Shown here in pieces: positions 1-64,000 of a DNA stretch of 64,000 nt (the stretch's first letter is position 1; every line of letters starts with the position of its first letter). Origin of the DNA: Pelomonas sp. Root1217 (GTDB taxonomy: Bacteria > Pseudomonadota > Gammaproteobacteria > Burkholderiales > Burkholderiaceae_C); the NCBI RefSeq assembly GCF_001425705.1, contig NZ_LMDC01000030.1, positions 186,001 through 250,000 on the forward strand, given 5' to 3'. Under the pieces are notes generated by a model. It did not search any database, had not been told where the DNA came from, and was given only the letters and a program-made list of their open reading frames with translations. Both the position numbers and the translations under genes were made by a program.

Positions 1-105
1 CGACAGGCGCTGCGTCGGCTTCATGGCTTCGGATGCCCACGCCGTGCCGGCCATGGCGCCCAAAAGGATCACGCCACGGCGCCGGGTCATCAAGGGCTCA
101 GGCAT
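1..105 (-). CDS. epsI: EpsI-type exosortase-associated protein, N-terminal fragment
   Basis: This is the first 35 residues of a gene that runs off the left edge of the window. They hold a basic start (MTRRRG), a short hydrophobic stretch and then MKPTQRLS, which is typical of the beginning of EpsI. EpsI proteins accompany exosortases, often directly downstream or fused to them, and are thought to act at the periplasmic face of the membrane in polysaccharide or protein processing. The start overlaps the end of xrtB by 8 bases on the same strand, which indicates translational coupling. The C-terminal EpsI domain cannot be seen, so the call rests on the N-terminus and on position. Confidence 0.7.
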   Translation of the reverse strand, partial: MPEPLMTRRRGVILLGAMAGTAWASEAMKPTQRLS

Positions 106-979
106 GCACGGCTCCTTGTCGTTTCGTCAGCGAGGCGGCGTCGAACCGGCCCAGCAGTGTGTCCACCGCGAGGATGAGCGTCAGCGCGACCAGGAAGAGC
201 ACCATGCCGGCGAATCCGTGCACGAAGCCTTGCCCGGCCGCGTCGCCGAAGTGGTAGGTGACGAGGATGAGGATGACCACTCGCACCACGTTGGCAACGA
301 ACGAAATGGGGATGATGAGAATTGCCAGCAGGATGTTGCGCCAGCGCGATGCGTGCGAAACGATGTTCATGTAAAGCAAGCCCAGTGACTCGAGCGTGAA
401 CATGGAGTTCAGGCCGGCACAGGCATCCGCAACCAGCAGCTGGTATTGGCCCACCTGAATGACCACGCCGGCGCGCGCCACCGGGTAATTGAAGCTGTGC
501 AGCAGCGCTTCGGCCACATAGGACACGGCGGACTTCAGCGGCACGGTCATTGCCTGCACGAACACGCCCGGCAGCGGCACCATGAAGATCAGGAAAAACA
601 GCGGAAACCAGGCCATCTTCAGCGCTGCCGGGCCTCGCCATAGCAACAGTGCGGCCGCCAGGATCAGGATATGGCTGCCGGCTTCCAGCTGGACGATGCT
701 CTGCGAACGCCCCAGCGCGTAGATCGCCAAGGCGCTGGCCAACAAGATGCCGCCGCCAACGTTGGACGGCGCAACCGGGAGTGCAAACAGGCGCTCTCTC
801 AGCCGCCACAGCAGCCATGCCGCCACGGCGATGATGATCGGCCCATGGCCTTGATCGTCAGACGCCCAGACGACCCTTTCAAGGTCGACATAGGTAGGAA
901 TCAGCAACAGCAGGATTCCCAGGCCGAGCATCAAATCGCCCTGCCTGTCTCGCAGGATGTTCCGGATCGCAGTCACCAA
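98..979 (-). CDS. xrtB: exosortase B (XrtB)
   Basis: This 293-residue polytopic membrane protein is the transpeptidase-like enzyme that processes PEP-CTERM tails. About eight hydrophobic segments are visible. The exosortase catalytic residues are present: Cys near residue 187 in ADACAGLNSM, Arg near 233 in NVVRVV, and His near 253 in VHGFAG. It lies at the end of the eps operon, upstream of epsI and just downstream of epsG, which is the usual XrtB neighbourhood. Likely substrates are the PEP-CTERM proteins at 5837-8541 and the HAF protein at 43686. The B type rather than A is inferred from the epsD/E/F/G context. Confidence 0.9.
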   Translation of the reverse strand: MVTAIRNILRDRQGDLMLGLGILLLLIPTYVDLERVVWASDDQGHGPIIIAVAAWLLWRLRERLFALPVAPSNVGGGILLASALAIYALGRSQSIVQLEAGSHILILAAALLLWRGPAALKMAWFPLFFLIFMVPLPGVFVQAMTVPLKSAVSYVAEALLHSFNYPVARAGVVIQVGQYQLLVADACAGLNSMFTLESLGLLYMNIVSHASRWRNILLAILIIPISFVANVVRVVILILVTYHFGDAAGQGFVHGFAGMVLFLVALTLILAVDTLLGRFDAASLTKRQGAVHA

Positions 980-1019
980 AATGCCCCTATGCGGCCACTT
1001 GCCCGGCCCACTCCTGCCT

Positions 1020-1910
1020 TCAGTGCGCGTTGAGAACGACGCCTGCCAATTCGGCTGGGCCGTTTGCCAGGCTGTCCACCAGGTCCTGGACGGCAGCGAC
1101 GCGAGTGGCGTCCTTGCGCGTCATCACCAGGGCCGCACCGCAGTGCGCCGCCGCAATGGCGCCGTCAGCACCGAGTTCCGCCGCTGGGGTGTCGACGATG
1201 ACGTAGTCGAACTTGCTGAGCACTTCCTTCATCAGCAAACCGAATGCGGGCCGCTCCAGCAGTTCGGTCGGATTCGGGGGAATGGTGCCCACGGGCATCA
1301 CGAACAGGCTGGGAAGGTCAGGAATGGTGCGGATGACGTTCGCTTCGGAGCGGCCGGACAGGATGCCGGACAAGCCGGCACGCGGTTCGGGCAGGCCGAA
1401 GATCTCGTGCTGGCGCGGATTGCGCATGTCGGCGTCCACCAGCAGCGTGCGGCCCCCAAGCTGGCTCAACGCCACGGCCATGTTGGCAGCAAAGAAGCTC
1501 TTGCCGTCGCCCTGCTCCGGACTGATCACGGCGATCGCGCGTTTTTGCTGGCCCGCGGCGAACAACCGCACGTTGATCTGGCTGCGCAGGATGCGGAAGG
1601 CCTCGGCCTGCTCGCTGAAGGGCTTGCTGGCCAGCACGAGCTCGGGGCTCAGCTGCGTGGCACTGCCCGGCGCATAGGGGTAGTGGAACTGCTGGCTCAG
1701 CGCCCACATCACGTCTTCGCCGTTGGCAAGGCCGAGTGCCACGGCAGCTTCACCGAAACGCACGCCCAGCTTCTTCTGGTGCGCCAGGATCTGCTCGACT
1801 TGCTCTGCCGTCAGCTTGTTGGCCGCGGCGATGATCCGACCAATGCTTTGGTCGTGAAGCACCCCTTGCGGGGCGTTGGCCGTTTGCGTGTTGTTGTCAG
1901 GCTGGTTCAT
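1020..1910 (-). CDS. epsG: EpsG: chain-length determinant BY-type tyrosine kinase
   Basis: This 296-residue cytoplasmic ATPase/kinase works with the Wzz-like EpsF to control exopolysaccharide polymerisation and export. The P-loop region reads SPEQGDGKSFFAANMA near residue 130, and the Walker A' motif LLVDADMRNP follows near residue 160, as in bacterial tyrosine kinases. Residues about 25-85 resemble the N-terminal domain of GspE/PilB ATPases (many Gln/Leu helices ending in HYPY), a combination seen in EpsG proteins. I see no Tyr-rich C-terminal cluster, so autophosphorylation is uncertain. It starts 6 bases after the epsF stop, so the two are co-transcribed. Confidence 0.87.
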   Translation of the reverse strand: MNQPDNNTQTANAPQGVLHDQSIGRIIAAANKLTAEQVEQILAHQKKLGVRFGEAAVALGLANGEDVMWALSQQFHYPYAPGSATQLSPELVLASKPFSEQAEAFRILRSQINVRLFAAGQQKRAIAVISPEQGDGKSFFAANMAVALSQLGGRTLLVDADMRNPRQHEIFGLPEPRAGLSGILSGRSEANVIRTIPDLPSLFVMPVGTIPPNPTELLERPAFGLLMKEVLSKFDYVIVDTPAAELGADGAIAAAHCGAALVMTRKDATRVAAVQDLVDSLANGPAELAGVVLNAH

Positions 1911-1916
1911 GAATCT

Positions 1917-3329
1917 TCACGCCTTGCTCGTGTGGCCAATCAAACCCCTGCGCAGGCCAAAAGCCTTGCCGGACTTGCGCGCTTTTGCATTCGTCCCCGG
2001 CAACATCCCGAGCACGGGCAGCCGGAGCACATCGGTGATGTCGCTGACATCACGAACCCGCCGATTGCGCAGCTCGGCGACCAACACACAGCCGGTCGCG
2101 ATGAGCAGGCCGAAGAACAGGCCAAGGATGGTGTTCAGGACCGGCTTCGGGCTCGAGTGCTTGGGCGGCGGCGAGGCAGGCGTGAGCAGGCTGATATTGG
2201 TGGACGTGACCTGGCTCTCCAAGCTGGTCTGGGTCAGGCGCATCTGAATTTGCTCGAAAGCACGCTGCGCAGCCTCCACATCCCGCTGGATCAGCATGCC
2301 TTCGTCGCGCACCTGCTTCATCTTCAGCACCTTGGCGCGCTGCGCGTCGAGTTCGGCGCGAACCTGCGCCTCGCGCTGGCGCGTGATAGTGTTGGTGACG
2401 CCGACACCCGCGGTGAGTCGCCTGATCTCGGTTTCCATGCGGCTGCGCAACTCGTTGATGTTGGCCTTGAGTTCAACCACCTGCGGATGCCTGTCGCCAA
2501 ACTTGGCGTTGAGCTCCTGCAGTCGGGCCTCGGCACGAGACAGGTCGGCACGCAAGGCGGCCACAACGGGATGGCTGTTGATCTCCTGCATCTTGTCGGC
2601 CGCACCGCCGGCCGCCTGGGACTGGCGGCTGCCCGACTCTGCGGACAGCGACTGCACCAACACATACTGGCTGCTGAGCTCGTTGAGACGCTGGTTCTCG
2701 ATATCCATGCGCTCATCGGTCATCACCACGCCGCTTTGCCGCTGGAATTCGCTCAGACGGTTCTGTGCTTTTTCAAGCACGTCACGCGCATCCTTGGCGC
2801 GGGCGTCGAAGAAGGTGTTGAATTGCTTGGCCGGGTCGACGCGAAGGTCCAGCACGGTATCAAGATAGGCCTGCGCAAAGGCGTTGGCCATGCCGGCGGC
2901 GAACTTCGGCTCCGGCGCGCTGTACTCGATGCTGATCACGCTCGATTCACGGGCGGGCTTCACATCGAGCTGCTTTTGCAGCAGAACGACCAGCCAGGTT
3001 TCGAGGTCGACTTCACCATTCGTGTCGCTCTGCCAGTCATCGCGGATCGATGGCACCTCGGTCAGCTTCAGAGAACGGATCACGCGTCGCGCGACACGCT
3101 CGCTGGAGATGATGTCGACCTGGGTCGCGAGCAGGCCAGGATTGATCAGCGCTTGACTCAGACCGCTGATGGGATCGGGCTTGATGTCCACGACCACGCT
3201 GGCGGAGCCCACATACTTCTTGGGCCAGAGGAGACTCGCCACGACCACGGGCACGAGAACCGCAAGCAGCACCGCGATGAAGAGGAGCCGGCGGGCCCGG
3301 AGGATGGAAATGAATTGACTGAAAGTCAT
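1917..3329 (-). CDS. epsF: EpsF: chain-length determinant (Wzz/PCP family)
   Basis: This 470-residue inner-membrane co-polymerase sets polysaccharide chain length. It has an N-terminal transmembrane helix (LLFIAVLLAVLVPVVVASLLW), a long periplasmic domain with extended coiled-coil between residues about 190 and 370, and a C-terminal transmembrane helix (TILGLFFGLLIATGCVLVAE) before a basic cytoplasmic tail. That is the complete PCP topology and a normal family length. The kinase EpsG is encoded immediately downstream as a separate protein. The gene is 12 bases downstream of epsE in the same operon. Confidence 0.9.
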   Translation of the reverse strand: MTFSQFISILRARRLLFIAVLLAVLVPVVVASLLWPKKYVGSASVVVDIKPDPISGLSQALINPGLLATQVDIISSERVARRVIRSLKLTEVPSIRDDWQSDTNGEVDLETWLVVLLQKQLDVKPARESSVISIEYSAPEPKFAAGMANAFAQAYLDTVLDLRVDPAKQFNTFFDARAKDARDVLEKAQNRLSEFQRQSGVVMTDERMDIENQRLNELSSQYVLVQSLSAESGSRQSQAAGGAADKMQEINSHPVVAALRADLSRAEARLQELNAKFGDRHPQVVELKANINELRSRMETEIRRLTAGVGVTNTITRQREAQVRAELDAQRAKVLKMKQVRDEGMLIQRDVEAAQRAFEQIQMRLTQTSLESQVTSTNISLLTPASPPPKHSSPKPVLNTILGLFFGLLIATGCVLVAELRNRRVRDVSDITDVLRLPVLGMLPGTNAKARKSGKAFGLRRGLIGHTSKA

Positions 3330-3341
3330 AACGCCCCGGCT

Positions 3342-4181
3342 TTAGAAAAGGCTCTCACGGACGTAGACGATGTCGCCGTCCTTCAGTGGTTCGTCCATGC
3401 TCGGCTGCAGCACCTGGACCTTTCCGTCAGCACCCTTGCGGTGAACGCGAATGCCGCGTTCAGTGCCACGCTGATTGAGGCCGCCGCCGGCAGCCAAGGC
3501 CTGCATCAGTGTCATGCCGCGGTCCAGGCGTATTTGGCCCGGCCGCTGGACTTCGCCATAGATGTACAGCAGCGGAAAGCGATCAACCCAGATCACATCG
3601 CCGTTCTGAAGCACGAAATCCTGACTTCGCCCATTCGGCGCAAACAGACTCGGCAATTCCAGCTCAGTCCTGAAAGGTTTCCGGTCACGGGTGCCCGTAA
3701 TGACCAACACCTCGCCGCCGGTCGCGGCGACACCGCCGGCCGTAGCGAGCAGATCGGTCAGGCGGGTGTCCGCAACTTCGAGCGGGTAGCGGCCGGGGCG
3801 ATTGACCTGGCCCAGCACGCTGACCTGATTGCCGCGCACCTGCAGCAGTGCCAAACTGACCTGCGGCTGCTTGACGAAATTACCCTTTTTCAGGCCGTCA
3901 GCAATGAGGCGTTCCGCCGCGGAAACGCCCAGACCACCGATCTGGATGTTGCCCAACAGGGGATAGGAAATGACCCCCGTCTCCGAAACGCGGGCTTCTA
4001 GCGTGAGATCGGGATTCTGATAGACGTTGATCCGCACCACGTCGCCTGCACCAAGACGGTACTCGGCAGCCGCGGCCGGTGCTGCGGGCGCGGTCTGAGC
4101 AGTGGCGGCAGATGAAAACGCTACGCCAAGCCCCAGGAGCAAGCCAGAAGCCATTGCCGAAAAACGGAGTGATTGCATCAT
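3342..4181 (-). CDS. epsE: EpsE: outer-membrane polysaccharide export protein (Wza-like)
   Basis: This 279-residue exported protein has a signal peptide (hydrophobic core GLLLGLGVAF, likely cleavage after ATAQ). The polysaccharide-export domain begins at YRLGAGDVVRINVYQNPDL and is followed by SLBB-type beta-grasp segments (VSVLGQVNRPGRYPL and LYIYGEVQRPGQIRL). These are the signatures of the Wza/KpsD channel family that carries polymer across the outer membrane. No lipobox Cys is visible, unlike E. coli Wza. The ATG overlaps the epsD stop (ATGA), so the two genes are translationally coupled. Confidence 0.9.
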   Translation of the reverse strand: MMQSLRFSAMASGLLLGLGVAFSSAATAQTAPAAPAAAAEYRLGAGDVVRINVYQNPDLTLEARVSETGVISYPLLGNIQIGGLGVSAAERLIADGLKKGNFVKQPQVSLALLQVRGNQVSVLGQVNRPGRYPLEVADTRLTDLLATAGGVAATGGEVLVITGTRDRKPFRTELELPSLFAPNGRSQDFVLQNGDVIWVDRFPLLYIYGEVQRPGQIRLDRGMTLMQALAAGGGLNQRGTERGIRVHRKGADGKVQVLQPSMDEPLKDGDIVYVRESLF

Positions 4182-5182
4182 TTCAGGCCCATACCTTTGG
4201 AAATGGTGGCAGCGTCCATGCCGCTTGCCGCGGGGGCAGGAGCGGGAGCGGGAGCGGGTGTTGGCACTGCCACAGCCGACGGCGCGAGATCGACCGGCGC
4301 AATTGCCGCGGGGGTCACACCGCCAGCCGCCGACGCTGCCTGCGCGAACTTGCCGACGTATTCGATCTTGGAACTGTCACGCAGCGCCTTGATGTCCTTC
4401 TGCACGACTTCGGCCTTGCGCTGGTTCAGCAGGAAGGCTTCGATGGCCGGGCGGGCGCGGGCCTCATCCACGGGTTGGCTGCGTGAGCCGACGAGGAAGA
4501 GCACCGTCAACCCGTTGGGGCTTGGGCTGACCACGGAGTCGCCGTCTTTCATCTTGGCAATGGCGTCCAGGCCGGCCAGCGGCAATTGTTCAGCGGCGCG
4601 CACGGCCTGGTTGCCGTTGAAGCGGATGTCGGCGGACTTCAGGTACTCGGCGAACTCGTTGAGGTTCTTGGCGGCAGCTAGCTTGGCGCGGATGGCCTCG
4701 AACTGCTCCGGCTTGGCCTCGATCTGCAGTTCCTGCAGACTGTAGATGCGGCGGTCCTTGAACAGGGCCGGCTTGTCGTTGTAGTACTTGGCAATTTCTT
4801 CGTTGCTGGGCTTGGCAACGCTTTCGCCAACGCGCTCGGCGTAAGCCCGGGCAATGATCTCGCGCTTGGCGGCTTCCATCTGCTGCACGACGCGCGGGTC
4901 GCGGTCGAGCTTTTGTTCCTGCGCCTTCTGGACCGCCAGTTCCTGGTCGATGAGACGCTCCAGCACTTGGCGGCTGGCTGCCTCGGCCTGCTCGGGCTTG
5001 AGTCCCTGCTGGCGCTGCAGTACGAAGTTGATCTGGTGGACGGTGATCTCTTCCTTGTTGACCTTGGCAGCGGTCTGAGACGCCTTGTCACCCTTGTCGC
5101 CGCCGCAGGCTGTCAGCAGCGCCGCAGCTGCAACGAGGGTGAGCAGCAAGCAAGCCCGGTGATTGATGAGTCGCGTTGCCAT
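4178..5182 (-). CDS. epsD: EpsD: peptidyl-prolyl isomerase-like lipoprotein
   Basis: This 334-residue lipoprotein has a clear lipobox (LLTACGGDKG) after a short hydrophobic core. It has the SurA/PpiC-like layout: an N-terminal chaperone helix region (residues 40-150, with a KVNKEEITVHQINFVLQ start) and a later parvulin-like part (RRIYSLQELQIEAKPEQFEAI). EpsD-family proteins open this kind of XrtB-associated operon and are thought to help fold or assemble the export machinery. The tail after residue about 295 is rich in Ala and Pro (PAPAPAPAPA). It is probably the first gene of the operon, because 650 bases without an intact gene lie upstream. Confidence 0.87.
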   Translation of the reverse strand: MATRLINHRACLLLTLVAAAALLTACGGDKGDKASQTAAKVNKEEITVHQINFVLQRQQGLKPEQAEAASRQVLERLIDQELAVQKAQEQKLDRDPRVVQQMEAAKREIIARAYAERVGESVAKPSNEEIAKYYNDKPALFKDRRIYSLQELQIEAKPEQFEAIRAKLAAAKNLNEFAEYLKSADIRFNGNQAVRAAEQLPLAGLDAIAKMKDGDSVVSPSPNGLTVLFLVGSRSQPVDEARARPAIEAFLLNQRKAEVVQKDIKALRDSSKIEYVGKFAQAASAAGGVTPAAIAPVDLAPSAVAVPTPAPAPAPAPAASGMDAATISKGMGLK

Positions 5183-5836
5183 CTGATGAAGGTCCTTGTT
5201 ATGTAGAGGAAAGATCCCCGTCCAAAAGCGCGGACGAGTGTAGCGGCGGGATATGTCGCTTCTAGGGCCAGCACGAAGCCGATACCGGCTTCGTCAGCGG
5301 CTCAGACTTAGAGCGAATTCAAGCAGCAAGTTCCCGTGCCCCCACGTTCTTGGGGGGGCGTCCTCAGGCCGGCAGCTTGTCGTAACGGATGCTCCCCACA
5401 TGCATGCCGACGCCCACCATGCAGACTGACGGAGGGCCAAGGATAGACGACAGACCCACAGTCACGCGTCACTGCAACGCGCCGCAGAGATCTGCGTCAA
5501 CGGCATGGACGTGACCAGCACTGCCAGCGCGCGGCGCATGATCGTCTGCTGCAGGCGCGCGAAAAAGTCGTTGGTGGCCATCGGCGGTGATCGCCAACCC
5601 CCCAGGAACTGCGTGTCAACGCAGCGCAAACCGAGATTTCGACCTATCGACGATCACAGGCAAATCCAGTGCCCATGAGCTGCACGCCAGTGTTTTGATA
5701 GCCCCGGTCAGCCTTGAATGGAGTTGGCGACTGCAGCGTCGCGCGCTCTTCGCGCAGCCCTTGGATGCCAGGTTGGCGTAGATCTGCGGATTGAGCGCCG
5801 GCACTCAATCTAGGTAATGCGCACGCCGCCGCGAGT
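5183..5836. other. 654-bp intergenic stretch with insertion-sequence debris
   Basis: No intact gene was found here. The part nearest epsD should hold its promoter; TACACT at about 5235-5240 (read on the minus strand) is a possible -10 element, but no convincing -35 goes with it. A short GC stem-loop (CCCCCA/TGGGGG arms, 5339-5356) has no T-run. An IS5-like N-terminal remnant is listed separately at 5460-5581. A stretch at 5616-5804 reads on the minus strand as QIYANLASKGCAKSAR in one frame and GLREERATLQ in another. This vaguely resembles IS5 transposase C-terminal pieces but is too weak to call. Confidence 0.5.
5460..5581 (-). pseudogene. N-terminal remnant of an IS5-family transposase
   Basis: A 39-codon reading frame starts MATNDFFARLQQTIMRR, continues with LAVLVTSMPLTQISAA and stops soon after. 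The spacing of DFF..RL...I..R..LAVL...MP..QI.A matches the conserved beginning of a common proteobacterial IS5-type transposase (DFFRxRLDQMIDLRHPLAVLAxRMPWxQIEA). The rest is missing or scrambled: a further stretch downstream reads LGPPSVCMVGVGMHVG in another frame, roughly where these enzymes have a GPxxxxxGAGxxxxGRP segment. I infer a decayed insertion sequence. The match is from memory of the family and could be chance. Confidence 0.4.
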
Positions 5837-6469
5837 TCAAACGTGATGGGAGCGCGCGCGCCGACGCGCCGCATGGGCCAGCAAGGCGATGCCGGGCAGC
5901 AGCAGCGCCCAGCTTGCGGGTTCTGGCACGGGTTCGGTGATCGAAAGCCCCACGTAATAGGTCCCCACGACGCCGGAATTGGCCGAGCCGATAGAGCTGA
6001 TGGTCAGCGCGTAGAGCTCACCGGAGTTCAGCTGCAGCGTATCGTCCGTGATGCCGGCGCCGCCCGACGGCCCGGCCATGACGTCCGTTGAAAGAATCGG
6101 CTGGCTTGGCGACGCAGCCGAGCGCAGCAGCAGATGCAGGCCCAGATTGCCTGAGGCGGGGCTCGGGTGGGTCGCGAAGCTGGCTCGAAATTGCCGCAGC
6201 GCATAGCCTACGCTGCCTGGATAGCCGATATTGAAGTAGATCGTGTCGGACGTGTCGCCCTGCCAGTCGACATACCCGACGAAGTTGACCGTGGGATCGT
6301 AGATGCCGGCTGAAAAGACGTTGAAGCTTAGCGGCGCGCCGGGGGCGTCGTAGTCCGCAAAGTATTCGCCCTCGGTGATGGGGTGCCAAGTGGCGAGGGC
6401 GGGGAGGGATGTGACGGCGAGGGCCATCAAAGCCGCCGCTCGACGGAGGGCACAACGAAGCTCATTCAT
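5837..6469 (-). CDS. PEP-CTERM sorting-domain protein
   Basis: This 210-residue secreted protein has a signal peptide ending near LPALAT and a C-terminal PEP-CTERM tail: VPEPASW, a hydrophobic helix (ALLLPGIALLAHA) and a terminal Arg cluster. The tail directs export and then processing by an exosortase, here presumably XrtB. The mature part is mostly beta-type, with no recognised catalytic domain. I chose the ATG at 6469 because CGGAGAC lies 8-10 bases upstream; an in-frame TTG at 6484 has no such site. Its N-terminus is clearly related to the broken gene at 7299. Confidence 0.85.
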   Translation of the reverse strand: MNELRCALRRAAALMALAVTSLPALATWHPITEGEYFADYDAPGAPLSFNVFSAGIYDPTVNFVGYVDWQGDTSDTIYFNIGYPGSVGYALRQFRASFATHPSPASGNLGLHLLLRSAASPSQPILSTDVMAGPSGGAGITDDTLQLNSGELYALTISSIGSANSGVVGTYYVGLSITEPVPEPASWALLLPGIALLAHAARRRARSHHV

Positions 6470-6682
6470 GAAAGTCTCCGACAAGGCGGGTGAGCCAATC
6501 AGTCTGAACTCCTAATGAAGCTTGTCTACACCTAACTGTTGAGTCGCCGTCAGGCCTATGTTCCCTTCCTTGCGGATCAGTCCAAACGCATATTTGATTG
6601 CCGGCCCGCGATTTATCAGGTTGGCGCCGTTTATTCCGATTCGTGGGATGGAGATAAGTGCTTCCTTAGGGATCGCTTGATC

Positions 6683-6712
6683 GAGGAGTTAGAAACAAGA
6701 ATCTAGCTCCTC
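6683..6712 (+). promoter_or_regulatory. stem-loop in the leader of the 6730 PEP-CTERM gene
   Basis: The arms GAGGAGTTAG (6683-6692) and CTAGCTCCTC (6703-6712) pair over 10 positions with one G-U wobble and a 10-base A-rich loop. The structure ends 17 bases before the ATG at 6730. That gene shows no clear Shine-Dalgarno sequence of its own. A stem with a related sequence occurs at 7691-7716 in front of the next intact PEP-CTERM gene. It is an RNA-level control element or a small mobile palindrome; the function is unknown. Confidence 0.5.
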
Positions 6713-6729
6713 AACTCTGGGCTCGCTCA

Positions 6730-7302
6730 ATGAATCCCTTGAAACATTTCGCTGCTGCACTTCTTGCAACGTCGACGCTCACCGCGGCCGCGTCAGTGAC
6801 CTACACCTACATGGGCAACCCATTGCGCGACGAGGGGAATCCTGAGGAGGGCTACATCAAACCCGGTGTCTACGCGTCGCTGACGCTCACTGACGACGGA
6901 ACTGAGCTGCTCAGCTGGAGCATGGGTCAGGTCAACATTGGAGAGCTGACCAACTCGGGCGCGGACAAGTACGTGCGCTTCAGCTTGACGACTGACGCAG
7001 CCGGTCAACCGATTCGATGGAGCCTCAACGCGCAAGCTCAGATAAATTTCCATTCGCTGTCCTTTTGGACTGCGGCGCACCATCCATGGGGCATTCCAGC
7101 GACTTTCGATTTCGCTGCGCAGTTCTATGAAGTTCAGTACGGCAACACGAACGCTGGGGGGGTTTGGTCCAGCACGGCTCCCCTTGCCAACTTGGATGCG
7201 CAGTTCGCTGTGGATCCGCTACCGTCTGTGCCAGAGCCAGGAACAATGTTGATATTCGGCAGCGGTCTTGCTGCTATTGCCTGGCGCGCTCGTCGTCCGT
7301 AA
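6730..7302 (+). CDS. PEP-CTERM sorting-domain protein
   Basis: This 190-residue secreted protein starts MNPLKHFAAALLATSTLTAAAS (signal peptide) and ends with VPEPGTMLIFGSGLAAIAWRARR. That is a standard PEP-CTERM tail with Pro-Glu-Pro, a membrane helix and a basic end. The central part is rich in Thr, Gly and aromatic residues, which suggests a beta-sandwich. No enzyme motif was seen. It is divergent from the PEP-CTERM gene at 5837-6469, with a 260-base shared upstream region. Its stop overlaps the first codons of a related broken gene. Confidence 0.85.
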   Translation: MNPLKHFAAALLATSTLTAAASVTYTYMGNPLRDEGNPEEGYIKPGVYASLTLTDDGTELLSWSMGQVNIGELTNSGADKYVRFSLTTDAAGQPIRWSLNAQAQINFHSLSFWTAAHHPWGIPATFDFAAQFYEVQYGNTNAGGVWSSTAPLANLDAQFAVDPLPSVPEPGTMLIFGSGLAAIAWRARRP

Positions 7303-7502
7303 GGCGCACCAAGCTGCTTGGTCTAATTGCAGTCATTGCCACGCTTTCGGCGACGCTGTTGCCGGCCTTTGCCACTCCCTATTACCCTTCCGAAGCGGGG
7401 CAGTCATTCGCTGATTTCGATGCCTTGGATGCCCCTGGCAGCTTCATGCTCTATGAGCCGGGGCGGATGGTGCGACGCCAACTCCTGGGAGCGACGGAAT
7501 GA
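7299..7502 (+). pseudogene. truncated PEP-CTERM-type gene (N-terminal part only)
   Basis: The frame reads LLGLIAVIATLSATLLPAFA (signal peptide), then TPYYPSEAGQSFADFDALDAPGSFMLYEPG. This aligns with the intact protein at 5837-6469 (WHPITEGEYFADYDAPGAPLSFNVFSAG). The similarity ends at about 7475, and the frame stops at 7500-7502 without any PEP-CTERM tail. No good start codon is visible for it. I infer a paralogue destroyed by deletion and frameshift. From 7503 to 7690 I see no further recognisable coding. Confidence 0.6.
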
Positions 7503-7690
7503 GCGCGTCCGCGATCCGGCTGGAGGCCGCCGCGGGCAACGAATTCGCGGCGCGTCAGGCGCTGATGAGGCTCAATCAACCCGTGACTTCCACATCACGA
7601 CGCGCTTGCAACCTTACCGACCGTCGTGGACGGGTTTTGCAGACCTTCCCTAGGGATTGGTTCCCGGCATGAGTTCAGCCAACCTACCAA

Positions 7691-7716
7691 GGAGTTAGCT
7701 GCGCCGCAGCTACTCC
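7691..7716 (+). promoter_or_regulatory. stem-loop directly upstream of the ribosome binding site of the 7729 gene
   Basis: GGAGT-T-AGCTGCG (7691-7703) and CGCAGCTACTCC (7705-7716) form a 12-pair stem with one bulged T. The tip opens to a usable loop of about five bases. It ends 2 bases before CGGAGG (7718-7723), the Shine-Dalgarno sequence of the PEP-CTERM gene at 7729, so folding could affect ribosome access. It shares the GGAGTTAG / CTA-CTCC arms with the stem at 6683-6712. Confidence 0.5.
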
Positions 7717-7728
7717 ACGGAGGTTCCT

Positions 7729-8541
7729 ATGAAACGTGCTCTCTCGGCAATCAGCCTTCTTGTACTCAGCCTGTCCGCTCATGCGGACTTCGATGCACAC
7801 GTCTCGATCAGCGGGTTGAACTTCGAACTCATCGACTTAGACCTCAACGACGGTATATCACCCTCTATTAGTTTTGGTTATGGTTGGGGCGCCGGCGGCA
7901 TCCACCTTCACACAGCCCAAATTAACGAAACGCTCAAGTCAGATATCGGGGCATTTACTGAGATTAACCGCTCCTTGGTAACTGGCCCGCTATCGGGTCA
8001 ATACAGTTTTGAAGGAGGCAATATTGGAGCGTTTGCGACGCGCACCAGCATCCACTCCGACCTCGACGTTATCGCGTACGGGGAGAACCCGGAAGCGTTG
8101 TCTGGGACAACATGGCGATTAAATATGGAAGTTTCCGCCAATACCCTGTTGAAAGTATCCGCGACAGGAAAAATTGAGGCTCTCTCGAACTTGACGATGA
8201 TTCACCCTGAGAACTACAACCAAGCAGAAATCGGAGCAGAACTCAGGGTCTACGCCGGAATATATGGATCGGACAAGATCGAATACTTTGCGCCGGGGAA
8301 TCTCTTAACCTTTTCGGAAATTCGCGAAAAGACCCTCTCCGTAACGATGGAGAACGATTGGAATAGATCACAACCGATGTCTATCTATCTTAATACTTAT
8401 GCGTACCATACTGTTTCGGAAGTCCCCGAACCGACGACAGCGGGCCTCATTGCTTGCGGCTTACTTCTGCTCGGGACATCGACAAGGGTGCGCCGCACGT
8501 GCGGTCACAAACCTGCATCGCGAAGCACGTCGAGCAGTTGA
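7729..8541 (+). CDS. PEP-CTERM sorting-domain protein (lower GC)
   Basis: This 270-residue secreted protein has a signal peptide (MKRALSAISLLVLSLSAHA) and a PEP-CTERM tail (VPEPTTAGLIACGLLLLGTSTRVRR). It carries an extra extension of about 14 residues after the Arg cluster, which is unusual, since these tails normally end there. The GGAGG site 5 bases before the ATG fixes the start. Base composition and codon use are visibly less GC-rich than in all neighbours (many TAT, ATT, GAA and AAT codons), suggesting recent acquisition. No catalytic motif was seen. Confidence 0.83.
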   Translation: MKRALSAISLLVLSLSAHADFDAHVSISGLNFELIDLDLNDGISPSISFGYGWGAGGIHLHTAQINETLKSDIGAFTEINRSLVTGPLSGQYSFEGGNIGAFATRTSIHSDLDVIAYGENPEALSGTTWRLNMEVSANTLLKVSATGKIEALSNLTMIHPENYNQAEIGAELRVYAGIYGSDKIEYFAPGNLLTFSEIREKTLSVTMENDWNRSQPMSIYLNTYAYHTVSEVPEPTTAGLIACGLLLLGTSTRVRRTCGHKPASRSTSSS

Positions 8542-8693
8542 GAGTAGTCGCCCGGAAGTCCATGGGCCATGGCTAAGCGCACACACTCCCACGGACGAAT
8601 TCGGCCGCACGTCCCCAGCAAATCGCCGTTCAGGAGTAGCCAGCCTCTGTCAAAAACCGGTCATGCCATTGATGGCTGTCTATTCAGCAAGTC

Positions 8694-9425
8694 TTAGCAC
8701 TTGATCCCGGCGTGCAGGGCGACGATGCCGGCGCTGAGGTTGTGCACGTCCACATGACCGAAGCCCGCCGTCTTCATCATGGCCTTGAGTGTGGCCTGGT
8801 CGGGATGCATGCGAATGGACTCGGCCAGGTATTTGTAGCTCTCGGCGTCGCCAGCGAACAGCGAGCCCAGCTTGGGCAGGATGTTGAAGGAGTACCAGTC
8901 GTAGGGCTTCTTCAGCGGCTCGGCGATGCGGGAGAACTCCAGCACTAGCAGCCGGCCGCCTGGCTTGAGCACGCGGCACATCTCGGCCAGGGCCTGCTCC
9001 TTGTGCGTCATGTTGCGCAGGCCGAAGGCAACGCTGACGAGGTCGAAGCTCTCGCTCTTGAAGGGCAGCTTCTCGGCGTCGGCCAGGCTGGTGGGCAGGA
9101 TCAGGCCTTCGTCCAGCAGCCGGTCGCGGCCCTGGCGCAGCATGGCCTCATTGATGTCGGTGTGCACGACGAGGCCGTTCTCGCCGACCTTGCGGGCGAA
9201 GGCGCGCGACAGGTCACCGGTGCCGCCGGCGATGTCCAGGGCTCGCTCGCCCGGCTTCAGGTTGGCGACCTGCACGGTGTAGGCCTTCCAGGCCCGGTGC
9301 ATGCCGGCCGACATGAGGTCATTCATTAGGTCGTACTTGGAGGCGACCGAGTCGAAGACGCCACGGACCTTGGTGGCCTTCTCGTTCTCGTCGACCTGCT
9401 GGAAACCGAAATGGGTTTGAGTCAT
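8694..9425 (-). CDS. ubiE: UbiE/MenG C-methyltransferase
   Basis: This 243-residue class I SAM-dependent methyltransferase carries out the C-methylation step of ubiquinone (and menaquinone, where made) synthesis in the cytoplasm. The start [34 protein letters not shown] is the UbiE signature. It is followed by the SAM-binding [12 protein letters not shown] (near residue 65) and by [16 protein letters not shown] and [16 protein letters not shown] chose the Met at 9425 (MTQTHFGF); an upstream in-frame extension lacks conservation. The DUF971 gene ends 17 bases upstream on the same strand, a standard pairing in Burkholderiales. Confidence 0.95.
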
Positions 9426-9442
9426 GGATTCAGTGCCGGGAT

Positions 9443-9835
9443 TCAATGCGAATGGCAGCTGCCGCCGCCTTTGACAGGCATGGCGTCGTCGCGGCTCTTG
9501 CCAGCAGCGGCAAGGCGGGCCTCGTAGTCGAGCCAGAGGGCGTCCTGCTGGCTGCCCAGCTTGTAGAGATAGTCCCAGGTGAACAGGCCGCTGGCGTGGC
9601 CGTCAGAGAACTCGGGCCGCACGGCGTAGTGGCCGACCGGCTCCAGGTTGCTGATGCCCACGTCGCGCTTGCCCGTCTGCAGCACTTCTTGGCCCGGGCC
9701 ATGGCCCATGACCTCGGCCGAAGGACTGTAGACGCGCATCAGCTCGAAGGGGATGCGAAAGCGCGCGCCGTCGTCGAAGGCAATCTCCAGCACGCGGGAG
9801 TGCTGGTGGACGGTAAGGTCGGTGGGAGCGGGCAT
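9443..9835 (-). CDS. DUF971 protein (gamma-butyrobetaine hydroxylase-like N-terminal domain)
   Basis: This small 130-residue protein has the DUF971 pattern: [33 protein letters not shown], then [28 protein letters not shown]. It ends in a His/Cys tail (GGGSCHSH) that could bind metal. The domain resembles the N-terminal domain of gamma-butyrobetaine hydroxylase but lacks the catalytic part. In betaproteobacteria it usually precedes ubiE, as here, and its role is not established. A longer frame continues upstream through pstS in a different phase and is not real; the ATG at 9835 fits the domain start. Confidence 0.88.
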
Positions 9836-9849
9836 CCGCCGAGTTTCGC

Positions 9850-10893
9850 TCAGAACGCCTGGTAGGCCGGCAGCAGGCCGTCCCTGGGGCGCACCTGCGT
9901 GAAACGCGCCGCCAGGCGGGACTGCACGCTGATGGGCAGCGGCGCGAAGCCCGTCCCACGCGTCAGGTCGTCGCCATGCATGAAGCACCAGTAGAGGAAC
10001 TTCAGCGCGCCCAGCGCCCTGGCCGCCGTGGCGGGTTCGGCATCCACGAGCACGAAGCTGGTCAAGGTGATCGGCCAGGCGTCGTTGCCCGGGCGGTCCA
10101 GCAGCGTGGCGAGGTCGTCGCCCTGGCGGTGCACGTCGCTCTCCAGGACGGCGGCGCGAAAGCCCTGCTCGGTCGGCAGCACGAAGCGGCCGGCCGCGTT
10201 GCGCAGCTTCACGGCGGCCAGCTTGTCGCGCAGCATGCGGTCGTAGGAGACATAGGCGATGGCCCCCGGCGTGGCGCGCAGCGTCTGCACCATGCCGTCG
10301 TTGCCCTCCGCCTTCAGTGGGTCGCTCGGCCAGGCGGGCAGTTGGCCGATGCCGACATCGCTCTTGAACGCGGCCGAAACGCCCGCGAGATAGCGGCTGA
10401 AGCCCTCGGTGGTGCCCGATTTCTCCGCACGCACGACGCGCTTGATCGCCAGGCTCGGCAGGCCGACGCCTGGGTTCAGCGCCGCGATGCGGCCATCGTT
10501 CCAGACCTTGATGCGGCCCTGGAAGATGTCGGCCAGCACCTCGCCGTCGAGCTGCAGCGGCGCGGCCAGCGGCAGATGGACGACCGGCACGACGCCACCG
10601 ATCAGCATCGGGATCTGCACGAGCTTCTGCTTGGCCAGTTCGGACGGTGGCAGCGGCGCGTCGGTGCCGCCGAAGTCCACCTTGCGGGCGCCGATCTGCT
10701 TGATGCCGTCGCCCGAGCCGGTGCCCTTGTAGGCAACAGCGCCGCCGCCGGCCTTCTGGAAGGCGCGCGCCCAGGTCTCGTAGACCTTGGACGGAAAGGT
10801 GGCGCCCTGCCCTTGCACGGGCTGGGCGAAGGCCGCTGAGGACAGCAGAAGTGAGGCAGCGAGGGCCAGCATCGGGCGCAGGAAAACGGGCAT
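9850..10893 (-). CDS. pstS: PstS-like phosphate-binding periplasmic protein
   Basis: This 347-residue periplasmic binding protein has a signal peptide (LALAASLLLSSAAFAQ). Family motifs are QGQGATFPSKVYETW at the mature start, YKGTGSGDGIKQIGARKVDFGGTDAPL for the phosphate-binding loops, and RAEKSGTTEGFSRYL in the second lobe. The pstCAB transporter genes are not next to it, so it either works with a transporter encoded elsewhere or has a specialised role. I saw no convincing Pho box in the short intergenic region shared with pepO. Confidence 0.87.
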   Translation of the reverse strand: MPVFLRPMLALAASLLLSSAAFAQPVQGQGATFPSKVYETWARAFQKAGGGAVAYKGTGSGDGIKQIGARKVDFGGTDAPLPPSELAKQKLVQIPMLIGGVVPVVHLPLAAPLQLDGEVLADIFQGRIKVWNDGRIAALNPGVGLPSLAIKRVVRAEKSGTTEGFSRYLAGVSAAFKSDVGIGQLPAWPSDPLKAEGNDGMVQTLRATPGAIAYVSYDRMLRDKLAAVKLRNAAGRFVLPTEQGFRAAVLESDVHRQGDDLATLLDRPGNDAWPITLTSFVLVDAEPATAARALGALKFLYWCFMHGDDLTRGTGFAPLPISVQSRLAARFTQVRPRDGLLPAYQAF

Positions 10894-10943
10894 GACCAGG
10901 AGCGGGTGACTTGGTGAAAACCCGCAATCATGCCCTGTGTCTT

Positions 10944-10960
10944 CCGTCCCGCGAGGACGG
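10944..10960. repeat. short perfect inverted repeat between pstS and pepO
   Basis: CCGTCC and GGACGG (10944-10949 and 10955-10960) flank a five-base loop. It lies in the 114-base divergent intergenic region and could be an operator for either gene or a leader hairpin for pepO. It is short and GC-rich, so chance is quite possible. Confidence 0.3.
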
Positions 10961-11007
10961 CGGCCGCTCTAATCTCCTAGTTTCACGGCTTCCAGCTCGT
11001 CATCTCC

Positions 11008-13038
11008 ATGCCCCGTTTCACCCGTCACCGCCTGGCCGTTGCAGCCACCTTGCTCGGTCTGGCCGCCACCGTCCAAGCCCTAGACCTGAGCGGCCTGTCC
11101 AAGGAAGTCAGCCCCTGTGATGACTTCTACGCCTTCGTAAACGGCAACTGGGAGGCCGCCACCGAGGTGCCCCCCAGCCGCGGCCGCATCGGCAACTTCG
11201 ATCAACTGCGCCAGAACAACGACGCGGTGCTGGACAGAGCGCTGAAGGAATTGGCCGAAAAGCCCGCGCTGCAGAACTCACCGGGCCTGAAGCTCATCGC
11301 GGCGTATTTCTCCAGCGGCATGGACGACGCTGCCATCGAGGCGCGCGGCATCAGCTCGATCACGCCGCTGCTGAACCGGATTGACGGCCTGCAGCGCCGC
11401 GAAGACCTGCCGACCCTGCTGGCACTGCTGAACCGCAGCGGCATACACGCGCCCCTGAACTTCAGCGTGCAGGCTGACCGCAAGGACACGCGCCGCAACG
11501 TGCTGGCGCTTTCGCAGTCGGGCCTGGGCCTGCCGGACCGTGACGACTACTTCCGCAGCGACGAGCGCACACGCGCAGTCAGCGCCGCCTACCGCAGCTT
11601 CGCCCAGACCCTGCTCGCCACCGCCGGCCGGCCGGCCGGCGATGCCGAGCTGGACGCGCTGATCGGCTTCGAGGCTCAACTGGCCGAGGCCACCCGCGAG
11701 CGCGCCAGGCTGCGCGATCCGAACGCCAGCTACAACCCGATGAGCCCGGCGGAATTGGCCGCAGCCGCACCGGGGGTGGACTGGAGCGCCTATCTGGCCG
11801 TGCTGACCGCGGGCGCCAAGCCGCCGCAGCGCTTCCTCGTGGGCCAGCCGGAATTTGCCACCCGCTTGGCCAAGCTGGCCGCCGATGCGCCGCTGGACCT
11901 CTGGCGCCGCTACCTGGCGGTGCGCGTACTGGACACCTTGTCGACCCGCCTGCCCAAGGCCTACGCCACGGCCTCGTTCGAGTACCGCGGCAAGGCCATC
12001 ACCGGCCTGCAGGCCCCGCCGCCGCGCAGTGAGGACGTCATCCTGCAGATCGGCGGGCGCACCGGCGGCGAGCCGATGGGCCTGGCACTGGGCGAAGTGT
12101 TCGTCACACGCGCCTTCTCGCCCGAAGCACAAAAGCGCGCGGGGCTGCTCGTGGAAGACGTGCGCGCCAGCATGAAGGAGCGCATCGAGAAGCTGGAATG
12201 GATGACGCCCGGCACCAAGGCCAAGGCGCTGGAAAAGCTGGCCAACATGCAGGCCAAGATCGGTGCGCCCGAGAAGTGGCCGCAATACGAGGGTTTGCAG
12301 CTCAGCGCCAACGACTATGCCGGCAACTGGCTCAGGGTCTCGCTGTGGCACAGCGGCCAGCAGGTCAAGGACTTGGATGCGCCGGTGGAGCGTGGGCGCT
12401 GGCGCATGGCGCCGCATATCGTCAATGCGCAGGCGGGCGGCCTCAACGAGATCACCCTTCCGGCCGGCATCCTGCAGCCGCCGTTTTTTGACGCCAAGGC
12501 TGACGACGCGACCAATTACGGCGGCATCGGCGCGGTCATCGGCCACGAGATCACCCACCACTTCGATGACAGCGGGCGCAACTTCGACGCCATCGGCTCG
12601 TTGACCGACTGGTGGACGCCGGCCGACGCCGCCGGCTACAAGGCCCGCGCCGACAAGGTGGCCGACCGCTACGCCGCAATCTCGCCGCTGCCCGGCTACA
12701 ACATCAACGGCCGACTCACGCTGGGCGAGAACATCTCCGACATGTCGGGTTTGCCTATCGCCTACGAAGGCCTGCAGCGCGCGCTCAAGCGCAGCGGTGG
12801 CGCTGACAAGAAGATCGACGGCTACACGCCGGCACAACGCTTCTTCATCAGCAACGCGCTGGTGTGGCGATCCAAGGTGCGCACCGAGTTCCTCATCAAC
12901 CAGGTGCGAACCGATCCGCACTCGCCGGCCAAGTACCGCGTGCTGACGCCGATGAGCAACACGGCGTACTTCGCGCAGGCGTTCTCGTGCAAGGCGGAGA
13001 GTGCGATGGTGGCGAGCGATCCGCTGACGGTGTGGTGA
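11008..13038 (+). CDS. pepO: M13-family zinc metallopeptidase (PepO/neprilysin-like)
   Basis: This 676-residue exported endopeptidase has a signal peptide ending near VQALD. The start of the N-terminal domain (CDDFYAFVNGNWEAATEVP) is a typical M13 opening. The zinc site is HEITH within GHEITHHFDDSGRNFD near residue 512, with the third ligand Glu in ENISDMSGL near residue 573. The conserved substrate region VNAQ..LNEITLPAGILQPPFF is also intact. The length is normal for the family. It probably degrades peptides in the periplasm. It is divergent from pstS and convergent with the S8 protease gene. Confidence 0.93.
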   Translation: MPRFTRHRLAVAATLLGLAATVQALDLSGLSKEVSPCDDFYAFVNGNWEAATEVPPSRGRIGNFDQLRQNNDAVLDRALKELAEKPALQNSPGLKLIAAYFSSGMDDAAIEARGISSITPLLNRIDGLQRREDLPTLLALLNRSGIHAPLNFSVQADRKDTRRNVLALSQSGLGLPDRDDYFRSDERTRAVSAAYRSFAQTLLATAGRPAGDAELDALIGFEAQLAEATRERARLRDPNASYNPMSPAELAAAAPGVDWSAYLAVLTAGAKPPQRFLVGQPEFATRLAKLAADAPLDLWRRYLAVRVLDTLSTRLPKAYATASFEYRGKAITGLQAPPPRSEDVILQIGGRTGGEPMGLALGEVFVTRAFSPEAQKRAGLLVEDVRASMKERIEKLEWMTPGTKAKALEKLANMQAKIGAPEKWPQYEGLQLSANDYAGNWLRVSLWHSGQQVKDLDAPVERGRWRMAPHIVNAQAGGLNEITLPAGILQPPFFDAKADDATNYGGIGAVIGHEITHHFDDSGRNFDAIGSLTDWWTPADAAGYKARADKVADRYAAISPLPGYNINGRLTLGENISDMSGLPIAYEGLQRALKRSGGADKKIDGYTPAQRFFISNALVWRSKVRTEFLINQVRTDPHSPAKYRVLTPMSNTAYFAQAFSCKAESAMVASDPLTVW

Positions 13039-13070
13039 GATGGGGTTCGCGCCCGACAAAAGCATCCGGC

Positions 13071-13096
13071 AACAAAAAACGGGGCCGAAGCCCCGT
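13071..13096 (-). terminator. rho-independent terminator of the S8 protease gene
   Basis: A 7-bp stem, ACGGGGC/GCCCCGT (13079-13085 and 13090-13096), has a CGAA tetraloop. It is flanked at its low-coordinate side by an A-run (AACAAAAAA, 13071-13079), which is a T-run when read on the minus strand. It lies 24 bases past the stop of the minus-strand protease gene and also separates it from the convergent pepO. Downstream on the plus strand there is no T-run, so it acts mainly on the minus strand. Confidence 0.85.
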
Positions 13097-13119
13097 CCCC
13101 ATTCAACAGACCAAACCGC

Positions 13120-14937
13120 TTACCACTGCAGCTTGAGCGTGTACGCGCCGGTACCGCTGTAGCGCAGCACCTGCACATACAGCGTCACCGAGCCCGAGCC
13201 GCCATTGGCGTAGCTCGCGCTGTCGACCTGCCCCGCCGCCTTCTCGCTCTTGGCCAGCGTCGTGCCGGAGCTGTTCTTGACGTAGAGGTCGAAATCATTG
13301 CTGCTGCTGCCCATGGTCAGCGTCGCGGACAGCGTCTTGCCGGCCGGCAGCGTCACCTTGAAGTAGTCCGTGTCGCTGGTCGAGCTGATCGTGCCGGCCA
13401 CGTTGGCCGGTGCCGAGACGGTGTTGGCCGCCGAGATCGAGCCGTTGGACTCGGTCTCGTTGACCGTCGGCAGGCCGCCCGTGCCCGTGATGGCCGCCAC
13501 CGCAGCCGCCGCGTCCAGGATGCCGGCGCCGCATTGCGAGCAGCTACCGGGGAAGGCGCGGGCGCTGCTGATCAGCGCGGCCTTTATCTGGTCGGGCGTG
13601 GCGGTCGGCTTGGCACTCATCATCAGTGCGACGACACCGGCCACGTGGGGCGTGGCCATGGACGTGCCCTGGTAGTAGGCATAGCTGTCCGAACCCGGCG
13701 CCTTGGTACCGGCGTTCAGCGTGCTGAGGATGCCGTTGCTGCTGCTGGAGCGCACATCACCACCGGGTGCCGCCAGTGTCACGATGGAGCCGTAGTTCGA
13801 GTAGTAGGCGCGGGCACCATTGCGGTCTGTGGCCGCCACGGCAACCACGCCGGAGCAGTTCGCCGGGTTGGAGTTGCTTGCGTTCTGGTTCTCGTTGCCG
13901 GCCGCGACGATGACGCTGGTGCCGCGCGAACGCGCGCTGTTGATGGCGTTCTGCGAGGTCGTGTCGCACGCGCCGCCGCCGCCCAGGGACATGTTGATGA
14001 CCTTGGCCGGCGTCGCGTTGGTGGGCAGGCCCGAGACACTGCCGCCGGAAGCCCAGACCATGCCGTCGGCGATGTCGGAGGTGTAGCCGCCGCACTTGCC
14101 GAGCACGCGAACAGGCTGCACCTTGGCGTTGAAGGCGATGCCGGCCACGCCGGTGGCGTTGTTGGTCTTGGCCGCAATGGTGCCGGCCACATGGGTGCCG
14201 TGCCAACTGGAGTTGCTGGCCGGCTCGCCGGTGCCGCATTCGCCCGCGGCCACCCAGTCGCCTGGGTCGCTCGGGTCGCTGTCGCGCGCAGAGCCGTCGT
14301 TGGAGACGGCCGTGTCGTTGATCATGTCGTAGCCGGCCACGATCTGGCCGGACAGGTCGGCGTGCGGGCGGTAGCCGGTGTCGATGACGGCCACGACGAC
14401 GCCCGAGCCGGTGGACAGGTCCCAGGCCGCTGGGGCGCGGATGCCGCCGGTCGTCTCGTACAGGTCCCACTGGGAGCTGTAGCTCGTGTCGTTGGGCGTG
14501 AACATCGGGTACATCTTGCGGTCTGGTTCCGCGTAGGCGATGTTGGGGTCGGCCGCCTTCAGCTGGTTGGCCAGGCTCTGCATCTCGCCGTGCGAGAGCG
14601 CCTTGTCGAGCTTGTAGATGTGGGCGCCAGTGCCCATCTGCCGCAGCACGCGGGCCTTGGCGCCGCGCAGGGCCAGGGTCGAGTTGACGGCATTCAGGCG
14701 AGCTTCCAGTGCGTTGGCAGTGATGCCAACGGCGCGCAGCACGGTGGCGTCCTGGGCATCAACCTGGGAGGCGTCGCGGTAGCTGACGATGAGGCGGTCG
14801 GTACTGCTGGCACGCACCAGGCTGGCAACGCCCGCGTCAACCTGGCTGTTGGATACGCCAGCCTGGCTGGCACCCGCCGTCAGCAGGCCACAGGCCAGTG
14901 CGAGCAGGGTTCTCTTGTTGGCAAAAGCAAAACTCAT
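13120..14937 (-). CDS. S8 subtilisin-family serine protease with C-terminal PPC domain
   Basis: This is a secreted protease of 605 residues. It has a signal peptide (LLALACGLLTAGASQAG) and a pro-region of about 100 residues. The catalytic triad is Asp near residue 181 (VVAVIDTGYRPHADL), His near 244 (SSWHGTHVAGTIA) and Ser near 427 (GTSMATPHVAGVVALM). The last 100 residues form a pre-peptidase C-terminal (PPC) beta domain that is commonly removed on maturation. Several Cys (AGECGTG, GKCGGY, GACDTT, SCSQCG) suggest disulfides. I chose Met at 14937, just before the basic and hydrophobic signal sequence. It has its own terminator. Confidence 0.93.
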   Translation of the reverse strand: MSFAFANKRTLLALACGLLTAGASQAGVSNSQVDAGVASLVRASSTDRLIVSYRDASQVDAQDATVLRAVGITANALEARLNAVNSTLALRGAKARVLRQMGTGAHIYKLDKALSHGEMQSLANQLKAADPNIAYAEPDRKMYPMFTPNDTSYSSQWDLYETTGGIRAPAAWDLSTGSGVVVAVIDTGYRPHADLSGQIVAGYDMINDTAVSNDGSARDSDPSDPGDWVAAGECGTGEPASNSSWHGTHVAGTIAAKTNNATGVAGIAFNAKVQPVRVLGKCGGYTSDIADGMVWASGGSVSGLPTNATPAKVINMSLGGGGACDTTSQNAINSARSRGTSVIVAAGNENQNASNSNPANCSGVVAVAATDRNGARAYYSNYGSIVTLAAPGGDVRSSSSNGILSTLNAGTKAPGSDSYAYYQGTSMATPHVAGVVALMMSAKPTATPDQIKAALISSARAFPGSCSQCGAGILDAAAAVAAITGTGGLPTVNETESNGSISAANTVSAPANVAGTISSTSDTDYFKVTLPAGKTLSATLTMGSSSNDFDLYVKNSSGTTLAKSEKAAGQVDSASYANGGSGSVTLYVQVLRYSGTGAYTLKLQW

Positions 14938-15370
14938 TTGTGGTGGTTCCGGAAAAGTCACCGTGGCGGACGGCGCACCGGCTCGGCCCGCGGGATCTCC
15001 ACGAGGAGCACCACTGTGTTCAGCTCGTCGACAGGACTCAACCCAACAACAAAACGGTCCTGGCCGACATGGCGCATCCGAAGCGGGCCGCAGTGTCTTC
15101 GTGACGCGAAGGCAGCCTTGTCGCCGGCCGCAGTGACGGAAGTAACCCTAGCGGGGAATCACGGATGACAGTGCCCGTGACCAATGGCATGCGCACGCTC
15201 GAGCATGCCATTCGACCCGGCTGCAATTCGGTCGCGGTTTTCAGCGGGTCGTCGCATGCCACCGGCAACTCATCACTTACGACTTGGGACCGCTCATTCG
15301 CGCGCCTAGCCTGAGCACAGGTCGACGCGTTTTGCGTCCCTTGTCCACACAACCCCAACAGGAGCTCGTC
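14938..15370. other. 433-bp divergent intergenic region
   Basis: This region must hold the promoters of the S8 protease (minus) and the small secreted protein (plus). Apart from the strong inverted repeat at 15183-15212, listed separately, I see no gene and no clear -35/-10 pair. Confidence 0.6.
15183..15212. promoter_or_regulatory. perfect 10-bp inverted repeat, candidate operator
   Basis: AATGGCATGC (15183-15192) and GCATGCCATT (15203-15212) are exact reverse complements separated by 10 bases. One turn of helix between half-sites is a geometry used by many dimeric regulators. It sits between the divergent S8 protease and the secreted-protein gene at 15371, 158 bases before the latter's ATG. 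An RNA hairpin is an alternative reading, but no T-run follows. Confidence 0.5.
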
Positions 15371-15874
15371 ATGTCAAACCGCTACTCTCTGGCTCAGCGC
15401 ACACCCCTGCTCAACGGCCTGTTCGCCGGCATCGCCTGCGCCGTCACGCTGACCCTCACCGCCGGGCCCGCGCTGGCCGAGCCGGGTGATCTCGAGCGCG
15501 TTGAAATCAATGGCCGCGTCGTCGAGGCGCCGGCGCGCTACGACGTGCACGCGGCTTGCGCCGATCTCGAAGGCCAGCTGCAAAGCGCACTGGAGCGCAC
15601 CTGGGTTGTCGAGGGCCGCTACGGCGAGGTGAATGTGCAATTCGTCATGAAGAACGGCGAGGTCGGCGCCGTGCAGGCCAAGGGCATATCCAACCTCGTG
15701 GCTCGAAATGTGCGCACTGCAGTGAACCGTCTTCAGTGCGGCCCGCAGCTCACGGCCGACGCGCAGATCTACCGCTTCAATGTCAACTTCATCAACCCGC
15801 GCGCGCCGTCATCAGACGCAGCGACAGCCGGCAACAAGTCCAGGGGCGTGCGTGTCGCGCTGATCAGCCGCTGA
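15371..15874 (+). CDS. secreted protein of unknown function, TonB-C-terminus-like fold possible
   Basis: This 167-residue protein has a long signal peptide (LLNGLFAGIACAVTLTLTAGPALAEPG). AGGAG lies 8 bases before the chosen ATG. The central part (GEVNVQFVMKNGEVGAVQAKGISNLVARNVRTAVNRLQC) has the rhythm of a TonB C-terminal-type domain: strand, strand, helix, with a Gly-turn. The two mature Cys may form a disulfide. I do not recognise a named family. It overlaps the convergent HIT gene by 11 bases at its 3' end. Confidence 0.7.
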   Translation: MSNRYSLAQRTPLLNGLFAGIACAVTLTLTAGPALAEPGDLERVEINGRVVEAPARYDVHAACADLEGQLQSALERTWVVEGRYGEVNVQFVMKNGEVGAVQAKGISNLVARNVRTAVNRLQCGPQLTADAQIYRFNVNFINPRAPSSDAATAGNKSRGVRVALISR

Positions 15875-16283
15875 GCGCCTGCGCTATTGCAGCGTCAACG
15901 GCCTCCAGGGGCCGCGCCAGCGAAGGCGCGGTCTCCCGCTGGGCGGGCGCCCATATCGGTGCCGGGAAGTGGCTGTCGTTCTGGAAACGCGCGATGACAT
16001 GCCAGTGCAGATGCGGCACGACATTGCCGAGACTGGCGATGTTGACCTTGGTCGGCGCGAGCAAAGACCTTAAGGTCCGCTCGATCTCGGTGACAGCGTC
16101 CATGCAGGCGTGTCTATCCGTGACCGAGAGGTCACTGAACTCGGCGACATGGGCGTTCCAGATGAGTCGATAGAAGGCCGGAAAACGTCGTGCCTCGTCG
16201 CCGTCGGTGACGCGCACGACGCGGAACTGCGGCGTGCGCGCGACGACGAAGCCGCCGTCGGTGGAGCACAGCGGGCAAGGCAT
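15864..16283 (-). CDS. HIT-family nucleotide hydrolase/transferase
   Basis: This 139-residue cytoplasmic protein has the histidine-triad motif HLHWHVIAR near residue 93. It begins with MPCPLC and continues with FRVVRV..GDEARRFPAFYRLIWNAHVAEFSDLS, as in a bacterial HIT subgroup usually annotated as a HIT-domain protein or diadenosine tetraphosphate hydrolase. The substrate is not predictable beyond nucleotide phosphoramidates or dinucleotides. An in-frame start 13 codons upstream is possible, but the zinc-like MPCPLC opening fits the family. It starts 4 bases after the oxygenase gene and is probably its operon partner. Confidence 0.9.
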   Translation of the reverse strand: MPCPLCSTDGGFVVARTPQFRVVRVTDGDEARRFPAFYRLIWNAHVAEFSDLSVTDRHACMDAVTEIERTLRSLLAPTKVNIASLGNVVPHLHWHVIARFQNDSHFPAPIWAPAQRETAPSLARPLEAVDAAIAQALSG

Positions 16284-16287
16284 GGGA

Positions 16288-16653
16288 TCACCCTTTCCTA
16301 ATCCAGCCGACCGACAGCACATACCGGCTGCCGCCCTCCACGCGCGTCACGCTGTGCTCGCAGGCATCGGGTCGGAAGAACTTTATGCGCCGGCTCTGCC
16401 AGATAGGCGTCGCGCAAACGAACTCGCCACCGCGGGGCGAGGCCTTCAAAACGACGTTGAGCCGGTAGTGCTGCCCCGCCTGCACGGGGTCGGTGTGCGG
16501 CGGTATGGCACTGCCATCGGGGTAGCGGATCAGGTAGCTGTCGAACGGCAAAGGCCACCGCGCCGTGAGAAGCAACATCTTGTCGTAGCCGCTGCCCTGG
16601 CGCCCGCGCTGCCACCGGAAGGCGGTGCGCAGGTAGCCCGGGAGCGTCGTCAC
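16288..16653 (-). CDS. small 2OG-Fe(II) oxygenase
   Basis: This 121-residue protein has a double-stranded beta-helix dioxygenase core. The iron ligands are His and Asp in PPHTDPV and a distal His in [19 protein letters not shown], where the nearby Arg could bind 2-oxoglutarate. The start is a GTG overlapping the stop of the large oxidoreductase gene (GTGA), so it is translationally coupled to it. It is shorter than most family members and keeps only the catalytic core. The substrate is unknown. Confidence 0.8.
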
Positions 16654-19600
16654 ACCAACACCCGCTCAATGCCGCCGTTGTTGGCCTTAGCCACGTACTC
16701 CGGCATCCAGTTGGGGCCGAGGATCTGGTTGGCCATCTCGACGACGATGTAGTCGGCTTCCAGCAGCCCGTTCTGCAGGTCGTCGCCATAGCGGGAGAGC
16801 CCTTGCAGGCAGCTCGGGCAGGAGGTCAGGATCTTCAGGTTGTCGTTGGCGCCGACCTTGCCTGCCTCGCGCAGTTGCGTCTCGGTCTTGCGCAGCTCCT
16901 CTTCCTTGCGAAAGCGCACCTGCGTCGAGATATCCGGTCGCGTCACGCCCAGCGTGCCGCTCTCTCCGCAGCAGCGTTCACTCTTCACGACGTTGTCACC
17001 CACCAGCGCCTTCACCGTCTTCATCGGCTCCTGCAGCTTCATCGGCGAATGGCAGGGGTCGTGGTACAGGTAGCTGGTCTTGGAGCCGAGCGTGATGCCC
17101 TTCTCCAGCAGGTACTCGTGGATGTCGATGATGCGGCAGCCCGGGAAGATGTCCTCGAACTTGTAGCCCTGCAGCTGGTCGAAGCAGGTGCCGCATGACA
17201 CCACGACGGTCTTGATGTCGAGGTAGTTCAGCGTGTTGGCGACGCGGTGGAAGAGCACCCGGTTGTCGGTGATCATCTTCTCGGCCTTGTCGAACTGGCC
17301 CGAGCCGCGCTGCGGGTAGCCGCAGCACAGGTAGCCGGGCGGCAGCACCGTCTGCACACCGGCATGCCAGAGCATGGCCTGCGTGGCCAGACCCACCTGG
17401 CTGAACAGGCGCTCCGACCCGCAGCCGGGGAAATAGAACACCGCCTCGGTCTCGCTCGCCATCGACGGCGGGCGAATGATGGGCACGTAGTCCTTGTCCT
17501 CGATGTCCAGCAGCGCCCGCGCCGTCTTCTTGGGCAGGCCGCCGGGCAGCTTCTTGTTGATGAAGTGGATCACCTGTTCCTTGATCGGCGCTGCGCCCAG
17601 CGTCGCCGGCGGCGCGTTGGTCTGCTTGCGCCCCGCGAGCTTGAACAGGTCGACCGCAAATCGCTGCGCCTTGAAGCCGATGCCCACCATGGCCGTGCGC
17701 ATGAACTTGATCGTCTCGGGGTTGGTCGCGTTCAGCATGAACATTGCCGCCGCATTGCCCGGTCGCCAGGTCTTCTGGCCCATCTTGCGCAGCAGGTTGC
17801 GCATGTTCATCGTCACGTCGCCGAAGTCGATCTTGACCGGGCAGGGCGACAGGCACTTGTGGCAGACCGTGCAGTGGTCGGCCACGTCCTCGAACTCCTG
17901 CCAATGCTTGATCGACACGCCGCGGCGCGTCTGCTCCTCGTACAGGAAGGCCTCGACCAGCAGCGAGGTGGCGAGGATCTTGTTGCGCGGGCTGTAGAGC
18001 AGGTTGGCGCGCGGCACGTGGGTGGCGCAGACGGGCTTGCACTTGCCGCAGCGCAGGCAGTCCTTGATCGAGTCGCTGATCGCGCCGATGTCGCTCTGCT
18101 GCATGATCAGCGACTCATGCCCCATCAGGCCGAAGGACGGCGTGTAGGCGTTGCGCAGATCGGCTGGGTGCGCGGCATCACGCAGCAGCTTGCCTTTGTT
18201 GAAGCGGCCCTGGGGGTCGACGCGCTGCTTGTAGGCCGTGAAGTTGGCCAGCTCCTCGTCGGTCAGGAACTCCAGCTTGGTAATGCCGATGCCGTGCTCG
18301 CCGGAGATGACGCCGTCCAGCGAACGCGCCAGCGTCATGATGCGAGCCACGGCCGCGTGGGCCGTCTGCAGCATCTCGTAGTTGTCGCTGTTGACGGGGA
18401 TGTTGGTGTGCACATTGCCGTCGCCAGCATGCATGTGCAGGGCCACCCAGACGCGACCGCGCAGCACCTCCTTGTGGATGCGCTTGAGTTCGGCGATCAG
18501 CGGCTCGAAGGCCGCGCCATTGAAGATGCCCTGCAGGGGCTTCAAGATCTGTGTCTTCCACGACGCGCGCAACTCGTGCGTCTGCAGGCCGTCGAAGAAT
18601 TGGGTGTCCAGGCCGTCCAGCCATTGCTGCCACTGCCCCCCCACCTCGCGCAGCAGCGCCAGCGCCTGCTGCACGCGGTCTTCCAGCAACTCCGCGCTCG
18701 GGATCTCGCCAGCGTCGTCACTCTTGCCTAGCGGCAGCTTGCCCGTCAGGAACAAGGCTTGCAGCGCCGTCACCAGCGCCAGCTTGTTGTGCAGGGAGAG
18801 CTCGATGTTGATGCGCTCGATGCCCAGCGTGTACTCGCCCATGCGGTGCAGCGGGATGACGACGTCCTCGTTCACCTTGAACGCATTGGTGTGCTTGCTG
18901 ATGGCCGCAGTGCGCTTGCGGTCCAGCCAGAACTTCTTGCGCGCATCGGCGCTGACGGCGACAAAGCCCTCACCCGAGCGACCGTTGGCCAGGCGCACGA
19001 CTTCTGAAGTGGCGCGCGCGACCGCATCGGCGTCATCGCCGACGATGTCGCCCACCAGCACCATCTTGGGCAGGCCGCCGCGCTTGCTCTTGGTGGCATA
19101 GCCCACCGCCTTCAGGTAGCGGTCGTCCAGGTGCTCAAGGCCTGCCAGGAGCACGCCGGTGCCGGCAATCGAGAACATGTAGTCCTTGATGTCGACGATG
19201 CTGGGCACGCAGTCCTTGGGGTTGCCGAAGAACTCCAGGCAGACGGTGCGCACATGGGCCGGCATCTTGTGCACGATCCATCGCGCGCTGGTGATGAGGC
19301 CGTCGCAGCCCTCCTTCTGGATGCCCGGCAGGCCGGCGAGGAACTTGTCCGTCACGTCCTTGCCCAAGCCCTCCTTGCGGAAGACGCGACCCGGAATGTC
19401 AAGGCGTTCGGTCTTCTCCAGCTTGGTGCCGGAGGCGTCGAAATAGCGCAGCTCGAAGCTGGCGACCTCCACGTCATGGATCTTGCCGAGGTTGTGGTTC
19501 AGGCGGATGACCTCCAGCCACTTGGCGTCGGGCGTCACCATCTTCCAGCTGGCCAGGTTGTCCAGCGCCGTGCCCCAGAGCACGGCCTTCTTGCCGCCGG

Positions 19601-20504
19601 CGTTCATCGCGACGTTGCCGCCAATGCAGCTGGCCTCGGCGCTGGTCGGGTCCACTGCGAACACGAAGCCGTTGGCCTCGGCGAGGTCCGCCACGCGCTG
19701 CGTGACGACGCCAGCCTCGCTGAAGATGGTCGGCACCTCGCGGTCCAGGCCAGGCAGACGAAGCATCTCGACGCCGCGCAGCGCTTCGAGCTTCTCGGTG
19801 TTGATGACGGCGCTGTTCCAGACCAGCGGGATCGCCCCGCCCGTGTAGCCGGTGCCGCCGCCACGCGGGATGACGGTCAGGCCCAGCTCGAAGCAGGCGC
19901 CCACCAGGCCGGCCATCTCGGCCTCGGTGTCGGGCGTCAAGACGACGAACGGGTATTCGACGCGCCAGTCGGTCGCGTCCGTCACGTGCGACACGCGTGA
20001 CAGGCCGTCGAACTTGATGTTGTCCTTGGCCGTGTGGCGGGCCAGCGTCTTGGCGGCACGCTTGCGCAATCCGGCCACGCTGTCGAAGAACTTGGCGAAC
20101 TCGGCCACAGCGCCGCGCGCGGCTTCCAGCAATTCGCCGACGGCCGCATCGCGCTGCGGGTCGCTTGCCGGGTCACGGCGCTTTTGAACTTCGGTGAGGC
20201 GGTGGTGCAGAGCCTCGATCAGTTGACCGCGACGCCTGGGGTTGTCCAGCAGGTCGTCCTGCAGGTATGGGTTGCGCTGCACCACCCAGATGTCGCCCAG
20301 CACCTCGTACAACATGCGCGCCGACCGGCCGGTGCGGCGCTCCAGCCGCAACTGATCCAGCAGTTCCCAGGCCCGGGAGCCCAGCAGGCGGATGACGATC
20401 TCACGGTCGGAGAACGACGTGTAGTTGTAGGGAATCTCGCGCAACCGGGGGGCTGCGCTGTCAGCCGCTTCAGCGGTGGGCATCAGGGGATGCGGAGCGT
20501 TCAT
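16650..20504 (-). CDS. 1284-residue FAD-linked oxidase fused to Fe-S and CCG domains (DUF3683 type)
   Basis: This very large cytoplasmic or membrane-peripheral oxidoreductase is in one chain. The N-terminal DUF3683-like region ([19 protein letters not shown]) is followed by a PCMH FAD-binding domain with [16 protein letters not shown] near residue 215, and then by a D-lactate/glycolate-dehydrogenase-type C-terminal domain ([25 protein letters not shown]). Next come two 4Fe-4S motifs ([11 protein letters not shown] near 815, [12 protein letters not shown] near 878) and two CCG domains ([13 protein letters not shown] near 1060, [10 protein letters not shown] near 1180). The parts match GlpA/Dld-like plus GlpC-like proteins fused together. 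The likely reaction is oxidation of a 2-hydroxyacid feeding the quinone pool; the exact substrate is unknown. ATG at 20504 precedes the conserved part. Confidence 0.88.
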
Positions 20505-20739
20505 GGCAACCGGCGTGACCGGAAAAGAAGCCTTCTCAGGCTGGTTCGGGCGGGCAGCGGCGCGGGTTGGCAGCAGGGCGGGCAAGGACTACCCGGCTTG
20601 TGGCCACGGCCCCTCGCGGCAAGGGTCGGAATCCTAACCGAGGGGGGGTGCCCCCAGTGCGCCACCGTATTTGCCCGCCATTCGCGGCTCATCAAGCGGC
20701 GCTATGCTGACCCGCAAAACATCGCAAGGAGACACAGCA

Positions 20740-22044
20740 ATGAAGTCGTTCGCCTATGTCATGGCGCTGGGCGCTGCCTTCGGTCTGGCCAGCCCGGCCC
20801 GGGCCCAGACCGAGATCCAGTGGTGGCATGCCATGGGCGGGGCACGGGGCGAATGGGTCAACGACCTGGCGCGTGACTTCAACGCCAGCCAGAAGGACTA
20901 CAAGGTCGTGCCCACCTTCAAGGGCAGCTACGACGAGTCCATGCCCGCGGCCATCGCTGCCTTTCGGGCCGGCAATGCGCCGCACATCCTGCAGGTCTTC
21001 GAGGTCGGCACCGCCACCATGATGGCCAGCAAGGCGGCCATCAAGCCGGCCGCCGACATCATGAAGGAGGCCGGCATCCCCTTCGACCCCAGCGCCTATG
21101 TGCCCGCGGTGGCCAGCTACTACACGGCCCCCAACGGCCAGATGCTGAGCTTTCCCTTCAACAGCTCGACCACCGTCTTCTTCTACAACAAGGACGCGCT
21201 CAAAGCCGCTGGCGTCGACAAGCCGCCCACCAGCTGGCCCGAGGTGGCCTCGGCGGCCGCCAAGCTCAAGGCCAACGGCAGCAAATGCCCGCTGACCACG
21301 TCCTGGATGAGCTGGACGCAACTGGAAAGCTTCTCGGCCTGGCACAACGTCGAGTTCGCGACCAAGAACAATGGCTTCGGCGGGCTGGACGCGCGCCTGG
21401 CCTTCAACACGCCGCTGCACCTGCGTCACATCGAGAACCTGGCCAACATGGCCAAGCAGGGGCTGTTCGTCTATAAGGGCCGCGGCAACGCGTCGGACGC
21501 GACCTTCGTCTCGGGCGAATGCGCGATGACGACCGCCTCGTCGAGCATCTACGGCGACGTCAAGAAGAGCGCCAAGTTCGCCTTCGGCATCACCGCCCTG
21601 CCCTACTACCCCGACGTGCCCGGCGCACCGCAGAACACCGTCATCGGCGGCGCCAGTCTGTGGGCGATGGCGGGCAAGAAGCCGGCCGAATACAAGGGCG
21701 TGGCCAAGTTCTTCGAATACCTGGCGCGCGCCGATGTCGCCTCGGAAAGCCACAAGCGCACCGGCTACCTGCCGGCCACGAAGGCCGCCTTTGCCGCCAC
21801 CGAGGCCAGCGGCTTTTACAAGGCCAACCCAGGCAGCGACGTGGCCGTCAACCAGATGATCCGCAAGACCACCGACAAGTCGCGCGGCGTGCGCCTGGGC
21901 AACCACCCGCAGATCCGCACCATCGTGGACGAAGAGTTCGAACTGATCTGGGCCGGCAAGAAGACCGCCAAGGAAGCCCTGGACGCGGCCGTCAAACGCG
22001 GTAACGAGCAGTTGGAGAAGTTCGCCAAGACCGCGAAGCTGTGA
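20740..22044 (+). CDS. ugpB: UgpB: sn-glycerol-3-phosphate-binding protein
   Basis: This 434-residue periplasmic substrate-binding protein of the Ugp ABC transporter has a signal peptide ending in ARAQ. The mature start is TEIQWWHAMGGARGEWVNDLARDFN, the UgpB hallmark, and the ligand region YDESMPAAIAAFRAGNAPHILQVFEVGTATMM follows. AAGGAGA 8 bases upstream fixes the ATG. It is the first gene of a tight operon for uptake of glycerol-3-phosphate and glycerophosphodiesters. In E. coli this system is phosphate-regulated; no Pho box was identified here. Confidence 0.95.
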   Translation: MKSFAYVMALGAAFGLASPARAQTEIQWWHAMGGARGEWVNDLARDFNASQKDYKVVPTFKGSYDESMPAAIAAFRAGNAPHILQVFEVGTATMMASKAAIKPAADIMKEAGIPFDPSAYVPAVASYYTAPNGQMLSFPFNSSTTVFFYNKDALKAAGVDKPPTSWPEVASAAAKLKANGSKCPLTTSWMSWTQLESFSAWHNVEFATKNNGFGGLDARLAFNTPLHLRHIENLANMAKQGLFVYKGRGNASDATFVSGECAMTTASSSIYGDVKKSAKFAFGITALPYYPDVPGAPQNTVIGGASLWAMAGKKPAEYKGVAKFFEYLARADVASESHKRTGYLPATKAAFAATEASGFYKANPGSDVAVNQMIRKTTDKSRGVRLGNHPQIRTIVDEEFELIWAGKKTAKEALDAAVKRGNEQLEKFAKTAKL

Positions 22045-22053
22045 CCCGCTGAC

Positions 22054-22941
22054 ATGGCGCAAGAAAAACGCGTCGTATTCCGGTCCCGCTGGCTGCCCTG
22101 GCTGCTGCTGGCGCCGCAGGCCGCGGTCATCGGCGTGTTCTTCTTCTGGCCCGCGGCCCAGGCGCTGCTGCAGTCACTGCAGCAGCAGGACGCCTTCGGG
22201 CTGTCGACCGAATGGGTCGGCCTCGAGAATTTCAGGGCGCTATGGGCTGATGCGAGCTACCTGGACTCGTTCAAGACCACGGCCTTTTTCTCCGTGCTGG
22301 TCGCGGTCCTGGGTCTGTCGATATCGCTGCTGCTGGCCGTCATGGCCAACCGGGTGGTGCGTGGCGCGGGCGTCTACAAGACCCTGCTGATCTGGCCCTA
22401 TGCGGTCGCGCCGGCCATCGCCGGCGTGCTGTGGCTTTTCATGTTCGCGCCGTCCATCGGCATCGTGGCCTACGGCCTGCGCGCCCTGGGGTTTGACTGG
22501 AACCACCTGCTCAACCCCGACCACGCCATGACGCTGATCGTGATGGCGGCGGTGTGGAAGCAGATCTCCTACAACTTTCTGTTCTTCCTGGCCGGCCTGC
22601 AGTCCATCCCGCGCTCGCTCATCGAGGCCGCGGCCATCGACGGCGCCAGCCCCTGGCGGCGCTTCTGGGACGTGACCTTCCCGCTGCTGACGCCCACCAG
22701 CTTCTTCCTGCTGGTCATCAACATCGTCTATGCCTTCTTCGACACCTTCGGCATCGTTGACGCCGCCACGCAGGGTGGCCCGGGCAAGGAGACGGCCATC
22801 CTGGTCTACAAGGTCTATCACGACGGCTTCAAGGCCCTGGACCTGGGTGGCTCGGCGGCGCAGAGCGTCGTGCTGATGGTCATCGTCGTCAGCCTGACGG
22901 TGCTGCAGTTCCGCTTCGTCGAGAAGAAGGTCCAATACTGA
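22054..22941 (+). CDS. ugpA: UgpA: glycerol-3-phosphate ABC transporter permease
   Basis: This 295-residue inner-membrane permease has six hydrophobic segments and the EAA loop [24 protein letters not shown] near residue 190, which contacts the ATPase. The start ([32 protein letters not shown]) is characteristic of UgpA. It lies 9 bases after ugpB, and its stop overlaps the ugpE start (TGATG). Confidence 0.95.
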
Positions 22942-23789
22942 TGGTCGAAAGAAAGCCCTGGCTGGACTGGCTGGCCCACGCCATCCTGCTGCTCGGCGTG
23001 GCGGTGGTGGCGTTCCCTCTCTACGTCACCTTCATCGCCGCCTCACAGACAGCCGAGGCCATCCTGCATGCGCCCATGCCGCTGGTGCCGGGTGGCCACC
23101 TGATCGAGAACATGGCCACGGCCCTGGGCGGCGGCACGGGCTCAGGCTCCAGCGCGCCGGTGGCCCGCATGATGTGGGTCAGCTTCGTGACGGCCATGGT
23201 CATTGCCGTCGGCAAGATCGCCATCTCGCTGCTGTCGGCCTTTGCCATCGTCTACTTCCGCTTCCCGCTGCGGCAGTTCTTCTTCTGGGCCATCTTCGTG
23301 ACACTGATGCTGCCGGTGGAGGTGCGCATCGGCCCGACCTACCAGGTAGTGGCCGATCTGCAGATGCTCAACAGCTACGCCGGCCTGACCGTGCCGCTGA
23401 TCGCCTCGGCCACAGCGACCTTCCTGTTCCGCCAGTTCTTCCTGACGGTGCCGGACGAACTGGTGGAGGCGTCGCGCATCGACGGCGCCTCACCGCTGCG
23501 CTTTTTCAAGGACGTGCTGCTGCCGCTGTCCAGGACGAGCATCGCCGCCCTCTTCGTCATCCAGTTCATCTACGGCTGGAACCAGTACCTCTGGCCGCTG
23601 CTGGTGACCACCGACGAATCCATGTACCCCGTCGTCATCGGCATTAAACGCATGATCAGCGGCGGCGAGGCCGCCAACGACTGGAACCTGGTCATGGCCA
23701 CGGCGCTGCTCGCCATGATCCCGCCCGCGTTGGTGGTGATCCTGATGCAGCGCTGGTTCGTCAAGGGTCTGGTCGATACCGAGAAATAA
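22941..23789 (+). CDS. ugpE: UgpE: glycerol-3-phosphate ABC transporter permease
   Basis: This 282-residue second permease of the Ugp system has a full set of membrane segments. The EAA loop is [23 protein letters not shown] near residue 175. The [23 protein letters not shown] segment in the first periplasmic loop is typical of UgpE. ugpC starts on the base after its stop codon. Confidence 0.95.
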
Positions 23790-24845
23790 ATGGCTGCGAT
23801 CTCTATTCGAAAACTGATCAAGCGTTACGGTCACGGGCCTAAGGCCGTGCAGGTCATCCACGGCGTCGACGCCGAGGTCAAGGACGGCGAGTTCGTCGTC
23901 ATCGTCGGCCCGTCGGGCTGCGGCAAGTCCACGCTGTTGCGCATGGTGGCGGGGCTGGAAGAGGTCAGCGAGGGCGAAATCGCCATCGGCTCGCGCGTCG
24001 TCAACGACGTCGAGCCGGCAGACCGCGACATCGCCATGGTGTTTCAGAACTACGCCCTGTACCCGCACATGAGCGTGGGCCAGAACATGGCCTACGGTCT
24101 GAAGTTGCGCAAGATGCCCAAGGCCGAGATCGACGAGCGTGTGCAGCGCGCCGCCAAGATCCTGGAGCTGGGCCACCTGCTGGAGCGCAAGCCGCGCGAG
24201 CTGTCCGGCGGCCAGCGCCAGCGCGTCGCGATGGGCCGCGCCATCGTGCGCGACCCGCAGCTGTTCCTGTTCGACGAACCGCTGTCCAACCTCGACGCCA
24301 AGCTGCGCGTGCAGACGCGGCTCGAGATCCAGAAGCTGCACCGGGAGCTGGGCGTCACCTCACTGTTCGTCACCCACGACCAGGTCGAGGCCATGACGCT
24401 GGCGCAGCGCATCATCGTCATGAACGGCGGCCGCATCGAGCAGATGGGCACGCCCGAAGAGGTCTACGGCCAGCCGGCCTCGACCTTCGTCGCCAGCTTC
24501 ATCGGCTCGCCAGCGATGAACCTGCTGCCAGGCCGACAGCACGGCGGGCAGTTCTTCATCGACGGCGCCGAGCTCGACGTGCCGCCGGGCGTGGAAGGTG
24601 AACTGACGCTCGGCCTGCGCCCAGAGCATGCGCAGCTGGCCGACAGAGGCTGGCCCCTGCGCGTGGAGATGATCGAGATGCTGGGCGCCGAGCGGCTGGT
24701 CTACGGCAAGCTCGGCAGCGCCACGCCCTTCACGCTGCGACTGGACGCCACCCTGCCCCCGCCCCAGCCGGGCGACTGGCTGCACCTGGCCTTCAGCCCC
24801 ATGCATCTGCACCGCTTTGACGCCAAGACGGGGCAAAGGCTGTGA
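23790..24845 (+). CDS. ugpC: UgpC: glycerol-3-phosphate transporter ATPase
   Basis: This 351-residue ABC ATPase has Walker [14 protein letters not shown] near residue 38, signature [14 protein letters not shown], Walker [14 protein letters not shown] and the H-loop [15 protein letters not shown]-terminal MalK-type regulatory OB domain (residues 240-350; GLRPEH motif) is present. It drives UgpAE on the cytoplasmic side. The C-terminal domain is where phosphate and UgpQ act in E. coli. It overlaps ugpQ by 4 bases. Confidence 0.95.
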
Positions 24846-25576
24846 AGGCGCATTGGCCCTATCCGCTGTGGCTGGCCCATCGCGGCGCCGGCAAGCTCGC
24901 GCCGGAGAACACGCTGGCCGCCTTCCGCATGGGCGCCGGGTTCGGCTTTCGTGCGTTTGAGTGCGACGTCAAGCTCAGCCGCGACGGCCAAGCGTTCCTG
25001 CTGCACGACGACACGCTGGATCGCACGACCAGCGGGCAGGGATCGCCGGCTTCAGCGGACTGGGCGCAACTGGCCGGACTCGACGCCGGCAGCTGGCACA
25101 GCCCGCCGTTTGCCGCCGAACCGCTGCCGCGCTTTGCCCAGATTGCGGCCTTCTGCCAGGCCAACGGCTGCGCACTGAACGTCGAGATCAAGCCCTGTCC
25201 CGGCGAAGAAGCCCGTACCGGCGCTGCCGTGGCCCGTGAGGCGGCGCGCCTGTGGGCCGGCGCGCTGCCGCCGCTGCTGAGCAGCTTCAAGCCCGACGCC
25301 CTGGCGGCAGCTCGTGATGCCGAACCGGCGCTGCCGCGCGCTTTGCTGCTGGACAAGCTTTGGGACGGATGGCCCGAGGGCGCCCAGGCGCTGGGCGTTG
25401 TCGCCGTCATCACCAACTACCGGCTGATGGACCGTGCGCTGATCGCCCGCCTGCATGCCAAGGGCTGGCGGGCGCTGGTCTATACGGTCAACGATGCAGC
25501 GATCGCCGAGCGGCTCATTGCCGACGGCATCGACGGGATCATCACTGACGCCGTTCGCGAACTCGGACCTCAATGA
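24842..25576 (+). CDS. ugpQ: UgpQ: cytoplasmic glycerophosphodiester phosphodiesterase
   Basis: This 244-residue TIM-barrel enzyme hydrolyses glycerophosphodiesters to glycerol-3-phosphate and an alcohol. The catalytic [16 protein letters not shown] with the two essential segments ([25 protein letters not shown]) lies in residues 12-60, and metal-site residues continue in NVEIKPCP. There is no signal peptide, so it acts on imported diesters. The start is GTG, overlapping the ugpC stop as GTGA. Confidence 0.94.
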
Positions 25577-26409
25577 ACTCGCACCTGCACAAGATCCTTT
25601 GCACCACGGCCCTCGCGTTGCTCGCTGCGGTGGCCCGCGCCGCTGCGCCGAACTGCGAAGCCGAGCCGCAGCTGCAGTTCGACCGCATCACCGAACGGGT
25701 CATCCTCGTCGGCGAGACCCATGGCAACGAGCAATCGCCGGCCTTCGTGGCCCGGCTCGTCTGCGGTCTGCTGACACTCGATCGCCCCGTCATCCTGGCG
25801 GTGGAACGCATCAGCGTTGAACAGCCGGCGCTGGACCGCTACCTGGCATCGGCCGGTCGCGCCGACGACGTCCGCGCGCTTCTGCGCGAGCATGACTGGG
25901 CAGCGCCCATGCAGGATGGTCGCAGCAGCGCGGCGATGCTCAAGCTGCTGGAACAGGTGCGGCGCTGGCGCCTGGCAGGGTTGCCCGTGGAACTGATTGC
26001 CATGGTGCAGCCCTGGAGTCCCGATGCCGCCACCTCCGCGCCCGTCAGCGATTCCAAAGTCGTGCAGGCCCGGGAGGATCGGGGCATGGCCGACACGGTC
26101 ACCGCGGCCCTGGCCCGGCATCCCAAGCACAGCGCCGTGGTGCTGGCCGGCAGCTTCCATACCGTCATCGGATCCAAGATCCACCAGGACATCATCGGCG
26201 CACCCTCCATGGGCGAGGTGCTCGCGACCCGCACGGCCGTCCACGTGATCGGCTTGAGCAGCGACGCCGGTTCGTCGTGGAACTGCGGAACCAGCTGCGG
26301 CCCGAACCCGCTGCTCGCGGCCCCCTGGGACCTGCCCGATGCCCGCATCGACACCCGCGTCAGCCTCGGCGAGATCGTTGTTTCGCCGCCGGCAGCGGCG
26401 GTGCGCTGA
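25573..26409 (+). CDS. secreted ChaN-like protein of unknown function
   Basis: This 278-residue protein has a signal peptide (HKILCTTALALLAAVARAAA). Early motifs VILVGETHGNEQSPAFVARL and, later, VVLAGSFHTVIGSK resemble the ETHG and GxxH elements of the ChaN/EreA/TraB superfamily, whose members bind haem, hydrolyse esters or cleave peptides using His/Glu sites. Four late Cys-containing positions (WNCGTSCG) may form a disulfide. The ATG overlaps the ugpQ stop (ATGA), so it is co-translated with the Ugp system, but a link to phosphodiester uptake is only positional. Confidence 0.6.
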   Translation: MNSHLHKILCTTALALLAAVARAAAPNCEAEPQLQFDRITERVILVGETHGNEQSPAFVARLVCGLLTLDRPVILAVERISVEQPALDRYLASAGRADDVRALLREHDWAAPMQDGRSSAAMLKLLEQVRRWRLAGLPVELIAMVQPWSPDAATSAPVSDSKVVQAREDRGMADTVTAALARHPKHSAVVLAGSFHTVIGSKIHQDIIGAPSMGEVLATRTAVHVIGLSSDAGSSWNCGTSCGPNPLLAAPWDLPDARIDTRVSLGEIVVSPPAAAVR

Positions 26410-26413
26410 TACA

Positions 26414-26428
26414 CCGCGCGATGCGCGG
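26414..26428 (+). terminator. possible terminator stem-loop after the ugp operon
   Basis: CCGCGC/GCGCGG with a 3-base loop begins 5 bases after the stop of the last operon gene. There is no T-run, so intrinsic termination would be weak. The position is the main argument. Confidence 0.35.
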
Positions 26429-26552
26429 AGACGCAGTGCCGCGCAGCCGCATGCCAAATCGGCGCCAAAGAATCTCGCTCGACGTGGCGGCGCCCCGGTC
26501 GATACGCCACCTGGAACACACGACGGGCATATGCCTCAGTCATAGCCTTGTT

Positions 26553-27551
26553 TCATTTCACCTTCTTCTCATCGATGGCCAGAGCGAGGGCTTCCTGGAC
26601 AATTCTTGACGTAGGCATGGCCAGAATCTGCCGATCACGCGGCCGGTTTCGGCTCGCCGCCATCTGCTCGCTCAGCGTCGCCTTCGCCCGCCCGTAGTGC
26701 CGTGCCACCGCGCTGGCGGAGCACAGGCCTGACTGCACGGCCAGGTTGGCCACCAGTGCCCGCGCGGTTGCGGCCAGATGGTCCTTGCGGACCACCAAGC
26801 TCTGCGCACCACGTGCCCGCAGCTTGATCTCCACCCAGCGTTCCAGAAGTGCCAGCGCTCCGGCGATGTTCTTGGTCTCGCTGGCAGCCACGAGCACGGC
26901 CGCAGCGCCGCGCACCTCTCGGGACATCGGCCCAAAAGGGCCGACCGCGCCGGACGCAAGGGCGATCCCATGCTCAAGTTCCCATTGAAGGATCTCCACC
27001 TCGCCCGGACGCAGTGCGATCCGCGAGCGCAGCGCGGATCGCCCCTCCCGCACCGTGTTGCCCAGGAGGCGATGCAGCGCGCAGGAGTCAAACCCCTCCA
27101 CCCAGTCCAAGCCCACGGCGCATCGCAACGCTGAATGCGCAAAATGCGTCGGCGCGACACACAGCCCCAAAGAGACGGGGCGCCACGCCAGCATCCGGAC
27201 CTCTTGGAGGAGCTGCTCAAGGCTGTCGATTTGGCGGGCCTGAGAAGCGCCGGCGAAGACGGGCCCGCGGATGCCGTCGGCGTCACGCACCCAACGCGCA
27301 ACGATGTTGGCAACGCCATGCGCAATCGCGTCGGGCTTGTCGCCGGCGGGCAATGCCGTCAGGAGGTGGATCTCAGAAGGTGTCAGCAGATAAAAGAACA
27401 GCTTGCGCTGGGGAGCGCGGTGCGCCTCCAGCAAACGGGTTCGGATTCGGCGAGCCAGCGTCGGCGCACTCAGAAAACTGCGCCCCACGGCGGCCTGCCA
27501 GTAAACGTGCCAAGTCCGCAAGGCGCGGTCGTCGAAGATGGAAGCGTCCAT
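26553..27551 (-). CDS. degenerate REP-associated (Y1) transposase-like protein with C-terminal HTH
   Basis: This 332-residue protein resembles RAYT/TnpA-REP proteins in layout. LFFYLLTPSEIHLLTAL near residue 55 stands where these enzymes have the HUH strand (typically HAYVLMPNHVHLLL). GPVFAGASQARQIDSLEQLLQEVRML follows, like their LFQGRFKAI-VDS segment. The C-terminus has a helix-turn-helix (SASAVARHYGRAKATLSEQM). The first His of HUH is replaced by Glu and no obvious catalytic Tyr follows, so it is probably inactive as a nuclease and may be a domesticated DNA-binding protein. GGAGAG sits 4 bases before the ATG. It borders the lasso locus. Confidence 0.5.
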   Translation of the reverse strand: MDASIFDDRALRTWHVYWQAAVGRSFLSAPTLARRIRTRLLEAHRAPQRKLFFYLLTPSEIHLLTALPAGDKPDAIAHGVANIVARWVRDADGIRGPVFAGASQARQIDSLEQLLQEVRMLAWRPVSLGLCVAPTHFAHSALRCAVGLDWVEGFDSCALHRLLGNTVREGRSALRSRIALRPGEVEILQWELEHGIALASGAVGPFGPMSREVRGAAAVLVAASETKNIAGALALLERWVEIKLRARGAQSLVVRKDHLAATARALVANLAVQSGLCSASAVARHYGRAKATLSEQMAASRNRPRDRQILAMPTSRIVQEALALAIDEKKVK

Positions 27552-28044
27552 CTCTCCATGACGTTAGCGAATTGATCCTTTTCTCCGCGTTTTTACGGAT
27601 GGCAGTGCCAACGTTCGGTATTCCATCGGCACGGGGCGCCCATCGCACGGCCCGCGCAGGGACGTCCCCGGTGCCGTGGCCCTGCCCTGGGACGACCGCG
27701 GCGTTGACACCGGCGGCGATGCGCAACTGAAGCGGCGCGCGGGTGATCCGATGAGCCGCAAGGCCTCGCATGCAACCCCACTCGCCGTCGATGTAGCAAG
27801 TTGCCCGGCTTCACGACGCCACGGGAACCGAACGAACAACCCGTCACGCCACAGCACCCGGATGTCGTGCGCGTTGGCGCCCGGCTGAACGGCCGCTGCC
27901 GCCTTCATGCAACCCGTCGAGGCCGAACGCAAGACAGGGCTCGAGCAAGGCTATGGATGGCCCGCGCAGGCGCCGTTAGCTTTGGCCGGCCTGATGCATT
28001 TCGCTGAAGGCATTCAACGGCAACTCAACCTGAAGGAGAACGTG
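27552..28044. other. 493-bp region upstream of the lasso precursor
   Basis: No convincing gene is present. It should contain the promoter of the lasso operon, but I see no clear sigma-70 or ECF motif. The precursor frame is open upstream back to 27907, yet only the ATG at 28045 has a Shine-Dalgarno sequence. A minus-strand stretch around 27800-27880 reads HDIRVLWRDGLFVRFPWRR, which might be a gene remnant; I could not place it. Confidence 0.5.
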
Positions 28045-28161
28045 ATGAACGAAGACTTGCAACTGGAAATCGTTGACCTGGGCGATGCCAAGGAGGAGAC
28101 CAAGGGTCGCATCCAGGGCGTGGAGCCCGAGCTGAACGAAGCAGCTCCGTACAAGCCCTGA
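28045..28161 (+). CDS. lasso peptide precursor, astexin-like
   Basis: This 38-residue precursor has AAGGAG 6 bases before the ATG. The leader (residues 1-20) is acidic and ends in DLGDAKEETK, with the Thr at position -2 that proteobacterial lasso maturases require. The predicted core is GRIQGVEPELNEAAPYKP (residues 21-38). Gly1 would form the isopeptide bond to Glu9 (nine-residue ring) or, less likely, Glu7. The ring pattern G-x-x-Q-G-V-E-P-acid equals that of astexin-1 (GLSQGVEPD), which closes at position 9. Only nine residues remain for the tail, with Tyr16 and Lys17 as possible plugs. The B, C and exporter genes follow on the same strand. Confidence 0.92.
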   Translation: MNEDLQLEIVDLGDAKEETKGRIQGVEPELNEAAPYKP

Positions 28162-28329
28162 TCACGGCGCTGTACCTCCGGCGTGCAGGCGGCCGACTGC
28201 GCGTCAACGGCGCAACGCGTGATCGTTGAGCTGAGCAGGACCGAGGAGGGATCCAAGGTCCTGCTTCCACGCCAGGCTACACGGCATGCAGCCAGCTGTG
28301 GCTATACACATCGAACGAAGGGAGTTGCC

Positions 28330-29061
28330 ATGCAACGCATCCATGCGTCACCACCACCGTACCAGCTGGCTGACCATGTCCGAGCCTGTCGCGTCGATGA
28401 GCAGGTCCTGCTTTTGGATATGCGGCGCAACAAGTATCTCGGCTTCGCCGGTTCGCAGCTGGATGCGCTGGGTCAAGTGATCGTCGACTGGCCCTGCCCT
28501 GCAGCGCACGGGAACGCCTTGACGCTGAGTCCGGCCACCACGGAGCGGCTGCAGCCCCTGCTCGATCAACGGCTGCTCTCTCAAGCGCGCATGCCACGTC
28601 GAACGGGGCCGCTGCTTCCCGAAGTGCTGGACTGTGTCGACCCCTATGCCGACCTCGCGCGTCCGCCGGCGGCCGTGCGAGAGGTCCTGTGCCTTGCGTG
28701 GGCCGCTGCGGGTGCTGCATTCTGGCTGCGGCGTCTGAGCCTGGCTGACATCGCGAGCCGCGTGGCGCGCCTGCGCCCGCACAGCCGCAGCACCGACGAC
28801 GGGGCGAGCACGGCGGCATTGCGCGACGCCGTGTCGGCATACATGCGGCTTCGCCCCTTCCTGTTCACCGCACATGACAAATGCCTGCATGACTCGCTGA
28901 CGCTGATCCGTTTTCTTGCCCGGCGCGGGATGTTTCCGGCATGGGTCATTGGCGTGCGAACCCGGCCTTTCGCTGCGCATTCCTGGGTGCAGAGCGATGG
29001 GCTGGTCCTCAACGACGTGCATGAGCACGTCCGCACCTACACGCCCATCCTCGTCGTCTGA
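28330..29061 (+). CDS. lasso peptide B protein (fused leader-binding and peptidase domains)
   Basis: This 243-residue maturase binds the leader and cuts it off. Residues 1-85 form a PqqD-like RiPP recognition element (YQLADHVRACRVDEQVLLLDMRRNKYLGF). The C-terminal half is the transglutaminase-like peptidase with Cys184 (HDKCLHDSLTLIRFLARRG), His217 (FAAHSWVQSDG) and Asp229 (LNDVHEH) as the catalytic triad. The two functions are in one chain, as is common in proteobacteria. GGGAG about 7-11 bases before the ATG at 28330 supports the start. The 168-base gap from the precursor includes a 7-bp inverted repeat (GATCACG 28160-28166 / CGTGATC 28218-28224) that may limit read-through. Confidence 0.93.
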   Translation: MQRIHASPPPYQLADHVRACRVDEQVLLLDMRRNKYLGFAGSQLDALGQVIVDWPCPAAHGNALTLSPATTERLQPLLDQRLLSQARMPRRTGPLLPEVLDCVDPYADLARPPAAVREVLCLAWAAAGAAFWLRRLSLADIASRVARLRPHSRSTDDGASTAALRDAVSAYMRLRPFLFTAHDKCLHDSLTLIRFLARRGMFPAWVIGVRTRPFAAHSWVQSDGLVLNDVHEHVRTYTPILVV

Positions 29062-29076
29062 CCCGAGCAACAGATC

Positions 29077-30897
29077 ATGTTCCGCTACATCGCCTTTTGC
29101 TGGGAGGTCGCCAGTCCGGACCAGGCGGATCTTGCTCACCGACTGGAGCAGGCCCTGGTCGATCACGGCTGGCAATCAGCGTTTCGCACGTCGGGGCATC
29201 GCGTCTTCATGACCGGCAACGCGCGCGGCGTCAACGACGCCTACCTGTTGACCGCCAACCAGGGCGTCGTCCTTGGACGGCTCTTCCGGCGCAGCGAGCC
29301 GCCGGCGCGCGGGCAAGGTGACATCGAGCTCACGGACGTCGAGGCACAGCGCATCGTGCACACGGATGGGCGCAGCCTCGTCGATCACTTCTGGGGCAGG
29401 TACGTCGCCTTTCTGCCCTCATGGACGGGCGTGCCGCGCGTGCTGCGCGATCCCACGGGAACCTTGCCCTGCTACCGCATCGAGCTCCAGGGCCTCACCG
29501 TCGCCCTGTCGTGGCTCGAGGACCTGTTTTCACTGCTGGACATGCCTGCGCCGCCGGTGGATTGGGATGGCGTTGCAGCCCACATGGTGCTCGGTCAGGT
29601 GAGCGGCCATCAGACGCTCCTGACCGGCGTCACCCAGGTCCTTGCCGGCGAACTGCTGCCCATGGCCGCTGGCAGCGGCCGGCCTAAACAGCTTTGGAAC
29701 GCGGTCGATTGCGCCCGGCGCAATTCATCTCTCGCCACGCCTGAGGCGTCCGCGCAGCTGCGTGACACCGTCGCCACTTGCGTACGGAGCTGGGCTTCTT
29801 GCTACGACGCCATCGTGCTCAGGCTATCCGGCGGCGTGGACTCGGCCATCCTGCTTGGCACCATTGCAGCTGGTCGCATCGCCAGCGACGTCGTCTGCCT
29901 GAACTACCACTCGCCCGGCACGGACAGCGACGAACGCTCCTATGCACGCCTTGCTGCCAAGCGCCACGACGTTGAACTTATCGAGGGGAACATCGACGAT
30001 GACTATCGCCTCGAAGACGTGCTGCACGTCGCGCGGACTGCGACTCCGGCCAATTACCTCGGCTTCATGGGGACCAGTCGCAACGATGCCGAGGTTGCCG
30101 CCTCCCGCTGTGCCGGTGCGGTCTTCAACGGCGCTGGTGGCGACCAACTCTTCTTCGAGGTTCGCTGCACCTGGCCCGCGGCCGACTACTTGAAGTTGCG
30201 CGGCTTCGACCGGGGATTTCTTTCAGCCGCCCTTGACGCGGCCCGCCTCGGCGAGGTCTCCGTATGGCAGGCGCTGCGACAGGCCGTGGTGAACAGGTCC
30301 TTGCGTGGGGACCCCATGGGTGGCGTCGGACGCCACCTGACGTTGATGGATACGGCAGTCATGGACGCCGCATTGAAGACCGCCCCGCGGTTCATTCACC
30401 CGTGCTGGCTCGCGGCGCAGGACCTGCCGATCGGCAAGTTCAATCAGCTCGGCATGGTCATCTGTCCTTTCGAGTACTACAACCACTACCTGGCCGAGGC
30501 ATCGCCCGAGCGGGTCCAGCCACTCATGTCACAGCCGCTCCTGGAGCTGTGCCTGGCAATGCCGACGTATGTGCTGACCCACGGCGGCCGCGGTCGTGCG
30601 TTGGCCCGCAAAGCCTTCGCATCTGAGATCCCGCCGGAAATCGCCACTCGCCGGTCGAAGGGCGGCACCGCGAACTACATCGCAACGGTGCTGCAGCGCA
30701 ATCTGCCGTTCGCGCGGGAGATGCTGCTAGACGGGCTGCTCGCTCAGCGGGGTCTTCTGGACAGGCAGCGCGTCGAGGCGGCGCTTGCCATCAGGCCGGG
30801 TTCGCAGACTGGCCATGTCACCGAGATTCACTCGTGCATCGCCACGGAAGCCTGGCTGCAGGTTGCCACGACGGCGGCACGTCGCCGTGAACCTTGA
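29077..30897 (+). CDS. lasso peptide C protein (asparagine-synthetase-like macrolactam synthetase)
   Basis: This 606-residue enzyme activates the ring acid of the core with ATP and closes it onto Gly1. The N-terminal half resembles a glutaminase domain but lacks the N-terminal catalytic Cys (it starts MFRYIAF), as usual for lasso cyclases. The ATP-pyrophosphatase motif RLSGGVDSAILLG lies near residue 250, and NGAGGDQLFFE near 352. It starts 15 bases after the B gene and is followed without a gap by the exporter. Confidence 0.93.
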   Translation: MFRYIAFCWEVASPDQADLAHRLEQALVDHGWQSAFRTSGHRVFMTGNARGVNDAYLLTANQGVVLGRLFRRSEPPARGQGDIELTDVEAQRIVHTDGRSLVDHFWGRYVAFLPSWTGVPRVLRDPTGTLPCYRIELQGLTVALSWLEDLFSLLDMPAPPVDWDGVAAHMVLGQVSGHQTLLTGVTQVLAGELLPMAAGSGRPKQLWNAVDCARRNSSLATPEASAQLRDTVATCVRSWASCYDAIVLRLSGGVDSAILLGTIAAGRIASDVVCLNYHSPGTDSDERSYARLAAKRHDVELIEGNIDDDYRLEDVLHVARTATPANYLGFMGTSRNDAEVAASRCAGAVFNGAGGDQLFFEVRCTWPAADYLKLRGFDRGFLSAALDAARLGEVSVWQALRQAVVNRSLRGDPMGGVGRHLTLMDTAVMDAALKTAPRFIHPCWLAAQDLPIGKFNQLGMVICPFEYYNHYLAEASPERVQPLMSQPLLELCLAMPTYVLTHGGRGRALARKAFASEIPPEIATRRSKGGTANYIATVLQRNLPFAREMLLDGLLAQRGLLDRQRVEAALAIRPGSQTGHVTEIHSCIATEAWLQVATTAARRREP

Positions 30898-30908
30898 GCC
30901 GTGCGCTG

Positions 30909-32693
30909 ATGCTACGGCCGGGGACGCTCGCAGCCGCGCAGGGCCTGATTCGTGAGGCCGTGGACCGCCGTCTGCTTCTGGCCGCCTTTGGCATGCTGGT
31001 GCTGGTCACGCTCAGCGGCGCGCTTGCGGCAGGCTCGCCGCTGGCGCTCAAGCACTTGGTCGACGCGGTCGCAAGCACGGATCCGGCGGACCAGCCGGCG
31101 GGCAACGCCATGCTGCTGGCCGGTGCGATCTACTTGATGGCGTTGGCCGGAGGCCGGCTCATGGCGGACGTTCGGCCGCTCCTGGCCGGCACGATGGAGC
31201 AACGCGTGTTGGCCCACATCCGTCAACGCTTCTTTGCCCACGTGCTGCGCCTGCCAACGGCCTACCTCGTCAACCGTCGTGGCGGCGAACTGCTTCACAG
31301 CGCCGATCTCGCGGCCGCTGGCGCGCAGGCCATCATGTCTCACGTCGCGAACGGCATCGCTCCAGCGCTGATCGAGCTGGTCCTGATGTCCGTCGTCCTG
31401 GGCCAGCTCCAGCAGCCCGGGCTCGTGGTCTTGTTCGTCACGACGTCCCTGCTGTACCTGGCGGTCTTCGCGGTCGGGCTGCTCCGCCAGCAGCCGGCGA
31501 TCCGCGAAGTGTCGTCAGGGAGCCTGGAAGTGCACGGCCAACTCAGCGACGGCATCGCGCACGTCGAGACCCTGCGCTGCTTTGGCGCCGTGAACGAAGC
31601 CGAGCAGTCGTTGGGCCGGGCTTCTTCCTTGCTGGCGTCACGATGGCTCCGATTCCATCGACTGACCGTGCAAGGCGCGCTGGCTGCGTCGGCAGTGTTT
31701 GCGGTGACGCTGGCGGCCTGCCTCGTGCTTGCCGCTGAAGCCGTCGCACGGGGCCAGCTGAGCGTGGGTGGGTTCGTGCTGGCCAGCGTCTACATGCTGC
31801 AGTTGGTGCGGCCGCTCGAAACGCTCGGCATGGCGGCCCGCGACCTGGCTCGGGCCATTGGATTCATGCGGCCTTTGCTGGACATCCTCGCCGAGCCGTC
31901 CGAAGCCTGGACCGAACCGGACGCCCGCGCCGCCAGCAGGTGGACGCCGCCGGCAAGTTCGCCATCGCTGCACTTCGAGGACCTCTACTTCGGATACGAC
32001 ACCCAAAGGCCGGTCATTCGCGGTCTGGATCTGCAGATCGCCGCCGGTCGCACCACCGCCATCGTGGGACGCAGTGGCTCCGGCAAGTCCTCGCTGGTGC
32101 GGCTGCTGCTGCGGCTGCACGAACCCCAGGCGGGGCGCATCCTGGTGGATGGCCATCCCATCGAGTCGATACCGACCGCAGATCTGCGCGCCATGATCGG
32201 GCTGGTGCCTCAGGACGCGGGACTGCTGCAGGCGAGCGTCAGAAGCAATATCGCGCTCGGCCTGCCAGGGGCGACACAGCAGAGCATCGAGCACGCAGCC
32301 ACGCGCGCGCAGCTCCATCAACTGGTCGGCGAAATGCTCCACGGCTACGACACGCTGCTCGGCGAGCGCGGCCAGACCTTGTCCGGCGGTGAACGCCAGC
32401 GCCTGGCAATCGCGCGGGCGATGCTGCGCAAGCCCATGATCTACCTGCTGGACGAACCCACCTCCATGCTCGACGGCAAGACGGAGGCGGCCATCCTGCC
32501 TGCCCTGCAAGAGCTGACCTTCGGCTGCACGACCCTCGTCATCGCCCATCGCCTCTCGACCATCATGCACGCCGACCACATCGTCGTCCTCGAGGGCGGG
32601 CAGGTGCACGAGCAGGGACGGCACGCGGAGCTGCTCGCCAAGCAAGGGCTCTATGCGCAGCTGTGGCGCCAGCAGACTGGCAGCCAGGTCTGA
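30909..32693 (+). CDS. ABC exporter of the lasso peptide (permease-ATPase fusion)
   Basis: This 594-residue half-transporter has six transmembrane segments in residues 15-300. The ATPase domain follows, with Walker A GRSGSGKSSLVRL, signature LSGGERQRLAIARA, Walker B MIYLLDEPTSMLD and H-loop IAHRLS. In lasso clusters this D protein exports the product and gives self-immunity. The start is uncertain: ATG at 30909 is used here, while a TTG at 30894 overlaps the C-gene stop (TTGA) and would add 5 residues; neither has a clear Shine-Dalgarno sequence. Its stop is one base from the stop of the convergent isopeptidase gene. Confidence 0.92.
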   Translation: MLRPGTLAAAQGLIREAVDRRLLLAAFGMLVLVTLSGALAAGSPLALKHLVDAVASTDPADQPAGNAMLLAGAIYLMALAGGRLMADVRPLLAGTMEQRVLAHIRQRFFAHVLRLPTAYLVNRRGGELLHSADLAAAGAQAIMSHVANGIAPALIELVLMSVVLGQLQQPGLVVLFVTTSLLYLAVFAVGLLRQQPAIREVSSGSLEVHGQLSDGIAHVETLRCFGAVNEAEQSLGRASSLLASRWLRFHRLTVQGALAASAVFAVTLAACLVLAAEAVARGQLSVGGFVLASVYMLQLVRPLETLGMAARDLARAIGFMRPLLDILAEPSEAWTEPDARAASRWTPPASSPSLHFEDLYFGYDTQRPVIRGLDLQIAAGRTTAIVGRSGSGKSSLVRLLLRLHEPQAGRILVDGHPIESIPTADLRAMIGLVPQDAGLLQASVRSNIALGLPGATQQSIEHAATRAQLHQLVGEMLHGYDTLLGERGQTLSGGERQRLAIARAMLRKPMIYLLDEPTSMLDGKTEAAILPALQELTFGCTTLVIAHRLSTIMHADHIVVLEGGQVHEQGRHAELLAKQGLYAQLWRQQTGSQV

Positions 32694-32694
32694 G

Positions 32695-35019
32695 CTATCC
32701 CCGGCTGGGTTCGCGAGCGCACCGGGGCGTGGCGTCGACCTGCGCCTTCATCTTCTCCATCTGGTGCCAGCCGTCGTACTGCGCCTTCAGCGATGCCGGC
32801 GTCTCGGCCGCCAGGATCGGGACGGTCCGCTCCTCCCCCTTGAGCCAGAAGCGGTACCAGTCGACGTTGCCCTGCAGGGAGAGCATCCTTTCGCTGGGCA
32901 GAGCCAGCGAATGGGCACCGCCCGGGATCAGCACCATTTCCACCGGCTTGTACTGGCGGCGCAGCAGCGCGTAGATGTCGTAGTTGCCATAGACAGGCAC
33001 GCCATAGGACTCGATGCGCAGGGCGGCGCGCACGCAGTCGGTGTTCAGCGAGGGGTCGTTGCGCACCCATTCGTCCCGGGTCGGCCCGAACGGCAGGCCG
33101 CGGTTCATGTCCTCCATCTGCCGCCACGCTTCAACGCCGTACGCCACCGAGAACTGAAACAGCGTGTTGGTGTCGCCATCCGCCAGCGTCGCGGCACGGA
33201 TGGCCAGATCGGAGAAGGTGACGAGGTTGAGGGTGGTCTCGCCCGTGGTGCTGAATCCGATGATGCCGACCCGGTCAGGGTCGACCAGCCCGTCACGGAC
33301 CAGCGCGTCGACGGCGCCACGCACGCCTTCGTAAAACTGGGTCAGCTTCGCCTGGTTATCGCTACCGGGGTCCCTGCCCTTGCCGGGCTGCAGCCCCATG
33401 GCCAGGACCAGGATGCCCTCGCGAACGAAGGCGCGGCCCGGGTAGGCGCTCGTGAAGCCGAAGTTGAAGTTCGGTCCGTCCAGGTAGAAAGCCTCGGGAT
33501 CGAAGAAATAGGTCTGGATCACCAGTGGTCGCCTGCCCTGCGGGGTCGCGTCTTTCGGCGCCAACAACCCGCCGGCCCAGTCCCGCCCCCTGGCATCGCG
33601 CCAAGCGTAGGGCTTCATGACGCCCCAGGTTGTCGTGCTGAACTGGGGGTTCAATCGGGTCAGGCGCACCGCCTGTCCGGCCGGCCCGTTCGCGACGACA
33701 TCTGGGGGCTCGTTCAAGGATTGCTGCAACCGCAATGACCAGGCCGCGGCGGCGCCCTCCACTTTCCCGGCGTCGGCCACTTCGCGCCAGCCGCTCGCAT
33801 CGCGCCGCTGGAACCTCCGACGCCGTTCACCGTCGACGACGACAAAACCGTCGGCCGTGGGCTCGGCCGCCTTGACCCGGCCGTCCATGCGCGCAACCAC
33901 CTGCCAGCGTCCGCTGTCCGGCCAGTACTCGATCACATGGGACGCTGCCGAGTCATTGCCGCTCGTCTTGGGCAGATGGGTCCCCGCGAGGATCACGGAT
34001 GCGCCGCCGCCCTGCCACAGCCTGTCCGTGCGGCCCTGGAACCACCCTGGCAGCGCATCGTCCGGCGCGTCCACGACGGTCTGCTCACGGCCGTCCTCCA
34101 GCCGCCAGGCCGTCATTCGGCGGGCTGTCTTGACGAGTGCCCCGGAGTAGTACCGCAAGGGGTCGGCCAGCAGTGCCGGGGCATACCGGTCGACGACCTC
34201 GGCCAGCAAGGGGTAGTCCCGGCTCCAGGCGAGCGTGCGTTCGGGTTCGAAGCGGGGCAGCAGCGCCCAGCGACCGTCCGGGGCGATGCTGACCTGCGGC
34301 TTTGCGAAGTTCGCTTCGAAGAACGGCTCTCCGAGCGGCCGGGGCTTTGCCGTCGTCCCGAGGTCGGCAACATAGAAGCGGTACTTGCGCAGCTGCGACT
34401 GCAAGCGCTGCTGGCCCCACTTGACCGTCCAGAACGACTGGTTGCCGATGACGATGCTGCGCGCGCCCGTCGTCATGGGCGGATTGGGCACCTGCACGGC
34501 GTAGACCATGCGGCGCCCATCCTTCGATACATCGAAGGAAACGACGGGCGCGGCCTCGTGCGTCAACGGTGTCAAGGTTCGGGTCCGCAGGTCGAACCGA
34601 TATGCCTGGTTGACGGCGGCGCCGATCCGGCCCGTGAACACCAGCGTGTTTGCATCGAGCCAGCGGACACGCTGGACGGCCTGGTCGCCGTCATAGGGAT
34701 CCTCGGCCGCATCGAAGGAGAACACAGCTTGCGGTGCGGGCGGGTCATCGCCGCTGAGCGCATCAGGCTGCAGGGACAACAGCAGGATCTCGTAGCGGTT
34801 CGAGTCGGTCGCCATGTTGGCCCGGCGCACGACGATGAACGCGCGGGTGCCGTACGGCGAGATCTGCCGGCGGATCTCGGCAGGCTCCTTGCCTTCGGGC
34901 TGGACGATCCGCGTGAACGCGACGATGTCGCGCACCGATGGGCCTGCGGCGGCTGCCGCGCATGCAGGCGGCAGCGGCCCAAGGAACGCGCACACCGCTG
35001 TGAGCCAGGGAAGACGCAT
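32695..35019 (-). CDS. lasso peptide isopeptidase (Atxe2-type, S9 fold)
   Basis: This 774-residue protein has a signal peptide (LTAVCAFLGPLPPACAAAAA), a beta-propeller-like N-terminal domain and a C-terminal alpha/beta-hydrolase domain. The nucleophile Ser is near residue 589 in GIIGFSTTGETTLNL, and the catalytic His near 702 in GGAHSLALPSERM. Atxe2-type enzymes hydrolyse the isopeptide bond of the cognate lasso peptide and linearise it. Encoded beside a TonB receptor and a lasso cluster, that role is the best call; a plain prolyl oligopeptidase-like protease is the alternative. It is last in the fecI-fecR-receptor operon. Confidence 0.88.
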   Translation of the reverse strand: MRLPWLTAVCAFLGPLPPACAAAAAGPSVRDIVAFTRIVQPEGKEPAEIRRQISPYGTRAFIVVRRANMATDSNRYEILLLSLQPDALSGDDPPAPQAVFSFDAAEDPYDGDQAVQRVRWLDANTLVFTGRIGAAVNQAYRFDLRTRTLTPLTHEAAPVVSFDVSKDGRRMVYAVQVPNPPMTTGARSIVIGNQSFWTVKWGQQRLQSQLRKYRFYVADLGTTAKPRPLGEPFFEANFAKPQVSIAPDGRWALLPRFEPERTLAWSRDYPLLAEVVDRYAPALLADPLRYYSGALVKTARRMTAWRLEDGREQTVVDAPDDALPGWFQGRTDRLWQGGGASVILAGTHLPKTSGNDSAASHVIEYWPDSGRWQVVARMDGRVKAAEPTADGFVVVDGERRRRFQRRDASGWREVADAGKVEGAAAAWSLRLQQSLNEPPDVVANGPAGQAVRLTRLNPQFSTTTWGVMKPYAWRDARGRDWAGGLLAPKDATPQGRRPLVIQTYFFDPEAFYLDGPNFNFGFTSAYPGRAFVREGILVLAMGLQPGKGRDPGSDNQAKLTQFYEGVRGAVDALVRDGLVDPDRVGIIGFSTTGETTLNLVTFSDLAIRAATLADGDTNTLFQFSVAYGVEAWRQMEDMNRGLPFGPTRDEWVRNDPSLNTDCVRAALRIESYGVPVYGNYDIYALLRRQYKPVEMVLIPGGAHSLALPSERMLSLQGNVDWYRFWLKGEERTVPILAAETPASLKAQYDGWHQMEKMKAQVDATPRCAREPSRG

Positions 35020-35133
35020 GATTAAGTTTCAGCAAGCGCGCTGCCTACCGCCCAAGCTGGGCGGGGAGCGCAGGTCAATGGGACGCCTGCGGCCGCAGGC
35101 CTGTCGGCAGCGCTGGTAAGCGCTGGCAGCGCT

Positions 35134-38100
35134 CTACCAGTCGAGCGTCAGACGCGCAGAGACGTAGCGGCCGCGCCAGTCCGCCTGCGTGACGTCGAAA
35201 TTCGGGGCACCCGGCACGAACTGCGGTTCACGATCCGCGAGGTTCGTGACGCTGACCCCGAACGTCGCCGCCCGAAAGCCGGGCAGCAGCTCCGGCCAGA
35301 GTTTCTTCAGGTTCAGGCTGCCAGCCAGGTCGTGGATCCAGTAGTTGCCCAGTCGCCGCTCGCTGGTGCCCGCGTCCTTGTAGTTGCCGAGATAGCGGCT
35401 CGTCAGCCCGAGATTCCAGGTGGCGGCGTCCAGTCCCACGGACAGGCGCCCTTTCCAGCGTGGCGCCCAGAAGTCGATGAATCGACGTCCGAGGCGATCC
35501 ACGACCGGCGCGCCAGGCGTCAGTTGAACCCGGTACTCGTTCACCCGGGTCGCCCCGGCCGCAACCGTCGCACGGCCGGCGGACGTCGTCCAGGCGTAAG
35601 CTGCGTCGACGTCGGTTCCGGCCGTATCGAGGCGGCCGTAATTCACCTCGGCGGCCTTGATGCTCGTGACCACGCCAGGCAGACCGTTGGCGGCGGGCCC
35701 ACGCGTCACGAAGGTCGGAAACGCACTCTCGTAGTTCAGCGCCGACTGGGGCGCCAGAAGCGCGATCATCGAGCGGACCCTCAGTTGCCAGTGGCTCGCG
35801 CTCAGTCGCGTGCCAAGACCCCCTTCCGGCTCCCACACGGCGCCGATGCCGCGGGCCTGGCCGCGCTCGGGCTTCAATTCCTTGTTCGTCGTGCGCACCA
35901 GCGAGCCCGAGGTGATGGCCTCACCACCGCGTGCCGGATCGACGAGGCCATAGAACGAGGCGTCGTCGACAAGGTCGCTGACGTTGGTCTGCAAGAGCGT
36001 CGGCGGCTTGAACGAGCCCGCCGCCGAGCCTCGGATCAGTAGGTTGCGTGTGGGGCGCACCTCGAGTCCGCCTTGAAAGGTGTTCGCCGAGCCGAAATCG
36101 CTGTAGGTGTCGCGGCGCGCCGCCAGCGTCAGGGCGGCCAGGTTCCAGGTGACGCGCCCTTCCTCGCGACCGGCCAGCAGCGGCACGCGGGCTTCGCCGT
36201 ATGCGGCGGAACTGCGGCGGTTGCCATGGATTTCGGACTGGCCGGGAACGGACATGTCGTACCAGTCGCGTGCGGCCTCCGCGCCGACGACGACGTCCAC
36301 CGGGCCCGCCCACAACTGGCCCACGCTGCCGCGCACGATGGCACTGGCCTGATCCTTGCGCCCCCGGTCGCGGCGGATCGTGTCTGCCAAGATGCCGCGC
36401 AGCACCTCATCGGTCGCCGCCTTGCCTGCCGTGAAAGGGTTGAAGGCGGTCGCCGGGTTCTGGGAGGCCAGCGCAGCGGCCAGGGCGGTCGCGTTCACCG
36501 AGTCGTTGCGCGACAACGAGCTGCCATGGTCGCTGCTCGTCGAAACCGCCAGCTCAGCGTCCCAGTCCTCGCCGAGCTGGCCCTTGAGGCCCGCCAGCGC
36601 TCGCGTGAATCTGCCCTGTCGCAGGAGCCCCTGAATGCCACTGTCGTTGCCCAACACCGACGAAACGCGGACGTCGACGCCGAACGGATTGAAGAGGTTG
36701 GCCGCCGGCACCTTGACGCTGGCCAGCGTCACGCCGTAGCTTGGTGCTTCCGTGCGGTCCTTGACGAACATGGCTTCGCCAAACGCGGACCAGCTGCCCG
36801 ACAGGCGATGCTCCGCGAGCGAATGCAGGGCGAACGTCTGCGTACCGTGGATCAGCGCAGCGCCTCCACCCGTTGCGTAGCGGTTGCAGAGGTTGCGCAT
36901 GCCCGCGGTGGCCTGGTAGTCAGCGAGCGTCGGTGTCTGACCCGATGCCAGCCGGGGAATCCCCGCGACGCTGGCGCCCAGGCCCGGCAGGTTGCCGCTG
37001 ATGCTGCTCACGTTGCCCGGCGCGCAGTAAGGCTGGCGCTCATCTGCGCCGCCGATGGCCCTGAAGTCCACGTTCGCGAACCGCGAGCGCTCCACCATGG
37101 TCAGCGGCGTCGAGCGGCTGAACGACCCGAGCAGCAGATAGCTGCCATCGGCGTCGCGTCCTCCTGTGGCGATCGAGACGCTGCCATCACGAAAGCCCCG
37201 GCCTGTGCCCAGCCGTGCGGCCAGGGAAGACCCGTCGATGGACTTCTTCAGCACGATATTGACCACACCGGCCAGTGCATCGCCGCCATACACGGCGGAC
37301 GATCCTGACGGCACCACTTCGACCCGCTCAATCGCAGCCAATGGGATCAGGTTCAGGTTGAAGACGCTGCCGGTCGATGAACCCACGGCCTCCAGCTTGC
37401 GCCCGTTGACCAAGACCAAGGTGGACCCCAGCGGCATGCCGCGCAACTGCACCGTGCCCTGCCCGAGGGTGCGGCTGAACCCGCCTTCGCCCGCGGAAGC
37501 AGAGACCTCGTTGAGCCCGGCCAGGAAGCGTTGCAGGTTGGGCTGGCCGCTGCGTTCGATGTCTCGGGCCGTGTAGACATTCACCGGGGCAGGACCTTCG
37601 GCGTCGACGCGCCGCAGTCGCGATCCGGTGACTTCCACCCGCGTGATCTGGTAAACCGATTCGCTGTTGGGCGGTTGTGCGCCGACGTCGGTGTCGCCCG
37701 GCCCGGCGCCGCCATCGGCAGCGCCCGCGCGGACCGACGCCGGCGCGCTGGCGGACCCGGGCGATGCGGGGATCGCGGGAACCGTCGTGGCTGAAGGACC
37801 CGCAGGGACCGCCTTCTGTGCCGCCAACGACCGCACGACCACGGCGCCATCCGGCGTGACGTGCACCTCCAGATCGGCGCCGGCCACCGCTGCGGTGATG
37901 GCCTCGACGCCGGACAGGCGACCGGAAACAGGCTTGGCCAACCGCCCCGCGACGATGCGCGGATCGAAGAGCACGGACGTGCTCGTCTGTCGACCGATCG
38001 CGCGCAGCGCGTCGCCCAGGTCCTGCGACGGCTGCTCGATCACGTAGCGCGCAGCCGGACTCGGCTCGGCCGCACTCGCCAGTCCGCAATCCAGCAGCAG

Positions 38101-38175
38101 CGAGATCGCCAAAGGAAAAGGTAGCCAGCGCGCGCGAAAGCCGATGGTGCCCATCGTGTCGAAGTTTCCAAACAT
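35134..38175 (-). CDS. TonB-dependent transducer receptor with STN domain
   Basis: This 1013-residue outer-membrane receptor begins with a signal sequence and a secretin/TonB short N-terminal (STN) domain (AARYVIEQPSQDLGDALRAIGRQTSTSVLFDP), which contacts FecR-type regulators. A Gly/Ala/Ser linker leads to a plug domain (ITRVEVTGSRLRRVDAEG, VQLRGMPLGSTLVLVNGR, SSAVYGGDALAGVVNIVLKKS) and a long beta-barrel ending in RYVSARLTLDW with a terminal aromatic residue. The sensor-type design and neighbours suggest it recognises the extracellular lasso peptide or a chelate of it. It is 78 bases downstream of fecR. Confidence 0.9.
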   Translation of the reverse strand: MFGNFDTMGTIGFRARWLPFPLAISLLLDCGLASAAEPSPAARYVIEQPSQDLGDALRAIGRQTSTSVLFDPRIVAGRLAKPVSGRLSGVEAITAAVAGADLEVHVTPDGAVVVRSLAAQKAVPAGPSATTVPAIPASPGSASAPASVRAGAADGGAGPGDTDVGAQPPNSESVYQITRVEVTGSRLRRVDAEGPAPVNVYTARDIERSGQPNLQRFLAGLNEVSASAGEGGFSRTLGQGTVQLRGMPLGSTLVLVNGRKLEAVGSSTGSVFNLNLIPLAAIERVEVVPSGSSAVYGGDALAGVVNIVLKKSIDGSSLAARLGTGRGFRDGSVSIATGGRDADGSYLLLGSFSRSTPLTMVERSRFANVDFRAIGGADERQPYCAPGNVSSISGNLPGLGASVAGIPRLASGQTPTLADYQATAGMRNLCNRYATGGGAALIHGTQTFALHSLAEHRLSGSWSAFGEAMFVKDRTEAPSYGVTLASVKVPAANLFNPFGVDVRVSSVLGNDSGIQGLLRQGRFTRALAGLKGQLGEDWDAELAVSTSSDHGSSLSRNDSVNATALAAALASQNPATAFNPFTAGKAATDEVLRGILADTIRRDRGRKDQASAIVRGSVGQLWAGPVDVVVGAEAARDWYDMSVPGQSEIHGNRRSSAAYGEARVPLLAGREEGRVTWNLAALTLAARRDTYSDFGSANTFQGGLEVRPTRNLLIRGSAAGSFKPPTLLQTNVSDLVDDASFYGLVDPARGGEAITSGSLVRTTNKELKPERGQARGIGAVWEPEGGLGTRLSASHWQLRVRSMIALLAPQSALNYESAFPTFVTRGPAANGLPGVVTSIKAAEVNYGRLDTAGTDVDAAYAWTTSAGRATVAAGATRVNEYRVQLTPGAPVVDRLGRRFIDFWAPRWKGRLSVGLDAATWNLGLTSRYLGNYKDAGTSERRLGNYWIHDLAGSLNLKKLWPELLPGFRAATFGVSVTNLADREPQFVPGAPNFDVTQADWRGRYVSARLTLDW

Positions 38176-38253
38176 CTCGGTCCCTTGTTTTGTTGTCGAA
38201 GGAGTGACAACGAGATGACGGGGTTGTCGAGAGTCTTTTAGGCAGTGCTTTCT

Positions 38254-39321
38254 CTAGCGAACGTTTTCGAGTTCCAAACGTCCGCCCGTTTCATGCACGG
38301 CAAGGCCGTGCAAAGCCGCGACAGCGCGCGCGAACTTGGCGCTGTCGCCCGTTCGGAATACCCCGCTGACGCGCAGGCCGGCTGCTGGGAGGCTACCCAA
38401 TAGCACCACCGGCGTTCGGTTATATCGGTTCATTTCGTTCACGGCCTCGTCGAGCGGTGCGTCCTGGAACACGGCCTCGCTGCGCTTCCAGGCCATCGCC
38501 TGTTCAACGTTCGGCCGGTCGACGCTGGCGATCACGGAACCTCGGCCGCCGTTGGCGCCGTTGTCGATCCGCAGCCGGTCCCCGGGTTGCAGGGTCACGA
38601 GCTTTGCGGGCGCTAGTCCTTCTGCATTCAGTTCCTTGGCGGGCTGCACGGTCACCTGGCCCTCGATGAGCGTCACGGCCAGCGCCTTCGCCTTCTTGCG
38701 CAAATCGACGAACTTGACCGCGAAAGCCGTGCCGACTGCGACGACCTCGCTGCCGGCCACACGGACGACGAAGGGCCGGGACGCATCCTTCGCCACTTCG
38801 AACAGCGCCTCGCCGCCATCGACATCGACGGTGCGCCGGTCCGGGTGCATGCGCACTTGCACATGCGTGTCGGTATTGAGCAGCATGCGCGTGCCGTCTT
38901 CCAGCACGACCGACCGCTGCTCGCCAATCGCGGTGGTGTAGCTGCCTTGCCGGTTCCAGTCCTGAAGCTGCAAAACGCCGGCGGCCAACACCACCGCCAG
39001 AACTCCCGCGCTCGCCCAGCGCCACGTCGAGCCGCGCGAGACGTGGCGCTCTTTGTTTTGACGCTCTGCCGCCACGGCGGCATACGCGTCCGCCACCTTC
39101 ACGCGTGGTATCTCCATCCAGACATCCGTGCAGCGGCCAAAGGCCTCGCGATGGGCAGACGAGCGCGCCTGCCAAGCCTGGAACTCACGTTCCATGGCCG
39201 GGTCTCGGTCTGGCCCGTGCAGGCGGGCGACCCAAAGCGCCGCCTCGGCGGCGATCTCGCGCGTCACCGGCGGCGCGGTAGGGCCGCCGCGGTCCGGTTT
39301 GCCCGAAGGGACACCGTTCAC
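38254..39321 (-). CDS. FecR-family anti-sigma/signal transducer
   Basis: This 355-residue inner-membrane regulator links the receptor to the ECF sigma factor. Residues 15-70 form the cytoplasmic DUF4880 part (REIAAEAALWVARLHGPDRDP, FQAWQARSSAHREAFGRCTDVW). A transmembrane helix follows (WASAGVLAVVLAAGVLQL), then a periplasmic FecR domain (GEQRSVVLEDGTRMLLNTDTHVQVR) and a C-terminal STN-like domain. I chose the GTG at 39321, which overlaps the sigma-factor stop (GTGA); the frame is open further upstream, but that part overlaps the sigma gene. Confidence 0.9.
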   Translation of the reverse strand: MNGVPSGKPDRGGPTAPPVTREIAAEAALWVARLHGPDRDPAMEREFQAWQARSSAHREAFGRCTDVWMEIPRVKVADAYAAVAAERQNKERHVSRGSTWRWASAGVLAVVLAAGVLQLQDWNRQGSYTTAIGEQRSVVLEDGTRMLLNTDTHVQVRMHPDRRTVDVDGGEALFEVAKDASRPFVVRVAGSEVVAVGTAFAVKFVDLRKKAKALAVTLIEGQVTVQPAKELNAEGLAPAKLVTLQPGDRLRIDNGANGGRGSVIASVDRPNVEQAMAWKRSEAVFQDAPLDEAVNEMNRYNRTPVVLLGSLPAAGLRVSGVFRTGDSAKFARAVAALHGLAVHETGGRLELENVR

Positions 39322-39803
39322 GGGTACCAGCCTTCCATCCTTCCCGCGATCAGCAGCACCGCCTTGGCAATGTGCTTGTGCACGGTGGTGATGCTGATGC
39401 CATGCCGGCGCGCGATCTCCTGATAGCTCAGCCCATCGATGCGATGGGCCAGCAGGATCTGTCGGGTCTGGCCGCTCAACAGCGAGATGCACTCGCTCAG
39501 CCGCGCCAGTCGTTCCCGCCCGAGCAGCTCGTCCTCGACGCCGGGCCGGCCGTCGATCAGCACCAGATCCTCCAGCGTCACCTGCTCGCCGCGCGTTGCG
39601 CTCAGGCGGTGGGCATCGATTGACAGGTTGATGGCGGCTCTCATCAAGAAGGCCTCGGGTTGCTCTACGGTGTTGTCGCGCTCATAGCAGGCCAATCGTA
39701 TCCAGGCCTCCTGCACGAGGTCGTCCGCATCATGCTCCGACCGGCCCCGCCGCATCAGCGCAGATTTGACCTTCGAGAATACCCTTTGCCAGTCGATGCT
39801 CAT
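39318..39803 (-). CDS. ECF sigma factor (FecI-like) of the lasso uptake operon
   Basis: This 161-residue sigma-70-family protein has region 2 (HDADDLVQEAWIRLACYE) and region 4 (YQEIARRHGISITTVHKHIAKAV helix-turn-helix). It is the first gene of the operon with fecR, the receptor and the isopeptidase, and should direct transcription of receptor genes when the ligand is sensed. GGGGA lies about 5 bases upstream of the ATG. A closely related second copy is at 42142. Confidence 0.92.
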   Translation of the reverse strand: MSIDWQRVFSKVKSALMRRGRSEHDADDLVQEAWIRLACYERDNTVEQPEAFLMRAAINLSIDAHRLSATRGEQVTLEDLVLIDGRPGVEDELLGRERLARLSECISLLSGQTRQILLAHRIDGLSYQEIARRHGISITTVHKHIAKAVLLIAGRMEGWYP

Positions 39804-40254
39804 GGCAATCCCCTCACGCCCATGCCGTCATGCGCGCCCCGCCGCCCTGGGGCGGGGCGTGCCTGGTGGCCGTTGGATCGGCATCCCGCAAAGCCTGCGC
39901 CGCCGCGTGATCGCGGCCGAGCCGGCGGTCAGCGCGCTCGAGCGCTGCCACGACGAATTCGTACCAAGCAGCCTGGGAAATGAAGGGACCATGTCGAAGG
40001 ATTGCTCACGTCAGTTGCCCACGCACTTCAGCGGCTTTGCAGTCTGCCGCTCGGACCAGTTCACGCAGTTCGGGGTGCAGCGCATAAAGCGGCTGGCAGC
40101 GCGACAGCGCCTCGGCCCATAACTGTACGACCGATGGGCATTTCTACCAAGGCTGGAGAGGTGGAAGCGAGGACGGGCCTTACATGTCGGCGGCTGTGCT
40201 TAAAGCGCGAAGAGTCGCCAACGGCGAGCAAACGGACCTGGTGAAAACGTCGAG
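39804..40254. other. 451-bp stretch between the ECF sigma gene and the first XRE gene
   Basis: No intact gene was found. A GC-rich inverted repeat lies at 39835-39859 (listed separately). On the minus strand, 40008-40130 is an open stretch reading WAEALSRCQPLYALHPELRE followed by LVRAADCKAAEVRGQLT and a stop. It has protein-like composition but no start codon, so it may be the tail of a lost gene. Confidence 0.5.
39835..39859. repeat. 9-bp GC-rich inverted repeat upstream of the ECF sigma gene
   Basis: CGCCCCGCC (39835-39843) and GGCGGGGCG (39851-39859) are exact reverse complements with a 7-base spacer. It begins 32 bases upstream of the sigma-factor ATG, within the expected leader or promoter. 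It could be a leader hairpin or a binding site. Confidence 0.45.
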
Positions 40255-40578
40255 CTAGTCCGGCTTTTGCAAAGCGGCGAGGGCCTGCCGTCTCATGGAC
40301 TTAGGCGCTCGATGGAACTCCAGGATCATCTGCGCCATCTCGTCCGTATCGCAGTAGAGGAACGCGACCGGAACCTGCAGCACTTCTGCCAAGCGCATAG
40401 CAATTTGAAAGTCGGGCGCGTGCACGCCTTGCTCGTAGCGGTTGATCCTGGTCGACGCCACGAACTCATCCAACCCGGCCTTTATTCCCAACTGCTTCTG
40501 GCTCAGACCAAGGGCGAGCCTCGCCTCCTTCAGGCGCTTGCTCCAAACATCCGATGTGCCCTCATTTGTAGTCGCCAT
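40255..40578 (-). CDS. XRE-family regulator (first module)
   Basis: This 107-residue helix-turn-helix protein reads WSKRLKEARLALGLSQKQLGIKAGLDEFVASTRINRYEQGVHAPDFQIAMRLAEVLQVPVAFLYCDTDE. The recognition helix lies around VASTRINRYEQG, and the C-terminal extension has no known domain. It is transcribed divergently from the gene at 40704. The intergenic region holds two perfect palindromes sharing CTACGA-N3-TCGTAG, which suggests that it represses itself and the neighbour. Confidence 0.88.
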   Translation of the reverse strand: MATTNEGTSDVWSKRLKEARLALGLSQKQLGIKAGLDEFVASTRINRYEQGVHAPDFQIAMRLAEVLQVPVAFLYCDTDEMAQMILEFHRAPKSMRRQALAALQKPD

Positions 40579-40579
40579 C

Positions 40580-40609
40580 TTGCTACGAGAGTCGTAGCTT
40601 TTGTAGAAT
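40580..40609 (+). promoter_or_regulatory. sigma-70-like promoter overlapping the XRE operator
   Basis: TTGCTA (40580-40585) and TAGAAT (40604-40609) stand 18 bases apart and point toward the gene at 40704. The first palindrome (40582-40598) overlaps the -35 box and spacer. Bound repressor would block RNA polymerase. Confidence 0.45.
40582..40598. promoter_or_regulatory. palindromic operator 1 of the XRE module
   Basis: GCTACGA-GAG-TCGTAGC is a perfect palindrome with 7-bp arms and a 3-base spacer, lying 4 bases upstream of the XRE ATG (40578, minus strand). The same core occurs again at 40617-40631. Short spacing and strict symmetry fit an XRE dimer site. Confidence 0.7.
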
Positions 40610-40616
40610 GCGACTA

Positions 40617-40631
40617 CTACGACTTTCGTAG
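40617..40631. promoter_or_regulatory. palindromic operator 2 of the XRE module
   Basis: CTACGA-CTT-TCGTAG repeats the core of operator 1 with a different spacer. Its centre is 34 bases from that of operator 1, about three helical turns, so two dimers would bind the same face of DNA. Confidence 0.7.
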
Positions 40632-40703
40632 CTACCCTCTGTAGCGCGCTGCTCCCACACCGGGGGCGGCGGTTTGGATCTGAGTCGGCAAGCTTGGAGG
40701 CCT

Positions 40704-41216
40704 ATGTCCTACTTCTTCTTGGAATCCAACCAATGGTTTAGCAGCGCGCTCCGCTGCCGGTACCTGGTTGTCCGGTTCGGCAAGCTTCACGTTCCGATGA
40801 TTGAAAACGGTTCTGCCAGGGCTTCCGTATGGCGCTGGGCACCCGGGTTCTTTGCGGACGGCCGGTCTAAGGTAGTCGGGGCGTGGCAAGACGTCCACGC
40901 TTGGGCGGCCAAGCGGATGGCCACAGATCTTCACGAGGAAGGCGTCGAGCTCATCCGGACCGTCTTGGGTGACGACCCCGTTGGCGATGTGCTGGCAAGC
41001 TTGCGGTCCAAGGCCGGCAGAAGCAGCGCGACTGCGCTCAATGAGTCCGGCGCCGCGGGACGGCATCTGCAGGACCACATGCTTCCCGTGGCGACGAGTC
41101 AGGCTCGGCTAGCTGAGCGAGCCGCAGCAGCTGATTCAGAGATGCGGTCAGCGCTTGCCGCCGCGTGTGCCATCCGGGGGCTTGAGGAGACACCAAGGTG
41201 CGGTACCAAGTGCTAA
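40704..41216 (+). CDS. protein of unknown function, paralogue of 41543-42160, possibly transposase-derived
   Basis: This 170-residue protein shares about three quarters of its first 61 residues with the product of 41543 (common segments CRYLVVRFGKL, ENG, GFFADGRSKV-GAW). Relative to that paralogue it lacks 14 residues in frame (after NESGA) and has a different, shorter tail that overlaps the XRE gene at 41148. The order strand-strand-(DGR..V.GAW)-helix-(RGIERIRAVL.DD) in the pair recalls the RNase-H-like core of IS256/mutator transposases, without the first catalytic Asp. GGAGG precedes the ATG by only 3 bases. Function is unknown. Confidence 0.6.
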   Translation: MSYFFLESNQWFSSALRCRYLVVRFGKLHVPMIENGSARASVWRWAPGFFADGRSKVVGAWQDVHAWAAKRMATDLHEEGVELIRTVLGDDPVGDVLASLRSKAGRSSATALNESGAAGRHLQDHMLPVATSQARLAERAAAADSEMRSALAAACAIRGLEETPRCGTKC

Positions 41217-41423
41217 AGCCAATCGCTCAATATTGGCTAGCGATACGTTCCAGCGTGAACGTTCCACGGCAGACACGTAGGTGCGATCAAGCTCGCTTTC
41301 GATCGCCAGATCTTCCTGCGACCAATCCCTCTGAACGCGTAAGAGCCGAACGTTGTAGGCCAGCACCCCTCGGACGTCGTCGGGAGAGGGCAGTTCATCT
41401 GGCGGCTTGGGCTTCGCTGACAT
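41148..41423 (-). CDS. XRE-family regulator (second module)
   Basis: This 91-residue helix-turn-helix protein reads VLAYNVRLLRVQRDWSQEDLAIESELDRTYVSAVERSRWNVSLANIERLALALGTAPWCLL. It has the compact form of phage and restriction-control (C-protein-like) regulators. It is not closely related to the XRE protein at 40255, although both face paralogous partners. Its 3' end overlaps the end of the gene at 40704 by 69 bases on the opposite strand. Confidence 0.87.
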   Translation of the reverse strand: MSAKPKPPDELPSPDDVRGVLAYNVRLLRVQRDWSQEDLAIESELDRTYVSAVERSRWNVSLANIERLALALGTAPWCLLKPPDGTRGGKR

Positions 41424-41444
41424 GCCGCCAGCGTGCCGATGTGC

Positions 41445-41500
41445 TAGATTTGCATCTACGGAGTTTGCTTCACATATTGCGTCAGCACCGCGTATGCGGT
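41445..41500. promoter_or_regulatory. candidate operators of the second XRE module
   Basis: Two small palindromes lie in the 119-base divergent region: TAGAT-TTGC-ATCTA (41445-41458) and ACCGC-GTAT-GCGGT (41487-41500). The arms are only 5 bp each, so they are weaker candidates than those of the first module. Their place between the divergent starts (41423 and 41543) is the expected one. Confidence 0.35.
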
Positions 41501-41542
41501 CCGCGGCAAGTCAGTTCGAGTTGATGAACTAAGGAGCCATCC

Positions 41543-42160
41543 ATGTCTAACTTCTTCTGGGAATCCAATCGATGGTTTGGCGGCGCGCTCTGCTGCCGGT
41601 ACCTCGTTGTCCGGTTCGGGAAGCTGCGGATCCCCATGCTGGAAAACGGTACCGCCAAGGCGTCCGAATGGCACTGGGCGCTCGGGTTCTTTGCGGACGG
41701 CCGGTCCAAGGTGATCGGGGCGTGGCAGGACGACTGCGCTGAGACGCCCGGGAGGATCGCCATGGATCTGCACGAGAGAGGCATCGAGCGCATCCGGGCC
41801 GTCTTGGCTGACGACCCCGTTGTCGATGCTATGGCGAGCTTGCGGCCTAAGGCCGGCAGAAGCAGCGCGACTGCGCTCGTTGAGTCCGGCGCCTTCGGCC
41901 CCCGCATGCAACGTGCGATCCGATGGACCGACGCCGCGGGACGGCACCTTCAGGATCGCGTGGGGCGCGTGGCCAAGTGCCAAGCCCCTTTTGCTGATCA
42001 AGTCACAGCTGCTGACTTCATCGCCCAGGCATTCCAGAGAGCCGATCGCGACCTGTTGCATGACCGTTGGAATCGCAAGCGTCTGGCGCCATTCGGTCAA
42101 GACGCTTTTGTTGCTTCTTTGGCAGGCGCCGCCGGATCGCCATGTCGGTCCGGCTCCTGA
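41543..42160 (+). CDS. protein of unknown function, paralogue of 40704-41216, possibly transposase-derived
   Basis: This 205-residue protein has AAGGAG 6 bases before the ATG. Residues 15-100 (CCRYLVVRFGKLRIPMLENG, then WALGFFADGRSKVIGAW, DLHERGIERIRAVLADDP) resemble the core of mutator-type transposases, where a DALYVKVR strand is followed by G-DGRREVLG-W and RG--VRLVVSD. The first Asp is replaced (CCRYLV) while an Asp pair is kept near residue 92. The C-terminal part (FIAQAFQRADRDLLHDRW) is helical. It is far too short for a transposase. It overlaps the start of the second sigma-factor gene. Confidence 0.6.
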   Translation: MSNFFWESNRWFGGALCCRYLVVRFGKLRIPMLENGTAKASEWHWALGFFADGRSKVIGAWQDDCAETPGRIAMDLHERGIERIRAVLADDPVVDAMASLRPKAGRSSATALVESGAFGPRMQRAIRWTDAAGRHLQDRVGRVAKCQAPFADQVTAADFIAQAFQRADRDLLHDRWNRKRLAPFGQDAFVASLAGAAGSPCRSGS

Positions 42161-42636
42161 AGAACTGTCAGGAGGTCCTGGCAACGGTGCGCAGTGCATT
42201 GCGCCGTCGCGGGCGTACCGAGAACGAGGCAGAGGACCTGGTTCAGGAAGCGTGGTTACGCCTGGCTTGCTATGAAGACGAAAGGCAGCCTGTCGAGCAA
42301 CCCGAAGCCTTTCTGATGCGAACGGCGCTGAATCTGTCGATCGACGCCCACCGCATGACCTCGAGTCGCGGCGAGCATGTATTGATCGAGAACGTCGTGC
42401 TGATCGACACCGCCCCGTCCGCCGAGGCCGTGTTGCTGGCCCGAGAACGCATGGCTCGTTTGGCCGCCGGGCTGAGTCGTTTGAGCGAAAGAACCCGTGA
42501 CGTCTTCCTGGCGTATCGAATCGACGGGCTTGCCTACAGCGAGATCGCCAAGATCCACGGCATCAGCATCGCGACCGTGCACCAGCACATTGCCAAGGCG
42601 ACGCTGCGACTGACCAGCTGGATGGAAGGTTGGTAG
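42142..42636 (+). CDS. second FecI-like ECF sigma factor
   Basis: This 164-residue sigma factor is strongly similar to the one at 39318: ENEAEDLVQEAWLRLACYE in region 2, VEQPEAFLMRTALNLSIDAHRM, and YSEIAKIHGISIATVHQHIAKATLRL in region 4, ending WMEGW. It is probably a duplicate or the remainder of a second uptake locus. Its FecR partner directly downstream is broken, so the sigma factor may be unregulated or may respond to the other FecR. The start is ATG at 42142, inside the end of the preceding gene. Confidence 0.9.
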   Translation: MSVRLLKNCQEVLATVRSALRRRGRTENEAEDLVQEAWLRLACYEDERQPVEQPEAFLMRTALNLSIDAHRMTSSRGEHVLIENVVLIDTAPSAEAVLLARERMARLAAGLSRLSERTRDVFLAYRIDGLAYSEIAKIHGISIATVHQHIAKATLRLTSWMEGW

Positions 42637-42638
42637 TC

Positions 42639-42960
42639 GTGCAAACGCGAGACGGCACCGGAACGCCGAAGGCGTGCGACAAGTCGCCGCTCGTGAGTCA
42701 GGAAAGTCCTGGCAGAAGCGGCCGTATGGATGGCCCGATTGCATGATCCCGGTCAGTCGCAGGCGATATCGCGCGATTGCCGGCCTGGCAGGCGCTCTGC
42801 CGGGCATCGTCCGGCCTTCGAACATTGCACGGACACATGGCGGGACGTTGCCGGTGTCCAGCGCCAGCGAGCTGGCGGACGAGTCTCGACGGTCGGCGGT
42901 CTGCAAGCGAGCCTTCGATGCCAAGCGCATGGGGCCGCGCGCCGACGCGACAATCAGGTG
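42639..42960 (+). pseudogene. frameshifted and truncated FecR remnant
   Basis: A GTG follows 2 bases after the sigma-factor stop and opens a frame reading to VSQE. After one apparent extra A in the GGAAAG run near 42708, the next frame continues VLAEAAVWMARLHDP, matching IAAEAALWVARLHGP of the intact FecR at 38254. AWQAL appears in a third frame, and AGHRPAFEHCTDTWRDVAG matches AHREAFGRCTDVW. No transmembrane helix, FecR domain or receptor gene follows. The gene is therefore broken by at least two frameshifts and truncated before 42961. Confidence 0.75.
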
Positions 42961-43473
42961 ATGCTCCGATTGGTCGACAGCATCAACGCCAAGGTGCAAG
43001 CCTTCCGTGGCGTGGTGGAGCCCCAGTCGCCAGCGCCCAAGCCCGCCGCAAAGGTCGGCGCCGCAAACAAGCCCCCCGCTGCGCCGGCGCGCGATGACGT
43101 TCGCGCCACCTTCGACAAGCTGCTGAGTGCCGGGCAATTGCTTGACAGCGCCAAGTTCCAGGAGCGTGCTGGCATCACCCGACAGGCCTTGAGCAAGGCC
43201 GTTGCAAGCCGGCGCATGTTCTATCTCGAGGTAGGTGGCATTCGCGCCTACCCGGCCTTCTATCTGGACGATTCGCTGGAGCGCTCACAGGTCGAGGCCG
43301 TAACGAAGCTGCTGGGCGACCTCTCGGGCGGCAGCAAGTGGCTGTTCTTCACGACGGCAAAGGGCTCGTTGGCCAAGCCCGACTCGGGCCGCGCTCGCAC
43401 GCCCCTCCAAGCTTTGGTGGATGGCGACTTCCAGAAGGTGAAGCAGACCGCCACCGGTTACGCGGAACGCTGA
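42961..43473 (+). CDS. orphan ParS/MbcA-like (antitoxin-type) protein
   Basis: This 170-residue protein has a Pro/Ala-rich linker (residues 20-45), a helix-turn-helix-like part (LDSAKFQERAGITRQALSKAVASRRMFYLEV) and a C-terminal segment WLFFTTAKGSLAKPDSGRARTPLQALVDGDFQKVKQTATGYAE. That last pattern (W-FF/L-T-P---L-GRTP--AL--GD---V---A) is that of Xre/MbcA/ParS toxin-binding antitoxins. No RES-type toxin gene follows: the next 210 bases hold no convincing frame. An in-frame GTG immediately precedes the ATG used. Confidence 0.6.
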   Translation: MLRLVDSINAKVQAFRGVVEPQSPAPKPAAKVGAANKPPAAPARDDVRATFDKLLSAGQLLDSAKFQERAGITRQALSKAVASRRMFYLEVGGIRAYPAFYLDDSLERSQVEAVTKLLGDLSGGSKWLFFTTAKGSLAKPDSGRARTPLQALVDGDFQKVKQTATGYAER

Positions 43474-43685
43474 CGCATGGCGACCCGGTTGCTACCGAAC
43501 TGCACGCCTCACAAGAGGACTGCTCGAGTTGGCCGCGGCGGCAGGCGGCGTTCGGCTCTTGGCGCTAGGCGCTCTTCTTGCTCAGGTGCTCGTGCCCACG
43601 CAGCTTCGGGGATACTGCCAACTCGTTGGATCGTGCTCTGTCATCGCCGATCCTTCGCCTTCAATCGTTATTCAGGGAGAACCCC

Positions 43686-44792
43686 ATGAGGGTCCAAACA
43701 CTCGGGCTGGCTGCAGCCATTGCGGGATTGTTTTCAAGTCCGGTCTTTGCAGAGGCCTACACGGTCGTGAAGCTGGCAACGCTCGGCGGGATATATACCT
43801 ACGGCACGGGTATCAACAGCGCAGGCCAGATTACCGGCTACTCGGCCACGACAGGCAACTGGGCCGACCGCGCTTACATCACTAGCGCCGATGGCGCGTC
43901 GGTGACGGACCTCGGAACCCTCGGTGGTGTATCGAGCGTAGGCGTCGGCATCAACGACGTTGGGCAGGTGGTGGGCTATTCGACACAGCTCAGGTCCTCG
44001 AACGGTCACGCCTTCGTGACCGGCCCGAACGGGGCGGGCATGACAGATCTGGGGACCTTCGGAGGGACCAGCAGCCATGCCTATGCAATCAATGGAAGTG
44101 GCCAGGTGGTGGGTTGGGCAGACACTGTCACCGCCGTCCATGCATTCATCACAGGCCCGAACGGCGTGACCTTGACAGACCTCGGTACGCTCGGCGGTTC
44201 GGGTAGCTATTCGATCGCGATGGCCGTCAACGAAAGCGGTCAGGTGGCCGGTTACTCCGAAAATGCAGACGCGAGGCGGCATGCCTTCGTCACGGGCGCG
44301 AACGGCTCCGGAATGACGGATCTCGGCACGCTAGGCGGGAGCTACAGCTATGCCTATGGCATCAACGACAGCGGCTGGGTAGTCGGTGAGGCATATACGC
44401 AGGGAAATCAGGCGGTTCGCGCCTTCATCAGCGGTGCAAATGGTGCAGCCATGCTCGACCTTGGCGCGCTCGGTGGTTCATTCAGTGCTGCCAGGGACAT
44501 CAACAACAGCGGAAACGTGGTGGGTCACGCCTATACCGCTGGAAACCTGGAGCAGCATGCCTTCGTCACCGGTACCAATGGCCTGGGCATGACGGATATC
44601 AATTCGCTCGTGTCTCTCAGTCCGGGGGTCTATTTGAGAGATGCCTATGGCATCAACGATGCAGGACAGATCATTGCAACTGGCTCGGACGGCCAGGCAT
44701 ATTTCTTGAGCCCGGTGCCAGAGCCTGGCAGCTACGCATTGCTGCTCGCGGGCATCGCGATCGTCGGCGCAAAGGTGCGGCGAAAGAGCTGA
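43686..44792 (+). CDS. HAF-repeat PEP-CTERM protein
   Basis: This 368-residue secreted protein has a signal peptide (LGLAAAIAGLFSSPVFAEA). About six to seven repeats of roughly 46 residues follow, each with the TDLGTLGG...AxxINxSGQVVGxS...HAFVTGxNG pattern of the extracellular HAF family, probably a beta-propeller. The end is a PEP-CTERM tail, VPEPGSYALLLAGIAIVGAKVRRKS. It is a likely substrate of XrtB, encoded 43 kb away. GGGAG lies 7-11 bases before the ATG. The 212 bases upstream hold no recognised gene. Confidence 0.9.
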   Translation: MRVQTLGLAAAIAGLFSSPVFAEAYTVVKLATLGGIYTYGTGINSAGQITGYSATTGNWADRAYITSADGASVTDLGTLGGVSSVGVGINDVGQVVGYSTQLRSSNGHAFVTGPNGAGMTDLGTFGGTSSHAYAINGSGQVVGWADTVTAVHAFITGPNGVTLTDLGTLGGSGSYSIAMAVNESGQVAGYSENADARRHAFVTGANGSGMTDLGTLGGSYSYAYGINDSGWVVGEAYTQGNQAVRAFISGANGAAMLDLGALGGSFSAARDINNSGNVVGHAYTAGNLEQHAFVTGTNGLGMTDINSLVSLSPGVYLRDAYGINDAGQIIATGSDGQAYFLSPVPEPGSYALLLAGIAIVGAKVRRKS

Positions 44793-45174
44793 GCGCCGGC
44801 GTTCAGGTTGAAAACGGCCACTGCGCGGCGGTCCACCGCATGACGCAGTTGGCCGTGGGGGTTTCGTCCATTCCGATCCAATGCGCAGGTGGCGGACGAC
44901 GCCCGTGAGCGTGCGCAAATGACTCGAATTTTGAAACCAGCCGTAACCGTGAAGTTGGGCGCGACGACGTGGACGTTTGAAGGACGGATTTTTTCGCATC
45001 TCAATACCGGGGGAAACCCTGCGCCCTCCGGAGCCGCGGAACATAACGGCCAAACCGTTCGGTAGTCAGGTCCACTTCGATCGTCTTCGAAGGCACTTGA
45101 AAGCCGAACGAAACTCGGTCGACATCTAACTCGCCAAATACACGGTCTGGACAAGCATTGCGCGACGGTCTGCA
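44793..45174. other. 382-bp junction between chromosome-type genes and the conjugative element
   Basis: No intact gene was found. Minus-strand positions 45001-45150 read VFGELDVDRVSFGFQVPSKT, then IEVDLTTERFGRYVPRLRRA and a stop at 45001. This has protein-like alternation and may be the tail of a truncated gene. No tRNA end, direct repeat or integrase is visible, so the element's attachment site cannot be placed from this window alone. Confidence 0.45.
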
Positions 45175-45699
45175 ATGCGCCCCGGGGCTGCAACCCACTC
45201 GCCTTCGCAAGTCGTCCCATCGAGCGACAGCGGGTTTGAGATGTCACCGGGAGCCAAGATGGAATCGTCAATTCAAGTCGGCGCTGGCGAGGAGCCGACG
45301 CTTCAAGTCAAGGCGCAGGGCGCTGCCCGCCAACAGGACCCGATCGACGGGCCGGCGAGAAAGTTGGGCGCCAAGCGTTCAGCGCTGCAACAACGACGGC
45401 ATCGGCAGGCCCTGCCGACATGGCACGGGGGAGTTACCGGCTGCGCCAGCTGGGCCGGCGCGCAATTGCTCGTGTCCTCTGACGGCGCCCTCCAGTTCGC
45501 GATCCATCGCGTGTCCGCCGGCCTGATGATCGAGAAGCGGCTCTGCAGTCCATCTGGTCCGCGAACTGCACAGACGCTGTTCTTTCGCGATGCGGCCGGG
45601 TTCGATCGTTGGTGCGAGCTGGAACCCGTCCGGTTCGAGGACCCGTTGCTGCACGGCAAACTGTGCAGGCAAGGCCATGAAGTCCTGGGCAGACGCTGA
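45175..45699 (+). CDS. hypothetical protein preceding the LuxR-type regulator
   Basis: This is a 174-residue protein without a recognised family. The first 60 residues are low in order. From about residue 80 it looks globular (WHGGVTGCASWAGAQLLVSSDGALQFAIHRVSAG, then FFRDAAGFDRWCELEPVRFEDPLLHGKL), with several Trp and Cys. The start is uncertain: ATG at 45175 or 45241, neither with a good ribosome site. It overlaps the LuxR-type gene by 23 bases, so they are probably co-expressed. There is no signal peptide. Confidence 0.55.
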   Translation: MRPGAATHSPSQVVPSSDSGFEMSPGAKMESSIQVGAGEEPTLQVKAQGAARQQDPIDGPARKLGAKRSALQQRRHRQALPTWHGGVTGCASWAGAQLLVSSDGALQFAIHRVSAGLMIEKRLCSPSGPRTAQTLFFRDAAGFDRWCELEPVRFEDPLLHGKLCRQGHEVLGRR

Positions 45700-46453
45700 G
45701 CTGCCTGGCTGCGCGACGCTGGTGGACGCGCGGGGATCTGGCGCCAAGATGCTCAACCTCCTGGCTGGCTTCAACAGCGCCGACAACGCCGAGCTGGCCG
45801 TGGAGCGGTTCCACGACGCACTCGAACTGATCGGTGCCGATGCCGGCGTCTTCCTCAGTGCGATCCGTGACGACGCCGCTCGCACCTCGTACCGGTCGCT
45901 TCTTGCCTGCGATCCAGTCTGGGCCATCGAGTACGCCAGGCTTGGATGGCATGAACATGACCCGTGGCTACGGCACGCCCTTGACAACGAAGATCCCGTA
46001 CGAGACACCGAGCTGAAGCTGATGCCTCGCGAGCAGGAGTTCGTGCAAACCGCAGCGAAGTACGGATTCGCGACCGCGCTGGTGGTTCCGGCGCCCAGCA
46101 GCGCAGGAACGTCACGGGTCGGCGTCCTGTGCCTGGGTTCCAGCCGCCCTGGCTTCTTTGACGGCGACGCCTATCCGCAGCTCCGCATCGTCGCGACGAT
46201 GCTCGCGATGGAGTTGCACCGATGGATGCGTCGCGCCGCCGCCAAGGAGCTGCAGGCAAAGGCGCGCATCAGGCCTGACGACATCCAGCTGCTCAGGCAT
46301 GAGCAGGCCGGGCACACCAGCAAGGTCATCGCACAAGACCTGAACGTTGCACCTCAAACGGTGGACACCCGCTTCCATCGTCTTTGTACGCGGCTGGACG
46401 TGCCCGACCGTCGCAGTGCTGCAAGGGTTGCCCGGCTCTACGGCCTGCTGTGA
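45677..46453 (+). CDS. LuxR-type regulator with autoinducer-binding-like domain
   Basis: This 258-residue regulator has an N-terminal domain (residues 25-180) of the autoinducer-binding type, including YARLGWHEHDPWLRHAL with the Tyr and Asp-Pro-Trp pattern that lines ligand pockets in this family. A C-terminal LuxR helix-turn-helix follows (GHTSKVIAQDLNVAPQTVDTRFHRLCTRLDVPDRRSAARVARLYGLL). No luxI-type synthase is in the window, so it is a solo regulator. By position it should control the transfer operon that follows. The ATG at 45677 is preceded by AAGG; a later Met is possible. Confidence 0.82.
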   Translation: MKSWADAELPGCATLVDARGSGAKMLNLLAGFNSADNAELAVERFHDALELIGADAGVFLSAIRDDAARTSYRSLLACDPVWAIEYARLGWHEHDPWLRHALDNEDPVRDTELKLMPREQEFVQTAAKYGFATALVVPAPSSAGTSRVGVLCLGSSRPGFFDGDAYPQLRIVATMLAMELHRWMRRAAAKELQAKARIRPDDIQLLRHEQAGHTSKVIAQDLNVAPQTVDTRFHRLCTRLDVPDRRSAARVARLYGLL

Positions 46454-46563
46454 GCCTTGATCGCCAGTGAAAGATCCGCCCCCCGAATCTGGCACAAGCA
46501 CATGAGGGTTCGGCGCCTAGATTGATCTCAACGCTCGAAAGAGCTGCAACGAGAACACCAGGC

Positions 46564-47121
46564 ATGAACACCCTTCACCCTTCACAAGTGGCCGGCGAGT
46601 CGCCATGCGCGCAAATGCCGTGCGGCACGCGGTCACTGGTCGGTGCGCTCGTCCTGAGCCTGTCATTCGGCGCCGCCGGCCCGGCAGAAGCGGCGGATGG
46701 ATGCACCGTGCTGCTGTGCCTGGCCGCGCCGAGCTGGCGCGCGATTGCGCAGTGCGTGCCGCCGGTTCGGGAAGTGCTGCGCGACCTGGCGCGTGGCAAA
46801 CCGTTCCCGACCTGCGCGATGGCAGGTGCGGGCAATTCGGCCAGCCACGACTGGGCCACGGCGCCCGGGCTTTGCCCGCCGCAGTACACGCAAGTGCATG
46901 AGGGCCCCAATGGGCCGGTTTACACCTGCGACTTCAGCGGCGCCATCTCTGTCACGGTGCAGGGCATGCCGTTCTCCCGCACGTGGTGGTCAACAGGTGG
47001 CGACGCGGTGACTGAGTTCAGTCCCGGCGCCAAGGCCCAGCTCGGGATTTGGGACACCCGCTTCGATGACGACTACGCGACCTGGTTGGCCAGACGCTCC
47101 TCGATCGGGCTGCAGTACTGA
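46564..47121 (+). CDS. TrbM-like secreted conjugation protein
   Basis: This 185-residue exported protein has a signal sequence (LVGALVLSLSFGAAGPAEAADG). The mature N-terminus CTVLLCLAAPSWRAIAQCVPPVREVLRDLARGKPFPTC is the TrbM/KikA-type Cys-rich signature. The rest (YTQVHEGPNGPVYTCDFSGAISVTVQG) is beta-rich. TrbM proteins accompany conjugative transfer regions but have no fixed biochemical role. It lies just upstream of virB1. Confidence 0.78.
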   Translation: MNTLHPSQVAGESPCAQMPCGTRSLVGALVLSLSFGAAGPAEAADGCTVLLCLAAPSWRAIAQCVPPVREVLRDLARGKPFPTCAMAGAGNSASHDWATAPGLCPPQYTQVHEGPNGPVYTCDFSGAISVTVQGMPFSRTWWSTGGDAVTEFSPGAKAQLGIWDTRFDDDYATWLARRSSIGLQY

Positions 47122-47130
47122 GCGCACGCC

Positions 47131-47649
47131 ATGGACGCCACTCACTTTGCTTCTCTGGCGGCGACGTGCGCCCCAGCCATCCATGTGCAGACGGCCACCG
47201 CCCTCGTTCACGTGGAGAGCGCATTCAATCCGTGGGCGATCGGGGTGGTCGGTGGATCGTTGCAACGCCAGCCCCGCAGCCGTGGCGAGGCGCTCGCCAC
47301 GGCGCGCGCGTTGCAGGCAGCAGGTTGGAACTTCAGCATCGGACTGGGCCAGATCAGTGTCCGCAACCTCGAGCGCCTGGGCCTGACCCTCGAAACCGCG
47401 TTCGAGCCGTGCACCAACCTGCGCGCGATGCAAGTGGTCCTTTGCGAGTGCTTCACCCGTGCCGACACCACCGTCGCCCGATCGAAACAGCAGGCGCTTC
47501 GCTCTGCCCTGTCCTGCTACTACAGCGGCAACTTCATGACGGGCTTCAAGCACGGCTACGTCGCCCGGGTCGTGGCGGCGGCGGCGGCCCAGCCACCTGT
47601 TCCCTGGCCTCTCGACTTCCCCACCACCCTTTCAAAGGAGAACCCATGA
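47131..47649 (+). CDS. virB1: VirB1-like lytic transglycosylase
   Basis: This 172-residue SLT-type peptidoglycan hydrolase makes room for the T4SS in the cell wall. The catalytic Glu is in LVHVESAFNPWAIGV near residue 30. The family GLGQ and aromatic motifs appear as NFSIGLGQISVRNLERLGL, and ALSCYYSGNF follows. No classical signal peptide is evident. Its last codons overlap virB2 as ATGA. Confidence 0.9.
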   Translation: MDATHFASLAATCAPAIHVQTATALVHVESAFNPWAIGVVGGSLQRQPRSRGEALATARALQAAGWNFSIGLGQISVRNLERLGLTLETAFEPCTNLRAMQVVLCECFTRADTTVARSKQQALRSALSCYYSGNFMTGFKHGYVARVVAAAAAQPPVPWPLDFPTTLSKENP

Positions 47650-47936
47650 GCCGCTTCATTCAGGTCAAGCACGCCCTCACAGTGCTCGCCGTCCAACTCG
47701 CCCTGGTCGCCCGGTCTCCCGCCGTCGCCGCCGGCTTCGACAAGATCAACGACACCGTCGTCAACGTCAACACCATCCTGGTGACCATCTCCGTCTCCGT
47801 GGTGAGCATCGCGATCCTCTGGGCCGGATTCAAGATGATCTTCCAGGGCGCGCGCCTGACAGACGTGGCCAACGTGTTGGTCGGTGGCACGCTGGTCGGT
47901 GGTGCGGGTGCCATGGCGGCCTACATCGTCAGCTGA
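47646..47936 (+). CDS. virB2: VirB2-like major pilin
   Basis: This 96-residue prepilin has a long signal peptide ending in AVAAG. The mature part is about 65 residues with two hydrophobic helices (ILVTISVSVVSIAILWAGFKMIF and VANVLVGGTLVGGAGAMAAYIV) separated by a short polar loop, the standard VirB2/TrbC design. It would form the conjugative pilus. Confidence 0.9.
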   Translation: MSRFIQVKHALTVLAVQLALVARSPAVAAGFDKINDTVVNVNTILVTISVSVVSIAILWAGFKMIFQGARLTDVANVLVGGTLVGGAGAMAAYIVS

Positions 47937-47951
47937 GCCGGAGCTGATGCC

Positions 47952-48284
47952 ATGCAAGGCGAAGCAATCTACAAGGGCGCCACGCGCCCGGCGATGAAGC
48001 TCGGCATCCCGCTCGTGCCGCTCGTGGTGCTGTTTGGCACCGGCATGCTGCTGGTGCTCTGGGGCGGCATCTTGTTGAGTTGGTGGATCGCGCTGGGGGT
48101 CGTCCTGGCTTTCGTTCCCGCGCTGCTGTGGATGCGTCTGGCCACCGCGAAAGACGACCAGCGTTTTCGCCAGATGTTCATCGCGATGAAGCTGCGGCTG
48201 CACGACAGCAACCGGCGCTTCTGGCACGCGCGCAGCTATGCGCCCACTCTGTACCGAGGAGCCCGCGATGCTTGGCATGTTTGA
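47952..48284 (+). CDS. virB3: VirB3-like membrane protein
   Basis: This 110-residue inner-membrane protein has IYKGATRPAMKLGIPLVPL at the start, as in VirB3, followed by two adjoining hydrophobic helices and a basic C-terminal part. It works with VirB4 in pilus assembly. Its last 17 bases overlap the chosen virB4 start. Confidence 0.88.
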   Translation: MQGEAIYKGATRPAMKLGIPLVPLVVLFGTGMLLVLWGGILLSWWIALGVVLAFVPALLWMRLATAKDDQRFRQMFIAMKLRLHDSNRRFWHARSYAPTLYRGARDAWHV

Positions 48285-50772
48285 TCGCGCCCTGAGCGCC
48301 TGTGCTGGCAGCCGAGTCGGCCAAAGCGAGTGCCGTCCTCGGTACTGGACGCAGGCCCGGATGGAGAACCCGCTGGCCCGCTTCATTCCGTTCTCCTCGC
48401 TCGTCAGTGCGCATGACGTGATCACGCGGGGAGGCGACTACCTGCGCGTATGGCGCCTCGCCGGCGTGCCGTTCGAATGCGCCGACGATCACTTGATCGT
48501 TGAGCGGCACGAGGCACTGTGCAGTCTCTTGCGCAACCTCTCCGGCGGCGAATGGGCGGTGTGGACGCATCGGCTGCACCGCGTCATCCACGACCGCCTT
48601 CGGCATCCGGCGCAACCCGGCTTTGCGCGAGATCTGGCCGTGGCCTATCAAGCCAGACTCGACGATCACCGGATGATGAGCAACGAGCTGTACCTGACAC
48701 TGGTCTATCGGCCCAACGTCTCGCGGCTCAGCCGCGCCCTGCAATCGACGCAGCGCACCCACGCCATGATCGCCGCAGCTCAGGGCAACGCGCTGCGAGT
48801 CATGGAAGAGCGCAGCGCGTTGGTGGAACGGGTACTGCGTGGGTTCGGACCGCAATTGCTCGGCGCTCGGGACCGCGGTGGCCGGTCGTATTCCGAAGTG
48901 GCCGAGTTCCTGGGCTACCTGGTCAACGGCTGCTGGCGGTCGATCCCGATGACGCCGGGGCCACTGTACCGTACGCTGCCGACGACGCGGCTTTCCTTTG
49001 GCGGCGACAAACTCGAATTGCGTCAGGGCAACCGGCGCCGTTACGCGGCCCTGGTCGACATCAAGGAGTATGCCGACGCCGTGGAGCCGGGCATCCTGAA
49101 CGCCCTGCTCTACGAGGCCAGCGAATTCATCGAGACGCAGAGTTTCTCGATCATGCCGCGCCGCGACGCGATGCATGCGTTGGAGCTGCAGCGCGACCAG
49201 CTGATCGCCAGCGATGACGTGGTTGCAAGCCAGGTCGCGGAGATGGACGTCGCGCTCAATGAGCTCGGCGACGGCCAGTTCTGCATGGGCGAGTACCACT
49301 ACAGCCTTCTGGTCTTTGGCGACGAAGGGCCGGATGGTGTGGGCAACGCCGGCCGCCGGGCGGCGTCAGCCATCGGTGCGATTGGCGAGGCTTCCAGCCT
49401 GCAGATGTCGCCTGTGGACCTGGTCGCAGACGCTGCCTGGTTTGCGCAGATGCCGGGGAACTGGCAGTGGCGGCCGCGGGACGCCAAGCTCTCCTCGCGG
49501 GCGTTCGCGGCACTGGCGAGCGGCCACAACTTCGCCCGCGGCAAGCGCAACGGCAACCCCTGGGGCGAGGCCCTGGCCCTGCTGCGCACGCCCTCGGGCC
49601 AGCCGTTCTATCTGAACCTGCACAGCAGTCCCGAAGGGGAAGACTCGTCGGACAAGAAGTTGCCGGGCAACACGCTGATCATCGGCTCGACCGGTGTGGG
49701 CAAGACGACGCTGGAGATGTTCCTGCTGGCGCTCACGCGCAAGTGGGACCCGGCACCTCGCCTCGTGCTCTTCGACCTGGACCGCGGCTGCGAGATCGCC
49801 ATACGCGCACTGGGTGGGCGCTACTTCACCCTTGAAGCCGGCAAGCCCACGGGCTGCAACCCGTTTCAGCACGAACCGACACCGTCGCGCATCCAGTTCT
49901 GGGAGCAGCTGATCCGGACCTGCATCGCCACGGTTGCCATACCGCTGCTCCCGGCGGACGAGCGCGCCATCGCGGACGCCGTCAAGGCGGTGGCGATGAT
50001 GCCGGCGCCGCTGCGCCGCTTCTCGACCGTGCGGCAGAACTTGCCCAAGACGGGCGAGAACAGCCTGTTCGAGCGACTCGGGCGCTGGTGCCAGGGCGGT
50101 GCGCTGGGCTGGGTCTTCGACCAGGCCGATGACCGCTTGCTGGACTTGCATGCGACCCCGGTCATCGCCTTTGACACTACCGAGTTCCTGGACCTTCCCG
50201 AGGTTCGCACACCGGTGATTATGTATCTGCTGCAGGTGATGGAAGAGCTCGTCAACGGCGAGCGGCTGATCTACGTGATCTCGGAGTTCTGGAAGGCGCT
50301 CGACCACGAGATCTTCAGCGACTTCGCCAAGCAAAAGCAGAAGACGATTCGCAAGCAGAACGGCCTGGGCATCTTCGACACGCAGAGCCCGTCGGACGTG
50401 CTGCGCCATCCGATCGGCCGCACGATGGTCGAGCAAAGCGTGACCAAGATCTTCCTCGCCAACCCGGAGGCGGTGCGCGACGAGTACGTCGACGGCTTCG
50501 GCCTGACGCACGCCGAGTTCGACATCGTCCGCAGCCTCGGCGCGCAAGGCGGCCGGCGCTTCCTCGTCAAGCAGGGACACGCCAGTGCGATATGCGAGCT
50601 GGACCTCGCCGGCCTGGAGGACTTCGTCACCGTGCTCTCGGCCACCACTGACAACGTCGCCCTGCTCGATGCCGTGCGCACCCAGCATGGTGACGATCCA
50701 TCCGATTGGCTCCCTGTCTTCCTTGGCAAGGTCAAGGATCGCAGGAGTCGCAACGCAAGGAGAGCCGCATGA
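48268..50772 (+). CDS. virB4: VirB4-like T4SS ATPase
   Basis: This 834-residue energising ATPase has an N-terminal domain that includes NPLARFIPFSSLVSAHDVITRGGDYLRVWRLAG. Walker A is GSTGVGKTTLEMF near residue 474, Walker B is around RLIYVISEFWKAL near 672, and the RAD-like KQKQKTIRKQNGLGIFDTQSPSDVL segment follows. The length is normal for the family. The ATG at 48268 (MLGMFDRAL) was preferred over an upstream in-frame Met inside virB3. The stop overlaps the next gene as ATGA. Confidence 0.95.
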   Translation: MLGMFDRALSACAGSRVGQSECRPRYWTQARMENPLARFIPFSSLVSAHDVITRGGDYLRVWRLAGVPFECADDHLIVERHEALCSLLRNLSGGEWAVWTHRLHRVIHDRLRHPAQPGFARDLAVAYQARLDDHRMMSNELYLTLVYRPNVSRLSRALQSTQRTHAMIAAAQGNALRVMEERSALVERVLRGFGPQLLGARDRGGRSYSEVAEFLGYLVNGCWRSIPMTPGPLYRTLPTTRLSFGGDKLELRQGNRRRYAALVDIKEYADAVEPGILNALLYEASEFIETQSFSIMPRRDAMHALELQRDQLIASDDVVASQVAEMDVALNELGDGQFCMGEYHYSLLVFGDEGPDGVGNAGRRAASAIGAIGEASSLQMSPVDLVADAAWFAQMPGNWQWRPRDAKLSSRAFAALASGHNFARGKRNGNPWGEALALLRTPSGQPFYLNLHSSPEGEDSSDKKLPGNTLIIGSTGVGKTTLEMFLLALTRKWDPAPRLVLFDLDRGCEIAIRALGGRYFTLEAGKPTGCNPFQHEPTPSRIQFWEQLIRTCIATVAIPLLPADERAIADAVKAVAMMPAPLRRFSTVRQNLPKTGENSLFERLGRWCQGGALGWVFDQADDRLLDLHATPVIAFDTTEFLDLPEVRTPVIMYLLQVMEELVNGERLIYVISEFWKALDHEIFSDFAKQKQKTIRKQNGLGIFDTQSPSDVLRHPIGRTMVEQSVTKIFLANPEAVRDEYVDGFGLTHAEFDIVRSLGAQGGRRFLVKQGHASAICELDLAGLEDFVTVLSATTDNVALLDAVRTQHGDDPSDWLPVFLGKVKDRRSRNARRAA

Positions 50773-51176
50773 AAGCTGTTCGTCATTTCCTGGCGGTGAG
50801 TGCTCTTGCACTCGGGGCAACTGCCGCCAGCGCCCAGTTCGTGAAGGGCAACGAGGCCGTCAAGGTGATGCCGGATGGGACGAGGAAGGTGGAGACACCG
50901 CCGACCAAAGGGGCGCTGCTTGCGAAGCCATGCAGAGCAGAGAACCCCGGGTGCACAGCGAGCGGTTGGCAGATGGTTGAGACCCAGGAAGGGCTTCGCG
51001 AGTGCACCGAGATCTACGCGAGGCCGGGGACCTGTCGCCGATCAACCTACGGCACGGAGAAGCGGTTTCGGCTGTGGATCGTATTGGTGAGGGGTGAATG
51101 GATGCATTGCCAGTTCCCTGACATCACCAGCAAGTGCGTCAGCACGAAGGCTTTGCCATACGGCGCCGTTCAGTGA
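50769..51176 (+). CDS. small secreted Cys-containing protein between virB4 and virB6
   Basis: This 135-residue protein has a signal peptide (FLAVSALALGATAASAQ). The mature part holds six Cys (PCRAENPGC, LRECTEIY, GTCRRS, MHCQF, SKCVS), so it is probably disulfide-bonded in the periplasm. No lipobox was seen. The virB4-virB6 position recalls where other P-type systems carry an entry-exclusion lipoprotein or VirB7, but the sequence matches neither clearly. GC content appears lower than in virB4, as in the following virB6. Confidence 0.65.
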   Translation: MKAVRHFLAVSALALGATAASAQFVKGNEAVKVMPDGTRKVETPPTKGALLAKPCRAENPGCTASGWQMVETQEGLRECTEIYARPGTCRRSTYGTEKRFRLWIVLVRGEWMHCQFPDITSKCVSTKALPYGAVQ

Positions 51177-51188
51177 GAGGTGAGAAAT

Positions 51189-52268
51189 ATGTTTACTTGG
51201 GTCGGATCACAGTTCGATGGCGTACTAAACACCTACGTGCTCGGCGTTGTCTCGTCGCTCATGACTGGCATTGCACCTGTCGCCCTGACAGCAATGACGC
51301 TGTGGGTCACGTTGTACGGATGGGCGGTGCTGCGCAATGAAGTTTCTGAAACCCTGCCGATCTTCTTGTGGAACACATTCAAGATCGGCCTCGTTCTGGC
51401 TTTCGCATTGCAGTCTGGCTTCTACATCAGCAATGTGGCTGACACTGCAAACGCGCTTGCGACAGGCGTCGCCACGACATTCCTGCCGTCGGTTGCCAAT
51501 CCGGCAACGATCACAACTCCGTACGTCATTCTTGACGCCTTCAACGACAAGGCCAGCCAACTCGTGCTGGACCTGTTGAAGGAAGCAGGGATCACGCGAC
51601 TCGACTTGCTATTTGCTGCGGTCGTGACAGCGTTCGGCAACGTGGTCTTTCTGTGCATCGCACTTTTTGTGGTCACGCTTGCCAAGGTCTTTCTGACCTT
51701 TGTGATCGCGGTAGGACCGCTCTTCATCTTGTGCTTGGCATGGCGTCCCGCGGCACGCTTCTTCGACAGCTGGCTGTCGATGGTTCTCAATGCCGTTGTG
51801 CTGACTTGGTTTAGCTTCTTCGCGCTCGGGCTAAGCGCCTCCATGGGGCAGACATTGGTAAACGTCATTCAGTCTGAGGGCGGCTTCCTCGGCCCAGCCT
51901 TCAACGTTGTTGGCGAGAGCTTGAAGTACTGCGTTGTGATGATCCTCATGGCCATCATCTGTTTCCAGGCGCCAAGCCTTGCGTCTGCGCTCACCGGCGG
52001 CACGGCAGTGCAGCAGGGCGTCCAGATGATCCAGAACGCCATCAGGATCTCTCACGCACGTTCGTGGTCTCGTGGACCCGGCGCTGGTAATGCCGGCGCT
52101 GCAGGCGGGGTCGCGCGAGCCGGCACCGGCCTGCCGTACGCGGCTGGGCACGGTGCAGGGACTGCGACCGCAGCTGCCGGTCGTGCTGCCGGCGCGGCAG
52201 TCCGCCAGGGCTACGGCGCGGTCCGAACCGCGGCCTACAAGCTCGCCGCGTTGCGTGGTCGGGCGTGA
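51189..52268 (+). CDS. virB6: VirB6-like polytopic channel protein
   Basis: This 359-residue inner-membrane protein has five to six long hydrophobic segments (for example VAVLTAMTLWVTLYG-like, LIFAAVVTAFGNVVFLCIALFVV-like and YCVVMILMAIICF) and a large central loop. VAVGPLFILCLAWRPAARFFDSWLSMVLN-like sequence in the third quarter is the VirB6/TrbL hallmark. The tail is a Gly/Ala-rich disordered stretch. A GAGGTGAG site 5-6 bases upstream sets the ATG at 51189. The first 800 bases are visibly less GC-rich than the flanking virB4 and virB5. Confidence 0.88.
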   Translation: MFTWVGSQFDGVLNTYVLGVVSSLMTGIAPVALTAMTLWVTLYGWAVLRNEVSETLPIFLWNTFKIGLVLAFALQSGFYISNVADTANALATGVATTFLPSVANPATITTPYVILDAFNDKASQLVLDLLKEAGITRLDLLFAAVVTAFGNVVFLCIALFVVTLAKVFLTFVIAVGPLFILCLAWRPAARFFDSWLSMVLNAVVLTWFSFFALGLSASMGQTLVNVIQSEGGFLGPAFNVVGESLKYCVVMILMAIICFQAPSLASALTGGTAVQQGVQMIQNAIRISHARSWSRGPGAGNAGAAGGVARAGTGLPYAAGHGAGTATAAAGRAAGAAVRQGYGAVRTAAYKLAALRGRA

Positions 52269-52293
52269 TCTTCAACCGGCAAGGAGTGTTGCC

Positions 52294-52989
52294 ATGCACA
52301 TCTGTCTCAAGCTTGCTCTTTTGGTCCTTGTCGTCCTCGGTTCGGGCGGAGCGCGGGCGCAAGGCATACCGGTCATCGACGTTGCGAACCTGGTCCAGGC
52401 GATCCAGCAGGTGATCGACGGCATCACCCAGGTCAACAACCAGGTGCAGCAGATCGCCCAGTTGCAGAGCCAGCTCAACAGCATCAACGGCGTGCGCAAC
52501 CTGGGTGACATCTTCAACAACCCGCTGTTGAAGAACTACGTGCCGGCCGAGGCTTACACCCAACTCAACGCCGTCAACGCGTCCGGATACTCGGGGCTGA
52601 ACGCGACGGCCCGGGCACTGCGCGACGCGGGCATGGTCTACAACTGCATGGATCTGGTCGGCAGCGCCCGGACCCTCTGTCAGGCCTCGCTGGCCCAGCC
52701 TTACCAGCACAAGGGCCTGCTGCAAGACGCCATGAAGTCGGCGGCTGGCCGCCTGGCGCAGATCCAGTCGCTGATGGGCCAGATCAACGCGACCACCGAC
52801 CAGAAAGCGGTGCAGGAGATTCAAGCCCGCATTGGCGCCGAGAACGCACTGCTGGCGCATGAGATGTCCCAGGTACAGATGCTGCAGGGCATGGCCGACA
52901 GCGAGGAGCGCATCGCGCGTTCGCGTGAGCGGGAGCGCCAGTACGAGATGCTCAATCGCCCAGGCCAGGTCGCCACCTACCTGCACTGA
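52294..52989 (+). CDS. virB5: VirB5-like minor pilin
   Basis: This 231-residue secreted protein has a signal peptide (LALLVLVVLGSGGARAQ). The family start GIPVIDVANLVQAIQQV is followed by long alpha-helical heptad stretches (NQVQQIAQLQSQLNSI and later EERIARSRERERQYEML), consistent with the three-helix VirB5/TraC fold at the pilus tip. AAGGAG 7 bases upstream sets the ATG; an open frame upstream belongs to virB6. Confidence 0.9.
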   Translation: MHICLKLALLVLVVLGSGGARAQGIPVIDVANLVQAIQQVIDGITQVNNQVQQIAQLQSQLNSINGVRNLGDIFNNPLLKNYVPAEAYTQLNAVNASGYSGLNATARALRDAGMVYNCMDLVGSARTLCQASLAQPYQHKGLLQDAMKSAAGRLAQIQSLMGQINATTDQKAVQEIQARIGAENALLAHEMSQVQMLQGMADSEERIARSRERERQYEMLNRPGQVATYLH

Positions 52990-53032
52990 GAGCCCGGCCC
53001 TTCCCCACACCTCTTTGATCTGCGAGGTCCCC

Positions 53033-53803
53033 ATGAATGCTGACCTGACGCCAGCAAGAGCTGCTGCATTGCCTGGTCGTTTTCGAGATACCGGTGAGCC
53101 CACTGCCGACGCGGCGATCGATGCGAACCGTGCCTGGGAGGTTGATCGTGCGCTGATGCTCGAGCGCTCCGAGCGCCGCGCCTGGGGCGTGGCCATCGCC
53201 GGCCTCGTGCTGGGGCTCACCGGCGTGGCGGCGGTGTTCGTGCAGGGCCCGCTGCGCCGTGTCGTGGAAATTCCTATCGTTGTCGATCGCGTGACCGGCG
53301 AGGCCACGGTGCAGCGACGTCTGGATGTCGAGAGCATCCCGCCGATGGAGGCACTCGACAAGCACAACCTTGCCAGCTTTGTGCGCGCCCGCGAGGGCTA
53401 CAGCTGGATGTTCCTGCAGCGCGATTTCGACCAGGTCGCGCGGATGGCGGTGCCAGTGGTGTTCGCCGACTACAACCGACAGTTCGAGGGCGACGCCGCG
53501 CTGCACAAGAAGATCGGGGCCACGGAGGATTGGCGCATCAACATCGTGGGCGTGCGCCTGGCGGCGTCCGGTCGTGCGGGCAACAAGGGGGAAGCGACGG
53601 TCACCTACGACAAGGTGGTGCGCCTCGTCGAGCGCAACCTGCCCGAGGTCACGACGCGGCACGTGGCCAGCATCGTCTACGAGTACCAGCCCAAGGTGCT
53701 GGCCAAGGAGCGCGATCGCCTGGAAAACCCGTTCGGTTTCGTCGTCACGGCGTACCGGTCCGATGCGGAGATCAACACCGCCGCGCAGGGAGTCAAGCCA
53801 TGA
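53033..53803 (+). CDS. virB8: VirB8-like inner-membrane assembly factor
   Basis: This 256-residue bitopic protein has a cytoplasmic N-terminus, one transmembrane helix (WGVAIAGLVLGLTGVAAVFV) near residue 50, and a periplasmic NTF2-like domain with the family features NLASFVRAREGYSWMFLQRDFDQVARM and YEYQPKVLAKERDRLENPFGFVVTAYRSD. It links the inner-membrane complex to the core. Its stop overlaps the virB9 start (ATGA). Confidence 0.93.
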   Translation: MNADLTPARAAALPGRFRDTGEPTADAAIDANRAWEVDRALMLERSERRAWGVAIAGLVLGLTGVAAVFVQGPLRRVVEIPIVVDRVTGEATVQRRLDVESIPPMEALDKHNLASFVRAREGYSWMFLQRDFDQVARMAVPVVFADYNRQFEGDAALHKKIGATEDWRINIVGVRLAASGRAGNKGEATVTYDKVVRLVERNLPEVTTRHVASIVYEYQPKVLAKERDRLENPFGFVVTAYRSDAEINTAAQGVKP

Positions 53804-54720
53804 GACGCACTGCCTGGCTCCCGTTGATCGCTGGGCTCGCGCTGTGCGGCGCGGCCGCAGCGGCCTCCGAGGCCGCTGACCCACGCTTGCGCGAAGTGGT
53901 CTATGACCCGCGCCAGGTCGTCACGGTGCCGGTCAGGCGCGGCGTCGTGACGCTGGTGGTGCTCGACGCCGACGAGGCAATCACGGAGGTGGCTGCAGGC
54001 CTGGGGGGCGACTGCCTCAAGGCGGAATCCGCCTGGTGCGTGGCGGCGCAGGCCGGCGGACGCCATCTGTTCGTCAAGCCCAAGAGTCTGGCCAGCGCGG
54101 CGAACACCCTGGCTGTGGTGACCGACCACCGCACCCACAGCTTTCGGTTCGTCGTGTTGGCTGACGACGATCCCGCCGCCCCGGTCTACCGGCTCGTGGT
54201 GAAGACCCCGGCGCGCACAGCGGTCGCGGCGCAGCGCCTGCCGCCCGCGGCATCGCCGCTGGCCGTACTGCCAGCCCTGCCGCCGGTCCCGCCGGCGCAC
54301 CAGCTCGTCGCCGAGCGGCTGCAGGCCAAGCCGCAGGTGGTGAACTGGCAGTACTCGGTGGCCGAGGCCGAGGGCTCGCAGGACATCGTGCCGAGCCTCG
54401 TCTTTGACGATGGCCGGTTCACCTATCTGCGTTTTCCGGGGAACCGCGAGGTGCCCGCCGTGTTCCATGTACTGGGCGATGGCAGCGAGACGCTGGTCAA
54501 TGCGCGCATGGAAGACGAGCTGCTCGTGGTGGACCGCGTGAGCAGGCGACTGATGCTGCGCGCCGGCTCCGCGGTGGTGGGCCTTTGGAATGAGGCCTTC
54601 GATCTGGATGGCAAGCCCCCGCGCGACGGAACCACGGTGCCAGGTGTTCGTCGCGTGCTCAAGACCGAGGTCGACACCGACGCGTCGACCCCATCGATGC
54701 GAAAGGCAGTTGCACCATGA
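53800..54720 (+). CDS. virB9: VirB9-like outer-membrane core protein
   Basis: This 306-residue periplasmic protein of the T4SS core has a signal peptide (LIAGLALCGAAAAASEA). The N-terminal domain is DPRLREVVYDPRQVVTVPVRRGVVT. A Pro/Ala linker leads to the C-terminal outer-membrane domain (NWQYSVAEAEGSQDIVPSLVFDDGRFTYLRFPGNREVPAVF). All family landmarks are present. It overlaps virB10 by 4 bases. Confidence 0.94.
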   Translation: MRRTAWLPLIAGLALCGAAAAASEAADPRLREVVYDPRQVVTVPVRRGVVTLVVLDADEAITEVAAGLGGDCLKAESAWCVAAQAGGRHLFVKPKSLASAANTLAVVTDHRTHSFRFVVLADDDPAAPVYRLVVKTPARTAVAAQRLPPAASPLAVLPALPPVPPAHQLVAERLQAKPQVVNWQYSVAEAEGSQDIVPSLVFDDGRFTYLRFPGNREVPAVFHVLGDGSETLVNARMEDELLVVDRVSRRLMLRAGSAVVGLWNEAFDLDGKPPRDGTTVPGVRRVLKTEVDTDASTPSMRKAVAP

Positions 54721-56456
54721 AGCGCAACACGAACAAGAGACGCGATCCTGAACGGGTCGCCGATGCGAATGCCGGTGCGGTCGCGGATGCCGGTGCAGGT
54801 GCAGGTGCAGGTGCCGGTGCCGGTGCCGGTGCAGGTGCAGGTGCAGGTGCAGGTGCAGGTGCAGGTGCGGTCGCGGATGCGGGTGCCGGTGCGGGTGCGG
54901 GTGCGGGTGCGGGTGCGGGTGCGGGTGCGGGTGCGGATGCGGATGCGGATGCGGATGCGGATGCGGATGCGGGTGCGGGTGCGGTTCTGGACGAAGACGA
55001 AGACGAAGACGATACGGCCGCGGTTGCGGACGTCAACGCGGGTGTGAATTGGGCTGCGCCTGTCGAGGCAGGTGTCGGAAAGAACGGGGCCTTGCCGGGG
55101 TACGGCGAGTTCGGTGCTCCGGACCTCGCAGGCCGCAGGCTCAGCCGGGTGTCAATGAAGGCGCTGGGGGCCCTGCTCGTGGTCATTGCGTACATGGCCG
55201 TCTTCGTCGTGCTTGGGATCCAGCGCAGGTTGTCAGGTCCCGACAGGGTCGATGCGGCTGAGCCGAGGCTGGCGCGCGACAAGCCGACCGTTGCCATGTC
55301 CGAGACTCGCAGGCTGGATTTTTCGGGGTCGCCACACGCCGGCAGCGCTGCGACTAGGGAACAGGTTCCTGCGCTGGTGCCTGCGACCGGCGAACTGGCC
55401 GAGCCCATCGGTTTTCGGCGCACGAGATCGACCTCACCAGAGTCGGGTCATCCAAAGGTGGCGCCCCCTGAGGATGCTTCCATCCTGCTGGTCACCACCC
55501 GGCCGGGGGCGGCTCCGGCGCCCGGGGCCTCGCTGCGGCGGGCGGCTCCGGCAGGCTCCGCAGAAGGCGCCGGCGCGCCCGAGGTTGACCCGGATGATTC
55601 CTTGGGAGCCACCTCGCGCAATCTGCAGGGATACCAGCGGCAATTGCAGGGCCTGCTCGAGCAGCTGACGAAGAGTGCCGCGTTGACGAGCGGCCAGCCC
55701 GGCGCTGCGCCGGCGGGTGCGCCTTTGGGAGGGACGGCAGGCGCCGCGCCGTTCGGCGGGCCTTCTGCCGGCGGCCTGTTCGCGGGCCAACTTCCAGGCT
55801 CCGTGACCGCCAGGGCGACGGCCGCGATGCTCGGCAACCGCAGCCTGACGCTGCCCAAGGGCGCTGCCTTCACCTGTGCACTCAAGACCCGGATCATCAG
55901 CGCCAACTCCGGGCTGGTGGGCTGCCAGGTTCAGCGCAACGTCTTCGGCGACGACGGGCGCGTGCTGCTGATCGAGCGCGGGTCCCACCTTGACGGCGAG
56001 TACCGGATCGCGTCGGTCCGCCCGGGCACCGTGCGGATCCCGGTTCTGTGGACCCGAATCCGCACGCCACTGGGTGTCACCGTGGACATCGATTCACCCG
56101 CGACGGGTCCGCTTGGCGAATCCGGTATCGACGGCCATGTCGACAACCGCTGGGGCGAGCGCATCGGCGCGGCGATGCTGCTGTCGCTGATCGACGATTC
56201 GGTGAAGCTTGTCGTCCAGGCCCAGGCGTCTTCCGGACATTCGGACCAGGGCGACACCATCGTGCTGCCGTCCACGACGGCCAACACCAGCAAGCTGGCC
56301 GAGAAGGTGCTGGACAGCACCATCAACATCCCGCCGCTGGTCTACCGCAACCAGGGCGGCATCGTCGCCATCTACGTCGCCCGCGATGTGGACTTCTCGT
56401 CGGTATACGACTTGAGGCCCACGGACGGCGAGGCGCGTCACGAGGAGCTGCAATGA
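54717..56456 (+). CDS. virB10: VirB10-like core protein with a Gly-Ala/Asp-Ala repeat arm
   Basis: This 579-residue protein spans both membranes in T4SSs. Its cytoplasmic arm is extraordinary: residues about 18-91 are alternating Gly-Ala, with AVADAG twice and a run of Ala-Asp, followed by LDEDEDEDD. One transmembrane helix lies near residue 148 (MKALGALLVVIAYMAVFVVLGI). A Pro/Gly-rich periplasmic linker follows, then the VirB10 C-terminal domain (LPKGAAFTCALKTRIISANSGLVGCQVQRNVFGDDGRVLLIERGSHLDG). The core domain is normal, so the protein is probably functional. The arm faces VirB4, VirB11 and VirD4. Confidence 0.93.
   Translation: MKRNTNKRRDPERVADANAGAVADAGAGAGAGAGAGAGAGAGAGAGAGAGAVADAGAGAGAGAGAGAGAGAGADADADADADADAGAGAVLDEDEDEDDTAAVADVNAGVNWAAPVEAGVGKNGALPGYGEFGAPDLAGRRLSRVSMKALGALLVVIAYMAVFVVLGIQRRLSGPDRVDAAEPRLARDKPTVAMSETRRLDFSGSPHAGSAATREQVPALVPATGELAEPIGFRRTRSTSPESGHPKVAPPEDASILLVTTRPGAAPAPGASLRRAAPAGSAEGAGAPEVDPDDSLGATSRNLQGYQRQLQGLLEQLTKSAALTSGQPGAAPAGAPLGGTAGAAPFGGPSAGGLFAGQLPGSVTARATAAMLGNRSLTLPKGAAFTCALKTRIISANSGLVGCQVQRNVFGDDGRVLLIERGSHLDGEYRIASVRPGTVRIPVLWTRIRTPLGVTVDIDSPATGPLGESGIDGHVDNRWGERIGAAMLLSLIDDSVKLVVQAQASSGHSDQGDTIVLPSTTANTSKLAEKVLDSTINIPPLVYRNQGGIVAIYVARDVDFSSVYDLRPTDGEARHEELQ
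54758..54987 (+). repeat. hexanucleotide tandem repeat array inside virB10
   Basis: Units GGTGCA, GGTGCC, GGTGCG and GATGCG follow each other for about 230 bases, interrupted twice by a GGTGCGGTCGCGGATGC segment (about 54775 and 54865) that marks an internal duplication. Every unit is 6 bases, so gain or loss of units never shifts the frame but changes arm length. Homogeneous sub-blocks (a run of GGTGCA, then GGTGCG, then GATGCG) point to recent slippage. The opposite strand and the other frames also stay open as artefacts. Confidence 0.95.
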
Positions 56457-57550
56457 ACATGCTTGCTGACTTTGACGAGGGCGGCGACGCCAGCTGGTGT
56501 GGCGACGCCACGTCGGTGGTCGAGTTCCTGCGCCCGCTGCGCAACCGGCTGGACGCACCCGGCGTGCTTGAGGTCTGCGTCAATCGGCCGGGCGAGATGC
56601 TGGTCGAAACCGGTTGCGGCTGGCAGGCGGTGCCCGCGCCGGAGATGACGCTGGAGCGCTGCCTGTCGCTGGCCAGCGCGGTGGCCACCTTCAGCGACCA
56701 GCAGGTCAACCAGGAACGCCCGCTGCTGTCGGCCACATTGCCCAGCGGCGAACGCATCCAGTTCGTCATCCCGCCCGCCGTGACGCGCGGGACCGTGTCG
56801 ATCACGGTGCGCAAGCCGTCGCAGCTGATCAAGCGGCTGGACGACTTCGAGCGCGAAGGCCTGTTCGAGCGCACCGGCACCGTGGCGCGCAAGTCGAGCG
56901 CGGAGATGCTGCCCTTCGAGCGCGAGCTGGCAGCGCTTAAGGACGCCGGCCGCTACGCTGAATTCCTGCGCCTGGCCGTGACCAAGCACCAGACCATCGT
57001 GGTCAGCGGCAAGACCGGCTCGGGCAAGACCACGTTCATGAAGGGCCTGGTGGAGGAGGTACCCCGCCACGAGCGCCTCATCACCATCCAGGACACGGCC
57101 GAGCTGACGCTGCCGAACCATCCAAACGTGGTGCACCTGTTTTACAGCAAGGACGCGCAGGGCACCGCGCGGGTGAGCGCCAAGTCGTTGCTGGAAGCCT
57201 GCCTGCGCATGAGGCCGGACCGCATCTTCCTGGCAGAGGTGCGGGGCGACGAGTGCTTTCATTTCGTGCGCCTGGCGGCCTCGGGCCATCCGGGCAGCAT
57301 CACGAGCGTGCATGCCGGCAGCTGCGCACTCGCCTTCGAGCAGATGGCGCTGATGATCCGAGAGACCGGCGCCGGGGGCGGTCTGGCCCTGCGCGAGATC
57401 AGGCAGCTGCTCGGTCTGGTGGTCGACGTGGTCGTGCAGTTCGATCGCGATGAACGCGGCCGCTTCATCTCGGAGATCCAGTACGAACCCCGGCGCATGC
57501 GCCAGGACGTTGGGGCAGCCGGTTGTGACTGCCGTTCGGAGGCCGTATGA
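56453..57550 (+). CDS. virB11: VirB11-like secretion ATPase
   Basis: This 365-residue hexameric traffic ATPase has an N-terminal domain with LEVCVNRPGEMLVETG. Walker A is SGKTGSGKTTFMK near residue 188, the Asp box is ITIQDTAELTLPNHPNVVHLFYS, Walker B is RIFLAEVRGDECFHFVR and the His box is GHPGSITSVHAGS. It acts at the inner membrane, switching between pilus formation and transfer. Its start overlaps the virB10 stop, and its stop overlaps the virD4 start. Confidence 0.95.
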   Translation: MNMLADFDEGGDASWCGDATSVVEFLRPLRNRLDAPGVLEVCVNRPGEMLVETGCGWQAVPAPEMTLERCLSLASAVATFSDQQVNQERPLLSATLPSGERIQFVIPPAVTRGTVSITVRKPSQLIKRLDDFEREGLFERTGTVARKSSAEMLPFERELAALKDAGRYAEFLRLAVTKHQTIVVSGKTGSGKTTFMKGLVEEVPRHERLITIQDTAELTLPNHPNVVHLFYSKDAQGTARVSAKSLLEACLRMRPDRIFLAEVRGDECFHFVRLAASGHPGSITSVHAGSCALAFEQMALMIRETGAGGGLALREIRQLLGLVVDVVVQFDRDERGRFISEIQYEPRRMRQDVGAAGCDCRSEAV

Positions 57551-60228
57551 GCAGCATCGAAACACTGCCGTTCGCGGCTTGGCCCACCGCACGCAAGATC
57601 GTCGCGGGCGTGTTCGTCGTGATCGGCTCCGTCGCCCTGGCCTGCGCGGCCGCCTACGTGGCCGGCGTGCTCTTCCTGGTACTGAACAAGGCCGACCCAC
57701 GCCAGGCGCACCTGACCAGCATCACCCACTATTGGGCTGTCTACGCCGACGATGTCCGGCTGCGCAAGAAGCTGCAGATAGCGACCGGTGTCTCGGGGTC
57801 TTGCCTGCTGGTCCTTGCGCCTGCAGGGCTGTTCTTCGCTGCACGCCGGCAGCGGCCGCTTCACGGCGATGCACGGTTTGCCAGCGCCGCGGAAGTTGCT
57901 CGCTCGGGACTGACCCGTAGCGACGGGCCCGGCATCCTCATCGCCCTCGATGGCGACAGGCTCCTGTCGCTGGGGGGCCAGCTTTCGGTGATGCTGTCCG
58001 CGCCGACCCGCTCCGGCAAGGGGGTGAGTGTCGTCATCCCGAATTTGCTGCACTGGTCGGATTCGGTCGTGGTGCTGGACCTCAAGGGCGAGAACTACAG
58101 GGTCACATCCGGCTTTCGTGCGCAGACTGACAACGCCGTCTTTGCGTTCTCTCCCTTTGACCCGAACGCGCGCAGCCACCGCTGGAATCCGCTGAGCGCG
58201 GTGCGCACCAGCCGGCTGCATCGCGTGGGCGATCTGCTCTCCATCGGGCAGGTGCTCTTCCCGAACGACGGCGGCGGCACCTCGTCGGAGGCCTTCTTCA
58301 ACGACCAGGCACGCAATCTCTTCCTCGGCCTGGGTCTGCTGTTGCTTGAAACACCGGCCTTGCCGCGCACCATTGGCGAGATGTTGCGCCAGTCTTCCGG
58401 CCGGGGACTGCCGCTGAAGGACCACCTCGCCAGACTGATCGCGCAGCGGCGCGGTTCCAAGAAGCCGCTGTCAAGCGAGTGCGTCGACGCATTGCAGCGC
58501 CTGATGTCGAATTCGGAGAACACGCTGTCCAGCGTGATTGCCACGTTCAACGCGCCGCTGACGATCTTTACAGATCCGAAGGTCGACGCCGCCACCAGCG
58601 CCGACGACTTCAACCTGGCAGACGTGCGCCGCAGACGCATGTCGATCTATTTCCGCGTCCCAGCGGACCAGACAGCCAACGCCCGGCCGCTGCTCAGGCT
58701 CTTCTTCTCGCAGCTCGTCAGCCTGAACACCCGGGTCCTGCCCGAGGACGACAAGTCGCTGAAACTGCAATGCCTGCTCATCAACGATGAGTTCACCACC
58801 ATGGGCCGGGTGGACGCCGTCACGCACGGCGCGGCCTTCCTGGCCGGCTACAACCTGAGGCTGCTGACCGTCGTGCAGGCGATGTCGCAGCTGGACGCGC
58901 TCTACGGTGAAAAGCAGGCCCGCACCTTCGCCACCAACCACGGCCTGCAGATCCTGTTCGCGCCGCGCGAACAGCGCGACGCCGACGAGTACAGCGCCAT
59001 GCTGGGCCACTTCACGCAACGCGTCACCTCGCGTGGTCGCAGCCGGTCGTTCAGTGCCCGCGCGTCCAGCAGCGTGAGCAGCAACGAAAGCGATCAGCGC
59101 CGCGCGCTGCTGCTGCCGCAGGAGTTCAAGGAACTCGGCAGCGAGCGCCTGGTGGTGATTTTCGAGAACTGCCGGCCCATCCTGGCCGAGAAGCTCCGCT
59201 ACCACCACCACGATGAGTTTCTTCACCGGTTGCTGCCGGCGCCGGTCGTACCACGCATGGACATGAAGGGACACCGGGCTTGGGTGAAGCAGCGCTGGCG
59301 CGCTGTCGAAAAGGAACTGGCCGCGGGGCAGGAGTTCAACATCGACCAACTCGCCGGCGACATCCACGGGCTGCCTCGCCTGGCGGAGCTCCCGCCCGAG
59401 AAGGCGGCGGACTTCCTGATCGATACGGTCAGCGACGCGCCGCCTGGCCAGCCAACGGCGGGCGGCTCGATCGAGGCCGCCCCAGACGCCGACGGGGTGC
59501 TCAGCGCAGAACCGGGCGTCCAACCTGCGACTTCAACGAGAACCTGGAGAACCGCCATGCGAAGGGGGCTCCCGCTGGTCACCTGTGTCCTCTTGTCGCC
59601 CTGGCTGCTCGCGCTGTGCGCCTGCGCCACGCCGCCCGGACCGCCCGGGCCGCCCAGCGTGGACGAATCGCGCCGGCGCCCGGCGAATGCCCGGGCGGAT
59701 GTCGAACTGCAGATCTGCTCGAACGATTTGTACAACACGCGGCTATTGCAGGCGCAGGCGCAACGCCGGGCACAGACCGCTGTGGTGGCGCTGGAGCGCA
59801 TTGCGGCGCACCAGCGCATGCTGGCAGCCGCGCAGGCGACGCTCGCCCCACCGGATTCGGCCAATCGGGTGTTCACCGTGCACTTCGGATTCGGGGACGC
59901 GGGCGTCGCCGTGCCGGACGACATCGCCACGGCCCTGGTGGAGTCCGCCAGGTCGGCGCCGCTGATCGTCCTGCGCGGTCGCACGGACGGAAGTGGCGAC
60001 GCGCCCGCCGAGAGCCGCATCGCCCAAGCGCGAGCCACCGCGGTGCGCGACTACCTGGTGGCCGCCGGCGTGGATCCGGCGCGCATCCGCGCCACCTACC
60101 AGCCCTCGGGAGACCACCTGGCCGACAACGCCAGCGATGCCGGGCGGCGGCTGAACCGACGCGTGGAGATCGAGGTGTACGGCGTGCTGCCGGTGCCCTT
60201 CGATCCGGCTGCCTTCGCCCGGCGTTGA
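57547..60228 (+). CDS. virD4: VirD4-like coupling protein, frame continuous with an OmpA-family lipoprotein
   Basis: The first 670 residues are a complete VirD4/TraG coupling protein. They have two N-terminal transmembrane helices, Walker A SAPTRSGKGVSVVIP near residue 153, LDLKGENYRVTSGFR, Walker B CLLINDEFTTMG near 412, and HGLQILFAPREQRDADEYS. The frame then runs on with no stop into a lipoprotein signal and an OmpA domain (listed separately at 59557). If read through, the product would be an 893-residue fusion with a third membrane segment and a periplasmic OmpA domain. More likely the ribosome also starts at 59557, and the stop between the genes has been lost. Confidence 0.88.
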   Translation: MSSIETLPFAAWPTARKIVAGVFVVIGSVALACAAAYVAGVLFLVLNKADPRQAHLTSITHYWAVYADDVRLRKKLQIATGVSGSCLLVLAPAGLFFAARRQRPLHGDARFASAAEVARSGLTRSDGPGILIALDGDRLLSLGGQLSVMLSAPTRSGKGVSVVIPNLLHWSDSVVVLDLKGENYRVTSGFRAQTDNAVFAFSPFDPNARSHRWNPLSAVRTSRLHRVGDLLSIGQVLFPNDGGGTSSEAFFNDQARNLFLGLGLLLLETPALPRTIGEMLRQSSGRGLPLKDHLARLIAQRRGSKKPLSSECVDALQRLMSNSENTLSSVIATFNAPLTIFTDPKVDAATSADDFNLADVRRRRMSIYFRVPADQTANARPLLRLFFSQLVSLNTRVLPEDDKSLKLQCLLINDEFTTMGRVDAVTHGAAFLAGYNLRLLTVVQAMSQLDALYGEKQARTFATNHGLQILFAPREQRDADEYSAMLGHFTQRVTSRGRSRSFSARASSSVSSNESDQRRALLLPQEFKELGSERLVVIFENCRPILAEKLRYHHHDEFLHRLLPAPVVPRMDMKGHRAWVKQRWRAVEKELAAGQEFNIDQLAGDIHGLPRLAELPPEKAADFLIDTVSDAPPGQPTAGGSIEAAPDADGVLSAEPGVQPATSTRTWRTAMRRGLPLVTCVLLSPWLLALCACATPPGPPGPPSVDESRRRPANARADVELQICSNDLYNTRLLQAQAQRRAQTAVVALERIAAHQRMLAAAQATLAPPDSANRVFTVHFGFGDAGVAVPDDIATALVESARSAPLIVLRGRTDGSGDAPAESRIAQARATAVRDYLVAAGVDPARIRATYQPSGDHLADNASDAGRRLNRRVEIEVYGVLPVPFDPAAFARR
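59557..60228 (+). CDS. OmpA-family lipoprotein (internal in-frame start within the virD4 frame)
   Basis: GGAGA lies 6 bases before this ATG. The encoded 223 residues begin with a lipoprotein signal (MRRGLPLVTCVLLSPWLLALCACATPPG, lipobox around LCAC). A helical stretch follows, then an OmpA peptidoglycan-binding domain: VFTVHFGFGDAGVAVPDDI, LRGRTDGSGDAPAESRIAQARATAVRDYLVAAGV, GRRLNRRVEIEVYG. Such a protein would anchor the T4SS to peptidoglycan or the outer membrane. Everything needed for an independent gene is present except a stop codon separating it from virD4. Confidence 0.75.
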   Translation: MRRGLPLVTCVLLSPWLLALCACATPPGPPGPPSVDESRRRPANARADVELQICSNDLYNTRLLQAQAQRRAQTAVVALERIAAHQRMLAAAQATLAPPDSANRVFTVHFGFGDAGVAVPDDIATALVESARSAPLIVLRGRTDGSGDAPAESRIAQARATAVRDYLVAAGVDPARIRATYQPSGDHLADNASDAGRRLNRRVEIEVYGVLPVPFDPAAFARR

Positions 60229-60257
60229 GCGCCAGGCCCTCTTTGCGGAGTAACGCC

Positions 60258-61400
60258 ATGGAATCGGATCAATTTTTCTCTCCCGCCCGCCCATCGCCCT
60301 CGGGTGGCGCAGTCGAACCGGCGCACCAGCGGTCGACGACCGGTGCGTCCTCGGCCTCGGCGGAGCGTTTCGAGCTGCGCGACCGCGTCGCCGATGTGGT
60401 CCACCGGGCCGATTCGTTTTCGGAGATGGCGGCCAAGGCGGAGGAACTCGGCAGCACCCTTTTCGTGGCTGTGGCCGCGGACGGCAGGCGCACCTCCATC
60501 CAGAAGGTCGACGGCCAGTGGCAGCGCGGACCGCAGCGCCCCGCCTCGACGACCATGCCGGTGGAGCGAACGGGCCCGGTGGGGCCGTCGCCGACCCGTC
60601 GGGAAGTGCCTGAAACGCCAGCCGTACCGGCGACGACGGCGGCCCCGAAAGTCGAGGTCGCGACCGAGCTTGGCGATGCCGGTGCACAGCCGCGAAAGGA
60701 GGCGAAGGCCGAGCGCGCTTTGTTCGTCGCCGGGCTCGAAGCGGCCCTGGCCGAGCGCTACATCATCCGGCCTGCTCCAGCGAGCATCGGGGACCTCACC
60801 ATCGGGCGCACGGAGTATCGTTTTCGGGGGGACAGCTCGCGCGTGGCCTTCACCGAAACGAACCTGCGCCTGGCCACGGACACCAACAGTCCATCGGTTT
60901 CCCGCTCCATGGTGGATGTGGCGCAGGCGCGCGGCTGGCGGGCCCTGCGCGTGTCCGGGCACGAGGACTTCAAGCGCCAGATCTGGCTGGAGGCGTCGGT
61001 GCGCGGACTCAAGGCCTTGGGGCATGAACCGAGTGCGCAGGACCTGGCACTGCTGCAGCGCGAGCGTGAGGCGCGCCTTGTCAACCGGGTCGAGCCGGCT
61101 GCGGATGCCGCGCACCGCACTGCCGCCGCGACCGGGGAGAAGGCATCGGCGCGTGGCAGCGGCAGTCGCAAGACGATGCTGGCGACCATGGAAGCTGTGT
61201 TGGTGGCCCAACGGGTGCCCGAGGCCAAGCGTGTCGCGATCATGGCGGCCGCCACCGAAAGGCTCGCGCAGCTCAGCAGCCAGGGCCAGGTACCCCAGGT
61301 CAAGGACCACGACAACGCAGCGCCCTCGCGCGCGGTCGCCACGCCGGCGCAGGAATTTCAGCGCACCCCCGAGCGGAGCGGACCGGGGTGGGAGCGCTGA
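60258..61400 (+). CDS. LPD7-domain protein associated with the relaxase
   Basis: This 380-residue soluble protein has a variable N-terminal half and an LPD7-type domain near residues 190-275 (YRFRGDSSRVAFTETNLRLATDTNSP, SMVDVAQARGWRALRVSGHEDFKRQIWLEASVRGLKALGHEPS). In many elements this domain is fused to the C-terminus of relaxases; here it is a separate gene three positions before the relaxase. The last 100 residues are Ala-rich helices. Its role is probably in relaxosome processing or in the transferred-protein complement. GCGGAG lies 10 bases upstream of the ATG. Confidence 0.75.
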   Translation: MESDQFFSPARPSPSGGAVEPAHQRSTTGASSASAERFELRDRVADVVHRADSFSEMAAKAEELGSTLFVAVAADGRRTSIQKVDGQWQRGPQRPASTTMPVERTGPVGPSPTRREVPETPAVPATTAAPKVEVATELGDAGAQPRKEAKAERALFVAGLEAALAERYIIRPAPASIGDLTIGRTEYRFRGDSSRVAFTETNLRLATDTNSPSVSRSMVDVAQARGWRALRVSGHEDFKRQIWLEASVRGLKALGHEPSAQDLALLQREREARLVNRVEPAADAAHRTAAATGEKASARGSGSRKTMLATMEAVLVAQRVPEAKRVAIMAAATERLAQLSSQGQVPQVKDHDNAAPSRAVATPAQEFQRTPERSGPGWER

Positions 61401-61409
61401 GGTGACGTC

Positions 61410-62801
61410 ATGAACGCGTCCACGGCGGCCTTCTCAGCGACCGTTACGACGGCCGTCACGGCGCCTTGTGCGGTCTACGAGGTCGACGGGCGGTCCTACG
61501 CCGTGGACTCGCGCGAGTTCGCGAACGTCGTCGCCCAGGCCCAGGCCTGCCGCCGGCGGCTGCGGTGCATGTGCCAGGCTGGCGGCGTGGAGATGTACGT
61601 CGCGCGGCTGGCGCCAGCGCAAGGCGGCTACATCGTCAAGCGCATGCCCGACACCGGCTGGCGCCATGCGACGCACTGCCCGTCCTATGCGCCACCGGCT
61701 GCGACCTCCGGCCTCGGTCAGCTGCTCGGCAGCGCCATCCTGGAGGATCCTGCGAACGGCGTGACCACGCTGAAGCTGGGGTTCGCGCTGAGCCGCATGC
61801 AGGGTCGTGTGGTGGCGCCGACGTCCGAGGGCAGTGGCACCAGCGTGCGCTCGGACGGCGCCACGCTGTCCTTGCGCGGGCTGCTGCATTACTTGTGGGA
61901 CCAGGCCGAGCTGGCGCGCTGGCACCCGGACTTGGCGGGCAAGCGAAGCTGGGGCGTGGTGCGCAGCCACCTGCTTGAGGCGGCCGGCCAGTTGGTCGCC
62001 AGGCGCGAACTGCTGGTTTCGCGCCTGTACATCCCCGAACCCTTCTCCGTCGACCAGCGCGAAGCACTCTATGCCCGGCGGCTTGCGGCGTGGTCCTGCG
62101 CGGCTGCCGAACGTGCGGGCTGCGCTGCGCTCATGCTGCTCATCGCCGAAGTCAAGGAGATCGTGCCGGCACGCTACGGCTTCAAGGCCGTCGTCAAGCA
62201 CCTGCCGGACCAGGCCTTCATGATCGACGAGTCGCTGTACCGGCGGCTCGGCCGCGCCTTCGAGACGGAGCTCGCGTTGTGGGCCACTGGCGAGGACGTC
62301 CACATGATCATGATCGCGACCTTCGGCGTGAGCGGCGGCGTCCCCTCGGTGCAGGAACTGTGCCTGATGCCGGTGACGCGCCAATGGCTGCCGGTCGACG
62401 ACGGTTTCGGCAAGCAACTGGTGGACAAACTGGTCGCCCAGCGGCGTGCCTTCACGCGCAGCCTGCCCTACGAACTGCCTGCGAAGGTGCAGCGCGCGTT
62501 CGCCGTGCTGTCAGACTGCGGCAACCTGCCCGCGACACTCAGCATCGTGCGCGGGGATCAGGCGCCGCCGGACGCTGGCGCGGCGGACACCGACGCGGTC
62601 GCGCCGGGCTGGCTCTGGCACGCGCACCTGGAGCCCCTGCCTGCGTTGCCGGCGCGTGCGTCGGCCGATGCTGGCGATGCTGCTCGTGACCAAGAGGCGG
62701 CTGGCGGCATGGCGCCCGTGCCCGTCCTGCGCGACTTCGGGCCGGACGCAGGACGCACGGGGTCGCCGGCCGGTGGTTCTGGTGCGGGGAGCACACCATG
62801 A
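61410..62801 (+). CDS. DUF1173 protein of conjugative elements
   Basis: This 463-residue protein has the DUF1173 landmarks. A Cys-rich start (CRRRLRCMCQAGGVEMYVARL) and GWRHATHCPSYAPP may form a metal site. The long middle part (LRGLLHYLWDQAELARWHPDLAGKRSWGVVRSHLLEAA) is followed by KEIVPARYGFKAVVKHLPDQAFMIDESLYRRLGRAFETELALW. Function is unknown; the family is found almost only near T4SS and relaxase genes. The C-terminal 90 residues are Ala/Pro-rich. Its stop overlaps the next gene. Confidence 0.8.
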   Translation: MNASTAAFSATVTTAVTAPCAVYEVDGRSYAVDSREFANVVAQAQACRRRLRCMCQAGGVEMYVARLAPAQGGYIVKRMPDTGWRHATHCPSYAPPAATSGLGQLLGSAILEDPANGVTTLKLGFALSRMQGRVVAPTSEGSGTSVRSDGATLSLRGLLHYLWDQAELARWHPDLAGKRSWGVVRSHLLEAAGQLVARRELLVSRLYIPEPFSVDQREALYARRLAAWSCAAAERAGCAALMLLIAEVKEIVPARYGFKAVVKHLPDQAFMIDESLYRRLGRAFETELALWATGEDVHMIMIATFGVSGGVPSVQELCLMPVTRQWLPVDDGFGKQLVDKLVAQRRAFTRSLPYELPAKVQRAFAVLSDCGNLPATLSIVRGDQAPPDAGAADTDAVAPGWLWHAHLEPLPALPARASADAGDAARDQEAAGGMAPVPVLRDFGPDAGRTGSPAGGSGAGSTP

Positions 62802-63391
62802 GCAAGGCTGCACGCAGCGCCGATCGTCCGCCCGCGATCGCCAACCGAGATCAGGTCCACGTCAATCTGCTGGGCCTGGGCCCTGTGCTGAGGGAGCACG
62901 CCGCGCGGCTGGGGCTCAGCGTCGGATGCGCGGCCCGGATCGCGATATCGCGCATGCTCGAAGACGAGGCCGGTGATCGTGAATTGGGCACAGACCGATC
63001 ACTGGCGCTGGACGCCGACAGTGACCAGGGCGACAAGACGCGACTGCTGCTTCGCGTCTCGGCCGTACGCGCCGAGGCCTTGGCGGAGCGGGCGCGGGCA
63101 TGCGGCGTTTCTCGTAGCCGCTATGTGGAAATGCTGATGGACGGGGACCAGCCGGCTGCTTTGCCGGCTGACCATGCGGCCATGGTCGCCGCGCTGATGA
63201 AGTCCACCGACCACATCGCCGTGCTCTGCGTCGACCTGCGGGCCTTCATGCACCTGCTGGGCACCGCGCCGGCGGCAGAGCTGGAGCCCTATCGCGCCCG
63301 TCTGCGCTCGCTCGTCGACGATGTCCGGGCGCATCTCAAACCTGCAGCCGTGCTGTTGGCCGAGCTCGAGGCCACGAGGAGATGGCGATGA
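62798..63391 (+). CDS. ribbon-helix-helix relaxosome accessory protein (MobC/TraJ-like)
   Basis: This 197-residue protein appears to carry two ribbon-helix-helix-like units: HVNLLGLGPVLREHAARLGLSVGCAARIAISRMLED (residues 22-60) and RLLLRVSAVRAEALAERARACGVSRSRYVEMLMDG (residues 75-110). Helices follow. Its placement directly before and overlapping the relaxase (ATGA) is that of proteins that bind oriT and recruit the relaxase. The family assignment is by pattern and context. Confidence 0.68.
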   Translation: MSKAARSADRPPAIANRDQVHVNLLGLGPVLREHAARLGLSVGCAARIAISRMLEDEAGDRELGTDRSLALDADSDQGDKTRLLLRVSAVRAEALAERARACGVSRSRYVEMLMDGDQPAALPADHAAMVAALMKSTDHIAVLCVDLRAFMHLLGTAPAAELEPYRARLRSLVDDVRAHLKPAAVLLAELEATRRWR

Positions 63392-64000
63392 CGACAGGTC
63401 AATCAGTCGATGGCGTTTTGGTGCAGTGGGGCGAGCGGCTGTTCTATCCCCCCAACCGCATCGTCAAGGCCGACCTGACGCCGCGCCTGGACACCTTGAC
63501 GCGCAGGAAGGCGGCCGTCATCCGCAAACGCATCGAAGCCCTGGTGGTGCGGCACGCGCCGGAGGTGATCGTCAAGGTCGCCGGCGGGGGCCGCGGCATG
63601 CGGGCCATCGCCGCGCAGTTCAACTACATCACGCGCAATGCCAGCCTGGAGATCGAGGACGACCGGGGGGTGCGCAGTGTCGGCAAGGAGGCGCTGCGCG
63701 ACCTGGCTGACCAGTGGCGCTATGGGGGCGCGTTGATCGATGAGGTTTCCTGGCGGCGCGAGGCGCTCAATGTCACCCTGTCGATGCCGCGCGGCGTCGA
63801 CCCGGACCTGGTGCTCCAGGCCGCTCGCGCGTTTGCCAGGGCCGAGCTGGCGGGCAGCCGCTACGTCTTCGCGCTGCACCGGGACCAGGCCCATCCGCAT
63901 GTACATCTGATCGTGCGCGCACAGTCCAGATCCGGCGAGCGCCTCAACGTCTGGACCGAGCGGCAACGCTGGCGCGAGTCGTTCGCGACGCAGCTGCGCC
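63388..64000 (+). CDS. HUH relaxase (VirD2/MobP-like), N-terminal part
   Basis: The first 204 residues are visible before the window ends. Conserved relaxase motifs are FNYITRNASLEIEDDRG near residue 80 (candidate catalytic Tyr) and FALHRDQAHPHVHLIVRAQSRSGERLNVWTERQRWRESFA near residue 165. The latter contains the HPHVH (HUH) metal site and an upstream His. The enzyme would nick oriT and lead the strand through the T4SS. The C-terminus and oriT are outside the window. Confidence 0.9.
   Translation, partial: MTTGQSVDGVLVQWGERLFYPPNRIVKADLTPRLDTLTRRKAAVIRKRIEALVVRHAPEVIVKVAGGGRGMRAIAAQFNYITRNASLEIEDDRGVRSVGKEALRDLADQWRYGGALIDEVSWRREALNVTLSMPRGVDPDLVLQAARAFARAELAGSRYVFALHRDQAHPHVHLIVRAQSRSGERLNVWTERQRWRESFATQLR

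Follow-up and report, generated by a model that had tools for sequence, protein, structure and literature searches.

A rubrivinodin-family lasso peptide cluster of Pelomonas sp. Root1217 with a divergent, transposase-derived gene as its putative regulator

The window, that is, the whole stretch of 64,000 nucleotides of Pelomonas sp. Root1217 that was analyzed, contains a lasso peptide cluster. Four genes on the plus strand, in the order A, B, C, and D, converge on genes for an isopeptidase, a TonB-dependent receptor, FecR, and FecI on the minus strand. Divergently from the precursor gene A lies a gene derived from a RAYT transposase, and the region between the two contains three copies of the heptamer CCGAACG (Table 1).

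Table 1. Genes and sequence features of the lasso peptide locus, with positions in the window
Feature	Position	Strand	Basis and remarks
Protein of RAYT descent with replaced catalytic residues and a retained C-terminal helix-turn-helix	26553..27551	-	proposed regulator
Site 1, CCGAACG	27612..27618	-	candidate site; ~62 bp upstream of the start codon of the RAYT-like gene
Site 2, CCGAACG	27828..27834	+	candidate site; 217 bp upstream of the precursor ATG
Site 3, CCGAACG	27923..27929	+	candidate site; 122 bp upstream of the precursor ATG
Predicted lasso operon promoter, TGGATG, 17 nt, TAGCTT (conserved cTAnCTT)	27954..27982	+	predicted from conservation
Ribosome binding site, AAGGAG	28033-28038	+	6 nt 5' of the start; conserved in an alignment
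Lasso precursor A, leader, 20 aa, end ...GDAKEETK	28045..28104	+	L12, G13, D14, A15, K16, T19, G21 invariant in 11/11 aligned precursors
Core GRIQGVEPELNEAAPYKP, predicted Gly1-Glu9 ring and 9-residue tail	28105..28158	+	Glu9 in 117/120 listed relatives, Glu8 in the other 3; mass in text
B, leader-binding and leader peptidase	28330..29061	+	PF13471, 72.8 bits; NF033537, 82.2 bits
C, lasso cyclase, asparagine-synthetase type	29077..30897	+	PF00733; SGGVDS motif
D, ABC exporter	30909..32693	+	PF00005, PF00664
Lasso isopeptidase (Ser590, Glu670 or Asp681, His703)	32695..35019	-	AtxE2 match; NF033523, 138 bits
TonB-dependent receptor, FecA-like N-terminal extension	35134..38175	-	Plug, PF07715
FecR-type anti-sigma factor	38254..39492	-	PF04773, PF16220; true start probably inside the listed ORF
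FecI-type ECF sigma factor	39318..39803	-	PF08281, PF04542

The precursor frame extends from the ATG at 28045 to the stop codon at 28159-28161 and encodes 38 residues, the leader MNEDLQLEIVDLGDAKEETK followed by the core GRIQGVEPELNEAAPYKP. Frame, translation, and the presence of a ribosome site agree with an earlier, sequence-only reading of this DNA; the site is AAGGAG, 6 nt before the ATG. That reading had proposed a lasso precursor, and the proposal stands. The precursor passes the curated cut-off of PF19399 (44.4 versus 38.5 bits; Pfam) as well as the one that NCBIfam sets for the benenodin family of lasso peptides (34.5 versus 33 bits), and the lasso genes B, C, and D follow downstream. 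Therefore, the frame is more than a chance occurrence; it is a lasso precursor that heads a complete cluster. It has the features of the PF19399 family, namely a leader motif with Thr at position -2 and a core starting with Gly1, in agreement with the leader/core boundary previously placed after ...EETK. The recomputed core masses, 1967.0112 Da for the linear form and 1949.0006 Da after loss of one water, reproduce the earlier values of 1967.0 and 1949.0 Da. A PDB search with the precursor gave no meaningful match, and no hairpin of excess stability was detected in its 5'-UTR (z 0.13).

B has a single match in its own 6.65 Mb genome; among same-genus genomes, it is present in G625 and G545 and was not found in G427. 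A search of genome contigs with an alignment of B yielded 80 loci (L023-L102); a query with the single sequence gave no relative. By record title, the 30 loci L023-L052 are from Burkholderiales, except for L031 and L033 (Betaproteobacteria) and L037 (Nostoc), and L043, L045, and L048 are near-duplicates among them. The 50 loci L053-L102 are mostly alphaproteobacterial, with one from Luteimonas, one titled Bacteroidetes, and one titled Proteobacteria (L066). Cys185, His217, and Asp229 of B, which we take to be its triad, are invariant in 15/15 cases. The best PDB match of the isopeptidase is AtxE2 (E 3.1e-12), and its NF033523 score is below the NCBIfam cut-off of 400 bits. Its residues Ser590, Glu670, Asp681, and His703 are invariant in 19/19, the acting acid being Glu670 or Asp681. 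Residues 31-123 of the TonB-dependent receptor match FecA weakly (E 1.1e-4). PADLOC gave no match.

Of the 30 loci L023-L052, 28 have a precursor of the same pattern before B; in the other two, L038 and L041, the sequence before the B match comprises only 39 and 120 bp. Two different precursors stand in tandem before B in Roseateles saccharophilus (L024:4396-4714) and R. cellulosilyticus (L025:5384-5687), and in L024 no ATG lies near the leader of the second one. Across 11 aligned precursors, M1, L12, G13, D14, A15, K16, T19, G21, and E29 are invariant, E29 being Glu9 of the core. With a profile of these 11 sequences, 404 proteins were found at E <= 1 among 457 candidates; 120 of them were listed, and the following counts refer to those. 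PF19399 is assigned to all listed relatives except P0041, and NCBI names some of them as rubrivinodin family. Glu9 is present in 117 of the 120, the remaining 3 having Glu8 together with Asp9, and residue 7 is acidic in 9. The cores, with the start set by our own motif, comprise 17 (2 relatives), 18 (37), 19 (30), 20 (49), or 21 (2) residues. These patterns among PF19399-type relatives leave the proposed Gly1-Glu9 closure well supported: the ring is most likely formed between these residues, and a tail of this length is ordinary for the family. The description of the tail as unusually short was thus mistaken, as 18 residues is the second most common core length. A seven-residue ring, as in the xanthomonins, would require closure at Glu7. 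This residue is present in the window core, but the predominance of Glu9 over an acidic residue 7 in the listed relatives and a same-genus relative, GLTEGIRGEVNEAAPYVKP, with Arg7 and Glu9, make such a closure extremely improbable.

Cores identical to that of the window are present in P0063 (the cluster that holds the window protein, with 3 member sequences), P0079, and P0080, and the core of P0070 (32 contigs) differs by one substitution. The earlier remark that no peptide with this core had been described holds for the papers searched, none of which prints the core, but not for the protein databases. PF19399 was detected in only one of 399 sampled genomes of the order, the one from which the window comes. 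The predicted peptide is an ordinary rubrivinodin-family lasso peptide, one more core in a large known family. With that family (PF19399/DUF5974; Rubrivivax gelatinosus) it shares the leader end GDAKE.T., Gly1, Glu9, a core of 17-21 residues, the fused B, and C. The ring and tail sequences differ from those that we take to be rubrivinodin's, the window core (GRIQGVEPE...APYKP) belonging to an EETK subgroup; the presumed rubrivinodin core agrees with P0076.

The sequence-only reading had instead called the peptide astexin-like. On this view, the QGVEP motif in the ring would reflect close descent from astexin-1, and the tail would have been shortened. Six of the nine ring positions indeed agree with what we take to be the astexin-1 sequence, and the leader pattern LGaaS.ETkG occurs in several alphaproteobacterial precursors found. 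The isopeptidase, the TonB-dependent receptor, FecI/FecR, and the general leader pattern are also common to the window and the clusters of astexin-1 and other alphaproteobacterial isopeptidase clusters. However, the best curated match of the precursor is PF19399, the named relatives are Burkholderiales (e.g., Paucibacter, Roseateles, and Rubrivivax), and exact QGVEP, read by eye, is found in 4 of the 120 listed relatives, 37 of which have 18-residue cores. The features that presumably define the astexin type are an Asp9 ring and a long tail, whereas the window core has Glu9 and a tail of nine residues, and the assignment was therefore rejected. Kinship by the enzymes was likewise set aside, because the matches of B and C to Burkholderiales are far better than those to Asticcacaulis. 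For the best segment of B, identities to L023-L052 are 33-53%. With the Asticcacaulis loci whose match spans most of B (L055, L057, L059, L062, L063, and L068), they are 29-34%; the matches to two further Asticcacaulis loci, L064 (38%) and L077 (52%), cover C-terminal parts only. Taken together, we regard an astexin-like origin as very unlikely.

The unexpected part of the locus is the divergent gene. Its protein in the window has no Pfam or NCBIfam match, even at relaxed thresholds. Among the 25 members from the window and the loci, 21 are matched by NF047646 (REP-associated tyrosine transposase) at E <= 0.1 (best 1.5e-10; the window protein is not among the 21), and 2 are matched by Y1_Tnp. 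Some JGI records name the gene RayT, and hhalign related the family to four RAYT-like proteins of the host family at 96.8%. On these comparisons, the divergent gene descends from a RAYT transposase. RAYTs are characterized by the motifs HuH and Y---NP, of which the Asn is involved in metal binding, and those of subclass 2.1 of class 2 have a C-terminal helix-turn-helix, with no REP hairpins found near this subclass (PMC6006769, partial text). With RAYT/TnpA-REP proteins of this subclass, the family shares sequence ancestry, the core region, and the C-terminal helix-turn-helix (PMC6006769, partial text). It differs from them in being tied to one type of gene cluster and in having lost both motifs in all of 145 members (the 25 mentioned above and the 120 best of 303 database hits). 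The first His of HuH is replaced by Glu and the second is kept in 145/145 (E-U-H), the catalytic Asn is replaced by Arg in 145/145, and the position of the catalytic Tyr is occupied by Met (131), Leu (7), Ile (5), Ala (1), or Val (1). Two intact RAYTs of the same order in the same alignment (L126 and L131) retain H, H, Y, and N. The helix-turn-helix region aligns with these two and is strongly conserved across the 145 members; Pfam hits to it are weak and varied, and a PDB search with the profile of the RAYT-like family gave no meaningful match. The replacement of the catalytic His, Tyr, and Asn, combined with conservation of the helix-turn-helix, suggests that cutting of single-stranded DNA was probably lost and DNA binding probably kept. 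We classify the protein as derived from a RAYT transposase, not as one. Such residue losses are also seen outside this family: among the four RAYT-like proteins of the host family, HuH, Tyr, and Asn are all present in L118 alone, the Tyr is missing from L119 and L120, and L121 has neither the first His nor the Tyr.

The RAYT-like gene is closely linked to lasso genes. Of the 30 loci L023-L052, 25 have it next to the precursor; when only loci with sufficient sequence upstream of B are counted, the proportion is 25 of 27. Three of the remaining five loci have only 39 to 302 bp before B, and the other two are L033 and L051. In the mostly alphaproteobacterial loci L053-L102, no RAYT-like match was found in the stretches examined (0/50) and a D-like match in 3/50 (L054, L056, and L059), whereas the window contains both genes. 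Among 299 genomes of the host family, strong RAYT-like hits (E < 1e-100) were obtained in 14, which are exactly those with a strong B (E < 1e-35). A fifteenth genome, G513, has B at 4.8e-6 only and no RAYT-like hit, and four further genomes have weak hits (1e-6 to 1e-10), which are the RAYT-like proteins L118-L121. In the 399 genomes of the order, the RAYT-like gene or B was strong only in the window's own genome, the next hits being at 8.8e-14 and 3.8e-8. At most 5 to 9 candidates per genome were scored in these searches. Distances among the RAYT-like proteins are correlated with the C distances (Mantel r 0.776, n 21) and the B distances (0.667, n 22), with null maxima of 0.378 and 0.37, respectively; for B versus C, the value is 0.859. 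Among the papers listed in literature searches, nothing relevant was found that links lasso peptides to RAYTs, transposase regulators, or these genera.

The divergent regions are strongly enriched in CCGAAC. In 23 regions, comprising the window and 22 loci after removal of the near-duplicates L037, L045, and L048, this hexamer or its complement is present in 62 copies, compared to a mean of 7.0 and a maximum of 14 in 200 shuffles. The copies recur at three nearly constant positions. Within narrow position bins, exact CCGAAC was found at site 3 in 20, at site 2 in 19, and at site 1 in 14 of the 23 regions; wider bins with one mismatch allowed yielded 22 (22 exact), 22 (20 exact), and 19 (15 exact), respectively. 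All that the three sites have in common is CCGAAC(G/A). Site 3 is located 53 bp before the conserved cTAnCTT; a simple sigma-70 scan found no consensus promoter before the precursor, and cTAnCTT was recognized by its conservation alone. Some 18-21 nt downstream of both site 1 and site 2 lies a weak T-rich element, which is missing at site 3; because of this element, these two sites could be parts of promoters. In the 6.6 Mb genome of the window, the full site architecture was found at a single place, and in the control at none. The two-site pattern alone gave 8 matches, compared to 17 in the reversed control, and is hence unspecific by itself. Within 250 bp upstream of other cluster genes, CCGAAC was found for the TonB-dependent receptor in 12/15 loci, for the isopeptidase in 2/18, and for FecI in 1/3. 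The conserved position and codons of the copies before the receptor, assessed by eye, point to FecR coding sequence, and these copies were disregarded. Loss of a first precursor from the 493-bp gap of the window was considered and rejected, because sites 2 and 3 have kept their conserved distance to the present precursor.

Several clusters and gene copies deviate from the usual arrangement. Both loci without an adjacent RAYT-like gene retain sites: L033 has site 3 (at 122) and lacks site 2, and L051 has sites 2 and 3 (at 202 and 118). The genomes of these loci, G610 and G449, contain a RAYT-like gene beside another lasso cluster. The RAYT-like gene of G507 neighbors a precursor at the end of a contig. 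In G532, the RAYT-like gene and B are on different contigs and, as far as seen, not adjacent. This orphan gene (L147:6913-8262) has no lasso gene in the 14 kb examined and adjoins integrase- and transposase-like genes, identified by eye. It is nevertheless preceded by CCGAACGT, 66 bp before the presumed conserved start (30 bp before the next upstream ATG), and the lasso cluster on the other contig has sites at 208 and 122. The reverse situation, a RAYT-like gene and no site, was observed in the near-identical L036 and L037, and these are the only 2 of the 145 members with Val instead of Glu in the presumed recognition helix. The coincidence of a changed recognition helix with missing sites is suggestive, although it amounts to a single evolutionary event. 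L037 is titled Nostoc sp. CHAB 5836, and its cluster is nearly identical to that of Paucibacter sp. PLA-PC-4; the lasso cluster in this cyanobacterial record is probably an assembly contamination.

As judged from the gene families, B would remove the leader after ...EETK, C would close Gly1 onto Glu9 around the tail, and D would export the product. The TonB-dependent receptor would take the product up, the isopeptidase would then reopen the ring, and FecR/FecI would relay its presence. The RAYT-derived protein, which seems to have lost its cutting site, may act as a dedicated control protein of the cluster that binds CCGAACG once upstream of its own coding sequence (site 1) and twice in front of precursor gene A (sites 2 and 3). 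We favor activation of the lasso operon combined with control of its own gene, because site 3 would be located about 60 bp before the predicted transcription start, at a location used by class I activators; this choice of direction is a guess based on that location. An ordinary lasso peptide with a transposase-derived regulator of its operon, the binding of which we infer, is in our view the best explanation of the locus and a somewhat probable one. In alphaproteobacterial clusters, a GntR-like gene precedes the precursor (PMC9266682, partial text). The wider proposal is that a RAYT family has turned into catalytically dead transcription factors, whose binding to CCGAACG in the divergent promoter switches on the rubrivinodin-type lasso operons of Burkholderiales and replaces this GntR-like regulator; we regard the arguments for and against it as evenly balanced. 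If true, a bacterial transposase would have become a pathway regulator, and a concrete operator sequence for switching on such lasso clusters would be at hand.

Alternatively, the cluster could be ordinary throughout, with CCGAACG being read by a host regulator or by FecI, and the RAYT-like gene could be a passenger or act on DNA structure. The link between the RAYT-derived protein and the sites is indirect, and a reader of CCGAAC could be inherited with the cluster; FecI was matched in L027, L034, and L039, which are the loci of L023-L052 whose stretch reaches it. The persistence of sites in clusters without an adjacent RAYT-like gene would fit this alternative, and so would the T-rich element downstream of sites 1 and 2, as promoter parts might have it. 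This element and the absence of catalytic residues from three of the four other RAYT-like proteins in the host family count against the RAYT-derived regulator and in favor of another factor. Against such a factor, the downstream element is absent at site 3, the orphan copy in G532 has a site of its own, and the same residues are replaced in all members while the helix-turn-helix is conserved. Furthermore, 49 other clusters (L053-L102 without L066), most of which have FecI matches and none of which showed a RAYT-like gene in the stretch examined, contain 26 copies of CCGAAC in up to 700 bp upstream each. This corresponds to about 0.8 per kb and thus to background density, the shuffled versions of the 23 regions having about 0.9 per kb. 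We therefore consider another factor possible, if rather doubtful. RAYT ancestry and the variability of the core could also be explained by a protein that is still active and diversifies or mobilizes the cluster. However, the catalytic residues are replaced in 145/145, none of the three inverted repeats in 26300-28350 (arms at most 60 apart) is clearly REP-like, and the gene has a single match in its own genome, so that such DNA processing is hardly credible.

Apart from its regulation, the cluster combines an exporter with an isopeptidase. The clusters of the window and of rubrinodin both contain an ABC exporter, an isopeptidase, a TonB-dependent receptor, and FecI/FecR (PMC9266682 and PMC10926693, partial texts). 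According to the partial text of PMC9266682, isopeptidase clusters all lack an ABC transporter, with rubrinodin as the one exception. In contrast, the window and 13 of the 30 loci L023-L052 combine D with the isopeptidase (14 with L032, in which the isopeptidase is farther off). These numbers suggest that the pairing is common in this group, which makes a loop of export, uptake, and linearization testable. The isopeptidase is found without D in 5 of the 30 loci, and neither gene is found in 3. In 8 loci, D was found without the isopeptidase within the stretch examined, which in 5 of them terminates inside D or shortly behind it. Unlike the window, L034, L039, L040, L044, and L051 have an isopeptidase and no ABC exporter after C, and there may have been more than one gain or loss of D. 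In Pelomonas aquatica KCTC 42961 (L027:10734-12476), the match to C comprises the first 58 codons only and is followed by D from residue 69, so that this cluster looks broken by a deletion.
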